From: Thelonectria olida
Lineage: Eukaryota > Ascomycota > Sordariomycetes > Hypocreales > Nectriaceae
DNA length: 64,000 nt
Assembly (NCBI GenBank): GCA_020736575.1
Contig: JAGPYM010000002.1
Span: 2,418,001 to 2,482,000 of the forward strand
Direction of reading: 5' to 3'
Below, piece by piece: positions 1-64,000 of the stretch (its first letter is position 1; each line of letters starts with the position of its first letter). Under the pieces are notes generated by a model that saw only the letters and a program-made list of their open reading frames with translations, ran no database searches and was not told the origin of the DNA. The position numbers and the translations under genes were made by a program.

Positions 1-595
1 AAATATCAACCCCTTGTTGACAGTTCGCCGTTCACCCCGTGCTTGTCCGGACGGTTTATAGGCCAATTGCTGCGGTCCGACTGCGCAAACACAGGACGAA
101 TCGGAGACAGCACGCGCGCGCTAGGAACCAACCGAGTTCAGAGACGTCTCGTTTTCTGGAATACTGTTGACTGGGTAGGATAGCTCCCTCAGCCACAGCA
201 TCATACGCACTAACCAATTAAAATGACCTAAGTTAGGAAGCTCGCCGCTCCTCGAGACCGTCGGGCCACATCAGGACAGCAGCTATCATCCGGGGCCCCG
301 TCAACTAACGGCGCATCACCGTCCTGAACCCTCAGTTCTTCCGCTTGCATCATCCTTGTCAATCGCCCACCTGCCCCCGGCTTGGTCACTGGAGCGGCCC
401 GCCCAAATAGGGACATCAACAACCAGCCAAGCCTGTCCTTGTCGGCGTCTCCTGAACATGTCTAGTTAAACCGCCGACAACACTTCCAACCTCCTCAACG
501 CTTTACTCGCTCCAGTTACACCGTCTATTCAGCCTTGCGATCTTCAGACCTACGCGACCACCTGATTCGTGATTTGCTCTGCCGCTTGCCACTCC
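1..595. other. Left-edge intergenic DNA and leader of the Inp2-like gene
   Basis: No coding region that I can support. The stretch nearest the gene at 647 is C/T-rich, as expected for a fungal promoter and 5' leader. The short open frames here have no recognisable protein features. Confidence 0.5.
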
Positions 596-646
596 ATGGC
601 TTTGCGTGCTCTTTGGTCCTCTCCATCGACGTCACAGCGCAATTAG
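596..646 (+). promoter_or_regulatory. Upstream ORF whose stop directly abuts the main start codon
   Basis: An ATG at 596 opens a 16-codon frame that ends in TAG at 644-646. The main ATG of the Inp2-like gene begins at the next base, 647. The stop and start therefore touch with no spacer, in the same register. If the mRNA leader includes this ATG, the main protein would be made by leaky scanning or reinitiation. The transcript start is not visible, so this is a candidate only. Confidence 0.45.
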
Positions 647-2724
647 ATGGAGCCCGTGGTTTATGAGGAGACGCCTTTAGCCGACTACCTCAGAGGTGAG
701 CGTCCCTCTCCCTTCTCCATTTCGAAGGCATCGATTGATCTCGTTCTCTTTCAAGATGGGGGAGATGAGCCTCAGTCAGACTGGGCACCCGGCGCGACGA
801 CTCCTGATCCTGAATCCTCCACCGACCGATCGAGCCCTTCACCACCTTCCAGTCCCTCTCCCTTTGCACCGACAGGTCGACCCTTGGTCAAGGCAAGATT
901 TCGCAAGAAAGCGCCGAATGACCTCCGCCTCGATGTTCCGAAGCCAGTCTCATTGCGATCCATCAGAAAGAACTACTCGGTGCGTTCCCCGTCATCCTGG
1001 ACAGCTCCCATGTACCCTCTGATTAACTGAATCTAGGCCGCAGTAGCAGCCAGTATCGATCGCGCCGACAATGCCAAGTTTCTCGAGCAGTTTCGTTATA
1101 CGATCATTGCCTCTCAGCTTCTAAGCGGCCATTCCGGATTGGCCCAGCACCAAGTCCACGGTAACGGCCCCCCGGCCTCAGTGAGCGACAAAGACGACTC
1201 TCTATTATCTACCGAAGGCATCATTGCATCAGTACTCGCTGCCTTAGCTATAGCTGTCATATTGAGCTGGGTTGTGGAGAGCGGCGTGACCCGCAAACGG
1301 CTCGTCTTTCTCATCATTATCTGTGCGGCTGCGGTTCTCCTGGGGCAGGTATATATGAGACGACAATGGTTGCGGTATCGAAGATCGCAGTCGCTAGCCG
1401 AAATCACCACATTCATAGAGACCGCTCACAGCTTCGACAGCGCTTCAGGAGCTGCACTGTCCCTTATCCAAGAGGTGGAACTGGTCTCGCGTGGGTATCG
1501 CATGTCAGTTCTCCGCCCCCAAATCGCCCTTAATTCCCAAGCCTAACATCCTGACAGAAGCGCACCACTGCCTCCCATTAGTCGTATCGAGGATCGTGCC
1601 CAGACTCGGAGGTGTGTTCGTTTGCGAAAGGCACTGAAGAACTCTTTTTCCGATGTACTCCAAGTGTACGACCAGGTTTGCAATGTCGTCAATGGCTTCG
1701 CCGAGCAGATGGACTTGGAAAAGTATTACGACATTTACGATATAACGGACTTTGACATGTCCGATGCTCAGCGTGGTTTCGACGAGGATGAATTTGAGGA
1801 CTTGGAGTCGTTGAGAACTCTCAAAATTCTCGCCGCACGATTTTATACTCTCCGCAAGATGTTTCTCTGCGCCCTGTTGGCGCTTGATGCCAATGGCGAT
1901 ACAAATGACCTACTCCGATGGACGACAGCATTCGAGAGCCTGAGAAATCTTAATACTTCGACGGGCGCCACCTATGACAGGTTGCAGCACATTCTAAGCG
2001 AAGAAGAGTGTGAGCATATCTCCCCCCCCCTGTGAAACCTTTATTATGCTAATCCCGTCCAGCCTTCCCAGCCCCACCATCCCCGAGGAACTTAACTCCC
2101 GGAAGAGAACGTTGGCGGGCTCAGCTTCGAAAGCTTAACGGGCTCTCTAGCGGTATCAGAGGGCTCCAGGCCAAGCTTCAGCTTCTGCGCGAAGAGTCGG
2201 ATAGAGCACTCAACGACTCAAATGACATTTCAGAACTAGGGCCAAATCTCATGGCTCAATTTGAGTCCATTGGCATGGACCTAAAAGAACTCATGACCTC
2301 TTGGGAGGAAGGCCGCGCCGCCTTGGCCCTGGGAATCGATAGGAACGAAAAGCGGCTTTCATCCATGAGCACACTCATATCTCCAGCCAGCTCCCTGAGC
2401 GGGCTCACCACCGTGGACGAAGGTGGAAGTGCTGTTGACGCTCTCAAAGCGCTGACAGGCGAATCACCGCCGAATTCCGACTACCCAGGCTCGGTAGATC
2501 ACGATGTACCCGAAGTGTTTGAGGCGGTAGCACGGCCCCGACCACGAAGCATGCTCACGAGAGAGGAGAGGATAGTCAAAATGAAGGAGGATCGGGAGCA
2601 GAAAGCAATTGCTCGCCAACAACTGGATGCGACAAAGGGGATGCTCCGGGAATTGGAGACGGTAATCAACCTCCGGCCGCGAACCCGTGCCAGCGCTCCC
2701 GCGGGACGAATTGTGTCGATGTAA
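647..2724 (+). CDS. Peroxisome-inheritance protein, Inp2/vezatin-type myosin-binding membrane protein
   Basis: Four exons: 647-979, 1037-1503, 1558-2009 and 2063-2724, giving 637 aa. All joins keep frame and have GT-AG ends; the branch point GCTAAT is visible before the last exon. Exon 2 carries two adjacent hydrophobic segments, around residues 172-193 and 200-218, forming a hairpin. The conserved stretch from about residue 265 contains the motif PPISRIEDRAQTRR. An acidic middle region and a charged C-terminal coiled-coil-like region follow. This layout fits the fungal family annotated as the myosin-binding motif of peroxisomes (vezatin/Inp2), a peroxisomal membrane receptor for a class V myosin. 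The family call rests on recognised motifs, not on a search. A 16-codon upstream ORF abuts the start. Confidence 0.72.
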
Positions 2725-3629
2725 CAGCACGCCGAAGCAATCTATCCGTGTACTGTCACGATATGACAAGTATCGTCGACCGACAACATTGGATCATTCA
2801 GCATTTACTTTATTTTCTTGCTGTAATTATGGCAGGCGCCACCACCTTGGACGCAATGATGCGACACACGCACTCACACATAACAGTATTTCTTTAGCAG
2901 TCACGACGACATGCACGGTTTTTAGGAGGCACATTATTCACATAGAACGGAAGCGGCGTAGCAATGGGTAATAAGGAATCTTGAGGCTGGGTCAATTTAT
3001 TGCATACCTATGTATTTGACTATTTTGTCATGCGAATTTTTTGATATTGCTTGTTCTTAGGACCTGGTATCTTGGAACCATGGTCGGTAATGGTGCATAC
3101 CTAGGAATGTCTCTATCATACGAAGATTATGCTTAAATGATTCCGCCGCTCCTCTGACACTGGACCTTCTACATACTTACCTACCTAGGTACCTACCTAC
3201 CCACGCGGGTGACAGAATAAAGGGCCGATGTGGCCACCCAAATTCTATGAGGAGACCGGCGCTTTTGACTAACAACCGCGTGCTACCTACTGAATGTAGA
3301 TACTCGAGGGTTGTTTGATAGGCTGCCCAAGGTCAGTGAACTAATCAGGCTTAGCTTCAACTTTAGGTGCCCCGCGTCAAGTTGGCGCCACGACGCGCTC
3401 TCGTCCCCCACGGCCCGCGTGTTAAGTGCTTGCTTGGTTGCTCCTCAGCCTTCGAGCAATCTTGCCTTTATCCATCCAACCCTCTGCTCATCAGCCACCA
3501 CCCGCCATCCCCTCCTTCTCACTTCTTCCTCATCTTCACGTCCAATTCCTCTTCCTTGATATCGCGAATTTTCCTCTTGTATCTTGGTTTCACACTCCCC
3601 CCACAACCCACACAAATCGCAACCAGTCA
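2725..3629. other. Intergenic DNA: 3' region of the Inp2-like gene and PCNA promoter/leader
   Basis: Holds the 3' region of the upstream gene, a TACCTACCTAGGTACC island near 3178-3200, a cell-cycle-box-like cluster at 3373-3397, and the C/T-rich PCNA leader from about 3470. I see no gene. Confidence 0.55.
3373..3397. promoter_or_regulatory. MCB/E2F-like cluster upstream of PCNA
   Basis: Within 25 bp there is a CGCGT core (3373-3377), an E2F-like TTGGCGCC (3382-3389) and an ACGCG core (3393-3397), about 335-355 bp upstream of the PCNA start codon. In fungi the MBF complex binds ACGCGT-type boxes and drives S-phase genes including PCNA. The functional assignment is inference. Confidence 0.45.
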
Positions 3630-3727
3630 GTAAGCTCGTCATCCCCGCCTTTTTTTTCTGCACACACTCGGACGGGCAGCTCCCTCGCGAGAATTAATTC
3701 AGCTAACTCGCCTCCGCCCCATCGCAG
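3630..3727 (+). other. Probable 5' UTR intron of the PCNA gene
   Basis: A GTAAGC donor at 3630, a GCTAACT branch-point match about 25 bases before the end, and a GCAG acceptor ending at 3727 leave only AC before the ATG at 3730. All three signals match the other introns in this window. Confidence 0.6.
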
Positions 3728-3729
3728 AC

Positions 3730-4653
3730 ATGTTGGAAGCACGACTCGAGCAGGCCGGAATCCTGAAGAAGGTGGTTGACGCCATCAAGGACCTCGTTCA
3801 GGACTGCAACTTCGACTGCAATGACACGGGTATCGCCCTGCAGGCCATGGACAACTCTCACGTTGCCCTGGTGTCCATGATGCTCAAGGCCGATGCCTTC
3901 TCCCCCTACCGCTGCGACCGCAACATCTCTCTCGGTGTCAACCTCACCTCATTGACCAAGGTCCTGCGTGCTGCCCAGGGCGATGATGTTCTCACCCTCA
4001 AGGCTGAGGATGGCCCTGATGTCTTGAATCTCATGTTTGAGAGCTCCGAGAACGACCGTGTCAGCGAGTATGATCTCAAGCTCATGGACATCGACCAGGA
4101 GCACCTCGGTATCCCCGATACCGAGTACGCCTCCACCATTACCATGCCCGCTTCCGAGTTTCGACGTATTTGCACCGATCTAAATGCCATGTCGGAGTCA
4201 GGTTAGTTTCCCCTCGACTTCATGTCATCACCTTTCAATGGAAGAAAGCCCCTCATCGAATACTGATACTTGATTTCTTTCATCGTAGTTAGTATCGAGG
4301 CCTCGAAAGACGGTGTCAAATTTGCTTGCAACGGTGATATTGGCAACGGTTCCGTGACACTCCGAAGCCACACAAATGTCGAAAAGCCCGAGCTCAACGT
4401 TGACATTGAGTTGTCGGAGCCCGTGTCTCTGACCTTCTCCCTGAAGTACCTCGTCAACTTCTGCAAGGCTGCTGCTCTCGCCACCCAGGTCAAGATCTGC
4501 CTTTCCAACGAGGTGCCCCTCCTTGTCGAGTACGATGTGACGTCTGGCAGCTACTTGCGCTTCTATCTCGCACCCAAGGTCAGTTCCAATTTGGTCGGCG
4601 CATCTCCCACTCCGATTAGCTAACGGAAAATTCAGATTGGCGAGGATGAGTAA
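3730..4653 (+). CDS. POL30: Proliferating cell nuclear antigen (PCNA) sliding clamp
   Basis: Three exons: 3730-4201, 4289-4578 and 4636-4653, giving 259 aa, the normal length for fungal PCNA. PCNA is the homotrimeric ring that tethers DNA polymerase delta and many repair factors to DNA in the nucleus. The N-terminal [20 protein letters not shown] helix, the interdomain connecting loop near residues 117-133 ([11 protein letters not shown]) and the C-terminal YLAPKIGEDE tail are all present. Lys164, the modification site used in translesion synthesis, falls in SKDGVKF directly after the first intron. The last exon encodes only five residues and the stop. A cell-cycle-box cluster lies upstream. 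Confidence 0.97.
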
Positions 4654-5812
4654 AGTGTTTCCTCCAAGAAGATGTTATGACCATCCTATCTCCTTTCACT
4701 GGCGTTGAAGGGTTTGGCAATGCTAGAGGGTTCTGTAGAGAAAATGGATACCAGGGATATCATGAGGAATGGAGAGAGACCAGGGACTGGTGGCCTCATA
4801 ACGGAATACTGTGAACAGAGCAAAGCTGAACCTGGATTGTATCTGGCCTGCTATGGCTGAGGTAGTTATCTATTAGGCACCACACCATACTGATTTGAAA
4901 GCGTTTGTTTAAGTTGCCGGATAGGATGCAGTGGTCGTAGGTCTGTCTTGCTGTCACGTGTGGTGTGACTTGGTGGTGAGATGGATGGAAGGCCGGAACT
5001 CGGAAGACAAGACGTGACACAGGATACCGCTGCCGTTGAAAGGCGAGGTGTGGAGTGTGGAGTGTGGTGCGGCCGCAGCGGATGGTGAGGAGGAGGACTA
5101 CGATAAGTGCGAGCTGTATCGACAAGTTGGGGAGGGGTATTCATAGACCACGATCCAGAGAGGAGTAGGTAGACATGTCTTGCATCATATATACAGCCTG
5201 CCTCATGTATTGTTCTTCGGCTACCTACCCAAGACCATTTGCCTCTCATCAAATTTGTGTTCCTGAGCAAGTTGGAGGGGGTGGGGCAGCATTGGATCTT
5301 AGCGGGGTATTCGTAGTTTGCACGTACCCAGGTACCTACTTTTAGTTACAAGAAGCAAGTCTGAGTTGGTTGAGTCAGTTGAGTCGACGGCCATCCAGTC
5401 ATCTTTACTTGGTACCTCTTTTTCGCATTTTCCGTCTTCATTCATCCATACCTGCTTATAAGTATTTAGGTATCTACCTACCTAGGTACATAGGCTGGTT
5501 GGTATATTGTGGCTGGCCTTACCCTTGAAGCTGGCAAGTAATAATACGGTCGAGAAGGAGCCTTCCAAGTTCCGTACTCCGGGAAACGGCGGCACTTATT
5601 TCTCAAATCCATAACTTCGTCCCTGCAACGACCTTATTCCCACCGACACCCTCCACTGCGCTGCAATCGCTCGGGACGGCATCTGACTTGTCAAGCCTCC
5701 TCATCAGTTCCCTCCTCCTGTTGCATCCGTCTTTGCCTTCGCATCCGGCCAACCAAAGACTCTGCCGGGAGCCAAGAGATTTTCTCTTCACCTGCGCCCA
5801 TCTCGAGCACCC
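4654..5812. other. Intergenic DNA between PCNA and pyridoxal kinase
   Basis: Contains the PCNA 3' region, then promoter-like sequence with TACCTACCTAGGTAC islands near 5320-5340 and 5465-5490, and a C/T-rich leader from about 5600. The overlapping minus-strand open frames at 4796-5270 look like compositional noise. Confidence 0.5.
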
Positions 5813-7171
5813 ATGTCGCAACCTCTCCCCGTACCCGATACTCGGGTTCTGGCCGTCGCGAGCCATGTATGATCTGTGTTTCTTCCATTTCTATACACCT
5901 ACCTTGACTAACCACTCTCCGCTGACTCAGGTTGTCTCTGGGTAAGATATCGCCGCACCTCGATCTGCGTGGTTTGCCCCCGGCCAGACCTAGAAACCCT
6001 CCGTATACTGATTGCAGGATTTCTAGATATGTAGGCAACAAAATCGCCGTCTTCGTCTTGCAATCCTTGGGATGCGATGTCGCCGCTCTCAATACAGTTC
6101 AGTTCAGTCAGTATATCCCTGAGAAAACTACCCCTCCAGACAGGGATAACGAATGGCGCGAACATGCCTGATCTAATACGCTCCTCCTCCAATAAGGCAA
6201 CCATACTGGCTACCGGCAATGGAAAGGAACAAAAGTATCGGCCCAGGAAATCTCCGATCTCTACCAAGGCTTGAAAGAGTCGTATCTCGACGACTTTGAC
6301 ATGCTGCTTACGGGATATATTCCCGGAGCCGAAGCCGTAGAAGCCGTCGGCAAGATTGGTCGCGATCTGAGAGAGAAGTCAAAGCGTGATCCGGGGAGGT
6401 TCTTCTGGGTCCTTGATCCCGTCATGGGCGATAATGGGAGGCTCTATGTTGCAGAGGATGTTGTCCCCGCCTACAAGGCTCTCATCCACCACGCCGATCT
6501 CATCCTGCCCAACCAATTCGAGGCCGAGTATGTCTATTTCTCCCGAGTATCTGGCATCTCATTCAATCGCTAACATTCCTTGCTACAGACTACTCTCCGA
6601 GACCAAAATCACCAATATGGACAGCCTAACCAAGGCCATCCAGGTCTTGCATGACAAGTACAAGGTTCCTCATATTGTCATCACTTCAGTGAACCTCGAT
6701 GCGCCCGACCACCCGCCTTCTCATCTCTCCGTCGTCGGCTCTACCATGACCTCTACCGGCAAGGCCCGCCTCTTCAAGATTGTGTTTCCCTCCATCGACT
6801 GCTATTTCAGCGGCACTGGTGACATGTTCGCCGCCCTCATGGTCATCCGCATGCGCGAAGCTGTGTACCGCGCGGATGGGGACCTGCCCTTCACGACAAG
6901 CTGGCTCAGCGCGGACAAGGTCCCCGCCGTAGACCTGCCGCTTGCCAAGGCCGCAGAGAAGGTTCTTGCCAGCATGCACGAGGTCCTGTCCAAGACCAGC
7001 AAGGGCATGGTCAAGGTCATGGACCGCACGACGGACGACATGTCACCCGAGGATCGCTCCGACGACAGGAAAACGCACCTAGTGAGGAGCAAGGCGGCTG
7101 AGCTGCAGCTGGTGAGGAACCTAGACTGCTTGCGCACTCCGTCAACCAACTTCCCAGCCAAGGCGATGTAG
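5813..7171 (+). CDS. Pyridoxal kinase (vitamin B6 salvage), Bud16-type
   Basis: Five exons: 5813-5866, 5931-5941, 6027-6106, 6197-6527 and 6589-7171, giving 352 aa. The enzyme phosphorylates pyridoxal, pyridoxine or pyridoxamine with ATP in the cytosol, feeding the pyridoxal-5'-phosphate pool. Visible signatures are the N-terminal VASHVVSGYVGNKIAVF substrate-site region (split by two introns), LLTGYIPG, WVLDPVMGDNG, the LILPNQFEAE motif, and GTGDMFAALM with the catalytic Asp. Exon 2 is only 11 bases long. The acceptor of exon 3 was chosen at 6027 because it restores the family SGYVGN motif; another AG nine bases upstream is also in frame. The gene converges on the dUTPase gene, with 282 bp between the stops. 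Confidence 0.92.
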
Positions 7172-7453
7172 AACGGGCCAAGACATGAACAAATAGAATA
7201 CGGCTTCAGATTAACGATGTCATACATAGACAAGACGAAATAGATGCGCATGCAATGAGAAAAGGAGAACCGGCGCTGTGAACGCGTTCCCATCTATTGG
7301 TCTAGGTGATGTGTCCTGTCTTCCGTCCCACTCCCCTCCTGAGAAACCCGACCCAAAAAAAAAGCTTGATAGATTTTCCATGCGTATGGAGAGACCAATC
7401 TCCCATCGCAGTTCATGGACTCGTAAAAGGAGAAAACTCCATGTCAAAATCAA

Positions 7454-8028
7454 TTATGCCCGGCCAGTGCTGCCAAAGCCGCCGGCACCACGCACGCTCT
7501 CCGCCAGCACCTCGACCTCAACAACCTCGGGGGTGTAGATGCGCTCAAGAACAAGTTGAGCCACGCGGTCGCCCTCCTTGATCTCGAAGTCGGTCTCGGA
7601 GTGGTTGAAGAGGAGAACCTTGACCTCACCGCGGTAATCGGCATCGATGACACCCGCGCCAGTGTCGATGAAGTGCTTAGCAGCGAGACCGGAACGGGGG
7701 GCGATACGGCCGTCTAAGAAACACCACGAAGTCAGCCAGAGTGATGGAGAGATGAGGGGGGCGCCTTACAAGTTCCCACGGGAACAGCCATGCTAATGTC
7801 GGTGCTGACAAGGGCCTTGCCGCGAGCGGGAATGGTGGTGTCGTGCGCGGCATACACGTCGTAGCCGGCGGCGAACTCGCTGCCACGGGTGGGCAAGCGG
7901 CCCTTCTCGGAGAGCTTCTTGATCTGGAGTTGCGAATCCATGGCGAGGACGGTCTTTACGCGCTTAGCAGGAGGAGAGGAGATGGTGCTGGTGGTGTTGT
8001 TGTTGTTGGTCTCGGCGTTGATAGTCAT
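7454..8028 (-). CDS. DUT1: Deoxyuridine 5'-triphosphate nucleotidohydrolase (dUTPase)
   Basis: Two exons on the minus strand: 8028-7770 and 7713-7454, giving 172 aa. The trimeric enzyme converts dUTP to dUMP and pyrophosphate, keeping uracil out of DNA and supplying dTMP synthesis. Conserved motifs appear in order: [12 protein letters not shown] (motif 1), [10 protein letters not shown] (motif 2, formed across the intron), [14 protein letters not shown] (motif 3, catalytic Asp and Tyr), EGDRVAQLV (motif 4) and the C-terminal [11 protein letters not shown] arm (motif 5). The N-terminal 30 residues are Asn/Thr-rich, followed by KRVK, which may be a nuclear-targeting patch. A second in-frame Met before DSQLQIKK could give a shorter form. 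A strong cell-cycle-box inverted repeat lies 126-148 bp upstream of the start. Confidence 0.96.
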
Positions 8029-8611
8029 GGTGATGGAGAAGAGTTGATGATTGAATGAGGAACAAGTGGAAATTGAAAAGGGCGTGGTTCAGACGTCGTT
8101 GGGCATGAAATAAAAGAAAGGGAGGAAGAAAGTAAAGAAGGGTCGAAGTGAGCCGCGACGCGCTATCGCGTCGCGTTGAGCAATTGGCCAATCAGAGAAC
8201 GCAGAACTAAGTGATTGAGGAATGCCTTGATGTATGACAAGTTACCGCTTATCAAGAACTACCTACTTACCTATACTCGTAAGTACCTTATGCTTCGTAC
8301 TACCCCTAGTATATACATGGGTAGGTAGGGATTTATTAGCATATTGGCTTCATAGTCTTTGGTTTTTAAAAAAAAAAAAAAAAAAACCCATCTATGGATA
8401 TTTTTATCGTCATCTCCTGGTACAGCTTGCAGGTTGACCGTTCAGACGGTGACTGATTCGCTCAATTGTCACTCTACATTCATATTGTGCGCAATGAGGA
8501 GGGGAATAAAAGAGGTCATGAAACATGAATGTCACCTGTAGGATTTTTTTTTACACTCAGTATCTAATCCGGTACACGTGCTTATTTGTACATCTACTCG
8601 ACAGAAGACCA
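8029..8611. other. Intergenic DNA between dUTPase and the CENP-K-like gene
   Basis: The dUTPase promoter and leader occupy about 8029-8225. A TACCTA/TAGGTA island lies at about 8255-8330 and a poly-A run of roughly 18 bases near 8369-8386. No gene seen. Confidence 0.55.
8154..8176. promoter_or_regulatory. Inverted-repeat MCB cluster upstream of dUTPase
   Basis: CGCGACGCG (8154-8162) and CGCGTCGCG (8167-8175) form a perfect 9-bp inverted repeat with a 4-base spacer. It contains ACGCG once and CGCGT twice (the last reaching 8176). These are cores of the MluI cell-cycle box bound by MBF in fungi. The position, 126-148 bp upstream of the dUTPase ATG, fits G1/S control of a nucleotide-pool gene. 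Confidence 0.55.
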
Positions 8612-9651
8612 TCACTCCAGCTCTCGCCCAAAGTCAATCAGCCTGAGCCTCGTCGCGTCTTTCGGGTGAAATTGTGCGACGTTGGATCGAACAAGAAAAC
8701 GGGCCACTGCTGATTCCCTGGGAAGTTGAACGTAAGACGCTCCGGTATCACCCTTGGCGCTTGAGTGTGTGTTGAGGAGCTCTTCCGTGAGCTCTCGCAT
8801 CTCCGCCGCTGCGGCTGCAACTTCGTCCCGAGACCCAGCGCTCCCATTTCCTTCGCCATCTGCAGCTTGACCCCAGATGACATCAATGCGCTGTTGCCGC
8901 TTGCCGTCCTGGTCTGGTCCTTCTTTCGCCTTTTTTAGCTTTCCTTGAGAACTAAAGCCTCCTGCGAGGTCATCGCCGTCAACGTCCATAAGTTCACCTA
9001 CAACAGGGCCGCCAAGCTCTTCAGCTGCAAGCATTGGTGCGAGAGTGTTGTTGATGAATCCGAGCAGAAGTTTCATCAGGTTAGACGTTTCTCGGTCATA
9101 TGCCTTTTTCTTCTTCTTCAGCTCCTCCAGACGTTCCCTCGCTCCATCCTCTGGATTCACGTCAACATTGGCCTCCAACTCATCTCGTAGAGACTGGATT
9201 CTGTTTTCAAGGGCATCTTTAAGGAGATTCTGATCCTTCAGTTGAGCTTGGTCAGCCTCCAGCTGACGCGTGACCTCATCATGGTTGGTCCGCTGTGATG
9301 CAAGATAGGCATTAGACTCCAAGATTGTCTTGTGCGTCTTGCGCAGGGCGAGCAATGCCGGCAGGAGAGATGTCGGAACAGGCAGGAAGGGCTCCGAATC
9401 CGTTACCTCATCTAAAGCTGCCTTGATCACCTGCGCCTGTCCCGCCACGGTTTTGGGGAGCTCATCCTGGCGCGATCGGAGCTGTCTACCAGTCAGCTTC
9501 TCGCAACATGACACATCGAAGGGAAGGGGGAATAACATACGCTCTGCAACTCGGTCTCATGTTCTCGAACCTTCCTTTGGAGCTCCTTCAACGTGCGATC
9601 GAGATTGGCGGTGTATAGCTGCGCCTCTGCACGCTGCGACGTGTGGTCCAT
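8612..9651 (-). CDS. Kinetochore protein, CENP-K (Sim4)-like coiled-coil protein
   Basis: Two exons: 9651-9541 and 9481-8612, giving 326 aa. The N-terminal two thirds are strongly coiled-coil-like (TLKELQRKVREHETELQ; later a run of heptads around ERLEELKKKKKAYDRETSNL). Next comes a conserved block with MLAAEELGGPVVGELMDVD and GFSSQGKLKK, then RRIDVIW-type sequence and a C-terminal helix-rich tail. This matches my memory of fungal CENP-K/Sim4-family proteins of the constitutive centromere network, but I could not run a profile search. The alternative is another coiled-coil subunit of the same complex, such as Fta4. The start at 9651 was chosen over an in-frame ATG at 9720 because MDHTSQ leads directly into the helix. 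Confidence 0.62.
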
Positions 9652-11275
9652 CTTGCGTCCAAAGCTATGACTCCACAGGCGGTATTTGCTTCTCTCTTTT
9701 CTTTCAAGAAAAAAAACCACTGGGAGGAAACAGAGATATCAAATACGAGTGACTTCTTCGTTGCCAGAGATAAAGTGATCTCGGGCTTCGTGGTGGGTGC
9801 AGGCCAGATTACGGCCGTGTTTCATGCGAGGCGAGTACCGGCAGCTGCGCGATGCGTTGGAGGCTGGCGCAGGTGGAGGGAACGGGACGATGGTTGATTG
9901 CACTTTCCCGTCGGCACGCGAGTTGTTTTTGTCAATCAGCGACTCGGATTCGAGGCTGAATAAGGACGTACCTGAGGAATGCGCGGAAGTATTCGGCAGC
10001 GTTTCTAATGTCGGAAATTCTCCTAATCGTGCAGGATCTGAGACAAGCAAGATATTCGAGACTATGTTACATACCGTTACGCGCCAGTTGCCGTAAATAA
10101 TTCCACCTGCCTGCCGATTCAAGACAATGGAATCAAGCTTGTGCTCAAATGTCGCGTCGCGCCGGTGTCATGCACTGTGTCTAATCGCACGTACGGTGCA
10201 GCCAGGGGCGGTAATGCTAGCGGCGCTGGAACTTCCTACCCGGAACCCTCAAGCCTAGCCACTGGCTCCCCCAGGAAGATCAGCCCGACCCCCGCACTGT
10301 GCGAGGGAATGCTGCGACCACCGCGAGTAGAGAGCCTCTCACGTGACTTGCCAGCACACTCAAGTCCCCATGCCATTTCAGGCTGATACAACTGCGTCTC
10401 CCGAATCTTCTCCCAAACCCCAGAACCTCGTCCTCCCTCCCCGACGCTCGACTTTGGTCATCGCCAGACCCCTCCCTTCATTCGGCCTTTGACTTTTCGT
10501 ATCGTCTCCATTACGAGCGACTGTCGTAGATTTGGCCTGACGTCTTTTTCTCCCTTTTCCCCCTTTCTCGTCGGATTGGCTGTTTATTCTCTGCACCTTT
10601 CTTGTCGCCCCCTCCGCCCTAACGCGCGAAAGCTACCGCCATTGCGATCGCCATCAGCACCGCAACCCCATTCGGCACACCGGTCGTCGAATCGTGCGCC
10701 GTCCTTCGCTCGTCAATCCTCCCACGCTGTGGACAGTGACTTGCGACGCAACGAATCTTTCTCATTCACCAGACACCCGCTGATCGGAGGTTTTTGCGAC
10801 ACCCCAGGAACCCGTGGTCACAAGGTTTGAGCTGAGCACTTGCCTCTTCCTTTCTGCTTTTCAGACCTCCGTCCCAGCATCGATTCATCGCTTCACCTCC
10901 TCCTCCTCAACCACTCACAAACCATCACCTCCCGCCTTCTTCCTGCCCACCCATCGTCTGGGAAATCTTCCGGGCACTACACTTCCGACGCCCGTTGCAA
11001 GACTTCTGGAGCCCGCCCTGAGTCCGAGAAAAAGGATTGCCCTCTTGAGATCACCTTCTCTTCCCACTCAACCCGTCACTTCGTCATTCTCTGGGCAGCG
11101 CCCATCGCGACACCAGTCACTTCACGAATACTTCACCGACGCGATCCCATCGACCCAAAGTCACTACACCAGCACGTTTTCCTTCGAAAACCCCCTGAGT
11201 GTAAATAAGACGAAAATAAAGATCCATTCAACCGAATAAGACCATTCGAACGTGATCCATTTCTACCAAGCAAAT
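9652..11275. other. Divergent promoter region and long leader of the KH-domain gene
   Basis: Shared upstream region of the minus-strand CENP-K-like gene and the plus-strand KH gene. From about 10380 to 11275 it is strongly C/T-rich on the plus strand, typical of a long fungal 5' leader. A 40-codon ATG frame at 10370-10492 could be an upstream ORF. The minus-strand frame at 9739-10122 shows no protein features. Confidence 0.5.
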
Positions 11276-12755
11276 ATGTCCGCCTCGCCATCCCAACCCA
11301 CCCAATCGGTGAAGCGCCCTCTTGAAGAAGCGTCCTCGCCTTCCCGCGCTACTGACCAGCCCGATGCGAAGCGACCCGCGCTCGACAAAATCATCAAGCA
11401 CGATGACGATGTGGAGGTCCCTGAAGCTCCCGTCGAGCTCCCTATCGAACCCCTGGACCAGAATGGCGAAGAGAAGGCCAATGGCACCGACAAGTCCGAG
11501 CACGACGAGGGCGCAGTCACTGAGGAAGGTTCTGAGTCTAAAGCTGTCACTACCGCAGCCGCCGTTACGACAACCAGTGCAGTCACGTCTGCTTCGGCCC
11601 ACGACGAGACGTCCTGGATCCACATTCGGGCTGTCATCTCTAGCCCAGAGGCGGCGACCGTTATTGGAAAGGGAGGCGAGAACGTATCAAACATTCGAAA
11701 GCTGTCCAACGCCAAGTGCACCGTGAGCGACTACCAGAAGGGCGCCGTTGAACGCATCTTGACCGTTAGCGGTATTGTGGATGCTGTTGCCAAGGTAGGT
11801 GTTATTGGGCGTCAGACTAAGTATTTTGCATTAGCATACTGATTCTCCCTAGGCCTTTGGTTTGATCATCCGCACCCTTAACAATGAGCCACTCAACGAG
11901 TCCTCAACTGCGTCCTCTAAGACCTACCCCCTGCGCCTTCTTATTCCTCATATTCTGATCGGTTCCATCATCGGTAAGGGTGGAGCCCGCATTCGCGAGA
12001 TCCAGGAAGCTTCTGGAGCGCGCCTCAATGCCTCCGACTCCTGCCTTCCCATGTCGAGCGAACGTTCTTTGGTGGTTATGGGCGTTGCTGATGCCGTTCA
12101 CATTGCGACTTACTACGTTGGCAGCACTCTGCTCGAACAGTTGAACGATCGATTCGGTGGTCCGGCTGCCTCTGCTTACGCTACCCGAAGCGGTGCGCCA
12201 GCTGGTTCCATTCCTGGGGGGATGCAGGTTGTGCCTTACTGCCCTCAGCCCGCGTCTGGACACTACGGTCGAAGCGAAAACTACGGACGCCACAACGAAC
12301 GCCGCCCCCATCACATGCCTCCCGCGCCTTACCCTCAGCAGTATCCTCACGCGGCTCAGGGTAACCCAGTAATGCCGATGCAGTACGGTGCACAGGGAGG
12401 AGCAGCATACGGCAGTGCCCCTCACATGCAACCGCATATGGCTCCTCACGTTGGCGGCCCTCAACCTCACGGTGCCCCTTCAGCGCAGCCCATGGCTGGA
12501 CAGATGCCGGGCGGTCCCGTCACTCAGCAGATCTATATCCCCAACGACATGGTCGGTGCGATTATCGGCAAGGGTGGACAAAAGATCAACGAGATTCGTC
12601 AAATGAGCAACAGCGTCATTAAGATTAACGAGCCACAGGACAACAGCAACGAGCGCTTGGTGACCATCACTGGAACGGAGGAGGCGAACCGCATGGCGCT
12701 CTACATGCTATACTCTCGACTTGGTGAGGTGCAAAACAGAACCAACCACAACTAA
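11276..12755 (+). CDS. Triple KH-domain RNA-binding protein (Pbp2/Rnc1-type)
   Basis: Two exons: 11276-11794 and 11853-12755, giving 473 aa. Three KH domains carry an intact GKGG loop. KH1 is near residues 118-180 (TVIGKGGENVSNIRK) and is split by the intron. KH2 is near 190-265 (SIIGKGGARIREIQE). KH3 is near 395-465 (AIIGKGGQKINEIRQ). The N-terminus is acidic with a KRP patch; a Gln/Pro/His/Gly-rich linker of about 120 residues separates KH2 from KH3. Proteins with this layout bind single-stranded C/U-rich mRNA and act in mRNA stability or translation; the exact partner is unknown. The ATG at 11276 was preferred to the in-frame ATG at 11252 because MSASPSQP is the typical family start. Confidence 0.88.
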
Positions 12756-13416
12756 GCTTCTAACACGTGCGCCCTTTCATAGAATCGGAGAAACATCGCA
12801 TCTAATCGAAACGACGAAACAACGATACTCCGATTTGGTCTGCAGAACACACTAACCTCGGCGAGAATGGTGGTCACTACAGTATGAAAACAAAATGGGC
12901 GCGTGTTGGGGATTATTTATTTGTGTGGGTGAGGAGAGCGGGGACTGGATTGTTACTGCGCAAGTATTTCGAGCCTTGGCCAACAACGAGATGGACATCT
13001 GGCGGTTCATTGGCCACCGGGTGCCATGGTGCAAGTTGGGGCGTCAAGGGATAGGATCTTGGACGGTTGAAAGGGCATAGACCGGTGTATCAGGATGGGA
13101 AATTCGCATTTCATCTATTGGGCGAGCTGGCGAGTGTGAAATTGTTCGGACGGAAACGGAGAGTCTCATTGTAACGATTTGACAACTCCTGAGGTAATCG
13201 ATTTAGAAAGGCGCAATTGATCTTTTTCTACTTCACTTCTTCAAGGAGGCTGAGAATCAAGGATGGACATCTGGGCATCGATTGCTCGAATGAGCTAGAT
13301 TGTACTTTGCACATAAGTAATTGCATTCAAAACTGGCAAGTCGAAGGCTAACAAAGTCGAAGGATATTCCAGGATATCGCATAAGTTGTGTGCATCTCGA
13401 TTTCATGTCGCTGGGT
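12756..13416. other. 3' intergenic DNA between convergent genes
   Basis: The KH gene and the ABM-like gene converge here. I see 3'-UTR-like sequence and no gene. Confidence 0.5.
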
Positions 13417-14171
13417 TCAGATCTTCTTGAGGGGGACGTGGTACTAGAGAGGTCAGCGACGGGTTTATGGGAGGATGTGGTGACGATGAGCTCACCATCT
13501 CAAGCCCCTTATTACGGCTCAAGAGCAAGTGAACGTGCTTGTCAATGACTAGAGAAAATGTCAGTCTACCCCAAGTACTAACTCAGAGCCCAGTCGGACA
13601 ACAACTCACTGCTATCAGTGCCCTTGTGAGCCATGTGAGCGTCCTTGCTGTCCCACCCAAGTATGATCCTCGAGGCGTGGCCCTCAATGGCAGAGGGGTC
13701 AGGGTGGGCGGGCTGGTCAAACTCTGCGCGTCCCATGCCGTGGTAACCGGTCAGGCCGAAGGCATCGACGGGGTCGGCAAAGGGATACATGCGCTCCTCA
13801 TGGAACTTCTCGTCAGCGCCCCAGCAGGTGCACACCTCGGTGACGGGAGCCGTGAGGGCGGCGTCGGGGTTGTGGGTGAAGTCGACGGTGGGACTGAGCA
13901 TGGGCGGCTCGGCGACGATAGCACCGAGGCCGGCCTGGAGCTTGCCGAGGGCGGAGGAGGAGGCAAAGGCGGCGTTGGCGGCGACCGACTCCCACTGGAT
14001 GACAAACTGCCACTTGCTAGGGTCCTCGATGACCTGGCCGTAGTACAGCTGGGTGGTGCCGGGGATCTGCTCGAGGTCGTCGACCAGGTCGAAGAAGGGC
14101 TTGCCAGGGGTCGAGGGGCCGACCAGAACGTCGGGCTTGAGCTTGACGAGGACGAATTCGAGGGCGGCCAT
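13417..14171 (-). CDS. Conserved fungal protein of the dimeric alpha/beta-barrel (ABM-like) type
   Basis: Three exons: 14171-13610, 13548-13496 and 13443-13417, giving 213 aa. The last exon encodes only YHVPLKKI. Splicing is supported by the donors GTGAGT and GTGAGC and by two TCTCTAG acceptors, which keep frame and remove the stop that ends the single-exon reading. The N-terminal half (LEFVLVKLKPDVLVG, then QLYYGQVIEDPSKWQFVIQWESVAAN) looks like the beta-alpha-beta pattern of antibiotic-biosynthesis-monooxygenase-like barrels. The Trp-rich QWES motif is typical of such stress-responsive or uncharacterised fungal proteins. No catalytic residues can be named. An alternative start is an in-frame ATG at 14234, but MAALEFVLVKL is the better N-terminus. 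Confidence 0.65.
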
Positions 14172-16112
14172 GATGACGGCTTGGGAGTTCAAGGCGTTGA
14201 AGAGGAGAAGTTTGAAGCTTTGGTGGTGGGACAAGGTAGAAATGCAGTTACATGGTAAGATATATGTATATATATATATATATAGACCAAGCTAACGGAT
14301 GTTACAAACGAAGGCGGAATTTTTCCCTCGAATAAACTCTGATAATCCCTACCTCACATCTCGTAGCTGCGGCCAAGTCTCACTTCAGCCCCGTCGATAT
14401 GGCCAATCTGGCTGATTCGCCGAGTGACGGACGAAGAGAAGAGGGGAATGGTCATCTTGTCCCCGCTCCTTCGGAGGTGGGTCAGCCGGGGGTCCGGACA
14501 AGACGGAAGAAGGGGTCTCTTAGTACAGTCAGCTGCACTGAGAGTTGGCAGGATCAAGGCGCTTGAGGGATCAGTATGGTGAGAGAGGTTGTGTTGGGAG
14601 ACGTTGGATTATGGCGTATCACTTTGGTTTTGGTTTGGTGAAGTGGGGAGGCTGCTCGTCAAACAGAAAGTTGTTCGATAAGTCCACTATTATCTATAGC
14701 TTGCTCGGTCTTCTCTCGGAGCTCTTCTCGAACTTGATCAGGGAGCTTCACTGACAGCTCATACACATTGACGCAAAGCAGAGCTAGCGGAGGTCTCTCG
14801 GCTTTGCACGTCTGGACATCAGCAGAGTGAGGCCCAAGATGACAGTGTGTGCATGCGTCGATGATGGGTTGAGTAAGATGTTTGTTAAGGTAGAAACAAG
14901 CATCTTGACTATTCGAGTCCACAGGGATCATCACCAGGGATTGTCTCTTGGCGTTTGGGCTATCTATTACAGCGCTGTACGGATAGATTGAAGGCCGAAG
15001 CTGGCGATGGACCTATTCCGTCGTATCAATCAGCCTCCTACCAACAAAACACTATCATCAACGCCACAGTCCGAGGGAGACCCACCTCGTGATAGTGACA
15101 GATGCCATTGAGACATAATAGTTGGGTATGCACGATGTACTTGCCCCTATTGCCCTACTTCTCTAGACTATTACCATTTGTAACGTGCATCGGGAACTCA
15201 GTGTTTGTTACAACCGGTGACGCAGCGGTGTCATCTTGATTCAAGGAGAGTATAGGCCTAGAACATTCAGATATTAACACAGAGACCATATAAGTTAGGA
15301 TCCCATAGCTCGAGGTCAGACGGACAATGTACTTCCTACAAGAGAGCTGAAACGTATCTTGGATATCAAGCAATAGAATTGACCAATGGTGTTTCGCGTT
15401 ATAGTGCTCCTCCAGCGAAGACCTCACCGACATTTCCTAAGATTGCTTCCCTCTCCATGACGGGAAATGATACGACGCTCGATCTCATCAGCCAACAATC
15501 GCGGACGCCAAAGCACCTTCCCTCATTACCCGTAAAATTAATTAAGACCTGAAGCGCTAAGGAGACCGAGCTCCGCCCCCGCCAATCCTGTGCTAGAATC
15601 GCTCCTGACGCGCCTGGTGGCGGCGGCATGGTGGGCAGCCAAGGCAGGTCCGGCCCTGAGTCCACCTTCCACGAACCTCGGTGTAATTCCTCCCCGCCCG
15701 CGCCGACCGTCATTTCCATCATGGGCAAGAGCGAGCCTCCGCCAGGGGGAGGAAAGAAGGTCAAAGACCACCCATCAATTACGGTATCGCGACATCAAAC
15801 GTTTCTTTTTCCTTCGCCCTCCGTCGCAAGTCGCAACACGCCTCACGCTCCTTTAATCTTTGCTTCTTTTTAGCCTTCTTGTCCTTGCTTCTGCAAGTAG
15901 TTATTCGTGCGAATACACACTGCCCTCCTTCATTAGATCCCATCGTCATCATCGCCGTCGCTTCCGCCAAACTTCATTTTGGGCCCACAACTGTCATCTA
16001 GATCAACTCCTCGTTCGCGTTGCGCTTCACTACAGACCTTTTTTTTTTTTTTTTTTTCTTCTCCTTCAACACGCACATATTTGGCTGCGCTCATCAACCA
16101 ACTCACGCCGTC
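14172..16112. other. Intergenic DNA with AT microsatellite and Isc1 leader
   Basis: Contains the upstream region of the ABM-like gene with an AT repeat, about 1.2 kb with no supported gene, and a C/T-rich Isc1 leader from about 15780 with a poly-T run near 16040-16057. Small frames at 14659-14934 and 15155-15433 (minus) and an ATG frame at 15628-15873 (plus, in the Isc1 leader) show no recognisable domain. Confidence 0.45.
14260..14283. repeat. (TA)n microsatellite
   Basis: An alternating TA run of about 24 bases with one interruption near its left end, in the upstream region of the ABM-like gene. Confidence 0.8.
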
Positions 16113-17787
16113 ATGGCTATCGCTACCGGCATCGATCTCGACAACCACCCGTCTCCCACGACCAACACCGCCGTTCCTGACGACGATGACGCCCTACCAA
16201 CCGAGCTCAACCTTCTGACTCTCAATTGCTGGGGCCTCCTTCATATCTCTGCCCTTCGCGCCCCGAGACTCGACGAAATTGGTCGCCAGCTCGCCCTCCT
16301 AGCTCCTGCTCCCGATATCGTCGCTCTCCAGGAGTGCTGGACTCAGGACGATTACAAGGCTATCCGTCACCATACCCGCCAAGTCCTTCCCTATGGAAAA
16401 TTCTACCACAGCGGTGCGTTCGGCGGCGGCCTCGCCATTCTGAGTCGTTGGCCGATTGAGGAGAGCACCATGTTCAAATACCCTCTCAATGGCCGTCCCA
16501 CCGCATTCTGGCGAGGAGACTGGTATGTGGGTAAGGGCATCGCATGTGCCAAGATCCGTTTCGGCTCTCGGAGGAAAGATGTCATTGAGGTCTTCAACAC
16601 TCATGTAAGTGTTCAGAATCTCGCACGTCACACCGACAAAGTTCTAACTTTCCTTACAGACTCACGCCCCGTACGAGAAAGAGCCCAATGACTCTTATAT
16701 ATGTCATCGCACCGCCCAGGCATGGGAAATGTCAAAGCTCCTCCGAGGCGCTGCTGAGCGTGGCCACCTCGTTGTCGCCATGGGTGACTTTAACATGCTT
16801 CCTCTCTCCCTAGCCCACCGTCTCATTACGGCTCACGCTCCTGTTCGTGATGTTTGGCGTGTTCTTCACCCGGATAGCTCGCTCGGTCCCACCCACCATC
16901 CTGCCGAGAAGGCTCGCCGCAGGCCTATACCCACAGCTGACTTCAACCTTCTCGAGAATGGCGCAACCAGCGATTCCGTCTACAACACTTGGCGTTGGAC
17001 CAAGAACCAGCAGAACCTCGTGAAATCTGGCAAGCCTTACGAAGTCTCTCCTGATGCGATTGATCCGCGCGGGAAACGCCTCGATTATATTTTTGCTTCC
17101 ACTGGCGTCGACCCCGAAGCTCCTCCTACAACCCCCGGCTGGGTCATCAAGACCGCCATTGTCGCCCTCACTGAGCGCCATCCCGATCTCCACGTCTCCC
17201 TCTCCGATCACTTTGCTGTCCGCGCAACCCTCACCCGACACACGCCCACGCCGTTGACCCCTCCAGCCCATCCCCGAGCCGAAACCCCTTCCGCCGCCCT
17301 GAAATCCGGTGCCTTTTTGGCGACCGATAGTCCGGCCACCAGCATCCGTTCCATCCCAAGGGCGCTTCCTGCCGATCCAGACGTGCAGCTATATCACAGT
17401 CGCGAGGATGAGGCCCTCCCGATGTCCGTGTACGATGAAATTCTGGCCATGATCCACCAGTACCATGCCCGCGAAGTCCGCCAACGCTATTGGCGCGGCG
17501 TCCACTTCTTTGTGGCCTTGTTTATCACGATCGGTTGTCTGGTCGCGGTTTGGTTCAGCCCAGCCAACTTTGTCTCTTTTATTCTCATGCTCGTCAGCAG
17601 CTTAGGCCTTACTGCTGGCGTCATTGACGGACTTCTCTCTCTACTCTTCTTCTCTTGGGAGATTCGCGGCCTCAAGGAGTTTGAGTGGGAGATTCGTAAC
17701 ACAAAGGCCGTGGCCTCTGGTGACCTTGTAGCCTTGACTGAAAGCAATGCCCCCGGTAGCCCTCCCCGAAGTGCGAGAAGTCAATGA
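16113..17787 (+). CDS. ISC1: Inositol phosphosphingolipid phospholipase C (neutral sphingomyelinase family), Isc1
   Basis: Two exons: 16113-16604 and 16660-17787, giving 539 aa. The Mg2+-dependent enzyme removes the phospho-inositol head from complex sphingolipids to give ceramide, at ER and mitochondrial membranes. The endonuclease/exonuclease/phosphatase fold is clear: LLTLNCWGL (Asn), LQECW (Glu near residue 74), GGGLAILSRWPI, FNTHTHAPYE across the intron, GDFNM (Asp/Asn near 206), RLDYIFAS and the catalytic SDHFAV near 346. Two C-terminal hydrophobic segments, about residues 447-465 and 470-495, are the usual tandem membrane anchor. The region between about 355 and 425 is Pro/Ser/Thr-rich. 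The intron has a consensus TTCTAAC branch point. The gene converges on the PUK1-like kinase. Confidence 0.94.
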
Positions 17788-17990
17788 TTTGTACGTTTTT
17801 GTGTATTTTAACGAGTCATGAATGGGAATCATGATACCTGGGAACGTTTTGGATATGACAATGGTTATAGGTAACGATTGTATAGTGGAACTAATGTCTA
17901 TTGACAATGGGGATAGTAATAATAATGTTTGGAATATACTATTATTAACACTACCATTCCTTTAGTCGTCGTCTTGTCGTACAGTCACTC

Positions 17991-18027
17991 TCCAGCCGCC
18001 TCCAGCCACCTCCAGCCACCTCCAGCA
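17991..18027. repeat. 10-bp tandem repeat (TCCAGCCACC, about 3.7 copies)
   Basis: Consecutive units TCCAGCCGCC, TCCAGCCACC and TCCAGCCACC, followed by a partial TCCAGCA. The tract lies 31-67 bp beyond the stop codon of the minus-strand kinase, between two convergent genes, so it is probably in the kinase 3' UTR. Confidence 0.85.
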
Positions 18028-18057
18028 CAGGACTTGCCGGTGCCAATTCCTCCGCAT

Positions 18058-20756
18058 TCACTCGTGCATTCTGACGGCTGTGTAGCCACCGGGCCTCATT
18101 CTGCGCCATGCGTAACCCATAAATGCCGTCTTCTTCCTGATGTCCATGACACCTTCTTTCAGATCCTGGTCTCGCAGCAGAATGTCTCTCGGTCGCTTCC
18201 GCTCCTTCTGGCCATATAGCCTCACAAAATGCTTGAGCATTTCCTTCTCTTCCAACCTCAACCATGAGGTCTCAATCTGACCGTCAATCTTTCGCAGCCT
18301 TGTCGAATCAAACGGTGATTCAATGAGCTTGATGGCATGGTCCTGCACATGCGGTGAGAAGTCGCGCAATACCTCCCGCACATCGTCCGGAGTCAGTACG
18401 CCCCCTGGAGGAGACGACTCAGACCAGTCCTCGATGGTTTCCGACTCATCAAAATAGTGCGAATCGTCGGCACCGTGAATTTGTGGGATAAAAGGGGGCG
18501 TAAGAGTTTGCAGACGATCCCAGGGCACAGTTTTGAACCAACGATGAGCCTTGATGTCTTCTGCATCATCGGGGAAAACATGCCGGCCAATCCTATCTGT
18601 CGACCTCGACGGATCAGGTGAAGGTCGGTCTGTCGCGTGATATCTTCTTGAGCAAAGTCGTTGTTCCTTGTCCTTTATCAAGCGGAATATCAAGTCTTTG
18701 CATTTATCGCTGACCAGCGGCGTCTGGGGAAAAAAGAAACGCCTCTTGTGGTCCTTCGATAATGTAAGCTTCTAACGTGTCCCCATGGGCCTGATTTAAA
18801 ACTCACCACAATGTTTTGTTTCGTCTGCTTGCGCCCATCCTCTGACAGAAACGGCGTGTGTCCATAAAGACACTCGAACAGGATGATGCCAATGCTCTAC
18901 CAATCGCATCTTCCGTCATATCTCCGGCCCAGAATAACTTCAGGGGCCATATATTGACTAGTTCCAACGACCGAGTTGGCTGCAGTGCGATTACCATTCC
19001 GGTTCCTCCAGCTAACAAGCTTATTGAGGTCATCTTCGGCTCCGGATGGCAATTTCCCGTGACGCTCTATACTCTTAACAAGAGATTTGTACCAATCAAA
19101 CTGCGTCAGGATACCGCGGTTGCTTTTTTGATCAGTCTCGTCTCCGTCGACGTTGAGTCTGAGCTTTCGAACGAGCGAGTATCGGTGACAGTTGTAGTAA
19201 GAGGCGTCATGGGACCAGTGGCCGTCGAAGGCGAGTCCAAAATCGGAGATCTTGAGATGGCCCGACGCGGATATAAGAAAGTTGTCTGGCTTGATATCAC
19301 GGTGAATGAAGTTGAGTCGATGAGCCTCTTCGACGGCGAGGATCATCTCAGCTATGTAGAAGCGCGCAATCGACTCGTGAAGGATGTTCTCCCGGATCAA
19401 GAAGCCAAGAAAGTCTCCCCCGGGCATGTATTCCATCACCAAGTAGAGACTATGGGCATCTTGGAAGCTGGCAATCAGTGGAACAACCCTATGGCCGATC
19501 TCGTCAGCAATGACAATAACCCGGATCCTTGTGCATCATGACACTAACCAATCCGACCCATTAGAGCCAACAAGAAAGTCTCTTTCAGCCCTCAGATGGC
19601 CCTCCTGGCAACTTCGTAGCATTGTCGACTTTCGAATTACCTTCATTGCATACACTTGACCCGTGAAGGCATGTCCTGCCACGGGCTTCTCTCGAACAAG
19701 TCGCACCACACCAAAACTCCCCTTTCCCAAGATTTGCAGAGGTTCATAATTGTCGACAGCGGTTCTCCCTTCTTCAGGCGAGAGGTCTTGCGACTTCATC
19801 ACCCGTAATTCTCTTAGGTGCCATGTCTCTTGGTTGTTGAAGGATTCTCGAATGGCTGCTTTCTGCTCTGAGGTCAGGTGAGGGCTGCAGTAAAGCTGCG
19901 TCTCCAGTAACTGCCGCCGGAATGCCCGCGTACAGGGCTTGGCCAGAAGATAACTGAACTTGGTTTCAAAGTAGATCTTGGCCGCAGCAGCTCTTTCGAC
20001 TGTCGCAACTGAAGGCTGCACTAAGGCCGCACGCGATTCATCGATGGTGCCAAGAGCGCCTCCCTCTGGGCTGGAGCGAGTCCACGGAATGCGCCTGCTG
20101 TGCCGGCGACTGACGGTATCCTTAGCGGGAGAAGCAAGTCGGGAATCCGCTGAGGTCTTTGTCGTCGAGTCATCCGCCGTCGTAGACGGTCCCGCACTAC
20201 CAGCGGAAGAGTATGGTGAGTTCGACTCGCTGTGAGCTGACGAGTTGTCACCAGCGAGTGCCTGCACTGAACTCGGAGTCCTCAGAGCCTCGTTTCGAAG
20301 CACGATAGTGGTGCTGGAGGCGAGAGCAGGATGGTTCAGTTGCAAGTTCCTCAGAAGCTCCTCTGGAGATATCCCTTTACCCTTCCGGCTAGGCGACACG
20401 GCTTCATTGTCTTCAGCCAAAAGCGCAGTTTTACCTTTCCATGGCTTAGGAGAGTCTCTTCCCGGCGCCTAGCTGGTTTCCTCGGAGTTGTGAGAACCTG
20501 GCACACGAGTGATCGAGGGCCCTTGCGAGTCCATTTGTTTCTTGCTGCTGTTGCTGCTTCGCCCAATAGCTTTAATGGCGCCTCGGATATCGGACCATAC
20601 CTTGGAGCTGGTTCGGCGGAAGCTGAGTACATGGTTGCCGGCAGAGGCTTCCTGTTGGCCAGTCGGCAGTGACAAGCCAGGCTGGGAGGCAAGTGAATCC
20701 TGGGAAGGCGTCTGTACCAAGCGATGGCTACCCTTGTTTACAGGAGATTCTCCCAT
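18058..20756 (-). CDS. NDR/LATS-type AGC protein kinase resembling PUK1, interrupted by in-frame TAG codons
   Basis: Main exons on the minus strand: 20756-19549 (or two exons, see below), 19488-18807 and 18753-18058, about 861 codons. An N-terminal MOB-binding-like helical region (RAAAAKIYFETKFSYLLAKP) is followed by the catalytic landmarks: GKGSFGVV near residue 343, YAMKVIRK, HRDIKPDN near 462, SDFGL near 485, a long NDR-type insert in the activation segment and MAPEV near 588. Reading then meets TAG at 18897-18899 (codon 600) inside DGRCDW-[TAG]-SIGIILFECLYGHTPF, where relatives have a second Trp. The frame continues cleanly through 262 further codons. A second in-frame TAG (20469-20471, codon 96) must be spliced out, edited or read through. 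Fusarium PUK1 has UAG codons at this same Trp-Trp site, corrected by A-to-I mRNA editing in sexual tissue. I infer that this is its orthologue. Unedited mRNA would give a kinase cut off at subdomain IX. Confidence 0.85.
18897..18899 (-). other. In-frame TAG at the conserved second Trp of the kinase DWW motif (candidate A-to-I editing site)
   Basis: The coding order is GAT TGG TAG AGC ATT GGC, with the A at 18898. Kinases of this family read Asp-Trp-Trp-Ser here, so a single A-to-G (inosine) change gives TGG. The A is preceded by T and followed by G, the favoured fungal editing context. Confidence 0.75.
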
Positions 20757-21616
20757 GTTGTTCTAGGGTAGTAGTCGTTGGCTAAGATGTGGGTGGTGTC
20801 GGGAAATAGATATTAATGCTGAGAGAACCAAAACTGGCCTCGGAAAGAAAAGAAAGAGAATAGTCGGCGAGTGACACAGATGGCCAGCCTCGTGGGTTTC
20901 TGTTAAGACAATGAATGTTGTTGATGGATGATGGGGATGGAAGAAGACAAGGAGTGAAGAATGGACCCGTCTCCACGACGTTCCGCTTGGTCCTGCCTCA
21001 CCGGCCTCGTCTCTCCTGACCACATCATCAGGGCAAGATCTAACGTACGTACGTAGGTACGAACCCACGCGAATACATAACACAGCAATGACGATGGCAT
21101 TCCTATTCCCCGGCTCCTTCTTCACCACCTCATCACTCACGACCATGGGGACAGGAAAGCAAAGAGCACACCAGTCAATACACAAGAAAAGGCCTATAAT
21201 TGGCAAATCCATATTACCTACAACCAACCCGAAACAAGCATTCGTGGCAATTGCCGCAAAAGATAGAAAACCGTTTTAATCGTACGCCGTTCGTGCAATG
21301 CAATGCAAGTCCTCGCCTCATCATCCCTGATCAACACAACTGCGGGCGCGACATCTGTCTAGCCTCTAGTCTAGTAGACGCCGGCTCTTTGCCGAGGGTG
21401 CAGGTCTAAGGCTCCTCTGACCACTGCATCTAACGTAAGGTACCTACCAAGAGAGTACAAGGTATGGGAGGAATCTTAACAACCACAATATCCGAAATCA
21501 TCGTTGCCCATCCAATGGCCCTTCCAGGTTCGTAGGCGGCCGGCCACAAAAAGGGTATCAGTCAGTACACGCCGCCCACCTCAAGTAGACGATCAATCAA
21601 GAAACGGTTGCCACCT
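20757..21616. other. Intergenic DNA between the PUK1-like kinase and FKBP genes
   Basis: Promoter and leader of the kinase plus the 3' region of the FKBP gene. It includes a CGTACGTACGTAGGTAC island near 21042-21061 and GGTACCTACC near 21439. No gene seen. Confidence 0.5.
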
Positions 21617-23284
21617 TTACTTGATCTCGAGGACCTTGACATCAAAGATCAACTGGCTGTTGGCGGGGATGCCAGGCATACCGCGGGAGCCATAGGCAAG
21701 GTGCGCGGGGATGGTCAGGCGGCGCTCACCACCAATGGCCATGCCAACGACACCAATGTCCCAGCCTTTGATGACTTGGCCCTTGCCGACCTTGAAGGAG
21801 AAAGGCTTGCCCTTCTTGTTGGCTATCGACAGTGTTAGTAGTCGGTAAGTTTGCGTCGTTTGGCATCGTCACTCACCATCAAAGACCTGGCCGTTCTGGA
21901 GCTTGCCAATGTATCGCACACCGACGCTGTCTCCGTTCTTCACACTACGACCCTTGCCAATGGTTCGGTCGTCAATGGTGACGCCCTGAACAACCTTGAC
22001 ACCAGTGGTGGCCTTGGCCTGCTTGGCCTTCTCGGCGGAACCAGTGGGTCCCTGCTCGAGGTTCTTGGCGAACTGAACCTTCTTCTTACTGTCCTCAGTA
22101 GAAACAGCCTCGCCCTTGTTGTTCTTGAGCTTCTTCTGCTGCTTCTTAGCCTCCTTGGCATCCTCCTTGGAGATGAGGGCGTCGAGGCCCTCGGTGGCAT
22201 CCTCAGCAGTGCGCTTGTTCTTGCCCTTCTTGACGGGAACCAGCTTGGGAGCCTCCTCGTCGGACTCGACCTCGGTGATGCGGGGGTCCTGGACTCCGTC
22301 GAGGTCGTCGCTCTCCTCGTCGCTGTCAGCCTGGCCCAAGGCGTACTCGAGCTCATCGGGAGAGAGGTCGTAGTCTTCCTCATCATCCTCGTCTTCGTCG
22401 TCCTCCTCATCATCATCCATGATGTAGTTACCGGTCAGATAAACGGTGTGGGTACCGGTAACAACGAAGAAAACCTTCTCACCATGGTTGACGGTGATGT
22501 CGAGGGGCTGCTGGTAGTTCTGGAAGCAAGTTAGCGAACGGTGCGAGACCGAAGGCGGTTGGGGCCGTCAAACATACCCTCTCAGTGTCCAGAGTGCAAA
22601 TGACGAAGTTCTCGAGATCAGCACCATCCTCGGAGTCGTCATCCTCATCAGAGTCTTCCTCGTCCTCCTCGTCGGACTCCTCCTCAGTAGCCTTGCCCTT
22701 GCCCTTAGCCTTGGACTTCTTGGGCTTGGCATCCTCCATCTCCTCATCCTCATCGGAGTCAGCCTGAGTAGCCTCGATGAGCTTCTTGATGGCAAGAGCC
22801 TGCTTGTTCTTCTTAGCCTTGACGGGGTCGCTGGGGCCACCGTTGGCCTCCTCCTCGTCATCCTCATCGCTGTCAGATGCGGCCAAGAGAGCCTTCAGGT
22901 ACTCGTCGTCAAGCTCATCGTCCTCGTCGTCCTCGAGACCGGGGAAGGCGCGCTTGACAAGTCGGAGGGTGGAGCGAGGGACAGCGGGGACGTTGCCCTC
23001 ATCATCAGCCTCGGGCGTCTCAGTAGGGTCGACAGCGGCCATGGTGATGCGAAACTGCGGGTTTCACGTTAGCGTTGCGAAACATTGGGTAGAGGCGATC
23101 ATGACAGAGCGCGGATAGAAGCGCAGCGACGGACGGCGCAGGAGGCCATCGCGAGAGACTCGAAAAGGCCATTGAGGGCAGAAATGGTCAAACTCACAGA
23201 AGCGGGAAACTCCATGGCGGCGGGAATGAGAATCTCGCCAGGCGGGACCTCGAGGCCGTAAACAGGACCAGGAACGGCAGACAT
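21617..23284 (-). CDS. FPR4: Nuclear FKBP-type peptidyl-prolyl cis-trans isomerase (Fpr3/Fpr4 type)
   Basis: Four exons: 23284-23198, 23054-22578, 22519-21877 and 21822-21617, giving 470 aa. The N-terminal nucleoplasmin-like fold begins [20 protein letters not shown] and returns after the acidic stretch in [23 protein letters not shown] and [17 protein letters not shown]. Long Asp/Glu/Ser runs and a Lys-rich block follow. The C-terminal 110 residues form the FKBP domain ([58 protein letters not shown]). Such proteins isomerise prolines in histone tails and act as histone chaperones in nucleus and nucleolus. The Tyr, Asp, Phe and Trp of the drug/proline pocket are present. All introns have GT-AG ends and preserve frame. 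Confidence 0.95.
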
Positions 23285-24029
23285 TGTGAATGTGGTCGAG
23301 TTTTTGTGGTTTCGGATAGGGAAGACGCGAAGGAGGGAGGAGGTGTTTGGAGTAAAAACAGGAAGAGAGAGTTTTGGGGTGAGAGGTGAGAGATGAAGTT
23401 CACGACAGAGAAAAGAAAACCAGAAGAACCGTCAAGGAAGGCTCAAGAGAGCTTCGAAATTTTTTTCTGGGCCTCGACAGCCTGCGCAAGGCGGGACCCC
23501 ACCGTAAAAGCAGTCCCGTCCACTCATGGGCTGTGATAAGATTTCTTATCGCGATAGAGCGGTCGCTGTCTCAGCAACCACCCACAGCGGGTCAACTACA
23601 ATAAGTCCCCGGCCGCCCCGCTCCTGCGCAGACTTTGTAGTGGAACTGTAGGTGACCTTGCGTAGGTACATACCGCAAGGTACCTACTTCGTATGGAGGT
23701 AGAGAAGCAGATGGAAGTGAGAGAGAATAGTGGAAAAAGAACTGCACCGAGTAGCTGTCAATTAGAATGGTAAAATACCAAGACGAAAGATGACCCATCT
23801 TGATCGAGTCTCCGCAGGCCAGTTACCTAAGACATATATATATGACCCTAGTTCCGGGGATGGAAGAGGCCAATGGACAATGGATAATAATAAAATGCTT
23901 TGTACTTTGTTTGGGCGACGAGTACAAAGTCCAGAGCAGCCAGCGCCTAAAAGCCTTGAGAAGAGAAAGAGAAGTAATCAATTAGTTAGTCGGGATGCTA
24001 GCTGTTGATATATACAAGAAGTGTCTGTC
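23285..24029. other. Intergenic DNA between the FKBP and DJ-1 genes
   Basis: FKBP leader and promoter, a GTAGGTACATACCGCAAGGTACCTAC island near 23662-23689, and the 3' region of the DJ-1 gene. No gene seen. Confidence 0.5.
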
Positions 24030-24851
24030 TTAAGCCGTCTTGCCCTTGGAATCCTTCTTAGACCCCGCAAACCACGTCTTCACTAACGTCCACAGGAACC
24101 CAAGCACAAACCGACTCTGACTCTCTCCATAGACCTGCCCTCGATCTCCCACATCCGTCAACGTGGCTCCCATCTCAGCAATCGACACAGCCCATCGTCC
24201 GCACCCCTTTGCATATGCAGCCATGAGATCGTTGCCGTTGGTGATGCCGCCTGTTATCAATGTCAGCCAGTCAGTCAACAACTTCATCACCAAGCCGCAC
24301 GTGTACAACATACCGCTCGACCAAATATTCCCGTCCTGGACCCATCGGTACTGATCTCCAACCAGCTTGACCTTGGGGTACTTCTTCAAAATATCATCCT
24401 GCAGACCGCGTGGTCCGCTCGCCTGCTTGCCGTCCAAGATGCCCGCTGCCGCGCAAATGTAGATGCCCGTACACACGCTCAAGATGTCCACGCCCGGCGT
24501 CTCGCACTGCGCCCGCAGCCACTTGAGCTCGCCGCCCTCGTACGTCGCCGAGGGATCCGGACCGGGTACGACGACGACGTCGAGCTCACCGGGAGCCACG
24601 CTGGGGTCCTCGTAGGAACAAGTTGCTTTGACGGTTAGGTTGGCCGTGAGAGGAATCTCCGGGCCCTGTCTGGGTGAGGTGATATACGATATTGTCACGT
24701 TTGGGGCTGCGGCACCGACGTGAGCGGGAATGCCAGGCAATTGGCCCAAGTACTCCTTGGACATGACGCCGAGGACGTCGACGGTTGCCGTGTCGAGGAA
24801 CTGAGCCCCCGTAGGGATGAAGACGCCGATACGGATATGTGAAGCCGTCAT
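24030..24851 (-). CDS. DJ-1/PfpI superfamily protein
   Basis: Two exons: 24851-24314 and 24250-24030, giving 252 aa. The flavodoxin-like core opens with HIRIGVFIPTGAQFLDTATVDVLG, followed by LDVVVVPGPDPSATYEGG and the nucleophile elbow LSVCTGIYICAAAGILDG, where Cys is the predicted reactive residue. After the intron, GGITNGNDLMAAYAKGCG follows. Members include glutathione-independent glyoxalases, proteases and transcription-regulator-like amidases; which activity applies here cannot be told. The C-terminal LGFLWTLVKTWF is a short hydrophobic tail. The 63-base intron is a multiple of three without stops, so a retained form would also be open. Splicing is preferred because GTATGT, a TTGACTGAC branch point and ACAG are all present. 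Confidence 0.87.
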   Translation of the reverse strand: MTASHIRIGVFIPTGAQFLDTATVDVLGVMSKEYLGQLPGIPAHVGAAAPNVTISYITSPRQGPEIPLTANLTVKATCSYEDPSVAPGELDVVVVPGPDPSATYEGGELKWLRAQCETPGVDILSVCTGIYICAAAGILDGKQASGPRGLQDDILKKYPKVKLVGDQYRWVQDGNIWSSGMLYTCGLVMKLLTDWLTLITGGITNGNDLMAAYAKGCGRWAVSIAEMGATLTDVGDRGQVYGESQSRFVLGFLWTLVKTWFAGSKKDSKGKTA

Positions 24852-25770
24852 AGTTGCGGATAGGTCCTTATTATAGAAATAGATATGAAAACGAGGACGG
24901 ATAGTTCTTGCTGATGCTCAAAGGGGGAGGCTGTTTGCCGAGAGGTAAAGAGCAAGACCTACATGGCTCCCAAGAACATAGGCCCACCCTGAGCCTTATA
25001 TATGTCACCAGGCATCATATGCTATCCGAACGACCGAACATCCGTTCCTGGCCCGTCTTGGCCTGGGATGGAGTCGGACACTGGTGACCCGTAGCTGCGA
25101 CAAGACGCAGCTCCGAGTCCTGAAATGGTCATTTGCCCGCCTGTGATTGGCTCCGCTCGACTAACATCCGAGACCCTTCGGAACTTGGCCACATCCACTT
25201 CGGCACTCCAACTTCTCACCCCACTTCTTCCGGCGTCTCATGTAGTTGTGAACGGTTTTTTATGTGGCATGATACTACCTGCTTCGTACGAGCTTCACAT
25301 GACTGAGAGCTGATATGATTTCCTCGCACGTACGCTATGATTCTATTCGTCAAGTAGGAATCGTCCTGGCCCACCGCAGCGCGCAGTGCCAGATTCTTCC
25401 TGTCATATTAGATACGATGGGATTATGGGATTAGGCTCTTCCAACTCTTCCGTCCCTTCCGGATGTCCAGCACCATTATTCGCCAATATTACCGCCTGCT
25501 CCTCATCCAGCCCACAATTAAATATCTAAGAGCCCATCTATGCAACACCCTTGGACACCATCCATGCCGATGCTGATGCTGCTCCTCTAACGCCTGATGA
25601 GATTCCCTGAAACCAAAAATGTGAAATCGCCATGCCAGTGCCCCATCTGTACCCAACGATGATCATGCCATATATACGCCCAAGCCTGGGCCATACTGTC
25701 CGTAACCGATTTGCATGAACTCTTCATAATATGACTATACCAATTGCCAGACAGCCTGTTTGTCTGCTGC
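24852..25770. other. Intergenic DNA between the DJ-1 and glycosyltransferase genes
   Basis: DJ-1 promoter and leader, and the 3' region of the glycosyltransferase. No supported coding region. Confidence 0.5.
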
Positions 25771-27950
25771 CTAGGCCATGTCATCCACTCTCGCCGCGTG
25801 CGTCAGTTGGCGTCGGGTCGCCTTCTTGCTGACCGTGTATACTAGGTCCTGCTTCCAGAGCTGGCAGACCAGCGCTTGGGCGCTAGGGATCGTACCATAC
25901 AAAGGAGCCACCAAGGGAACCATGAGGTAGTCCTTCCAGTTCTTGCCCAGAGATCGTCGAGAGAAATCCATTCCTTCAGCAAGACCCGCCTTGACCATGG
26001 CCCGCTCTCGACTGGCCACACCCACGCGATGGAAGCTCTCATACAGGAACAGGTAGACGCTAATCTGGAGGAAGCCGATGATTCGAATTCTCTCGGCCCA
26101 GGTGAAAGTCCATGCGAGGTTGTGAGGATCCTCCTTACCCTCCATAACCTTGACATAGATTGTTGATGCAATAACCAGGATGGCCATATGGACCGGGAGG
26201 AAATGCGCCTCAAAAATTCGATGCACCATATAAAAGACATGCTCCCAGTGAGGCTCCTTGATCGTGTCCTTGGTGATATCGGAAAAGATGCCGTTCTCGC
26301 CGGAGTGTTCAGTATTGTTGTCGTCGGGGACGAAGAGGTCGGTGCTGTCGCCGAGAGTGCAATGGAGAGGTTGATAGGCTCGAGAAGTGTGCTTTCGCTC
26401 CTGCCACATCTCGACAAACTTTCGCATCGCAAAGCCAGTATCCAGGGCACCCCACATGTGACGAAGTGCTTGCTTGTAGCGAGCATTGATATCCGCATAG
26501 GCGCCGCGCCAGCCCTTTCCGCTCAAACCACCAGTAACATTACTCTGGCTGACTGGGCTGTTGATGATGCGGCTTGTTAGATTTCCGTTGAGTGCAAAGA
26601 AACACTTGATGTACATGTGCAAATCTTCGCCAATGGCCTCTCCATCACAATCCCAACCGCCAACACGGTCGACCAGGTCCAGGGGCAGGGAATAGACAGA
26701 TGTGGGCGGGGCGATGCTCGATCCGGGGTAAAGGCCAGACATGCCGGCAGCACACCAGACAATATCGGCGACTCGGACAAGAGGATGAACACTGTGCGCA
26801 TTGCGGTCAAAAATAATGGGAGCCGAGTAGACTGTCGTCAGCGCAGTTTCGGGATAAGACAGGTGCATGTTAGTGAGCAGAGTGAAGTAATCAGCTGAGA
26901 GGTGACTATCGGCTGTAGTGGCCGGAAATAACTTGGTTAGCAAATAAACTCAAGACGGCTTGCATGACTGTGCTATCCGCAAGATGCTTATCTCGTGCCA
27001 AGAAGCGCACCTACCATCAATTCCCGTCAGGATCACGTCTTTTCTGACTCCCATTGAATATTTGGCACTGAGCTTGCGAGCCGCCCAACCAATGTTGCTG
27101 CCCTTTCCAGCCGCTTCGCCTGGGATATCTGATGGGTGCGAGGTAAAATCAATTGATCGAAACTTTTTGGCGAATTCCTGCATGAGACCGAGAGCTTTTG
27201 TCTCTCCGTCGGCCTCTCGTTGCTCCATTCCCAAGTACACCTATTACAAAAGGGTCAGTAACAATTTCGCAATTTGCGCCACAAACGTTTGGCGGCTCTT
27301 GCCAATGACAAGACAAAGGTGTCGCGATGCGCCGAGAGTTGGCGCCAACATGAGATGAGTCGAATACTTACGTCGTACGAGTCGTGAGCCCGTGGGTGGC
27401 ATGCCAGAACCTCGAGCGTCTCCCTAAGGGTGTCGTACTCTTCCTTGTAGTTAGGGATGACAATAGCATGGATCACGTTGTCCGCAGCAGTGGACACGCC
27501 GTCAGTGTAGAACTCGGGTTCGAGGTCGCCAGCTTCGCTCGTGGTGGACGAGGAACAGCCGTTATGGCTCGAGGTGAGAGTTTCGGAGCTCGACACTGAA
27601 GTGTAGGAGCCGCGGCGTGAGGCGAGCTTCTTGAGATCGAGGAGAGAGTTGCTATTGGCGGCACGCTTGAGGGTCTGGGTGAGGTTCCAGACAGTCCAGC
27701 AGGCTCGAAGCGGGAAGAGACAGACGAGGACGTGAATCAGGAGAGAGTAATACGCGAACATGTAGGTCCAAACGCCGGCACCGGTGGTGGAGGTGGACGA
27801 GTAGTAAGATCCTTGGCTGTCGGGCTGCTCATACTTGTAACGATGCTGCTGAGTTGAGTATTCCCTCGAGATCACCCAGTAGCAGAGCCCTATGAGCGCA
27901 ATCATGCTCAAGCCGCCAGCGCGCCGCGACACCCAGGTGAAGAGAGACAT
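25771..27950 (-). CDS. Membrane-bound family 2 glycosyltransferase
   Basis: Three exons: 27950-27372, 27240-27015 and 26912-25771, giving 648 aa. Two N-terminal hydrophobic segments (about residues 13-28 and 60-82) precede a Ser-rich stretch. The GT-A catalytic domain has AIVIPNYKEEYDTLRETL for nucleotide-sugar binding and a DxD-type motif, GIDADSHL, formed exactly across the second intron. It also has a GEDLHMYIKCFFA acidic motif and a Q-x2-R-x2-W-like QALRHMW. Three further hydrophobic segments lie near the C-terminus. Processive or cell-wall-related GT2 enzymes have this architecture; donor and acceptor are unknown. The start is the first ATG of the frame (MSLFTW); the frame upstream has no ATG. 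A 5-kb gene-free region lies upstream. Confidence 0.87.
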
Positions 27951-30900
27951 GTTTGGCTGCCGGCGAGAGGCGCTCGAAAGAGGCGCGCAGGCTAGGAGCT
28001 GGAGGTTGGAGAGAATAAGGAGGCCGGAAGGGGAGAGCACCGAAACGGCACCAATGGCCGAGGGGGGAGATTCGGAGTGGAGGAGGAGGAGGACGAGGAC
28101 GAGGAGAAGAAGAAGAGACCCTGAAGTGAAGACAACGGGAAGCTACCAGAGAAAGGGAAAAGAGAGCAGGTAGGAGAAAAGGAAAAGAAACGGAATGGGA
28201 GCTTAAAGAGACAAGTTACAATGGGGGAGCTAGGCTGAAGAGAGGGAAGGAGCGTGTGTGGTGGGAATAGCTTGAGCCACCATGAGGACGACGTCAAGCC
28301 AAGGACGGGAAGGAGGGTCAGACTTGGATGTCAGAGCGATGGGAAGTATAGTACAAAGTACCTCCCGTCAGTCATCAGGCGGAAAGGGAACGACGAAATG
28401 AGACGAGGCGAGACGAAAGGACCAAAGTGAAAGACGGCACAAGTGGCAGCCCTGGAGGGTAGGTTGGATTAGGCTGGCAAGGCCTGACAAGGGCTCCAGC
28501 ACCGGGAACAATAGCTCGAGCAACCCCCCGTTTTAGCCCATTGCTGGACCACGCCCCAAAAGCCAGCCGTCCGCTCTGGCCATGTCCAGGCTGGGGGATG
28601 TGGGTGTTGACGGCGGCGGGTGGGTGGATGGGGGAACAGGCGAGAGAGCAGGGAGAGACAGGATCAAGGACGAAGTCGGGTCAAGGCGAGGCGAGATGGA
28701 CCCTGAGTTTTCGCAAGTTCTGTAACCATGGGGCATGGCACAATGGTAACTACAGTACAGAGTAGGTAGCATTGGACTAATATGGTAAGCCATGGGTACG
28801 AAGCATGATACCATGGGCGGGCGGTAGTGGGCTTGGAGGACATCTACCTGAGGTAGGTAGATAGTTCCGTTGGTACATACCTCGAAGACATTCGAGGGCC
28901 AAGAAGTGTGGCTGATGAGCTTGTGAGCTTGTTATCCAGCATCAGTGACATTCCGAGGAGAATGCAGGCCGAACGGTTGGATAACGCAGGGAGAAGGCAT
29001 GGAGACGACATGGAGACGATGGAGACGCTCATTTGATGCCAAGATTCGAACGAAGGCCCCACAGTTTAGTGAGTTAAGGTAGTTAGCGTGCGAATATTCG
29101 TAAGTTGACTACCTAAGTTACGACTGGACGTCGACCCTTTTTTCGCAATGGAACCGACAAAATTGCCTACGTACCTTATACAAAATATGGAGCTCACTTG
29201 TGCCATTGTTTCAACCTTGAACAAATTGAACTTTTGCCCATGATTGCCTCCTGTCTCCTCCTCTTGACAACACAAAGTACTCGCATACTCGTACCACCAG
29301 TCAGCAACGAAGAAAACAACACAAGTACCACATCCATCCCAATTCGCACGGCCCCGAGCGTGAAATGATGCGCAGGCCTTGTGGAGGCGAGTGGGCGAGT
29401 GGGCACCTCGAACCCAGATCCAGCCTGAATAGCGGCGCGTGGGTCCCCCGAGAAGACCCCCCCCTCCCGGGGCAGGGCCCCTTTCGAGCTTCTTCAGACT
29501 ACGAACGAAGTACCTAACTTGCTGCGGCGCTTCCAATCACTTGTTACGACTCGTTGTGGATGGATGGGGCGGGTTGCCTCCCATTCTGCGAAGAACAATG
29601 ATTAGCTCAAGGCCTGAGATTAAGAGGCCAGTCAGCCTTGAGGTGGAAGGAAGCGCAGTAGGATGAATGCCAGGAATAAATATGTACTTGATACACGAAT
29701 AGGTAGCGACGAATGCTTTGTAGAAGCAAACAATAAACGGCTCAACGGCACAACGGACGGCCAGTGACGCATGGTTGAAGTCAGAGGATCCGTGACGAGG
29801 CAGTGTTTCCAGTGCGGTTTGTTGTGCGTAAATTACATAGACGGCAGATAGGAGCCGATCGACAGAGCGATGACATGTTGCGTCCTTGATACGGCGACTC
29901 CCAGTCATCATGGATGAGTGAAATAATAGACTGTCCAACAGGGGAATTGTCCGGATCTTCTGGGGCACAAAGAGGAAGGCATTGTCGCCGTGCAACATTG
30001 TCGAGCAACATGGTGAAGGCTCAGATGCACCCTTTGGATCTGTTTGTATGTCACAGACCAAAGTACGGAATCTCCGTCAAATGAAGGGCCCCCACTGCAA
30101 AATAAAAGAGCAGAAACCTTCCAGGCCTCTTCTCCCAGCGAGCTAACTACGTAGTGAGCCCCTGAGTAGCCACGAAAATGGCAACATTTGTCGCTTCTGG
30201 GGATGGTCCATGGCAAGTGAGGCGAAGCTTGTTTTGGGTTTCGGCAGGCCAGCAAGCCAGGCAGATTCTGGGCCAGCGCCGCCTTTCGGTAGCCCCAATG
30301 GAAGCCCCCAAGGGAGCGACATTGGGGTCGGGTTGCTGATCGCCTTTTGGTTCCTGGATTCACTCATTCCCCCTTCAGCTTTATTCCATTGGGTGTGCGC
30401 GCCACGTTCCGATCATCTTGGGGGTGCTTCAAGCTGTCTCCGGTGACGTTCGAATCGGGTGCGAATATGGGCGCAATTGCTCCAATCCGCAACGACAGAA
30501 GTTCTCTTTTGCGCGACTGATGTCTCGAGAGTGAGATCTGCCCCAGCTTGCTCCCCTTTCTCTTCCGCTTTCCTGTTCTGGTGTCAACATAACCCTTGTC
30601 CGTCACTAACGACGTAACTGGGTAATTTTCGTGTTTTTTTTTCGGGTTTGTTCTGGACCCTCTCCGCGCTTCAACCCCCCGGCCCCTGTCCAACACAGAC
30701 TCAACGGCAGACAGGGGCGGGAACCGAAGACAAGAATTTTCGGAGCGAATACTTGTTGGTGAGAGGGAATTGCGTGCTGGTGAGTTTCCCATGTGTCTAT
30801 CCATCCATCACCACCACCAGAGGAAACGCCCGCCATGTACAGATTACAAATGAGGACTCTTACCAAGAAACACAGCCACCACTGAATAAAACTTGACGCG

Positions 30901-33043
30901 TGGCCCCCTTTTCAAGTTTGTGGCTTGATTTTTTTTTTAATCTAATGTGGAAAGTGCCGAGACGAGACAAACGGAGAACATTTCGACGAATGTGCCTGTG
31001 GAACACCTTCTCTCCGTCTCTCTCCCTTGGATTCTCACCGTCTTGAACACCAAAAACACCACCACAAACAAAGAGCAGATGACCCTGCCTTGTTTTCCTT
31101 CCATCTTCATTGTCCCCGACCAACATGTACAGTACTTGCAAAAACGACGTTCGAGTTATCGATCCGAGAACCAATCATCCATCCCACGTCAAGTCCATCG
31201 CCTCTTCCACTGGTCTCTTCACGATCCCCTCTCGTGTAGCACAGGCGGATCACAATCCTCAAGGCTCGAGTCCCCCCCCACTTCGCCTGCCTTATCTTCT
31301 TCTTCCAGTGTCCCATGTGCCATGTGCCCTCGACGAAGCCAGCCTTGCTCACCGTCTATCTCCATCGCAATCTGTAGATTTGCAGCCCTTCCCTAGTGAA
31401 TGGTGTTCCCCATGATCACAAGAACCACTCCTAGGCCCTACGGAGTAGAACGGACTCGAAGAAAGGACTCTTCCGTTAGGCCCTTGAGCCGTCTCTGCTG
31501 GCCAACGTTCGTCCGGCGCCAGCTCTCACTGGTCAGCCTAAGTTACCTAGAGCTGAGCGTGACCAGGACGCTTCTGGGCCTCGCCTGTCACCGCTGAGAC
31601 CCTGTCTCGTCAATCGCAATGCTTGTCCACGGCACGCTTTATCGCTTATTGGTCTGCGGGCCGCTCTTTCAGCTTTGACAACCCAAAGACACCAAGGCCA
31701 TTATCACAGGTCAACTTTGCGATAATGCTTTCGTTTTCCCGTTTCATGCGAAAGGGAGCACTTTGTGAGGAACCGGCAATTATTAGGCGGCCCGTGGTTG
31801 ACATTGACAGGCCGTCGCCTCTCTCGGCCGCCATTGGCCACATGTCTCAGCGATTGGCCCCTGGGCGCCCAGGCCACTTCCACGAACCCCTGCCCATCAT
31901 TTCGAGATGCTCATCAACTCAACAACTCCAACCAGAACCGCGCTTTGGGCGGCAACTCGACAACACGCTGTGCGACAAATGGATCCCTGATACCCTTTCT
32001 CCGTCACGGGCGGTCATGCCGTCATAACTTGAAGAGTCATGAGATGGCCATCGCGATGCCCTAATTATGATGCTTGTCGCCGCAACTTTCATGTGTGTTC
32101 GAGGTTGGGCCTCATCACGACGTCCCCATTGTTAGTGACCAAAGTATCTCCCAATACCGTCACCATCACTTCACTCACGAGTCTCCCCTGTGACTGCGCC
32201 CGAGGCATGGCGCAACTGTGGCTTGTCCAGACGCTTAGTTGGATTTCATAACCGGTGGGCCTGATCTCCCAAAGAAATTGGCCGTCAAAGACGTCTCCGA
32301 GGCTTGCGTTTGGCGTTCCAGTCTTGAACGGCGCTCCATCGTAGCCCGCAACAGTTCTTCATAACTTTTGCATAAAGTGATAGCCCGACATTCCTTCCAT
32401 TGACGCCTCAACTCCATCAGAAACCTTGATCGCGCAAAAGTCTCAGACATGACTCTCTGTCCAAAGTACCGGTATGCGGTTAGTGACAAGCATTCTTCCG
32501 AGAAACGGCCAATTCCTAATTATTGAGCCGTCCACCATTTGGCCGCATCCCTTGCGTAGGTAGGTAGGTACGTAGATAGTCTTTGTGTGCTGATCGAAAC
32601 TAAGCTCTCTTTGTCCTTATTAGTTCTGCCTTAGTTATATCCTGAGGCTGAGTCTGATTTTCGGAACCTGGAAATTTGAATCATTGCTTGAATTAGCTCT
32701 TCATTCAGCGGCTGCCTCTAGGCTAAAGGGTATCATAATTTGTGGGTTGCGTCTTGTCCACCATGCCTCTCGACAACTCATTGGGCCGCTCGTATCCAGA
32801 CGAGATAGTGATTTCTAACGGGCTGAATTTGTATCCCAAGCCTCAGCTCCTTATTCTGGCATGAGCTTCTGACACACATACTTGGTTCGACCATCATTCG
32901 GTTGATGCTTTCGACGTTGATCGTAGTGGTGGGTGATTACGTGGCCATCTCGTGTCCTCCTACCATTTCAAGCTGCGCCACGGTCTCAGGGTCGGTTATG
33001 TCATTATCTGGTAGTTCCTACTCCAGGGGCCATTGTAATTGGT
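27951..33043. other. About 5.1 kb without a supported gene
   Basis: The first few hundred bases are a GA-rich promoter/leader of the minus-strand glycosyltransferase. The rest holds many short overlapping frames on both strands with no domain, no consistent codon pattern and no joined exons that I could recognise. It includes a TACCTA inverted repeat at 28842-28862, further such islands near 29100-29180 and 32555-32578, and C/T-rich tracts near 31000-31400. A lncRNA or a poorly conserved gene cannot be excluded. Confidence 0.4.
28842..28862. repeat. Inverted repeat in a TACCTA/TAGGTA island
   Basis: ATCTACCT (28842-28849) and AGGTAGAT (28855-28862) are perfect 8-bp inverted arms with a 5-base spacer. 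Confidence 0.7.
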
Positions 33044-33801
33044 TTATGGCGCTTTCTCGAACAGCTTCTGAATCGGTTTTGCGGCCTGCAGCCATGTCAG
33101 CTCCCATAACGGCATCTTGAACTAAGTCGCCATATGACATGGAGTGGACTTACGTCAATGAACTTCTCGAGGTCCTTATCTAGGTTGGCTAAATCGTCCT
33201 TTCTTCGCTTGTTGTCGGCAATCAGCTTTTGTTTTCGCTTCAATAGTTCCTGTCTCTGCTGCTCCAGGGCTTCTCGTTCGGCTCGTTCGTGATCGATCCG
33301 GGCGACCATCAAGGTGTTTTCATCATCGTCTTGGTGTTCGGGGTGCTGGGTGAGGAATTCTTCGACGGGGATGAGGGGGAGTTGTTGATATTTGTGACTG
33401 TAAGCATCGATTAGTCTAGTAATCTCTGACGATAACGGCGACTTTGCATCGCGGCCAACGAAATAGACGAACTCATAAGATTCACAGGCAGAAATCTCGC
33501 CTTGAAGATGTCGCTGTTCATAGTAGAGGTTCTGGAGTTGCAAATGGAGTCGATCAACTTCCTGACGCGCTTCGGCTGTCTCGGCCTTCGTTTCGCGCGC
33601 AGAGAAGCAGGCGTTTCGATGAAGTCCTCTCAGATGCGCTATGTTCGTGAGCAAGAGCTTCTGTTGCTTGATCATGTCTGTATGCGCCTCGGACCCTGTA
33701 TCGACGAGATTGACGAGTGTGTTGGCTTGATCGCGTGCCTGGTCGGAAATTTGCAGGACGGCGGCGAGACCGGGCTCGGTGACGTTCTTGTCGATGGCCA
33801 T
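33044..33801 (-). CDS. THO complex subunit 5 (THOC5/Fms-interacting protein) homologue
   Basis: Two exons: 33801-33154 and 33085-33044, giving 229 aa. The second exon encodes only AAKPIQKLFEKAP and the stop. A mainly alpha-helical, coiled-coil protein with the diagnostic block LQLQNLYYEQRHLQGEISACESYEF, then LPLIPVEEFL, and a long basic/acidic coiled coil ending DLEKFIDAAKPIQKLFEK. THOC5 is part of the nuclear THO/TREX complex, which couples transcription to mRNA export. The fungal form is short compared with the animal protein and corresponds to its N-terminal domain. The start is the ATG of MAIDKNVTEP; the upstream frame is continuous but has no better motif. Confidence 0.85.
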
Positions 33802-35327
33802 TATGAATGTTGGGATGTGCGTGACGAGTGGATGATGTGAAGATGTAGAGTTGAGAAAGAGAGTCTGATGGTTGGAAGCAAATCTGACGATCAAAGGAAT
33901 GCCTCAACAAAGAACAAACAAGGCTGCGACTTTGCGACGAGTGGATAAAAAACAGGAAGGTGTGGGGCCTCTGATGTTTGGGGAAGACGAGGCTGAGAGG
34001 CATGGACCTGATTTGGTGATGAAATCGGATCGGATCAAATGGGTCGGGACGGGAAGAAGCAGCCGACCAGGGCGACCGAAGCAGCCAGTCAGAAGGAGGG
34101 CCGGGGCCAGGAAATTTAAGAAACATGTGAAAAGGGAGCGAAAGTTGCGTGAGGCCAATGAAAATCAAATCACGGTCACGAGAGCCCAGACAATCCAACT
34201 GGAAACGAGTAGTTACTTGGTACACGTCAGTTGATTCATGCTCACCAAGTGCGCATGATGAAGCATGGAAGCGCGTTGTCTTCGCCCGTGGAACCCGACG
34301 AGCCAAGGATATCGTGGACGGATCGGCCTGGGTCAGGCACAGGGACCACCTGCACACCCGACGGGACTTTCAGGGCCCTCCGAGTGCTTGCAGCGCTGGA
34401 CGCAGTGATTGGTGGGCGGGGGCGACCCTTCCATCCCACCCGCCGTCATTTGTGATTTGATCCATCACCCGCCGATGCCATGGATGGCTCCCACGAGACT
34501 ACTGCTGGGCTACTGCTCAGCTTAGAATGACTATTCGCGCTGCAGGCGGGTGTTTTCCACAGAGGCTTGCGCGGGGCTGACTTCTATTGCTCGCTACTGC
34601 TCTGGCAATGCAGCCCAGCACTAGGTTGCCCTTTTGAGTCCTTTTTCAGCTGTTTGTTGAGCGGCGCATCCTTCCCGAATTTCCACCATGCCGCTTGGTT
34701 TCCACGGGGGGATCATCCATGGACGACTCTTCCGCCAATCACTAATTGCTTTTAAGTGGAGGACTCCGGCTTCGCCAAGTTGGTGGGATCCATGAGACCC
34801 AATTTCCAGCTCTCGTCTTTCCCGATCTATTGATCCCATTCTCTCTCTGTGCTTTCTCACTTCCTTCTCCTCTGCAACAACTTCCAAATCGCTCATCTGG
34901 GCAGTCTTCTGTCCTTCTACCATTTCCTTGAAAAATTTATATGTATCCCTCAAGCCTTCTAGTCTCAAGAAGAAAAGAAAAAAAGTTGACCATTCTCTCC
35001 CTTGACAAAACCCATTGACGCCAAGTCTGACGCCCCAGCTTCGGTAATCTCCTCCTCCACGCGGCCAATCATCACTACAGTTCATTCCACCATCTCCCAT
35101 CGCCACTCAACTTGTCCCAAGCACACAACTCTGTTGGCTTTACCACCAGCCAATTGCATATTCAATTCCTCACTCGTGGCTCCTACCACGATTTATGTTG
35201 AGCGTTGCACTCTGCTGCACGCATCCCTCGTTTTCCCGTGGCTTCGTCAAACGGGCCGTCTAGACGCCAGCGACCGGCGCAAAAGCACAAGCACCACAAG
35301 CCGACATCTCTCCCTGAAAACGCCATC
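33802..35327. other. Divergent promoter region between THOC5 and the PAQR gene
   Basis: Upstream region of two divergently transcribed genes. The right part, about 34800-35327, is a C/T-rich leader. Open frames on both strands overlap and have no recognisable features. No gene called. Confidence 0.5.
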
Positions 35328-36821
35328 ATGCCCGACGTCACAACGGCCATGACTTCGACTTGCTCGTGCCGGCCCCAGGACGACGATGCTGCTACCGCCT
35401 CTGGTTCCAACCCCCGCGGCGGCGCTGATCAACCCCGCAAACGTCGACATTCCTTCTTCATCCCTCGCCGTCGCTCCATCGTTGGTACCATCATGGACGG
35501 AGAAGAGAGCCTGCTGCTCAAGGTTGACTTGTTTCTCTCCGAGCTTGAGCGCCGCCTCGACTTTATCGAAAGCTATGCCGATCTGAGCAAGGACTCAAAC
35601 ATCTCCCGTGCCTTTTCCACCCTCCAGGCTGTCCGTACACGATGTTCCCAAGCCTCCGAAGAGGTTCTCGGCGCTGGTCGACGACGACTGCACATAATGG
35701 TCGAGACCCTCGAGACGAGATACCATGAGGGTCTCGAAGCTGCAGAGTCTCTCAATGAGAAGGCTCGTGTCGGCGTCGAGCTGTTGGAGGAGATGTTGGT
35801 CGAGTTTGAGACGCGGGCTTACAAGTTACGTGAGCAAGGTTTCGCCAATGCCGCCAATGCCGCTGAGGCTTTCATGGATGAGGGACGACGGGTTGCCAAT
35901 GAGGGTATTGAGCGAGCCATGCGCGCTGCCCTGTCTCTGGAAGAACACATCCAACAAGCCATCGTTCAAGCCAAGGAAGGCCGCTTAATTCACTACGAGG
36001 ATTTGCCCATGCCCTGGCGAAACAACCCCCATATTCTCAAAGGCTATCGCTTTACCGAGTCGAAGCTCGAGTGCGCCCTATCGGCATTCAATGTCTCTAA
36101 CGAGCTTGTCAACATCTGGTCTCATTTCATTGGCCTCATCATTGTCCTGGCCATCGCCTTCTACTTCTATCCTAGCAGCACCAATTTCTCTCTCAGCTCA
36201 AAGTCTGACATCTTTGTGGCCACCATCTTTTTTGTCACGGCCTGCCTGACTCTCGTGTGCTCGACTGTCTGGCATACCATGAATGCAGTTGCCGATGTCG
36301 ACGCAATCTCCATCTTTGCTTGTGTTGACTACACTGGCATCTCGCTGTTGATTGCTGCATCTATCATGACTACCGAGTACACGGCGTTTTACTGTGATCC
36401 CGTCAGCAGATGGACTTATATGACACTGACAGCCCTGCTTGGCGTCGGTGGCGTTATCCTCCCTTGGCATCCTCGTTTCAACGGTGCCGATATGGCTTGG
36501 GCGCGCGTCGCTTTCTACGTTGGCCTGGCCTTGACTGGCTTCATGCCCATCGTCCAGCTGTGGTATTCCCATGGACCCGAGTTTGTCCGCAACTTCTACT
36601 CGCCCATCTCCAAGTCCATTTTGGTTTACTTTGGCGGATCTATCGTTTACGCCAGTAAGATCCCTGAGCGTTGGTGCCCTGGCATGTTCGACTACGTGGG
36701 AGGCAGCCACAACCTCTGGCATGCTGCGGTGCTGGGCGGCATCCTGTTCCATTACACGGCAATGCAAACCTTCTTTGCCAATGCTTTCCACCGTGCTGAG
36801 GGTGGCTGCCCTAGCTACTAG
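35328..36821 (+). CDS. IZH3: PAQR/hemolysin-III family seven-transmembrane protein, Izh3-like
   Basis: A single exon, 497 aa. The N-terminal 250 residues are soluble, with an RKRRHSFFIPRRRS basic patch and a long helical region (LFLSELERRLDFIESYADLSKD and later heptads). The PAQR core follows: EDLPMPWRNNPHILKGYR, then FNVSNELVNIWSHFIGLI, seven hydrophobic segments, STVWHTMN and, near the C-terminus, GGSHNLWHAAVLGGILFHY. The Ser/His residues of these motifs match the zinc-binding site of adiponectin-receptor relatives. The extended N-terminus is typical of yeast Izh3, linked to membrane sterol and zinc homeostasis. An upstream in-frame extension to 35205 has no ATG, so MPDVTTAM is the start. 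Confidence 0.92.
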   Translation: MPDVTTAMTSTCSCRPQDDDAATASGSNPRGGADQPRKRRHSFFIPRRRSIVGTIMDGEESLLLKVDLFLSELERRLDFIESYADLSKDSNISRAFSTLQAVRTRCSQASEEVLGAGRRRLHIMVETLETRYHEGLEAAESLNEKARVGVELLEEMLVEFETRAYKLREQGFANAANAAEAFMDEGRRVANEGIERAMRAALSLEEHIQQAIVQAKEGRLIHYEDLPMPWRNNPHILKGYRFTESKLECALSAFNVSNELVNIWSHFIGLIIVLAIAFYFYPSSTNFSLSSKSDIFVATIFFVTACLTLVCSTVWHTMNAVADVDAISIFACVDYTGISLLIAASIMTTEYTAFYCDPVSRWTYMTLTALLGVGGVILPWHPRFNGADMAWARVAFYVGLALTGFMPIVQLWYSHGPEFVRNFYSPISKSILVYFGGSIVYASKIPERWCPGMFDYVGGSHNLWHAAVLGGILFHYTAMQTFFANAFHRAEGGCPSY

Positions 36822-37020
36822 GGATACGTCCGACGATCGATCTCTGAGAACGCCTTCTATTGACGAGGCGCATGACTGCTCCTGGGTACCAATCCTCCCT
36901 GCCTTCCCTGTTAAGGTCTTTCTATACCGAGGATATTCATTTGCCCTCCTCGAATGGTTTCGAAACGAAATACAAGGGACATGGTCCACTACCAAGCCAC
37001 CAAGACTCCCATCAGGACTG

Positions 37021-37636
37021 CTAGTGCGAGTGTCGACACTGACCCCGTCGCACAGTTTTGGACGCAACGGTGGACAGATCAATGCTCTCAGTGAGAGTCG
37101 ACACTTCAACATCGTCCATTTCGTCCACAGTGGCCAGCGACTCCACCGTCTCTGAGGCAGCAGCAGCTTCTACCCCCTCACTCGCCGTCTGGGTGGCCGA
37201 GCCGAGCGTAACGATGAGTGTCTCGGTGTTTGTAAGCCTGATAGTGGCCAAGCTGGCATCATCAGCCATACGAACGTGGACACTGGGGCTTTCTTTGGTC
37301 GAGGCTACATTCATTCCGCCCCGTGCCAAACAGTCAGCTTACTGTTAGGCAAAGACAATCGCTGGCATAGCGTACCTCAAGGCAAAGGCGCTCAAATGAG
37401 CCTTCACAGCCACTGCTTACGCTATGTTTGACAGCTGGTGGGAAGCGTGCCTGCTGGACTGCATTAGACTGGGCCAAGGTCAGACCTCCATCGCAGGCAA
37501 GCCAGCCGAGGGTTCCGTCGCACGCGACCTCGTCGTTGTGTAGAAGTGGCGGCGCGATTGGCGAGGACGGGCTTGCACTGGCCTTAGCGACCGATGTGCT
37601 CAAAAAGAGAGACGAGAAAAGCGTAGTCAAAAGCAT
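37021..37636 (-). CDS. Possible small secreted protein (weakly supported, splice pattern uncertain)
   Basis: An ATG at 37636 begins a convincing signal peptide (MLLTTLFSSLFLSTSVAKA), followed by LHNDEVACDGTLGWLACDGGLTLAQSNAVQQ. The frame stops at 37334 unless spliced. A second open frame (37329-37021), Ser/Thr/Glu-rich and ending in RRGQCRHSH, could be a second exon. A GTGAAG donor near 37408 joined to the TAG acceptor near 37300 would keep frame, but GTAAGC and GTACGC donors nearby would give different C-termini. I do not recognise the family. An in-frame ATG at 37720 gives a longer N-terminus without a clean signal peptide. Confidence 0.35.
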
Positions 37637-38596
37637 TTTGAGGAGTTGTATTGGTTGGTAGTGATTGTTATTGTTGATATTTACGAGTGGCTGATATGAC
37701 ACGCTCATGGTCTTTGTCATGACGATAGACAGCTGACAGGCAGTTGGCGATGATTTTTCCTAACAAAAGTATTACGCATTACTATAGGTTCCCTATCTAC
37801 TTTAGCAAACATAGGCGTTTGGGGTATTGGCTGCTGGGTCGACCAGCATGCGCTTGATACACGAGGATACAGCATTTATATGGATTCGGGGACCCTGACA
37901 TAGAACTCCTCGTATCAAACGTACATACATAATCTAATTAAAAGCATTCGTGTCTTCATTAATTCATCCAATGGACAACCCGTCTCAACCCACCTTAGGT
38001 AGTAAGTAGCCTTAAGTGTGTCTCTCGTCTGGCTCGAGTTTGGATATGTCCTTGGGGCGCATAACGACATTAACAACCAAATCCATTAGTTCCTTTCCCC
38101 TTTCCCATTTGTTCTATTGATCAATCATAGTTATCATGCATGCGAAGGAAGGGCTTCCAATCGGGCCCTTTTAAACCCCAGGAGTTTCTGGGAGGTAATT
38201 GCTTTTTAGCCAGTCTTGGCTGTTGATTAGTCCAGGTCGTGCAACGATCCGATGCAATACTGTACATCCGACCCTTCCGAACGATGCCTTGCATTTCGGA
38301 TCGGGCCGCACGCAAAGTGCCTGCCTCGATGAGCTGCATGATGCGCCTTGGAGGCTTATCGTTTATCTCATCTGTCCTGGCTGACTAGGGGAAGTTTCCC
38401 GGATCGCGTGGCAGCCTCAGAGCGTGAGCGGGTTTTGCTTGAAGGGATCTTAGCCAGGATCCTTGCTGGCGGTCGCCCTTTTTTTTCTTCTTTTTTTTCC
38501 TTCTTCTTTTTTTGGCTGGGCTGGGGCAAGTGGTGTGCAGTATTGGCCATAGCTGCGAGTCTTGTCGATGTTTTCCCCGGCGGCTGGATCGACTTA
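37637..38596. other. Intergenic DNA upstream of the possible secreted protein
   Basis: AT-richer than its surroundings, with a T-rich pyrimidine tract at about 38478-38513 close to the end of the Bub2-like gene. No gene supported. Confidence 0.5.
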
Positions 38597-40125
38597 TCAG
38601 AGCGCATGTGATACAATCTCTGCGTAGACATCGTCAGGGATTTTCTTGATGATTCCGATAGTAACAGTTTTCACAAGATCCGCATTCAGCTGTGGGAATG
38701 ATCGTAGGACCTTATTGGGGCTGGATTTCTTTGATTAGCACTAATTGCAGATGCAAGCGAATTATTTGAGCATACCTTGGAGATTCGAGAATTTGAGCTC
38801 GCATAATGGTAAGCTGGGCCACGATGCAGACAATGTTCAGGTGTGGCCCATAGGCAAACAGGAAATCCCACAGCCGCAAGACTTCGGGTAGTGGTGGCGT
38901 ACAAGCACACAGAGTCAAGACAGAGGGGAAGGCGTAGATTTCGGCTGAGAGCCCCTTGGCTGTCAGGTACATGCTCAGTTTGGGATCTACAATTGCAAGA
39001 ACCTTATCAACGAGGGCGAGGCCCCTGTGGACGCCGTCCATGGCGCCGCGAATATAGCCTGGGCATTCCCTCGTGAGCAGAGAATGGAACGCGACGAATG
39101 CTTCGGCTTCACTACGAGCAGCGTAGAGAAACGGAGCAGCGAGGACATTCATGCCCTGGACATATGTGCCCGGTTCTGGGGCATTGGCGCTGATACCAGA
39201 GTCCGAGCCCTCTGTTGTGAGAGTCAAGGCCCGGGCGCGATTCCGGGACGTCGGCGAAGAGGCGCTGGTTTGAGAATGGCCGGAGATGGAGGCCCGGCTG
39301 CTCCCTGGGCGGCTCTTGCGGTCCTCCTCGCGGGCATCGTGGAGTTTCCAGGCAATGGCATTGAGAAGGCGAATCAGACTAGCTTCGCTCACACGGCGAC
39401 GGAAGAGCGGATCGGTGGTCAGGGTACGGAAGGTGTCGTTACGGATCTTCGAGTAAGCTGGCGATGCACCGCGATGAATGAGGCCGAGATAATCGTCGGT
39501 TGAGAGTATGGGGGCGTCGAGAAGAACTAGCCACACATAGATCCTCAGGGTGGACTGTAACAATGCGCCGTTAGCTATGGGTTTTCGGGAAGATGGATGG
39601 ATGCAATGTGGTTCTGACCATTCCGTCCTCTTCGCTTTTAACTCCCCCGTCAATGACCTTCCAGCGTGCGCTCTCCAATGCCCCCAGGAAGTCGCCATCC
39701 GTTGGGCCCTCGCGAATGATTTGGTTTAGCGACAGGTGTCCATGGGAGAAGACGGGCTTCTTCGCGCCTGCGCGCTTGCTGGCGGTGACGACGTTCATCT
39801 GGTGGATGAGAGGCGGTGTCGCATCGCTATTCGCACGACCGCGCTGTGGCGAGCGGCTGGCAGGGACGACGGGCAAGCCGCCTTGATTGCCGGCGGAAGG
39901 GCGAGTGGGTGATATATTGCCATGTTGCTCGGCGAGACGTTGCTGGGAGATGAGCGAGGGAGGGTTGTTGGCGCGAGCGCCAAGAGTATGGGCGGACTGA
40001 AGGCGGCGAAGAGCGCGGTGAGTGCGCGGCGACGGAGGAGCTTGAAGTTCTGTGGCGATGGAGGCGGGCAGCGCGGGGATGGCGAGTCTGTTGGAGGAGG
40101 TGGAGGAGGAGGAAGGCTCCGACAT
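38597..40125 (-). CDS. BUB2: TBC-domain GTPase-activating protein, Bub2/Cdc16 type (mitotic exit checkpoint)
   Basis: Three exons: 40125-39619, 39554-38776 and 38720-38597, giving 469 aa. The TBC domain starts near residue 135 with LNQIIREGP and continues as LRIYVWLVLLDAP, then YSKIRNDTFRTL, the arginine-finger motif (I-x2-D-x2-R). A Ser-rich insert comes next, then YVQGMNVLAAPFLYA (catalytic Gln finger), ECPGYIRGAMDGVHRGL, LYAFPSVLTL-like sequence and LRLWDFLFAYGPHLN. It ends in a short helical tail (KVLRSFPQLNADLVKTVTIGIIKKIPDD). Bub2 with Bfa1/Byr4 acts on the spindle-pole GTPase Tem1/Spg1 that controls mitotic exit or septation. The N-terminal Ser/Pro-rich 125 residues are an extension relative to yeast Bub2. 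The intron 1 donor GTCAGA is weaker than the others but keeps frame. Confidence 0.87.
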
Positions 40126-42549
40126 GACTTCTTTATCGATTTATGGGGATGGCGCAGGAGGAGTAGGCATTGACGAGCAGGAGGACGAGAGGAGGTGGTG
40201 GTGGAGAAAGGAATGATTGCTTAGGATTGAGAGGGTAAAGGATCGGTATCGAGGAATGCTAGCAGGCGGCTTTGTGTTGATGATGCTGCTGATGTTGCTG
40301 AGGGGGATGTTGTTTTGTTATGTCTCGCTTTCTGGCGGCGCCAAAAACCCGTTAGCGGGGAGGCTGGAACATTGTGTGCGCCCAGAATGAGGCTGGATAA
40401 CTGGAACGGGTTTTGGTGGTTTACGTTGGGTTTTTGGTGTGGGACACGGGCACACCAGCTCTCACCAAGAAATGCGCGTTGACTTCGCGTCGGGCGAGTG
40501 GCAGTACGCACTTTATGATTAATAACAGTCTAAATGCTTGATTGAAAATAGTCTTTTTTGATGCATAAAACCTCAACTGAATCGCCGTCCTTTGCTTCGA
40601 GAATAGCCCGGAGGCTGATTGACTTTGTCATTTTGGCGTCATCGTGTTAGTGCCATGGATTATTGGAGGCGGAAAACGAGGTGAGTTGGGGGGCTGGGTG
40701 TGGTACCATCTGGTGAGGCGAGGCAAGCTGAGGAGGATGAGCTGATGAGGGCCAGAGGAAAATAGGAGGACCTGGTTATTGAGAATTAAAAGAAAAAGGC
40801 TTTGAGTAGAAATGAAATAACTTGAAAAGATTAATTGCCTTCGTTACCAGACTTCAGAGACATCATGTTGATCAGTGAAAGAGCCGAGACACAACATGAT
40901 CCGAGACAAGATGGAGCGAGCTGACGAATGCCGACGACCCGGCATCAGTCTATTTGGGAGGGTCCGCTATCCCCTGAGAAGTATCATCATGTATGCATTC
41001 CGTGTGTCTGTTAGAAACGGCGGGGGCTTTGTCGTCCTTTGAGCGTCCCGTCTGGGTGAACAGTGAGACGGATCCTGGACTCTGGCTATGACGAGTAATT
41101 GAATGGGTCCGGGAATGACATGGGGAGATGGATCGATTGCTGCAACTCCCCGAAGTTGCCGCAGATTTTTCTCAGGAACAACAAAGTTAATTCGTAAGTT
41201 GGAGATGGATGGCGAATAGGTTATGTGAGGTGAGGAGAGTGAGATCTTTTGTTTCTGTAGGCCCTCGTTTCATAAATCTACTATATATTCACACCTCATA
41301 CTACGAAGCATCTTCCTGCTCTTGCACACACAAAACAAAACGCAAACATAGGTACGTAATGGCCCTGACGACGCGCATAGGTTTGGGAAGGAACTGGGGG
41401 TTCCTCACAAAACGGATCCCACTATCCCTATTGCGGCATAGCGCCTATTGCACCATTTGCCGGTCAGTCATGTTACGAATCGCGAATAGTCCTCAGCCAA
41501 CTCGCTCCTCCAACAACACCCACAACGGCGGCAACAAATCGTCATAAGCGCGGGAGGAATGCGCGCTTTTGACAAAGCATGGTTCGAATGTTTTCGTTTA
41601 CCCACGCCGACGGCCCGTCTTCGCCTTGCATGTGTCCACCCCGATACCCGATCGACGCCATTATGATGCCTGCGAGATCCCGTCGCCTCCTCGGGGGTTT
41701 TTCAGCACCAAGGTGCAGTAGGGGTAGCTTTGCAGGATAGGGAGCATGTCCATCGTCATTACGAATAAGGCACTTTTCTCCGTTACGCGTAATGTCTCCT
41801 TGGCTGTCATTTTCTCTTTGTCTGTATTTTTATTCGTTTTCTTTCACTTGTGAATTCCTCTTCTCCTCCTCCCTCCCCTTTTATACTAGATATCTTGGTC
41901 TCGTGTGAATGTCGTCTTTCTCCCCACGATATTCGTCATCTGCTCTCTGACCACACGACACACTCCAACCCTCAGACCGCCATCCTATTCGCTGGTATCC
42001 CACCTTTGCATCCCCTTTGGGACATCCATCCCTCACCTGGCCGACTTCCGAGACAGAGCCCTCACATCAACAACGACGGCCTTTCTACTAAACGCCCTGG
42101 CCATTTACCTACCCAGAAGCCTCGTGAGACAAATATGGTTATTCCTGGTCATGCCTGGTTGAATAGCTACACCGAGGGACCGATAACCGCCTCCTCCCTC
42201 CACGCAACTCCACGCAACTTCATGCAACACTCCACGTTCACTCCACGCTCTGTGCTCATCCAGCCCTTTCTCCTCTTCTCCCCGAGCTCCCCGAGCTCCC
42301 CGTTGTTCCTGAACAAATAAGACATCATCCCCCCTTCTCGCAGTATTGTGGCCCTCTGAACCAAAGTCTTGGCTCTCCTCCTTGTTGATCACTCTCTTGG
42401 CCACCGACGGTCCGGCTTGGCTGTGCGACAAACCTGAACCTCCTCGACATCATTTTCTACTGGTCGATAGATACAAGACCAAAAACCAGCTCCCCCCCGG
42501 TCAAGTGCAACGCTTTGTCAACTCTTCTACAGCCAGACACTGTGCAACA
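40126..42549. other. Divergent intergenic region between Bub2 and sulfate permease
   Basis: About 2.4 kb. The left part is the Bub2 promoter; the right part, from about 41850, is a C/T-rich leader of the permease with a CTCCCCGAG repeat near 42279-42304. No supported gene. I looked for but did not find a clear sulfur-control (CYS3/MetR) palindrome. Confidence 0.45.
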
Positions 42550-45053
42550 ATGCCAGACCTTGCCACCAAGGCTGGCCATGGTCTGGCCAAGGTTCTCGGC
42601 ATCAAGCTAGAGAGCGAGCCTGCGGCTTACCATGATGAAGTGACCAGGGGCGAGTCCATCGTGTCGAATCATACAGCCAACTCCTTCGTCGACAATATCC
42701 CTACTTCTTCGGAATGGCTCCACGACCAAGTTCCTTCGCGCCAGGAGATCGCCGACTATACCAGGTCTTTGTTCCCTTTTCTGACCTGGATTCCTCACTA
42801 CAACTTCCAGTGGCTCGCTGGTGACTTGGTCGCTGGCATCACCATCGGAGCTGTCGTCGTCCCCCAAGGCATGGCTTACGCCATCCTCGCCAACCTCGAA
42901 CCCCAGTACGGCCTTTACTCGTCCTTCATCGGTGTATTGATTTACTGGTTGTTTGGCACGTCCAAGGACATTTCTATTGGACCTGTGGCGGTGCTTTCTA
43001 CTGTCGTGGGCAATGTCGTTTCCAACATTCAGGCCGAGGACCCGAATGCTTCGGCACCCGCAATCGCATCAAGCTTGTCCATCATTTCAGGATGTATCGT
43101 CCTCGCCATCGGCCTGTTCCGAATTGGATGGATCGTCGACCTCATCTCCATTACCTCGTTGTCGGCCTTTATGACCGGCTCCGCCATCACCATCTGTGTC
43201 GGCCAGCTTCCTTCGCTCATGGGCATGACGGGCTTCTCGAGTCGAGACTCGCCGTATAAGGTCTTTATCAACACGCTCAAGCATCTTCCTGACACTCAGC
43301 GCGATGCCGCCATGGGACTCTCGGCCCTCGCTTTCCTCTACATCATCCGCTTTACCTTGACGACTTCCGCCGAGCGATTCCCGAAATACAGACGCATCCT
43401 ATTCTTCTCCAATACGATGCGAACAGTCTTTGTTATTTTGCTATACACCTTAATTAGCTATCTCGTCAACCGGAGCAGACGCGACGACCCGATGTTCAAG
43501 ATCCTAGGCACCATCCCCAAGGGTAAGTCTCTCATCTCACGCGTGATCCTTCTCCTCGACTGACCATATAATAATTAGGTTTGCGGCACGTCGGCGTTCC
43601 CGACATGTCGAGTGACCTCCTTTCCAAGTTTGCGTCAGAACTTCCGGCGACTGTCATCGTCTTGCTCGTGGAACACATTGCCATCTCGAAGTCCTTTGGA
43701 AGAGTAAACAACTACACCATTGATCCGTCGCAGGAAATGGTCGGCATCGGCATGACCAATATTATCGGACCGTTCTTCGGCGCCTACCCTTCGACTGGTT
43801 CGTTCAGTCGTACAGCTATTCAATCCAAGGCCGGAGTTCGGACACCAGCCGCGGGGATCATTGTTGGAGCTGTTGTTCTGCTGGCAATGTATCTCCTGAC
43901 AGCCGTCTTCTTCTATATTCCCAACGCCACTTTGGCTGCTGTCATCATCCATGCCGTGGGAGACCTCGTCACACCACCCAACACTGTCTATCACTTTTGG
44001 CGAGTCTCACCCATCGAAGTCTTCATATTTTTCATTGGTGTGTTTGTGAGCATCTTCACCCAGATTGAGGATGGGTTGTATGCGACAGTGTGTCTCTCGG
44101 CAGCTGTTCTCATCTACCGAATGCTGAAGGCCAGAGGCCGGTTCCTCGGTAAAGTCAAGGTTCACTCGGTCTTGGGAGATCACGTTATCGGAGACGACCA
44201 CCGCCAAGTGGTTGGGACGTACGGAACGTTTGAAAACGTGAACAGCTCGGCACGAAACGTCTTCTTACCACTTGACCATGGGGACGGATCCAATCCTGAT
44301 GTGGATGTTGATCAGCCTTACCCGGGCATCTTCATCTATCGCTTCTCCGAGGGCTTCAGCTATCCCAATGCCAACTTTGCGTTGGATTACTTGACCGACT
44401 TTGTCCAGGAATACACCCGGCGGACCAGTGCTGAAAACTTTGAGCGTCCGGGAGATCGGCCCTGGAATAACCCAGGACCCCGGCAGTCGTCCAAGAGGCC
44501 CGCCGCCTTAGATCCGGATTACAACCTTCCCTCTCTCAAGGCCATCATCCTGGACTTTAGTTCTGTCAACAATGTTGACATTACATCAATTCAGAGATTG
44601 ATCGATATCCGGAACCAACTTGATCTATACGCTGCACCCAATGCCGTGGACTGGCACTTTGCTTGCATCAACAATAGGTGGACCAAGAGAGCCCTGGTTT
44701 CCGGCGGTTTTGGTGTTCCTGCCGGGCCAGACAAGGATGCCACACAGCGCAGATGGAAATCCATCTTCAGTGTGGCGGAGATTGGTGGCAAAGATTCTGC
44801 AGCTGCGGTTGCGCAGGAAGCAGCCAACGAAACGCACAGGGGCGAAGGTGGTACCAAAGATGAAGAGATGACGCTTGGCGGCTTCAACCAAGAATTCCTA
44901 GATATCGGAATGTCTCCAGGAGAGACAACAGAGAAGTTCATGCGAAAGGGGGCGGTGGTGCATGCACTCGACATGCCCTTGTTCCATGTGGATCTGACAA
45001 GTGCGTTGCAGAGTGCAATTGCCAACGCTGAAGGAAGACCGGAAGGAGTATAA
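42550..45053 (+). CDS. SulP-family sulfate permease with C-terminal STAS domain
   Basis: Two exons: 42550-43522 and 43579-45053, giving 815 aa. Plasma-membrane H+/sulfate symporter of the SLC26/SulP family, feeding sulfur assimilation. After a soluble N-terminus comes the SulP signature region (DLVAGITIGAVVVPQGMAYA, LEPQYGLYSSF, GTSKDISIGPVAVLS), then the remaining hydrophobic helices, FGRVNNYTIDPSQEMVGIGMTN and GAYPSTGSFSRTAI. The STAS domain spans roughly residues 530-800, with LPSLKAIILDFSSVNNVDITSIQ as its anti-sigma-antagonist-like core. It is interrupted by charged linkers. Length and layout match fungal sulfate permeases such as Neurospora CYS-14 or yeast Sul1/2; which paralogue cannot be decided here. 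Confidence 0.95.
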
Positions 45054-45569
45054 ATGAGGGCTGTTTCTATGATAGAGCACGTCTAGAGGATAGATGTGGT
45101 TATGTTAGCATTTGAGGCGTTTTCTATAAAGGAAGGCTGAGTTCATTGCATAATTAGCGAGCATTGGGAGAGGTTTGAACCATCTCAGCATAGAACGATG
45201 GAGTACGGGAGGTTCGGGTTTTGAAACATGCATTAGAAAGCATTGAATATTTGAATGTTCAACTGAAATGCCTTTCCTTTCTTTTGATCAGTTGGGATAT
45301 GTTTGTTCACACCATCGAAACGATTTAGACGATTGACAGGGTCACATGATTTCGTGTGCCAGCGGTGTCCACTCTACGCGTCCAGGCACAAACTCCACCA
45401 CGTCTCCCTCTTTGTCTTGCGTCATCAAGGCTTGAGCAGAACATTACAAAGTACCTAGCAAGGGTCTTGTTATCCAATTCGCCTGTCATCAACACACCGC
45501 TTGCTATACACTGTACTTCCTTTATTTTTGTAACTTTTCAGGAGCCCAGAAGAGCGAATCTCTCTAACC
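45054..45569. other. Intergenic DNA between the permease and Wss1
   Basis: Permease 3' region and a short Wss1 promoter/leader. No gene seen. Confidence 0.55.
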
Positions 45570-47027
45570 ATGGTTGCGGGATGGCAGCGGTTGAATGAGA
45601 AGAAGTCTCAACCCAATCCCAACATTGTCTTCATCAAGCCCTTGAAGGGCCCTGATCAGAAGATTGCCCAGGACTTTCTGGAGAGAATAGCTGCACAGTG
45701 TCGTAAGTCATTTATCCGACCAGTCTCTTAATATCCCTTCTTTGACCCTCACATCAAAGGGCCCATTATGCGCGAACACCACCTCTACGTCACATCCCTC
45801 GAAGAATACGAGCCAAATCGTGAATTCGTCGGACGAAACTTCAATGCGGGCGAAGTCGTCCAACTCGTTCTAAAGTCGCCCAGTACCGGGAGATGGCTAC
45901 CGTTTGACTACGTCCAGATGGTCATGATGCATGAGCTGGCGCATTGCAAGCAGATGAGCCACTCCAGAGCTTTCTGGGCAGTGAGAGACTCTTACGCATC
46001 AGAAATGCATCAGCTCTGGTCCAAAGGCTACATAGGAGATGGTCTCTGGGGGAGAGGTGCGAATCTAGCAACAGGCGAGTGGGAAAAGAACACAGTACGC
46101 GCAGATGAGGTCCTGCCGGAGCACCTCTGTGGAGGCACCTTCAGATCACGAAGGAGGAAGCGCAAGGCAAAGCCAAGCCTGACATACAAAGAGAGAAAGG
46201 AGAGGAGAATACTCAAGAAATTCGGAGAGAACGGGATGACACTCGGGGCGGACGAAGAAACCAAAGTCAAGCTGGAAGGGGGAAAGAAGGTGCAAGCTAA
46301 ACCTCGCGTGGCCGGGAGTGCAAGAGGACGAGAGCTTCGAGCTGCTGCTGCCCTCGCCCGTTTCGACAAACAGAAGGAAGAAACGCCTCCGCCCAAAGAG
46401 GAGGATGTTGAGACGGAATCGGGCAGTGAGAGCGAGTATGAAGATGATGGAGCGATAGGACCCGACTCGAAGGATGCAGTGGATCTGGATGGTTCGCGGC
46501 TAGTGGATGGCCAAGGCCGAGGAATGGTCAAGGTGTGCGAGGACGAGGACGTCAAAGAGCCTTCGGCCATGAGCGAGGCGCAAGAATTGCAGGACATGTT
46601 CAGGCGGATCAAAAGAGAATCGCCTGAGATTTCGGCCCTGGGCAGTTTGAAAGAGGTCGAGGAAAAGAGCAACGCCAAGCTCAAAGCCAAGGGTCCTGCG
46701 GCCAATGGTCCGAGTGTGAGAGTCAAGCCGGAGCCGAGCGACGGACCTTCAGGTATCGGCTCATCAAGAGTGTCAGCAACAGGAATTGGCAGTTTCATCA
46801 AGACGGAGGAAGACGCCCAACAACAAAGCACATCATGTTCAATGTGCTCGTTTTCCAACGAGAAAGCGGCACCCACCTGCGCCATGTGCGCGAACGTTTT
46901 GAATCCTTCGATAAGCACCAGGGCATGGCAATGTCAGAGCGACAGCTGCAGGAACACGTCGTATCGGAACGCGGACGATTGTGGAGTGTGTGGGCTTTGC
47001 GGGCGAAAGCGAAGGGGCGATGTCTAG
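45570..47027 (+). CDS. WSS1: DNA-dependent metalloprotease Wss1 (WLM domain), DNA-protein crosslink repair
   Basis: Two exons: 45570-45702 and 45760-47027, giving 466 aa. The WLM (Wss1-like metalloprotease) domain fills the first 170 residues. Its zinc site is HELAHCKQMSH at residues 102-112 (HExxH plus third His, Glu103 catalytic). REHHLYVTSLEEYEP, GRNFNAGEVVQLVL and GDGLWGRGANL flank it. A basic DNA-binding-like stretch, RSRRRKRKAKP, follows, then a long acidic/Lys-rich disordered part. The C-terminus has RanBP2-type zinc-finger cysteines (CSMCSFSNEKAAPTCAMC) and a second Cys-rich module ending CGVCGLCGRKRR. The protein cleaves proteins covalently trapped on DNA, acting with SUMO and Cdc48 in yeast; I could not identify clear SUMO- or Cdc48-binding motifs by eye. 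Confidence 0.93.
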
Positions 47028-47891
47028 GGTTTGTGAATGGTGGATTATTGATGGCGAATGTTCAGGCTTACTTATAGCAGTACGAAGCACTTCGTACGGT
47101 GAGATATTGACATGGGTTGGTGTTTGATGAGTTTTGTTGTTGAGGGTTCTCTGACGATATGGTGGTTGAAATGCATGCCACTGCTGTCAACGGCCTCAAT
47201 TGGACGAGACGCTGAAACAATTGCACCGGGAACCAAACACTTTCAACACCGATGCTTCGGGTTCATTTATCGCCATCTCTCTCTGTTGGCGCAGCCTCGA
47301 TCCGATAGATTCCCTATTCGTATGCTCGAGCAAGGGGTCGTCTCCACTGGCACGCGGCGGACGTTTCAGCATCAGCCCAGGCGCTCGTTTCAAGAGTCGA
47401 CTTGAGCCAACCAAACACCAAAGCATCACGGCGCGGGAAGAGCAAAAGCCACGCGCAGATACGAAAGAAGCGTGGCACCTTGACCGGAAGTGGGAGGGCC
47501 ATCCGCATTGGTCAAGAGCAGAGATGAGCAGGCTTCTCGGCAGATGGCCCCTACGAGCAGGGGGTGAGCCTGGAAGCAACAACATCGTGAGCCGCTGAAA
47601 GGAATCTGGATGGAATAAACACTGGCATGTCCCTCGTCCTCCTTCTCTCTTCCTCCCTTTTTTTGCCTTGTCCGTTTCTTTCCGCTGCCAGCAGCGAACA
47701 ATTGATTTGACTCCAATTTCACTGTCTGTCTTCTTCTACACTGTCGATCTGCGATTGACATTTTCTGTGCGGCGTTCACTTCTCTCTTCCTAACGTTGCG
47801 ACGATTCTACAACTTCCTCGATCCTACCTCGACAGAATCAGCCATCATCTTTCCATCTACGAGTACCTACTCTTCCTTTCTAAGCGCCAAA
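47028..47891. other. Intergenic DNA and leader of the small secreted protein gene
   Basis: Wss1 3' region, with the last 280 bases forming a C/T-rich leader. Overlapping open frames at 47196-47598 on both strands show no domain. Confidence 0.5.
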
Positions 47892-48531
47892 ATGCTCACC
47901 ACCAAGACCCTTCTTCAAGCCGTCCTCATCGTCGCAGGCGCTGCGGCCGCCTCAGCCCAGCCTCAAGGCTACAAGTTGCTCGATAAAGTACCACTCATGC
48001 CACGCATCCCCAGCCATGCCAAACACCACGAGGTCCTCCAAGCGAGGTCCGAGAAGGCCGTGGACCACAAAGTTTTGGTCAAAGTCGAATGCCTCGACCC
48101 CAATCAGTAGGATAACCCCGTTCCACCACCATGACTATCTATGCCCCCCAGCCTCGGACCGATTACAAGCCTGAAAATGTCGTTTCAAGATAACTCAACT
48201 TACACGTGAAACTTTTCTTCATTGCAGAGAAATCATCCTCCATGACGAGACGGTCGCCCAGCTCAGCATCTGTGGCGGCATGCCCGGCTCCATCGACCGC
48301 TGTCTCGGGTCCCCCAGGGAGACTGTCGGTGAGACGGGCACGGCCCTGTTCACGGTGACGGCAGACGCGGCGGGCGCCTCCATCGCCATCTCAAAGGAGC
48401 AGTGGATGCACTGCGTGCAGGCGGCGCGCGACCGTTGCCCAACGGGCAGCCTCTCGGCGACGTGTGTGGGGGGCGCTTCAGCCGGTGACGTTAGCTTTGT
48501 GCTGGAGAACCCGCGGAATCACGACTTGTAG
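47892..48531 (+). CDS. Small secreted cysteine-containing protein of unknown function
   Basis: Two exons: 47892-48106 and 48228-48531, giving 172 aa. A clear signal peptide (MLTTKTLLQAVLIVAGAAAA, cut probably after ASA) is followed by a propeptide-like segment. The mature region has six cysteines, in VECLDP, SICGG, DRCLG, MHCVQ, DRCPTG and ATCVGG. Six Cys could form three disulfides. The intron joins at a Gln codon, uses GTAGGA/GCAG and removes an in-frame TAG. I recognise no family; small secreted Cys-containing proteins in fungi include effectors and cell-wall proteins, but nothing here shows a specific role. Confidence 0.7.
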
Positions 48532-49514
48532 GCGAGGGAAACAACGTGATGAGGATGAGAGGGAGATAAGACAAGATGGGAGACAGGGAGATTATGGAAA
48601 GCGCAGGAAACTTCCAGTAAGATGGATTGCGTGGGGGGAGAGACAGACTCAACTCGCCAAAATGCATTCCATCCCCTCAACCAAAAAAAAGTCTCCCATT
48701 GTTTTAGGAGTAGAGACGTGCACTTTGTTTGACAGCACATAGCAGATAGTGTCTGGAACATAATCATTGGACACAAACCCAACAGATCGACAACGGCTCA
48801 CCGAGGTCTAGACCGTCCGTCGACCGCCATCGTCCGCACTTTGCCCCTCCCCCAAGCTAAGACGGTGTCATGCCTTGCACCACCCCTTCTTCCCCACCAA
48901 ATCATCCACCGAAAACAATGCAATGGAGAACACTTCTGCCTTGTCCTGATAGGCATGACCTCAAGCCCACACCCCAAGCTCGCTAATCTGCGAAGAGGGG
49001 TGGGGGAGAGATGGAAAGGAGAGCCAACGCCCGCTTGGTTGGTCATTGCCAGAGTAGGAGAGGATGAACTGAAGGGGCAAAAGCAGATGTATGGAGGGGC
49101 ATGGCATTATGACGGCCCAAGCCCAGTTTGATGAGACATGAGAAATCGACAGCAGCTTCCTTCCGTGAGCCTTGACGCCTCATGATTTGCAGAGTAATTG
49201 CCCTGGTTTCCGGGTGAATTACTGAGGATATGCATGCTACGTCGTCAGCGGCTAAAAGATTGGGGGACACGCACGGAGATAATCAGCATGGGCAGCACTG
49301 CATCTTTACCTCGAATACCGTATGTACTGTGCGGTTACAGCTAAGTTGGGTGTCAACCAAGAGGGATGCAACCTTGGGAAGGAATGGGAACCAACTAAGC
49401 TGTAAGAAGATTGATATTTTTGGCCCATGGTGTGTGTGTGTGTGCCGGCGGGTTTGTCGACGTAATAACATGCCTGTGAGAGTCCTGATGGATGCTTGTG
49501 TGGATTGTTAAAAT

Positions 49515-49541
49515 AGAGAGAGAGAGAGAGAGAGAGAGACA
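49515..49541. repeat. (GA)n microsatellite with a nearby (TG)n run
   Basis: An AGAGAG run of about 26 bases at 49515-49541. A shorter TGTGTG run lies at about 49430-49443. Confidence 0.8.
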
Positions 49542-51986
49542 GAGTTTGAGAGTCCCTAGGAGATTATGTGGGAAGAGATGTTGCGATGCCAGCCAGACTA
49601 TCTCGATTGGCCAAAGACGAATCAACGGAGAAGGGCATGAGAATGACAACTCGCTTGTTTGCATGCATCATCTTGTTTCTCTAGTCTTTCTATCTCAAGG
49701 GTCCATCTGGGGTCCGACTGAGAGTCTGTCATTCCTCCCAGCTTTTGACTTTGAGAGGGTTTGAGTACAGATACCAGCCCTGCACACGAATAAACTACGA
49801 ATGCCCATCTCACGGTACCTACGTTCCTCAGCAAGGAATCTCGAGGGTCGAGTCAAGGGTGCCGGGAGCCGGTCTCGGGAACATGTGCGCATGCGGGGTA
49901 ATAGTACGCATCGTCATTGGCTAGATGAAAGACTGAGCCATCAGCTCGACTGCTGCCCCTTCTTGGCACGTTTGTCAACACGTGCCACTTGGTTGAAGAG
50001 ACATTGTTATCTGAGCTGAGCTGGGAGACTCAAGAAACTGGCTTTGGGAAGAAACGAGTCGACCAGGTTGCCGGGGTAAGGGCACATGGGAACGGAGAGA
50101 CTAGAGGAAGACACATTCGGTTCCTCCGGTTGCGACTCTGAAATGCAGCAACTCGCATGTCTATCGCAGCAATCAAAAGGCGAGGAACTGACCATTTGAT
50201 GGGCGTCTAAGACGCGAGGGACGGTGCGTGCTGCAGAGTAAGCGCATCTCAGAGTTGAGGCTAGTCCAGGTCAAGGGAGGGTAGAAAGGCAAAGCCAGAG
50301 AAGGCGGAGAAGAAGCAGCGGAAGAAGCATCCAGGGTCAGTCAGGCAGACAGGCAACCCACCTATGACATGACAGGGAACTTGCGGGTTGCAGCTTGAAG
50401 CTTCAAGCTTGATCCTTTTCGTTGAGGGAGAAGCTAGGCCAGATATCTATCCTTATTTCGTATTCGTACTTGGTGCTAGTTAATTACTTAGCATTTCATA
50501 TCCGGTAGGGACCTTCTTGTGATGTTAGTTGTTGCTGTTGCAGCGGCGCATTTGCTGGCGCGAATACAAATGCTACACTCCTAGCTTGCCCCAGTGCAAA
50601 AGTCCGGGGAATCTACGTACTGATGCCGAATAACGACGGGCGTTGTGGGCGATGATCTTCCTTCGGAGGTGACGAGTATTGCATCACTTGATCCAAAGTT
50701 GCGGGACACTAACAAAGCAGTGTGTCAAGCGAGAGTGTGTGAGTGCGGTGCGGCAACGAGATGGATGGAAGAGCGTAAAGCTTCCCCAGAAAGTCAGAAA
50801 CGGACCAGGCCAAGGCGGGAATCGATAATCAGGGTGAGGGTTGCAAAACTAAACATGCCAACGGAACGACACTTCTTGTCGCACCTCGTCAGCGTCTTTG
50901 TGATGTCGTGGACAACAGACAATGGCAAATTAGTTGCTGCAGCCTCCTCATCTGACCACACAGGGGTGCAGATTGGCGTCGCCTCTCGCAGATGCTCGAC
51001 TCGAAAAGGATTCCCAACACTGCCTCCAGCGGTGAGACGCAGGGAAGTGGGGGGTTGATCAGCGTTGAAATAGCATCGTTTATGAAGCAATGTTGGGTAG
51101 GAATTCGAAGCAGCGGCGTGAAGAGACGGCGGACGGTGCCGACCTGTGAAGCCTCATTCGTGGGGCATGGAATGATGGGCAGTCGAGGCTCGCAAGTTGA
51201 GTTAGCCCACAAAAAGCAAGCACAGGTCCATGGGCAAGGAGGGTTTCTTGGAGACAGCCAGATATGCACGGAGATGTTAACGCAAAAAGGTGCGTGTGGG
51301 TGTGAGGGTGTGTTATGCCTTGTCTGGAAAGGAACAAGATGGGTGACGTCGGTGACGACCAGTCATGGCCAGAGCTCGTGGTCCATGCGTTGGTACGTAC
51401 TGGGGCACAGTAAGGTTCAGGGCACAGGCACCTTTGGAAAGATGCACCCTTGCCAGTCACGCACATCTTGATTGGTTGACTCTTGACATTCCTCCGCATT
51501 CGGGGGGAGGGGGCTTCTGAAAAGGTCTCCCTGGGTCACGCTAGTGTTCGCGAGAGATGGGTTGGTGGGGGAGGGGGGGAGAGGAGCCTGGTGCATCCTT
51601 GCCAGCTGCTCCGCTCAACGCTCGGGGAAGAGGCAAGGTAGGGAGGGAGCAAGCAGGCAAGGAGGGTTGGAGGATCAATTAGGTGGCAGACATTCCGATG
51701 CTGCTGCGAAGTGCATTCAAGGTTGAGTCGGGCGCTGTGGCTGCTAATTCATGTCGGTTCTGCCACGCCGTGCTGCGCGTTGCAGCGTCGATGCATGTGG
51801 CAGACAGCGGGAGGCGCTAAAATAAGACGACCCGAATCTCTTAGGTTTCAGCGGCTACACCTCGAGGTGCCACGGAAGGTAAGAAAGGCGACATATAACG
51901 GGGGATGGAGAGTCTATGTCGCAACTTCAAAGCACGGAGTTAATTGGATAGGTTGGGAGCCAGATGAAATGAAGGGAGGAAACAAG

Positions 51987-52010
51987 GCTACCTACCTACC
52001 TGTAGGTAGC
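51987..52010. repeat. Inverted repeat in a TACCTA/TAGGTA island
   Basis: GCTACCTAC (51987-51995) and GTAGGTAGC (52002-52010) are perfect 9-bp inverted arms with a 6-base spacer that is itself part of the TACC series. Confidence 0.75.
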
Positions 52011-53831
52011 ATTCCATTCATCATATGTATCTTAGGCATGTGCCAATTCCACCGTTTCCGCCCTTGGAAGCCTTCCATCTGCCATCATCTCACCTTGCCT
52101 TGCACCGTTCTTGCATAGAGGAGGGTCACATTGGGAGGAGAGATGCAGCAGGTTACCTATGGCACCATCTCCACCAGCACCACCATCACCAGGAAGGTCG
52201 GTAGGCGGGTAGGTACCACCAAGGAGGCCGGACTAACCGGCGACACGAGCGAGGTACGCCAACGGGCAGTTGAGGTGGCCACTTGCGCCTCCCGCATCCT
52301 CCATATTCGTCTTCACTCTCACCTTTGGCCAGCTGTTCCTTCCCCTTCCGCTTCACGGCCGGTCATGAAGTGGCTGCACACCTGGACTCGGGCAAGGGAA
52401 GGCACCCAGGTACCTCGAATTGGACAAGGCCTGCCTTGCCTCTCCTTCCTTCCTTCCTTCTTCCCTCCCTCTTCCATCGACTGTATTTCGCATATCGTGC
52501 CATTCTGGGGTTTTGAAACGACTTTGAATCTTTTACCGTGCTCAGTTCAGCTCACAATTTTCTCGTACAAGATGACAACTCGGACTTCTCCTCCTCACAC
52601 ATACCCAGACTCTTCATCCTGCAACACCGACAAAACTCGTGCTAAAACGGCATAACATACAATCAGCCCACCGAGGAAGGACAACAGACACTTGCTGGGC
52701 CCATTATCAACACGCTCGCACTGCAGATCAGACAAGAGACAAGGTGGACGGCAACAGTTGACGACGACCAAGCCACTTCCAGATACCAATCCAGCCATTC
52801 GTAGAGAACAGCGCACACCTCATTAGCTGACAAAGTATTCGAATACTGTACTGTACCTATCTATCCACCTGCCACTCGACACGGCATCTGGAGGGGTGGT
52901 CTACCCGCTCAACATCCCTGAACCCTGGAGCAAGCCTCCAACCCTCCTGAACCTCACCGACCGAACGCTCAACACTCAGTCAACTCGGGCCAACGAAACC
53001 CTTGCCTGTGGTGGCCAAAAACCCGATCGCGGCGCGGCACCTCAGCGTTCCACCTACGACGTCACCCCCGCCCCCCGCTAATCGTCTCCATCTCAACCCA
53101 TCTTAACCCATCGAGGAGGCCCCATCATCTCCCGCCCTCGCGCATACCTGTTCAAGGGGACCTGGGCAACACTGGGCCCTCCACGTTTACCACTGCCGCT
53201 TCCGTGCTCCGCTAGCACCGCCAACCTTCAACCCCAGCATTGAACATACGCCGTCCCTCACTGGTGTCTCTCGGCCTTCTCGCTGTTCTCCCCCGCCGAC
53301 TTAGTCGAAAGCTGGTCCAAGACGGGGAGCTGGGGAGCCTCTGACTCTTGTTTGCCCACGCCGGTCTCGCTACTGACAAAGTCGCCGCCTCACAATCCCC
53401 TTCATCCCCCCCTCCCAAGCACTCGCCTTTTCCCCAAAGCGGTAACGACCATCTCCTATCACTGACCCGCGTCTCTGCTCCCCTTTTTTAAGTTGATCGG
53501 TCCTCTTCACCTCCCTCGCTCAGCTCTCGACTCTTTATCAATCCCCCTCCATCCTGTCCTCTTCCGTCATCCACTTCTCAACCCTTCCACCCTTCGCCTT
53601 TTCTCCCTCCTTCATCTTTGTATCACTTCTTCAACCCTTTTTCTCATCACAATTTCAGCATTGATCAGCCCACAACTCTCTTACACTGCTTCCCTCCCAG
53701 ACACACGTGCTACATCGGATTTGTGGGAGTCGAACCACTCTCGCGCCACTGCCTACATCGTCTCGCCATATTACACCGTAACTCCAAAGTATAACTACCG
53801 GCACCGTCCGCTGTAGTCAATTCCTTTCACA

Positions 53832-54710
53832 ATGTCTACCGACAACGCTATCAACAACAATCCCGAAATGTATGCCCGCGCCAACCGTCGAGGTTCCATC
53901 TCCCAAGCTGCCCTCACAAACCTCTTCCAGAGGGGCAACTCCGTACCCAACGGCTCTGGCTTCCCCGGCCAGAATGGCCCAATGGACAGCAACCGACGAC
54001 GCCTCTCAGTCACCACCCTCGGTCTCTCTGGCACCTCTCCTTCCAGTGCTCAGCCCTTCAATATCCGTCGAGGCAGCCTCTCCACCAACTCCAACAACTC
54101 GGACTCGATTGACGAGAATGCCATTGAGGACGATGACTTCATGTCCAAAACAGCTCCCAACACCCCCTTCGTCCGGCGAATGAGCTTCGGCGGCTCCACC
54201 ATGCGACCGTCCCGCAACGGGAGCAGCCCTGGAATTGGTAATAACCCAACTTCTCCTACCTCCCCTCATCCGATGCAGAGTGGACGGAAATTGTCGCGCG
54301 TGGGTGTGTCTTCGCATGGGTCCAGTATCTCGGCCGCTCTATCGGCTGCTGGACGCCGTGCGAGCTCGACCCTTCCCGCTTCTTCTCTCCCACAGGCAAG
54401 CAACACCAAAAACCCAAGAGCCCCTTCTGACAGTTATCAATCGCGCCCAGACCAGCACGGTTTCAACTGGTCCGAGCAGCTTAGGTCTCGCGCCGAGAGC
54501 TCCGTTACTGGGACTCGTCCCTCCTTTTCCGTCGCCTCGGGCTCGCCTCCTCGCAACAACTCCATCCACGATCGTGCCAAATCCATCCCCGACATGCCCC
54601 AGCCTCCAGCACAAGCTGCGGCTGTGCGGCCTAAGCCGGAGCGTCAAGAGCGCCAGAAGCCCGATGCTTTCCAAGAGAGAATTCTCAAGGGTGACTTCTA
54701 CATGGATTGA
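53832..54710 (+). CDS. Conserved disordered protein with repeated RRxS phosphosite motifs
   Basis: A single exon, 292 aa, not assigned to a named family. It is Ser/Asn/Pro/Gly-rich and probably unstructured. At least five basophilic-kinase sites of the RRxS type are visible: RRGSIS, RRLSV, RRGSLS, RRMSF and RRASS, plus GRKLS. There are several SP/TP sites. The C-terminus has an ordered-looking GFNWSEQLRSRAESS block and a terminal helix, DAFQERILKGDFYMD, that look conserved. The motif load suggests a target of PKA or a related AGC kinase; this is inference. A very long C/T-rich upstream region of several hundred bases precedes it, often seen at regulated fungal genes. The ATG in ACAATGTC is a good start context. 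Confidence 0.8.
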   Translation: MSTDNAINNNPEMYARANRRGSISQAALTNLFQRGNSVPNGSGFPGQNGPMDSNRRRLSVTTLGLSGTSPSSAQPFNIRRGSLSTNSNNSDSIDENAIEDDDFMSKTAPNTPFVRRMSFGGSTMRPSRNGSSPGIGNNPTSPTSPHPMQSGRKLSRVGVSSHGSSISAALSAAGRRASSTLPASSLPQASNTKNPRAPSDSYQSRPDQHGFNWSEQLRSRAESSVTGTRPSFSVASGSPPRNNSIHDRAKSIPDMPQPPAQAAAVRPKPERQERQKPDAFQERILKGDFYMD

Positions 54711-55914
54711 GCAGCCATCGCGCAAATCCAGTTTCACGATTATGATATTGACGAACAACCACCACGACGACCGTTCCATCTTTGTCTGACAAACATGATA
54801 CTAGCCTCATGTTCTTTGTTGTTGACTTGAACTACGTGATCTTCTTTGTTATCTGCGTTTCCCCCTACATACTGTTCACATCAAGGAGGTCTATTTGGAC
54901 CAACCGACTCCTTTCTTGTTCTTGGGGTTGCCATTTCAGTCAAGGAATATGGGCATCATGTCAGGAGGGTCATGATGAAAACAGAAATCAAATAGGTTGC
55001 CTCAAGTATGAGGCTGGCGCAAAGGATCTGAGCATAGGAGAATGGATTTTACAGATATTTCGGTGGGGTCACCAAGGGACACAGAATGGGGGACCAAGGT
55101 CGTTGTCTAATGGCATGACAAACACGAAGGGGAATTTAGCAAGCACGGGGAGTTCTTTGGGTTCTTTTTGGCCTGGTTTTGCTGGCGTACATGGCTTGCG
55201 TGCCTGTATCTGTCAACACGTGTAGGAGTAGTGACGTGGAGACAGGCACTTTCTCAAGTGGGGGTGAGAAGATGAGAAGCGTTCTCCATGGGGGAAGATA
55301 TGTCTACAGGCGCTGGCATCGCCTAAGATGCAGGCTGCAAGGGTGGTTTACTGTCACGGTTAGGCTTTCGGCGCACAAAGGGGCAATGAGCGGATGAGAG
55401 GGCATTGTGCCCAAACTAGAATGAATGGTCTTTTGCTACCTAACTATCCGTGTTCCTGTGATACTGTGCAACATCTATGATGCCTTATCCTATCCGATTA
55501 CGTTTCGGCTGTGGGAAGATATGAATGAACAAAAAAACGTCGTATCAACATGGTATCACAAATGTCCAACATGGGCCATGGCTCGAAAAACGCAGACCCA
55601 AACCGCGGGTTTACACCCACGTGCGTATTGGTCCGCAACGGCCGCGCTAAGAGGATGGTGGTTTACGGCCGAAGCTACCACGAGCAAAACTAGGTCAGAG
55701 AGATGTATGCAAGGGTATAGATAAAGGGCCATGCCAAAGGCCGGTGAGGGAGGCACACGGTGCTCGTAAATGTGGTGCGGAGGGTGAGGTGTTGCGTAGG
55801 CATGAGAGGGAGGGCCAGGGTGGTTTAACAGAAATTACAACGAGGTATTAAATGGGGATTAAAACGACAGGGGCGGATTGAGGGAGGTTTGTCTTGTCGT
55901 GGAACATGGGAAGA
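54711..55914. other. 3' intergenic DNA between convergent genes
   Basis: 3' regions of the RRxS-rich protein gene and of the Zn(II)2Cys6 regulator gene. Frames at 54782-55225 and 55425-55724 lack features. No gene called. Confidence 0.5.
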
Positions 55915-58664
55915 TTAAAAGTTGAAGACACCACCGGAGCCCGGCATGTGTTGGAACATGTCGCTGAACCACGGTTCGTCGAGCACAAGACGCACGCCAT
56001 CCTCATACATGTATTGAGAACCCTCGCCGAGACCCATGCTTTCGAGGTCGAAGCCCGCGTTGAGGCTAAAGTCCAGATCGGACGCGTATCCGCCGCTTTG
56101 GGGATTGACGCCGGGTAGGGGGTGGGGGATGCCCGGGGCCATGGCGGCGATGAGGTCGGCGCTGGGCGCCTGCATGTTATTGGAGGTGAAGGATGGCGGA
56201 GGAGGCATGTTGGAGGGTGTTCCGTCGGGGCCCGAGGGCGGGGTAGAGTCGGTGGTTTGTGTCGGGTCGTGGAAGAAGGGTTGGGGAGGTTGACGCATCC
56301 CGCTCCATCGGGAGAAGGATGGGAGGTGGGTAGGGATCTCGCCGGTTGTGGGGACCGAGGGTCCGGCGCCGGATCCAGGAGTGCCGCCCGTGGCCACCTC
56401 GGAGAGGAGTTGCAGCGGCGTATTAGCGGTTTGCACATGTTCGCTAGCGCTTCCCGTGCGCACTCCTTGCTGTCCTGGCGTCGCGGCCGGAGCAGGCGTT
56501 GGAGTTTGTGTCGGGTCGGTCAGGGGGCCGCCCCTGTTCTGCTTGGTGAACCAGCTCCGCAACATGACGAGGACGACGAGGAATTTCGAGGCTGGGCGGG
56601 AGCGGTCTTCAGCCGCTGTGGCGCGGAACTTGTCGAGTAGGGCGTCGAGGTAGTAACCTGCCCGCATGTCCTCTTTGTTGATGACCCGGCCAAGCTCGGA
56701 GCCAGGGGTTGCAGCTGAGAAGTACAGTTTAATGAGCATAACAACTCCGTAGGCGACGCGAACGAAGTTGAAGACGGGCAAGCAGCGCACAGTGCTCACG
56801 TCCATGGCCAGGAAAGACTTGAGGAGGCCTTCGATAGCTGTTAGACATGCCGACAGGGCGCTAATATGGCCAGCCGAAAGAGGCTCTGAGGCAAGGAGGC
56901 CATCGCGTAGAGTATCAGTCATCATTGGTGGTTGAAGCTGGCCTATGGGCCGGGCATGGAGCGCCATCTCATGCATGTATAAACTGAGAACATGGAAGCT
57001 CATGGTAAGTGTTGCTACAAGGTAGAAATCATAATGTTAGTCGTCATGTCTCTCGACGGACAAGCCCTGGAAGACATCGACTTACGTTGCATAAGATCTG
57101 CAGGAATGGAAGCGCGATACTTGTCTAAATCGCGCTCCAGACCCTTGAGGGCATATTGTGTTCTCACGTCCGTGATACTAATAGAAACGCTCGGGTCTTC
57201 ATGGATAAACTGCATGCCCACCTCTTCTGCGAGGCGATGAGTCCAGACGAGGTGGCAGAAGTAGGCATCTGTGGGAGCCGCATCGGGTGACGTCTCGAGG
57301 ATCTTAACGCATTCAGCCATGAATGGAGTCCAGCGAACGAGGTTCGGCCGGTGCAGAGCCATGGAAGTGTTGGCAGTCAGGAAGTAGCAAGTAAGCCATA
57401 CCCTCCGGTTTTCAATACTCGTCGGGTCAGGAGGTATTGGTCGGCGACTGGGATGGACTCTCCAGCTGTCCATCAACAGCTTCCCTCGTCGCAGCGGGGT
57501 TTTCTGACCAAGACCAATGTCAATCGCCATAACGGCGGCAATGTGCACAAGCTGATAGAACTTGAGCTCCTCGAAGTGCTCCGGCGGCCAGTACCATATA
57601 ACGGCCACTTGGATAGCTTGGACAAGCTCCACTGTCTTTTCGCCCGTCAACATGACCTTCTCGGCAAAAATGTACATAAGTTCTTTCTGCAGCGTCTTCT
57701 GAAGCACCGGCGATTCGGAAGTTGCCACAGCCATGATTGCTAGGAACAATGTCGGCTTCGTTTTACGCAGCTCCGCAACGGTAAATCCCGGAGGAAACAC
57801 GACGGCAGGGAGATGGGGAATCATCTGATTGTTGTATCGCGCAAACATCTCTTCCGCCTTCTCCATATCGATAAGACCGCGGTCGACAATATCTCCTCGA
57901 TTGGACTTGGGGAAGAGAAACGTTGGGTATCCTGAATCTGCCACTGATTCCTGCCGTTCACCTCCTTCTGGGCCTTCAAATTTCCTCTTCTGGCCTGCGG
58001 CTGGAGTCGCAGCCGTTGGCGATGGACCGACCCCAGGGCTGTGATCTTGCTGTCTAGCGGGCTCTCTGGGAATTCCAATGGGCAGAATTGGGCTCTCTGT
58101 CGGTGGTACCGTCCCCCAATTCGGGATTGGCATGCCCTGGCCACCTCTTGACAACTCCCTCCATGCCGAAGCAATGGAAGCCGGCGGGGTTTGCTCCGTT
58201 GACGGCCGTTGTGCTGCGACCGGGGAAGCCACCATAGGCGTCGCTCTAGCCTGCAAGCTCGCCGTCAGGGCATCAATCTTCTTCTCCAGCTCCGCGACTC
58301 TGCTGTCCGTCTTCTTCTGTCTCTTTCGCGTCGGGACCGTCACAACACAGTTCCTGCCCGCCTTGCGACATCGTTTACACGGGCCGTCATCATTCGGATC
58401 CGGCTCACATCGCACCTTCAGTCCGCGACAAGCCTCGCAGGCCCTGGGCCGTTTCGGGTCACCACCATCGGGATCGTCGTGATGCTGGGTCGCGCCAAGT
58501 CCGGGGTCGGTCACATCGGAAGTCTCGGCGCCGTCCCGCTCATGGGAATGGTGGCCGGTCAGGAGTTGGTCCGATGGCGACGGGTTCTGGGACGTGGTGG
58601 CCGCGTTGCTGGGCGTCAATGATCGGTCGCCGCTGCCGGCAGCGAGTCGAGGGTCCAGCTCCAT
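55915..58664 (-). CDS. Zn(II)2Cys6 transcription factor (War1/PrtT-like)
   Basis: Two exons: 58664-57086 and 57014-55915, giving 892 aa. The zinc cluster is at residues 76-106, with spacing C-x2-C-x6-C-x9-C-x2-C-x6-C (CEACRGLKVRC ... CKRCRKAGRNC). A basic linker (TRKRQKK) and a coiled coil (RVAELEKKIDALTASL) follow, as needed for dimeric binding to CGG half-sites. The middle homology region spans about residues 280-680 (NNQMIPHLPAVVF, FLAIMAVATSESP, ENRRVWLTCYFLTANTSMALHRP). The C-terminal 200 residues are Pro/Thr-rich and end in an acidic/aromatic segment (DEPWFSDMFQHMPG) likely to activate transcription. Linker and domain order resemble the War1/PrtT group of regulators (weak-acid resistance, secreted proteases), but target genes cannot be read from the sequence. 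Confidence 0.88.
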
Positions 58665-59445
58665 CGGAGATGGTGAATCGGGTCGCCGGTGGTTTCGTGT
58701 GCTGGCGGGATGTTATGGGAAGGACGGCAATGTTTGGCGCCGACGGTCCGACGACGACGCGCTAAGTCTCGAATGCCGGCTGATGACTAAGCACGGATCG
58801 GGAGAACTTCAGCCGATTTCTCCGTCAAGTCCGCGGACCAACCATTACGAGCGTGGGATGATACAAGCAAAATGTTCGAGAAATAGTTCAATCTTGGTGC
58901 AACATTACTTCATTTCCCAGTCTGTGTGGTGCCATCCAATCCTACCTAAGCTACATACGAGTAGGTCTGTCGCAGAAAATCCAAATCTGAACCATATTCT
59001 CATCCATCTCATCCCCACAGCTGACCTAAGCCCTGTGTAAACAATCCGTAAACGCCATGCTAAACCAGAGGCATCCCAATCTGTTGCTAGAAGAAAGAAC
59101 ATAGTAAGCCTCCAGGCCCTCTCCGGGGCTTCCTTAAAAAACTCCGGTACGTCTTCAACCATGCTGTTGGTACATTCGCCATCCAGAGTTTGCATATTAA
59201 CCAAGAGCACACGTCAGCCATGCATTCAGCTGTCCCGGAACATGGTCCCACAACATCCTCCATCCCCTAGGACCAAGCCGATCTCTGCTGAAATAGCACG
59301 ACCTCTTGACTTGATGTCTCAAGTCGTCCGGTGCTGACATTAAAAGAAAGAAAAAAATCGCTGTAAAAATGGTATCATCGCTGTCGAAACGAGTGGGTAT
59401 GTTGTAAATGACAGAAAAGTAAACGACCGATCGTTCAATGTACAA
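58665..59445. other. Intergenic DNA between the zinc-cluster regulator and RhoGAP
   Basis: Promoter/leader of the regulator and 3' region of the RhoGAP gene. No gene seen. Confidence 0.5.
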
Positions 59446-62400
59446 TTAAAATCGAGTTTCCTCGCGCAGGCGGCTCTTTGATGCCTGGTGCTGTGGCCCG
59501 ATCAAGCCACCCATAAAGATAGCGCTCTCACGACGTCTGCCTGGGGTGAAACCTTGGTCACTGCCGTCGTTGCCAGAGCCCGCTCGCGCCGTGGGGTGCA
59601 GGCTTTGGCCATCGTAAGCAGCGTATCCAGGCTCATACGCGGGTCTGGCGCCATTGGCGGCATGTGCTGCATTGTTGTCTCCAGAGTAGGCAGGCTCATA
59701 GGCTGGTCGAGCTCCAAAGGTTGGTGATGCACGAGCTGCATTCGGGTTTCCAATGAGGGGTGGAGTAGGTGTTGATCGAAGTTCACGCACAGGATCCCTG
59801 CGCAAACTTGCATGCGGAGAGCCGCTTCCCGACGTGGACGGACGAGTAGGCAGGTCAAATCGAGGCGGCATGTCAGCGAAGTGAGTAAGATCGGGCTCCG
59901 AAACCGGTGACGGCAACTCATACACCTCTGGGTCAATGCCAAAGATGCCCTCATAGTTCTGCAAGAACATTGCAAACACGGGTGCGGGTATGTTGAGGGT
60001 TGGTGAAAACACAATGCCCACGTTGCGGACCGTCATTTTATTTACATCCGCATTGTTGATGATCTTGATGAGGAAGCCAATCAGGTACTTGAGCAGGGTG
60101 GCATTGGCTTGTGGAAGTCGCTGAACTAGTTCACCGAGGGCGGCCATCTTCTCAACACGATCCGTGATCTCAGTGGTTGCCAGGAATTCGAGGTGGAGAT
60201 CTCGGGTCAGAATCGTGGTTGGTAGCTCCCGCAGGTACAGCTTAAGAAGACCTGCAACAGCATGGATGTCGTGGTATTGAGGATCGGTTACCAAGTTGAC
60301 GTCTCCCTCCGTGTTGAATCGTTCACGAAGCGCCTTGATGACAAGATTCGAGCCACTGAGTCGGAAGATACCCTCCTCGAGAATAGCATGCTTCGCATCC
60401 AGATACTGAATACATCGGTATACAACTGCTGGGAGGGGCACATTCACATCAGTAGGCGCGCAGTACCGCACTGCCTCAGCCAGAGGCACTCCAAAGGTTT
60501 GTCGAATAGGTCCCTGGTAGCTGTTCTGAGGCGGTGTCGCGTTGGAAGTGTCACTGCCCCCAAACAGAGAATCTTGACCATCGGAAGAAGAACGTGTCTT
60601 GGGTCCGAATCCGAAAAAGCTTCGCTTCCTGGCCTTCTTTTCCTCAATGGACGGGATTGAGAGGCCTATCCTGCTTCCCCAGGAAGAAGAGTCAGAGATG
60701 ACCTGTGGATCCTTGGGAGCAGAGATGAGCCTGCTGGCCTGTGCCGAAAGATTGTCGAATCCATGGCCATGGTGATCGGGGATACCGCCAGAAGTCTTCG
60801 GGCGGGCGTAGGCCTGTGGAGCGTCTCCAGCCTGAGTTGCATCATATCTGACACCAATGAGAGTGTCAGAGTCTGATGGCCCGTGGGCCTTATGACCACC
60901 TTTCTTTCCCTTCGCCGTACCCGGACGCTCGTGTGTCAAAGACCCTTGACGATCGTGAGCGTCCCTGGGCTTGTTGGCAGTCGGGGCGTCAGCGTCATCT
61001 GTGTCACGATAATCGATCCACTGCAAGAGTGCTTCCACCCAGCCGTCACGCTCTCTATCGCTTTCGGCACAAAGCACATGCTTGACGTGGCTACTCGAAT
61101 CCTTCTTCTTAGGCTCGAGGATAAGGAAAGCATGCCGATATTGGTTGTCCGTGTCTTCGCCGTTCGCGCTGCGGGCAGGAGATTGATTCTCGCTGCTCTG
61201 GGACTGCTTGCCAATCTGAGCACTCTGGAGCTTAATCGTGCCGAGGTGAGCTCCTCCGGGTGTCTCATAGTACTTCAGATGAGGGCCATCGAGAACAAAG
61301 AATCGGGCTTTCCAGCCACCAAAATTCTTGCCACGCTTCGTGAGATAGCCGTTGCGAAACGGTCGACCGTCAGGCCCCATCTTGCTGCCACTCGTCTCAG
61401 AAGCGGAGTCCTTCATTGAGCCCGTGTCGTCGGAATTCGGGGGGAGGACATGTGTAGACAGATATTTGCACACCTCGAGCGCGGTGGCCGTATCAAAAGG
61501 TGTATTAAGCATCTCGTCCATATAATGTTCCAAGATGACACGGCGAGCGTCTAATTTGGCCGGGGCATGTCCATTAAAAAGCGATCGCTCCGGAGGCTTA
61601 GCTGTAAACGAAGCAAACTGTTTCAGACGCTGGTCAAGCTTTGCGAGGGAGGCTGAGTCTTTTTCCACACGCCACAACTCGCCATTGTCAGCGCGAGATA
61701 TGACTGCCAAGGTGAACACAGGATCCTCTTCGAGCTGAGTCAGCGAAAGGATGCTCGCACGGGACGGCTTCATTCGCGACGAAGCGACCTTGACTTCAAT
61801 GGAAGGCAGAGCATTCGGGGGGAGCAGAAGGTCAGGATATTCGTCCGTCACAAGACCCTTGTACACACGGGTACGCTCAGAAGGAGTGGGAGTGGGAGCC
61901 GGAGCCGGAATGGGTCGGTTGGCTGGGTTCTCCGCGCTTCCCACTGTCGGCATCTGGTTGGTGCCCTGCATCTTGAGTGACGAGGGACCCTCAACCGCGG
62001 GTGCTGCGACCGACACAGCAGGTGTCGCCAACGGTGTATTGGGTGGTAGAGGAATTGGTTGTCGAGGTGGTCGTGGGGACAGCGGAGCCGAAGGGAACCC
62101 AGGACCCTTCCTTGGAGACAACGGAGGAGAGTTGAGGGGAGCTTTCAGATTAAAAGGACGAGGACTTGCTGGTAATCCTGGACTCATCAACGGTGCGGGG
62201 ATCTCCCTAGTCTTCGTTGGTACGGAAAGCATTTCTGCGAGTGATGCCGGCCCAGCCTCTTGCATCGTGACGGGAGGCGCAGGGGCCGCATCCTCCCGAG
62301 GTGAACCAGGTTGGCTGGATTTGCTTTTCTTGGAAGCGCTGCGTGCTTCCGCCTCCCTCAACGCGATAATTTCTCGTTCCCGGTCATCTTCCTCCCGGGT

Positions 62401-63871
62401 CCTTCGTCGTCCACGTCTCTCGTCCACGAACTCGTCAACCTCCAAGATATCGTCAAAGTCCGAGTCGGTATCGTCGTCCGCAGCAGCGACTAGTACGATA
62501 GGTCGTTCCTTGTTCAGTTTCAGAGGGGCGGGAGGAAGCTTTCGAGGCGGCGGTGCGGGAAACTGAGCCAGCCCCTCGTTGGGCTGAGGGGTGGCATCCA
62601 CGATAGCGACAGTTGGTACGAGGCCGAGGCCAGTCGGGGGTTTCGGCGGTGGCACGCTCGGGGGTTCACTAGGCAGGCTGCGAGAAGGTGGTAGCGAGAA
62701 GTTATAGTGAATATCCTTCATCTGTTGTTCGGCCCTGTCCTTACGCGCCTCGTCGGCGGCTCTCTCTTCCTCCTCGGGGTCAAACTTGCCTAGGGCGTGA
62801 TCCCGGGATTTGGGCATGGTCTGAGTTGGATTGAGAACCTCACCCACTGCAGATGCAGGAGCATTAGGTTGATCTGCGGGAGGTGTGATAGGATACGGAG
62901 CCAGTGTCACCTCTATCGGTGAGTTCTTCTGACTGTCAGAGTCAAGGACTGGTGAGTCAGGCACACCCATTACGTCCCTAGTTCGCTCGACTTGAGCCTG
63001 GGGAATAGTCGAGCCAACAGGCAGAGTCTTGGCTTGGTCATCGACTTGGGCGCTAGCACCCTTTGAAACGATTGGGATAGCCATGATCTCTTTCAGCTTT
63101 TTCCTATACTTCTCCTTGTCCTGAAGAGCCCTTTCCAGGTCCTTGTTCAACCCCAAGATCATTGCTCGTTGTTTATCGACTAGACGCCAAAGTTGGGTGT
63201 TTTGCTGCGACTGGGACTGCTTTTCCTTGAGAAGATACTGGATCAGAGCCTCTGGGCTTCCAGCGGTCTTGATGAGGTGAGAAATGTCTGGGAGGCCATT
63301 TTGGGGGTCCTGGAAGCCATTCGCTGCTTGTGACTTTGCTGAGATAGCCGATATCGCGGAATCAATCGAGGAATTGCGGGGAGGAACTCTGGAGGAGCTG
63401 GCCTGAGCCGCAGCTACCGGTCCAGCCATGGGCGGTGGTCGGGGAATCGAGAATGAGCCTTGAGAGGGCTTGGAGGCTATAGGTTCGGACACGGTTCGCG
63501 ATTCATTCGGATTGCCTGTGAGTGCGTTTCTGTGAGGGGTCCAGTGTTAGTAATGCAGCAAGAAAAGAGCCCTCGGTTTCCAGCAACCAAAGGACGGCAT
63601 GGCCGTTAAAGACGAACCTAGGGCTCCGAGGTTCCGGGGATCCTGAGTCAGAGGAGTCGCTATAGAATGATGTTGCCTTGGGTTCCACGGGAGTCTTCTT
63701 GGGTGCGAACGCCGGATCGACTCGAATTCCCGGAGAGGGAGTTTGTCGGAAAGGAAAGGTGACAGTCCTCGGGCTGGGGCTCGTGGGACCGTAAGCCAAA
63801 CTGTGGTTCGCGGAAAGTGGACTTGAAATGGAGGGACGTCCTGATCTCGGACTTTTTGAGGAACGAGTTAG
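59446..63871 (-). CDS. BEM3: Bem3-type RhoGAP with PX and PH domains (5' end not resolved)
   Basis: At least two exons on the minus strand: 63871-63618 and 63529-59446. The first visible exon has no ATG and begins after a TTAG acceptor, so one or more 5' exons lie in the last 130 bases or beyond the window. In numbering from 63492, a coiled coil is near residues 80-140. Pro-rich stretches follow, then a PX domain around 545-670 (YKGLVTDEYPDLLLPPN). The PH domain lies around 714-827 (NGYLTKRGKNFGGWKARFF), and the RhoGAP domain around 997-1185 with the arginine finger in EEGIFRLSGS and HAVAGLLKLYLRELP. The protein stimulates GTP hydrolysis by Cdc42/Rho GTPases at polarity sites; PX and PH bind phosphoinositides. 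The upstream exon joins as SPRNALTGNPNES, using a GTTCGT donor. Confidence 0.93.
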
Positions 63872-64000
63872 CTAACGAAAGTGTAGAACAGCAATCAAGA
63901 AATCCACGACAAAGAGGCAGATATGGGCGGAGGGGGGTCACAGTCAAAGGCCACAGGAGACAATGGGTCACCGCGCACAACTCCGACTTGTCCCTTGAAT

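Follow-up and report, generated by a model that had tools for sequence, protein, structure and literature searches.

The kinase PUK1 of Fusarium graminearum and its Neurospora crassa counterpart stk-21 carry premature stop codons that are recoded by A-to-I editing of the mRNA during sexual development. According to the portion of the primary report available to us, the two adjacent Trp codons of the conserved DWW motif are UAGUAG in F. graminearum PUK1 and are edited to UGGUGG in perithecia, those of N. crassa NCU03242/stk-21 are UAGUGG and read UGGUGG after perithecial editing, and those of F. verticillioides PUK1 are UGGUAG, edited in perithecia to UGGUGG (PMC4817773). Both DWW codons are described there as fixed as TGG in Claviceps paspali (Liu et al. 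2016, PMC4817773), and N. tetrasperma is added as edited at the first DWW site in the part of a review that was consulted (PMC11156358). The initial annotation of the locus analysed here had cited a tandem UAG in F. graminearum and similar editing in other Sordariomycetes, and for PUK1/stk-21 these accounts, as far as they were available, report just that (PMC4817773).

The window, a 64,000-nucleotide stretch of the genome of Thelonectria olida (Nectriaceae, Hypocreales, Sordariomycetes), contains a kinase gene on its minus strand. Exon 1 (19549..20756) starts with an ATG at 20756-20754 and holds an N-terminal TAG, exon 2 (18807..19488) encodes the bulk of the kinase domain and holds a TAG in the DWW motif, and exon 3 (18058..18753) encodes the end of the kinase domain and a C-terminal tail and closes with a TGA at 18060-18058. 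The exons are separated by minus-strand introns of 60 nt (19489..19548, GTTAGT...ATAG) and 53 nt (18754..18806, GTGAGT...GAAG), both of which are likely real and are also used in the public model P0001. When these two introns were removed from the window sequence, the gene model comprised 861 codons with stops at codons 96, 600 and 862; there was no frameshift across the 861 codons, and both premature stops were TAG. GC3 was 0.595, 0.563 and 0.590 over three gene segments. The translated kinase frame, judged by eye, includes YAMKVIRK, HRDIKPDN and DFGLAFD, which we take to be the Lys, HRD and DFG motifs that mark a kinase as active. The gene is single-copy in the T. olida genome as examined (52,528,275 bases in 165 contigs), the only further DNA match being 40 bases elsewhere. 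An in-frame insert of 48 nt with GC-AG borders (20498..20545, minus strand) leaves the frame unchanged and may be either a retained in-frame intron or a lineage-specific coding insert. Of 22 hand-picked homologues, 21 aligned better when it was spliced out as a GC-AG intron; a small related ORF, P0122, is 6 codons shorter at this insert and would be left with a 30-nt intron, so that a coding origin is also plausible. The convergent neighbour on the plus strand (16002-17787) appears, from its ORFs and by eye, to encode an endonuclease/exonuclease/phosphatase-like product of the sphingomyelinase type.

The top homologue matches were NDR-like kinases of the same architecture from Nectriaceae, other Hypocreales and other Sordariomycetes, and the nearest solved structures were Cbk1 and STK38. 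Upstream of the kinase lies part of a gene for an FKBP-like protein with a nucleoplasmin-like (NPL) domain (21869..22567, minus strand), a neighbour that occurs in the same order and on the same strand in the fused models P0010 (Stachybotrys) and P0037 (Fusarium longipes). Best-hit family, shared DWW site and upstream FKBP neighbour agree with the proposal of a PUK1-like kinase, and by family, DWW site and neighbourhood the T. olida gene is identified as the predicted PUK1/stk-21 orthologue.

The DWW TAG lies at 18897..18899 of the minus strand (codon 600, or 584 should the 48-nt insert be intronic), with its editable A at 18898, and directly follows the first Trp codon of the motif, which is TGG in T. 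olida (18900..18902, minus strand). The reported order Asp-Trp-TAG-Ser-Ile-Gly was recovered, minus-strand bases 18899-18897 being TAG after TGG, with a preceding Cys. Its placement at a conserved DWW Trp was borne out by yeast Cbk1 (PDB 4lqs), in which the second W of CDWWSLG falls in the column of the T. olida TAG (CDW-TAG-SIG), and the 262 codons said to follow the TAG were counted as 261 sense codons and the terminal TGA. The TAG at 18897-18899 is genuine and takes the place of the second DWW Trp, and an A-to-G-type change of this in-frame UAG to UGG would restore the conserved residue. As a control, the 16 PF00069 matches of the T. olida genome that contain a single TAG were compared; the TAG of the window was the sole mid-exon case, and in all 15 others, which were inspected by eye, the TAG lay at or near an exon-start splice acceptor or was intronic. 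The kinase frame had been described as interrupted by a single TAG; it is indeed open on both sides of that codon, but a second in-frame TAG is present at 20471-20469.

This second premature TAG (20469..20471, minus strand) is codon 96, which becomes codon 80 when the 48-nt insert is counted as intronic. In an alignment of the window, P0001 and 51 other sequences, its column held Trp in 17 of the 51 relatives, a group that included none of the Fusarium or Claviceps rows; the 34 without Trp comprised 12 with Ala and the remainder with some other residue or gapped. When the 88 N-terminal residues were used as a query, the sole candidates were two small ORFs, P0121 and P0122. Both carry Trp at T. 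olida codon 96 and both end ten codons later, immediately before the position at which T. olida has TGG (W106, 20439..20441, minus strand); the sequence upstream of the TAG is conserved with P0121 (66%) and P0122 (64%) over the query. The Trp at codon 96, shared by 17 of the 51 and by P0121 and P0122, the two nearest relatives, is conserved in part only. The lineage seems to keep an N-terminal stop in all three sequences, at one of two Trp codons ten codons from each other. In pairwise scoring against the 22 hand-picked homologues, Trp was the best of the 20 residues at the TAG and 11 of the 22 alignments placed Trp there; these homologues were chosen after the N-terminal alignment had been viewed and are rich in Trp rows, so that 17 of 51 is the less biased figure. 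The public models P0003 (Neonectria punicea) and P0005 (Dactylonectria estremocensis) begin downstream of the N-terminal TAG position, and such late starts could hide N-terminal stops. Judging by titles and abstract openings, no additional N-terminal stop in PUK1 was met in the literature. The initial annotation had one site relying on editing; the TAG at codon 96 was overlooked, and two sites probably do so.

Public models of the kinase were surveyed around the DWW motif using the best 120 of 2,250 full-length homologues examined. An intact DWWS was present in 44 of these 120 models and absent from 76, in which the missing piece was the first W only (12 models), both W (22), W-W-S (3) or a larger segment (39), with left borders that differ between species. 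DWWS was kept in all 25 Leotiomycete rows (class assigned from genus names) and was missing from nearly all of the Hypocreales rows among the 120, the exceptions noticed being Clonostachys P0028 and Geosmithia P0086. The Claviceps rows, from species other than C. paspali, had models without DWW, which is in tension with the TGG codons described by Liu et al. Each loss of DWWS from a public model would, on our reading, mark a stop, and with 76 of the 120 models lacking an intact motif, many of the public models for the PUK1-type kinase are probably wrong at DWW.

ORF ends were examined by using the DWW exon as a query; the best 120 of the 1,352 proteins retrieved, nearly all derived from metagenomes or assemblies, were considered. 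Within these 120, 65 ORFs crossed DWWS, 42 ended after D, 13 ended after D-W and none ended elsewhere, so that 55 stop precisely at the first or the second Trp codon of DWW. The ends were read from proteins, in which the type of stop codon is invisible and contig ends could have cut single rows, and the hit ranking rewards long coverage, so ORFs that end earlier could be under-represented. The ECLYG-type sequence that follows in the spliced protein was missing from 44 of the 65 read-through ORFs, which suggests that the gene callers concerned ignore introns. P0123 (94% identity) and P0125 (90%) end after D-W, at the same codon as T. olida, and P0124 and P0126 end after D. In a quick tree of 121 rows computed with the DWW columns left out, in which 18 of 118 inner branches were well supported, the three DWW states required at least 20 changes and the contrast of stop versus intact at least 9; the well-supported branches alone force 5 changes for a stop at the second Trp, 6 for a stop at the first and 2 for the intact state.

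The most direct alternative is that both TAGs are spliced out as in P0001, with the DWW TAG serving as the acceptor that closes a 120-nt intron. This model of 800 residues was reproduced letter for letter from the window exons plus two extra introns, one of 120 nt (18897..19016, minus strand, GTTAGC...TAG) and one of 63 nt (20435..20497, minus strand, GTTCTC...AAG), and the earlier statement that no splice signals flank the DWW TAG was too strong, given that these predicted introns remove both stops. The donor GTTAGC is akin to that of intron 1, TAG is a legal acceptor, the TAG was an acceptor or intronic in all 15 of the other lone-TAG kinase matches, and the predicted intron 20497-20435 spans the TAG of T. 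olida as well as the codon before which P0121 and P0122 end. The two introns are nevertheless judged spurious because each deletes conserved coding sequence. The 120-nt intron would remove the segment from VGTSQYMAPEV to CDW, APE motif included, which is kept in the 44 homologues with intact DWWS, and the left border of the supposed intron in this region varies from species to species. Gene callers did likewise for F. graminearum PUK1, where the cDNA is unspliced according to the part of the report available (PMC4817773). The 63-nt intron would delete 21 codons that align with relatives; these match homologues better than 500 of 500 shuffles, and retaining them scored higher in 21 of the 22 hand-picked homologues. 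Removal of the TAGs by splicing was rejected on these grounds and is considered quite improbable. Somewhat less remote, though still unlikely, is the possibility that only the DWW stop is edited and that a later start codon or readthrough bypasses the N-terminal TAG. The N-terminal region is weakly conserved in Fusarium, and of the first 62 models of homologues, 8 have a short N-terminus. In the spliced model, however, no further in-frame ATG occurs before codon 304, 16 codons ahead of the kinase domain, so that a later start would forfeit the conserved region ahead of it; the conservation with P0121 and P0122 ahead of the TAG and a base context suited to editing likewise speak against a bypass.

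Decay was assessed from sites whose invariance across the 25 Leotiomycete rows was 95% or more. In the window, 24 of 174 such sites were changed in the kinase domain before the DWW TAG and 24 of 118 after it; the corresponding counts were 22 of 174 and 30 of 118 in Clonostachys P0028, a row with DWW retained in its model, and 19 of 155 and 20 of 118 in Neonectria P0003, and 22 of 118 sites were changed after the DWW site in P0002. Relaxed constraint after the TAG, which had been named beforehand as a refuting observation, was not seen, the 24 of 118 comparing with 30 of 118 in Clonostachys P0028. A decaying pseudogene, or sequencing errors at the TAGs, in a mostly asexual isolate would accommodate two stops, one of them where both nearest relatives have Trp, and TGG to TAG needs a G-to-A change, a common type of transition. 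Against this, 861 codons contain no frameshift and two stops only, both TAG and both at columns with Trp in relatives; constraint is upheld on either side of the DWW stop, the closest relatives stop at DWW too, and a MAT alpha-box stretch is open in the T. olida genome. A relaxed pseudogene was rejected because constraint holds and the frame is intact apart from the two TAGs, and the chance that decay or error explains the stops is regarded as slight. Repeat-induced point mutation (RIP) could in principle have made the stops, TGG to TAG being equivalent, from the codons, to CpA-to-TpA on the opposite strand. The gene is single-copy and its RIP indices are ordinary, with TpA/ApT of 0.54 in the gene vs 0.60 in the window and (CpA+TpG)/(ApC+GpT) of 1.32 vs 1.25; RIP was therefore rejected, and its probability is taken to be negligible.

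The preferred reading, editing of both UAGs, was further examined through RNA sequence context and predicted folding. Editing sites are described, in the text available, as favouring hairpin loops together with U at -1, C/U at -2, G at +2 and A/G at +1, +3 and +4 (PMC9600606). The bases at -1 (U), +1 and +3 of the DWW site are preferred ones, whereas -2, +2 and +4 are occupied by disfavoured bases; the group of sites with only -1, +1 and +3 preferred contains more sites than many other groups in the same partial source (PMC9600606). At the N-terminal site, five of the six flanking bases are preferred. A18898 was predicted to lie in a 6-nt hairpin loop of a stem-loop at 18868..18928 (minus strand, +-30 nt, MFE -18.7 kcal/mol), and it stayed in a 6-nt hairpin loop at every flank tried, from 10 to 50 nt. 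The CDS has 69 further UA adenosines, of which 27 were in hairpin loops and 2 in equally stable ones, and 1.35-3.9% of synonymous recodings matched the DWW site on loop plus stability, so that the structural support is modest. The N-terminal A was in a hairpin loop with flanks of 10, 15, 20 and 21 nt, and this loop was absent from the +-30 nt folds.

Candidate components of the editing machinery were sought in the T. olida genome. Binding of Ame1 to Tad3 is reported to need M500 V501 and D589, and the catalytic Ser at position 531 of F. graminearum Ame1 to be dispensable, S531A being harmless, in the part of the study that was available (PMC11087585). Three DUF726 loci were found, of which L011 (C144, 459493-460020) has M500, V501, D589 and H629 in ungapped numbering from the active-site motif, with Gly at position 531; positions 500-501 of the remaining two loci are AH and SL. 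L011 is accordingly identified as the T. olida Ame1 orthologue. A Tad2-like deaminase gene with HAE and PCVMC motifs was present (L025/L027), and Tad3 was not recognised in the genome by the PF00383 profile. RID-type methylases and SPO22 undergo stop editing in F. graminearum; in T. olida, the matched stretches of RID-type methylases (PF00145) and of SPO22 (PF08631), which cover the genes in part, contained no TAG, and one TAA was seen in a short second SPO22 match. A literature search for Thelonectria together with A-to-I editing returned nothing.

It is highly probable that the T. olida PUK1/stk-21 mRNA carries two premature UAGs that are edited to UGG in perithecia to give the full-length kinase. 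The mRNA of this presumed orthologue of an NDR-like kinase of sexual development would bear one UAG at codon 96 and another at the second DWW Trp, codon 600. During perithecium development, a Tad2-Tad3-Ame1 deaminase would turn the A of each UAG into inosine, and the inosine-bearing codons would be read as UGG (Trp), yielding the full-length protein; in unedited vegetative cells, translation would stop at codon 96, ahead of the kinase domain. For T. olida, we infer editing, its stage and the vegetative/sexual on/off control. A more tentative proposal, to which we give slightly less than even chances, is that in the Thelonectria lineage PUK1 has a double lock, formed by two separate editable stops some 500 codons from each other, each of which shifts over evolutionary time between neighbouring Trp codons, the DWW lock between adjacent codons and the N-terminal lock between codons 96 and 106. 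If this were so, a stop would be kept while its exact codon drifts, and it would be dependence on editing, and not a given site, that persists. The DWW stop would extend a known case of programmed RNA recoding to a new genus, and the added N-terminal TAG means that the kinase probably needs two separate edits. Among the ORFs examined, ends were confined to two adjacent codons yet, on the mostly weakly supported tree, often switched between them, which bears on whether stop editing is a selected developmental switch or tolerated drift; the second stop makes that question testable because the full-length kinase would need both edits.

The T. olida kinase can be compared with several described systems. 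The premature-stop-correction (PSC) genes of filamentous ascomycetes, which number about 70 in F. graminearum and include AMD1, FgAMA1 and CHE1, likewise have an in-CDS UAG changed to UGG to give a full-length protein, and they share with the T. olida kinase the false introns introduced by gene predictors (F. graminearum PUK1, CHE1); they are, however, genes other than PUK1, and CHE1 is edited in hyphae. N. crassa stk-21 has one editable stop at the same codon pair, at the first Trp, whereas that of T. olida is at the second; a published stk-21 deletion in N. crassa provides a phenotype against which T. olida can be compared (PMC7306014). F. graminearum PUK1 (FGRRES_01058), compared by its published description, has tandem TAGs at DWW as against one in T. 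olida. The available portions of the accounts of F. graminearum and F. verticillioides PUK1 do not speak of a separate N-terminal stop, whereas T. olida has one. PUK1 editing was demonstrated by RNA in Fusarium, whereas in T. olida it is deduced from DNA. F. verticillioides FVEG_01191 has TGG-TAG at the DWW pair, the same state as T. olida; since the T. olida UGGUAG equals a state that is edited in F. verticillioides, the editing reading of the DWW TAG is well supported.
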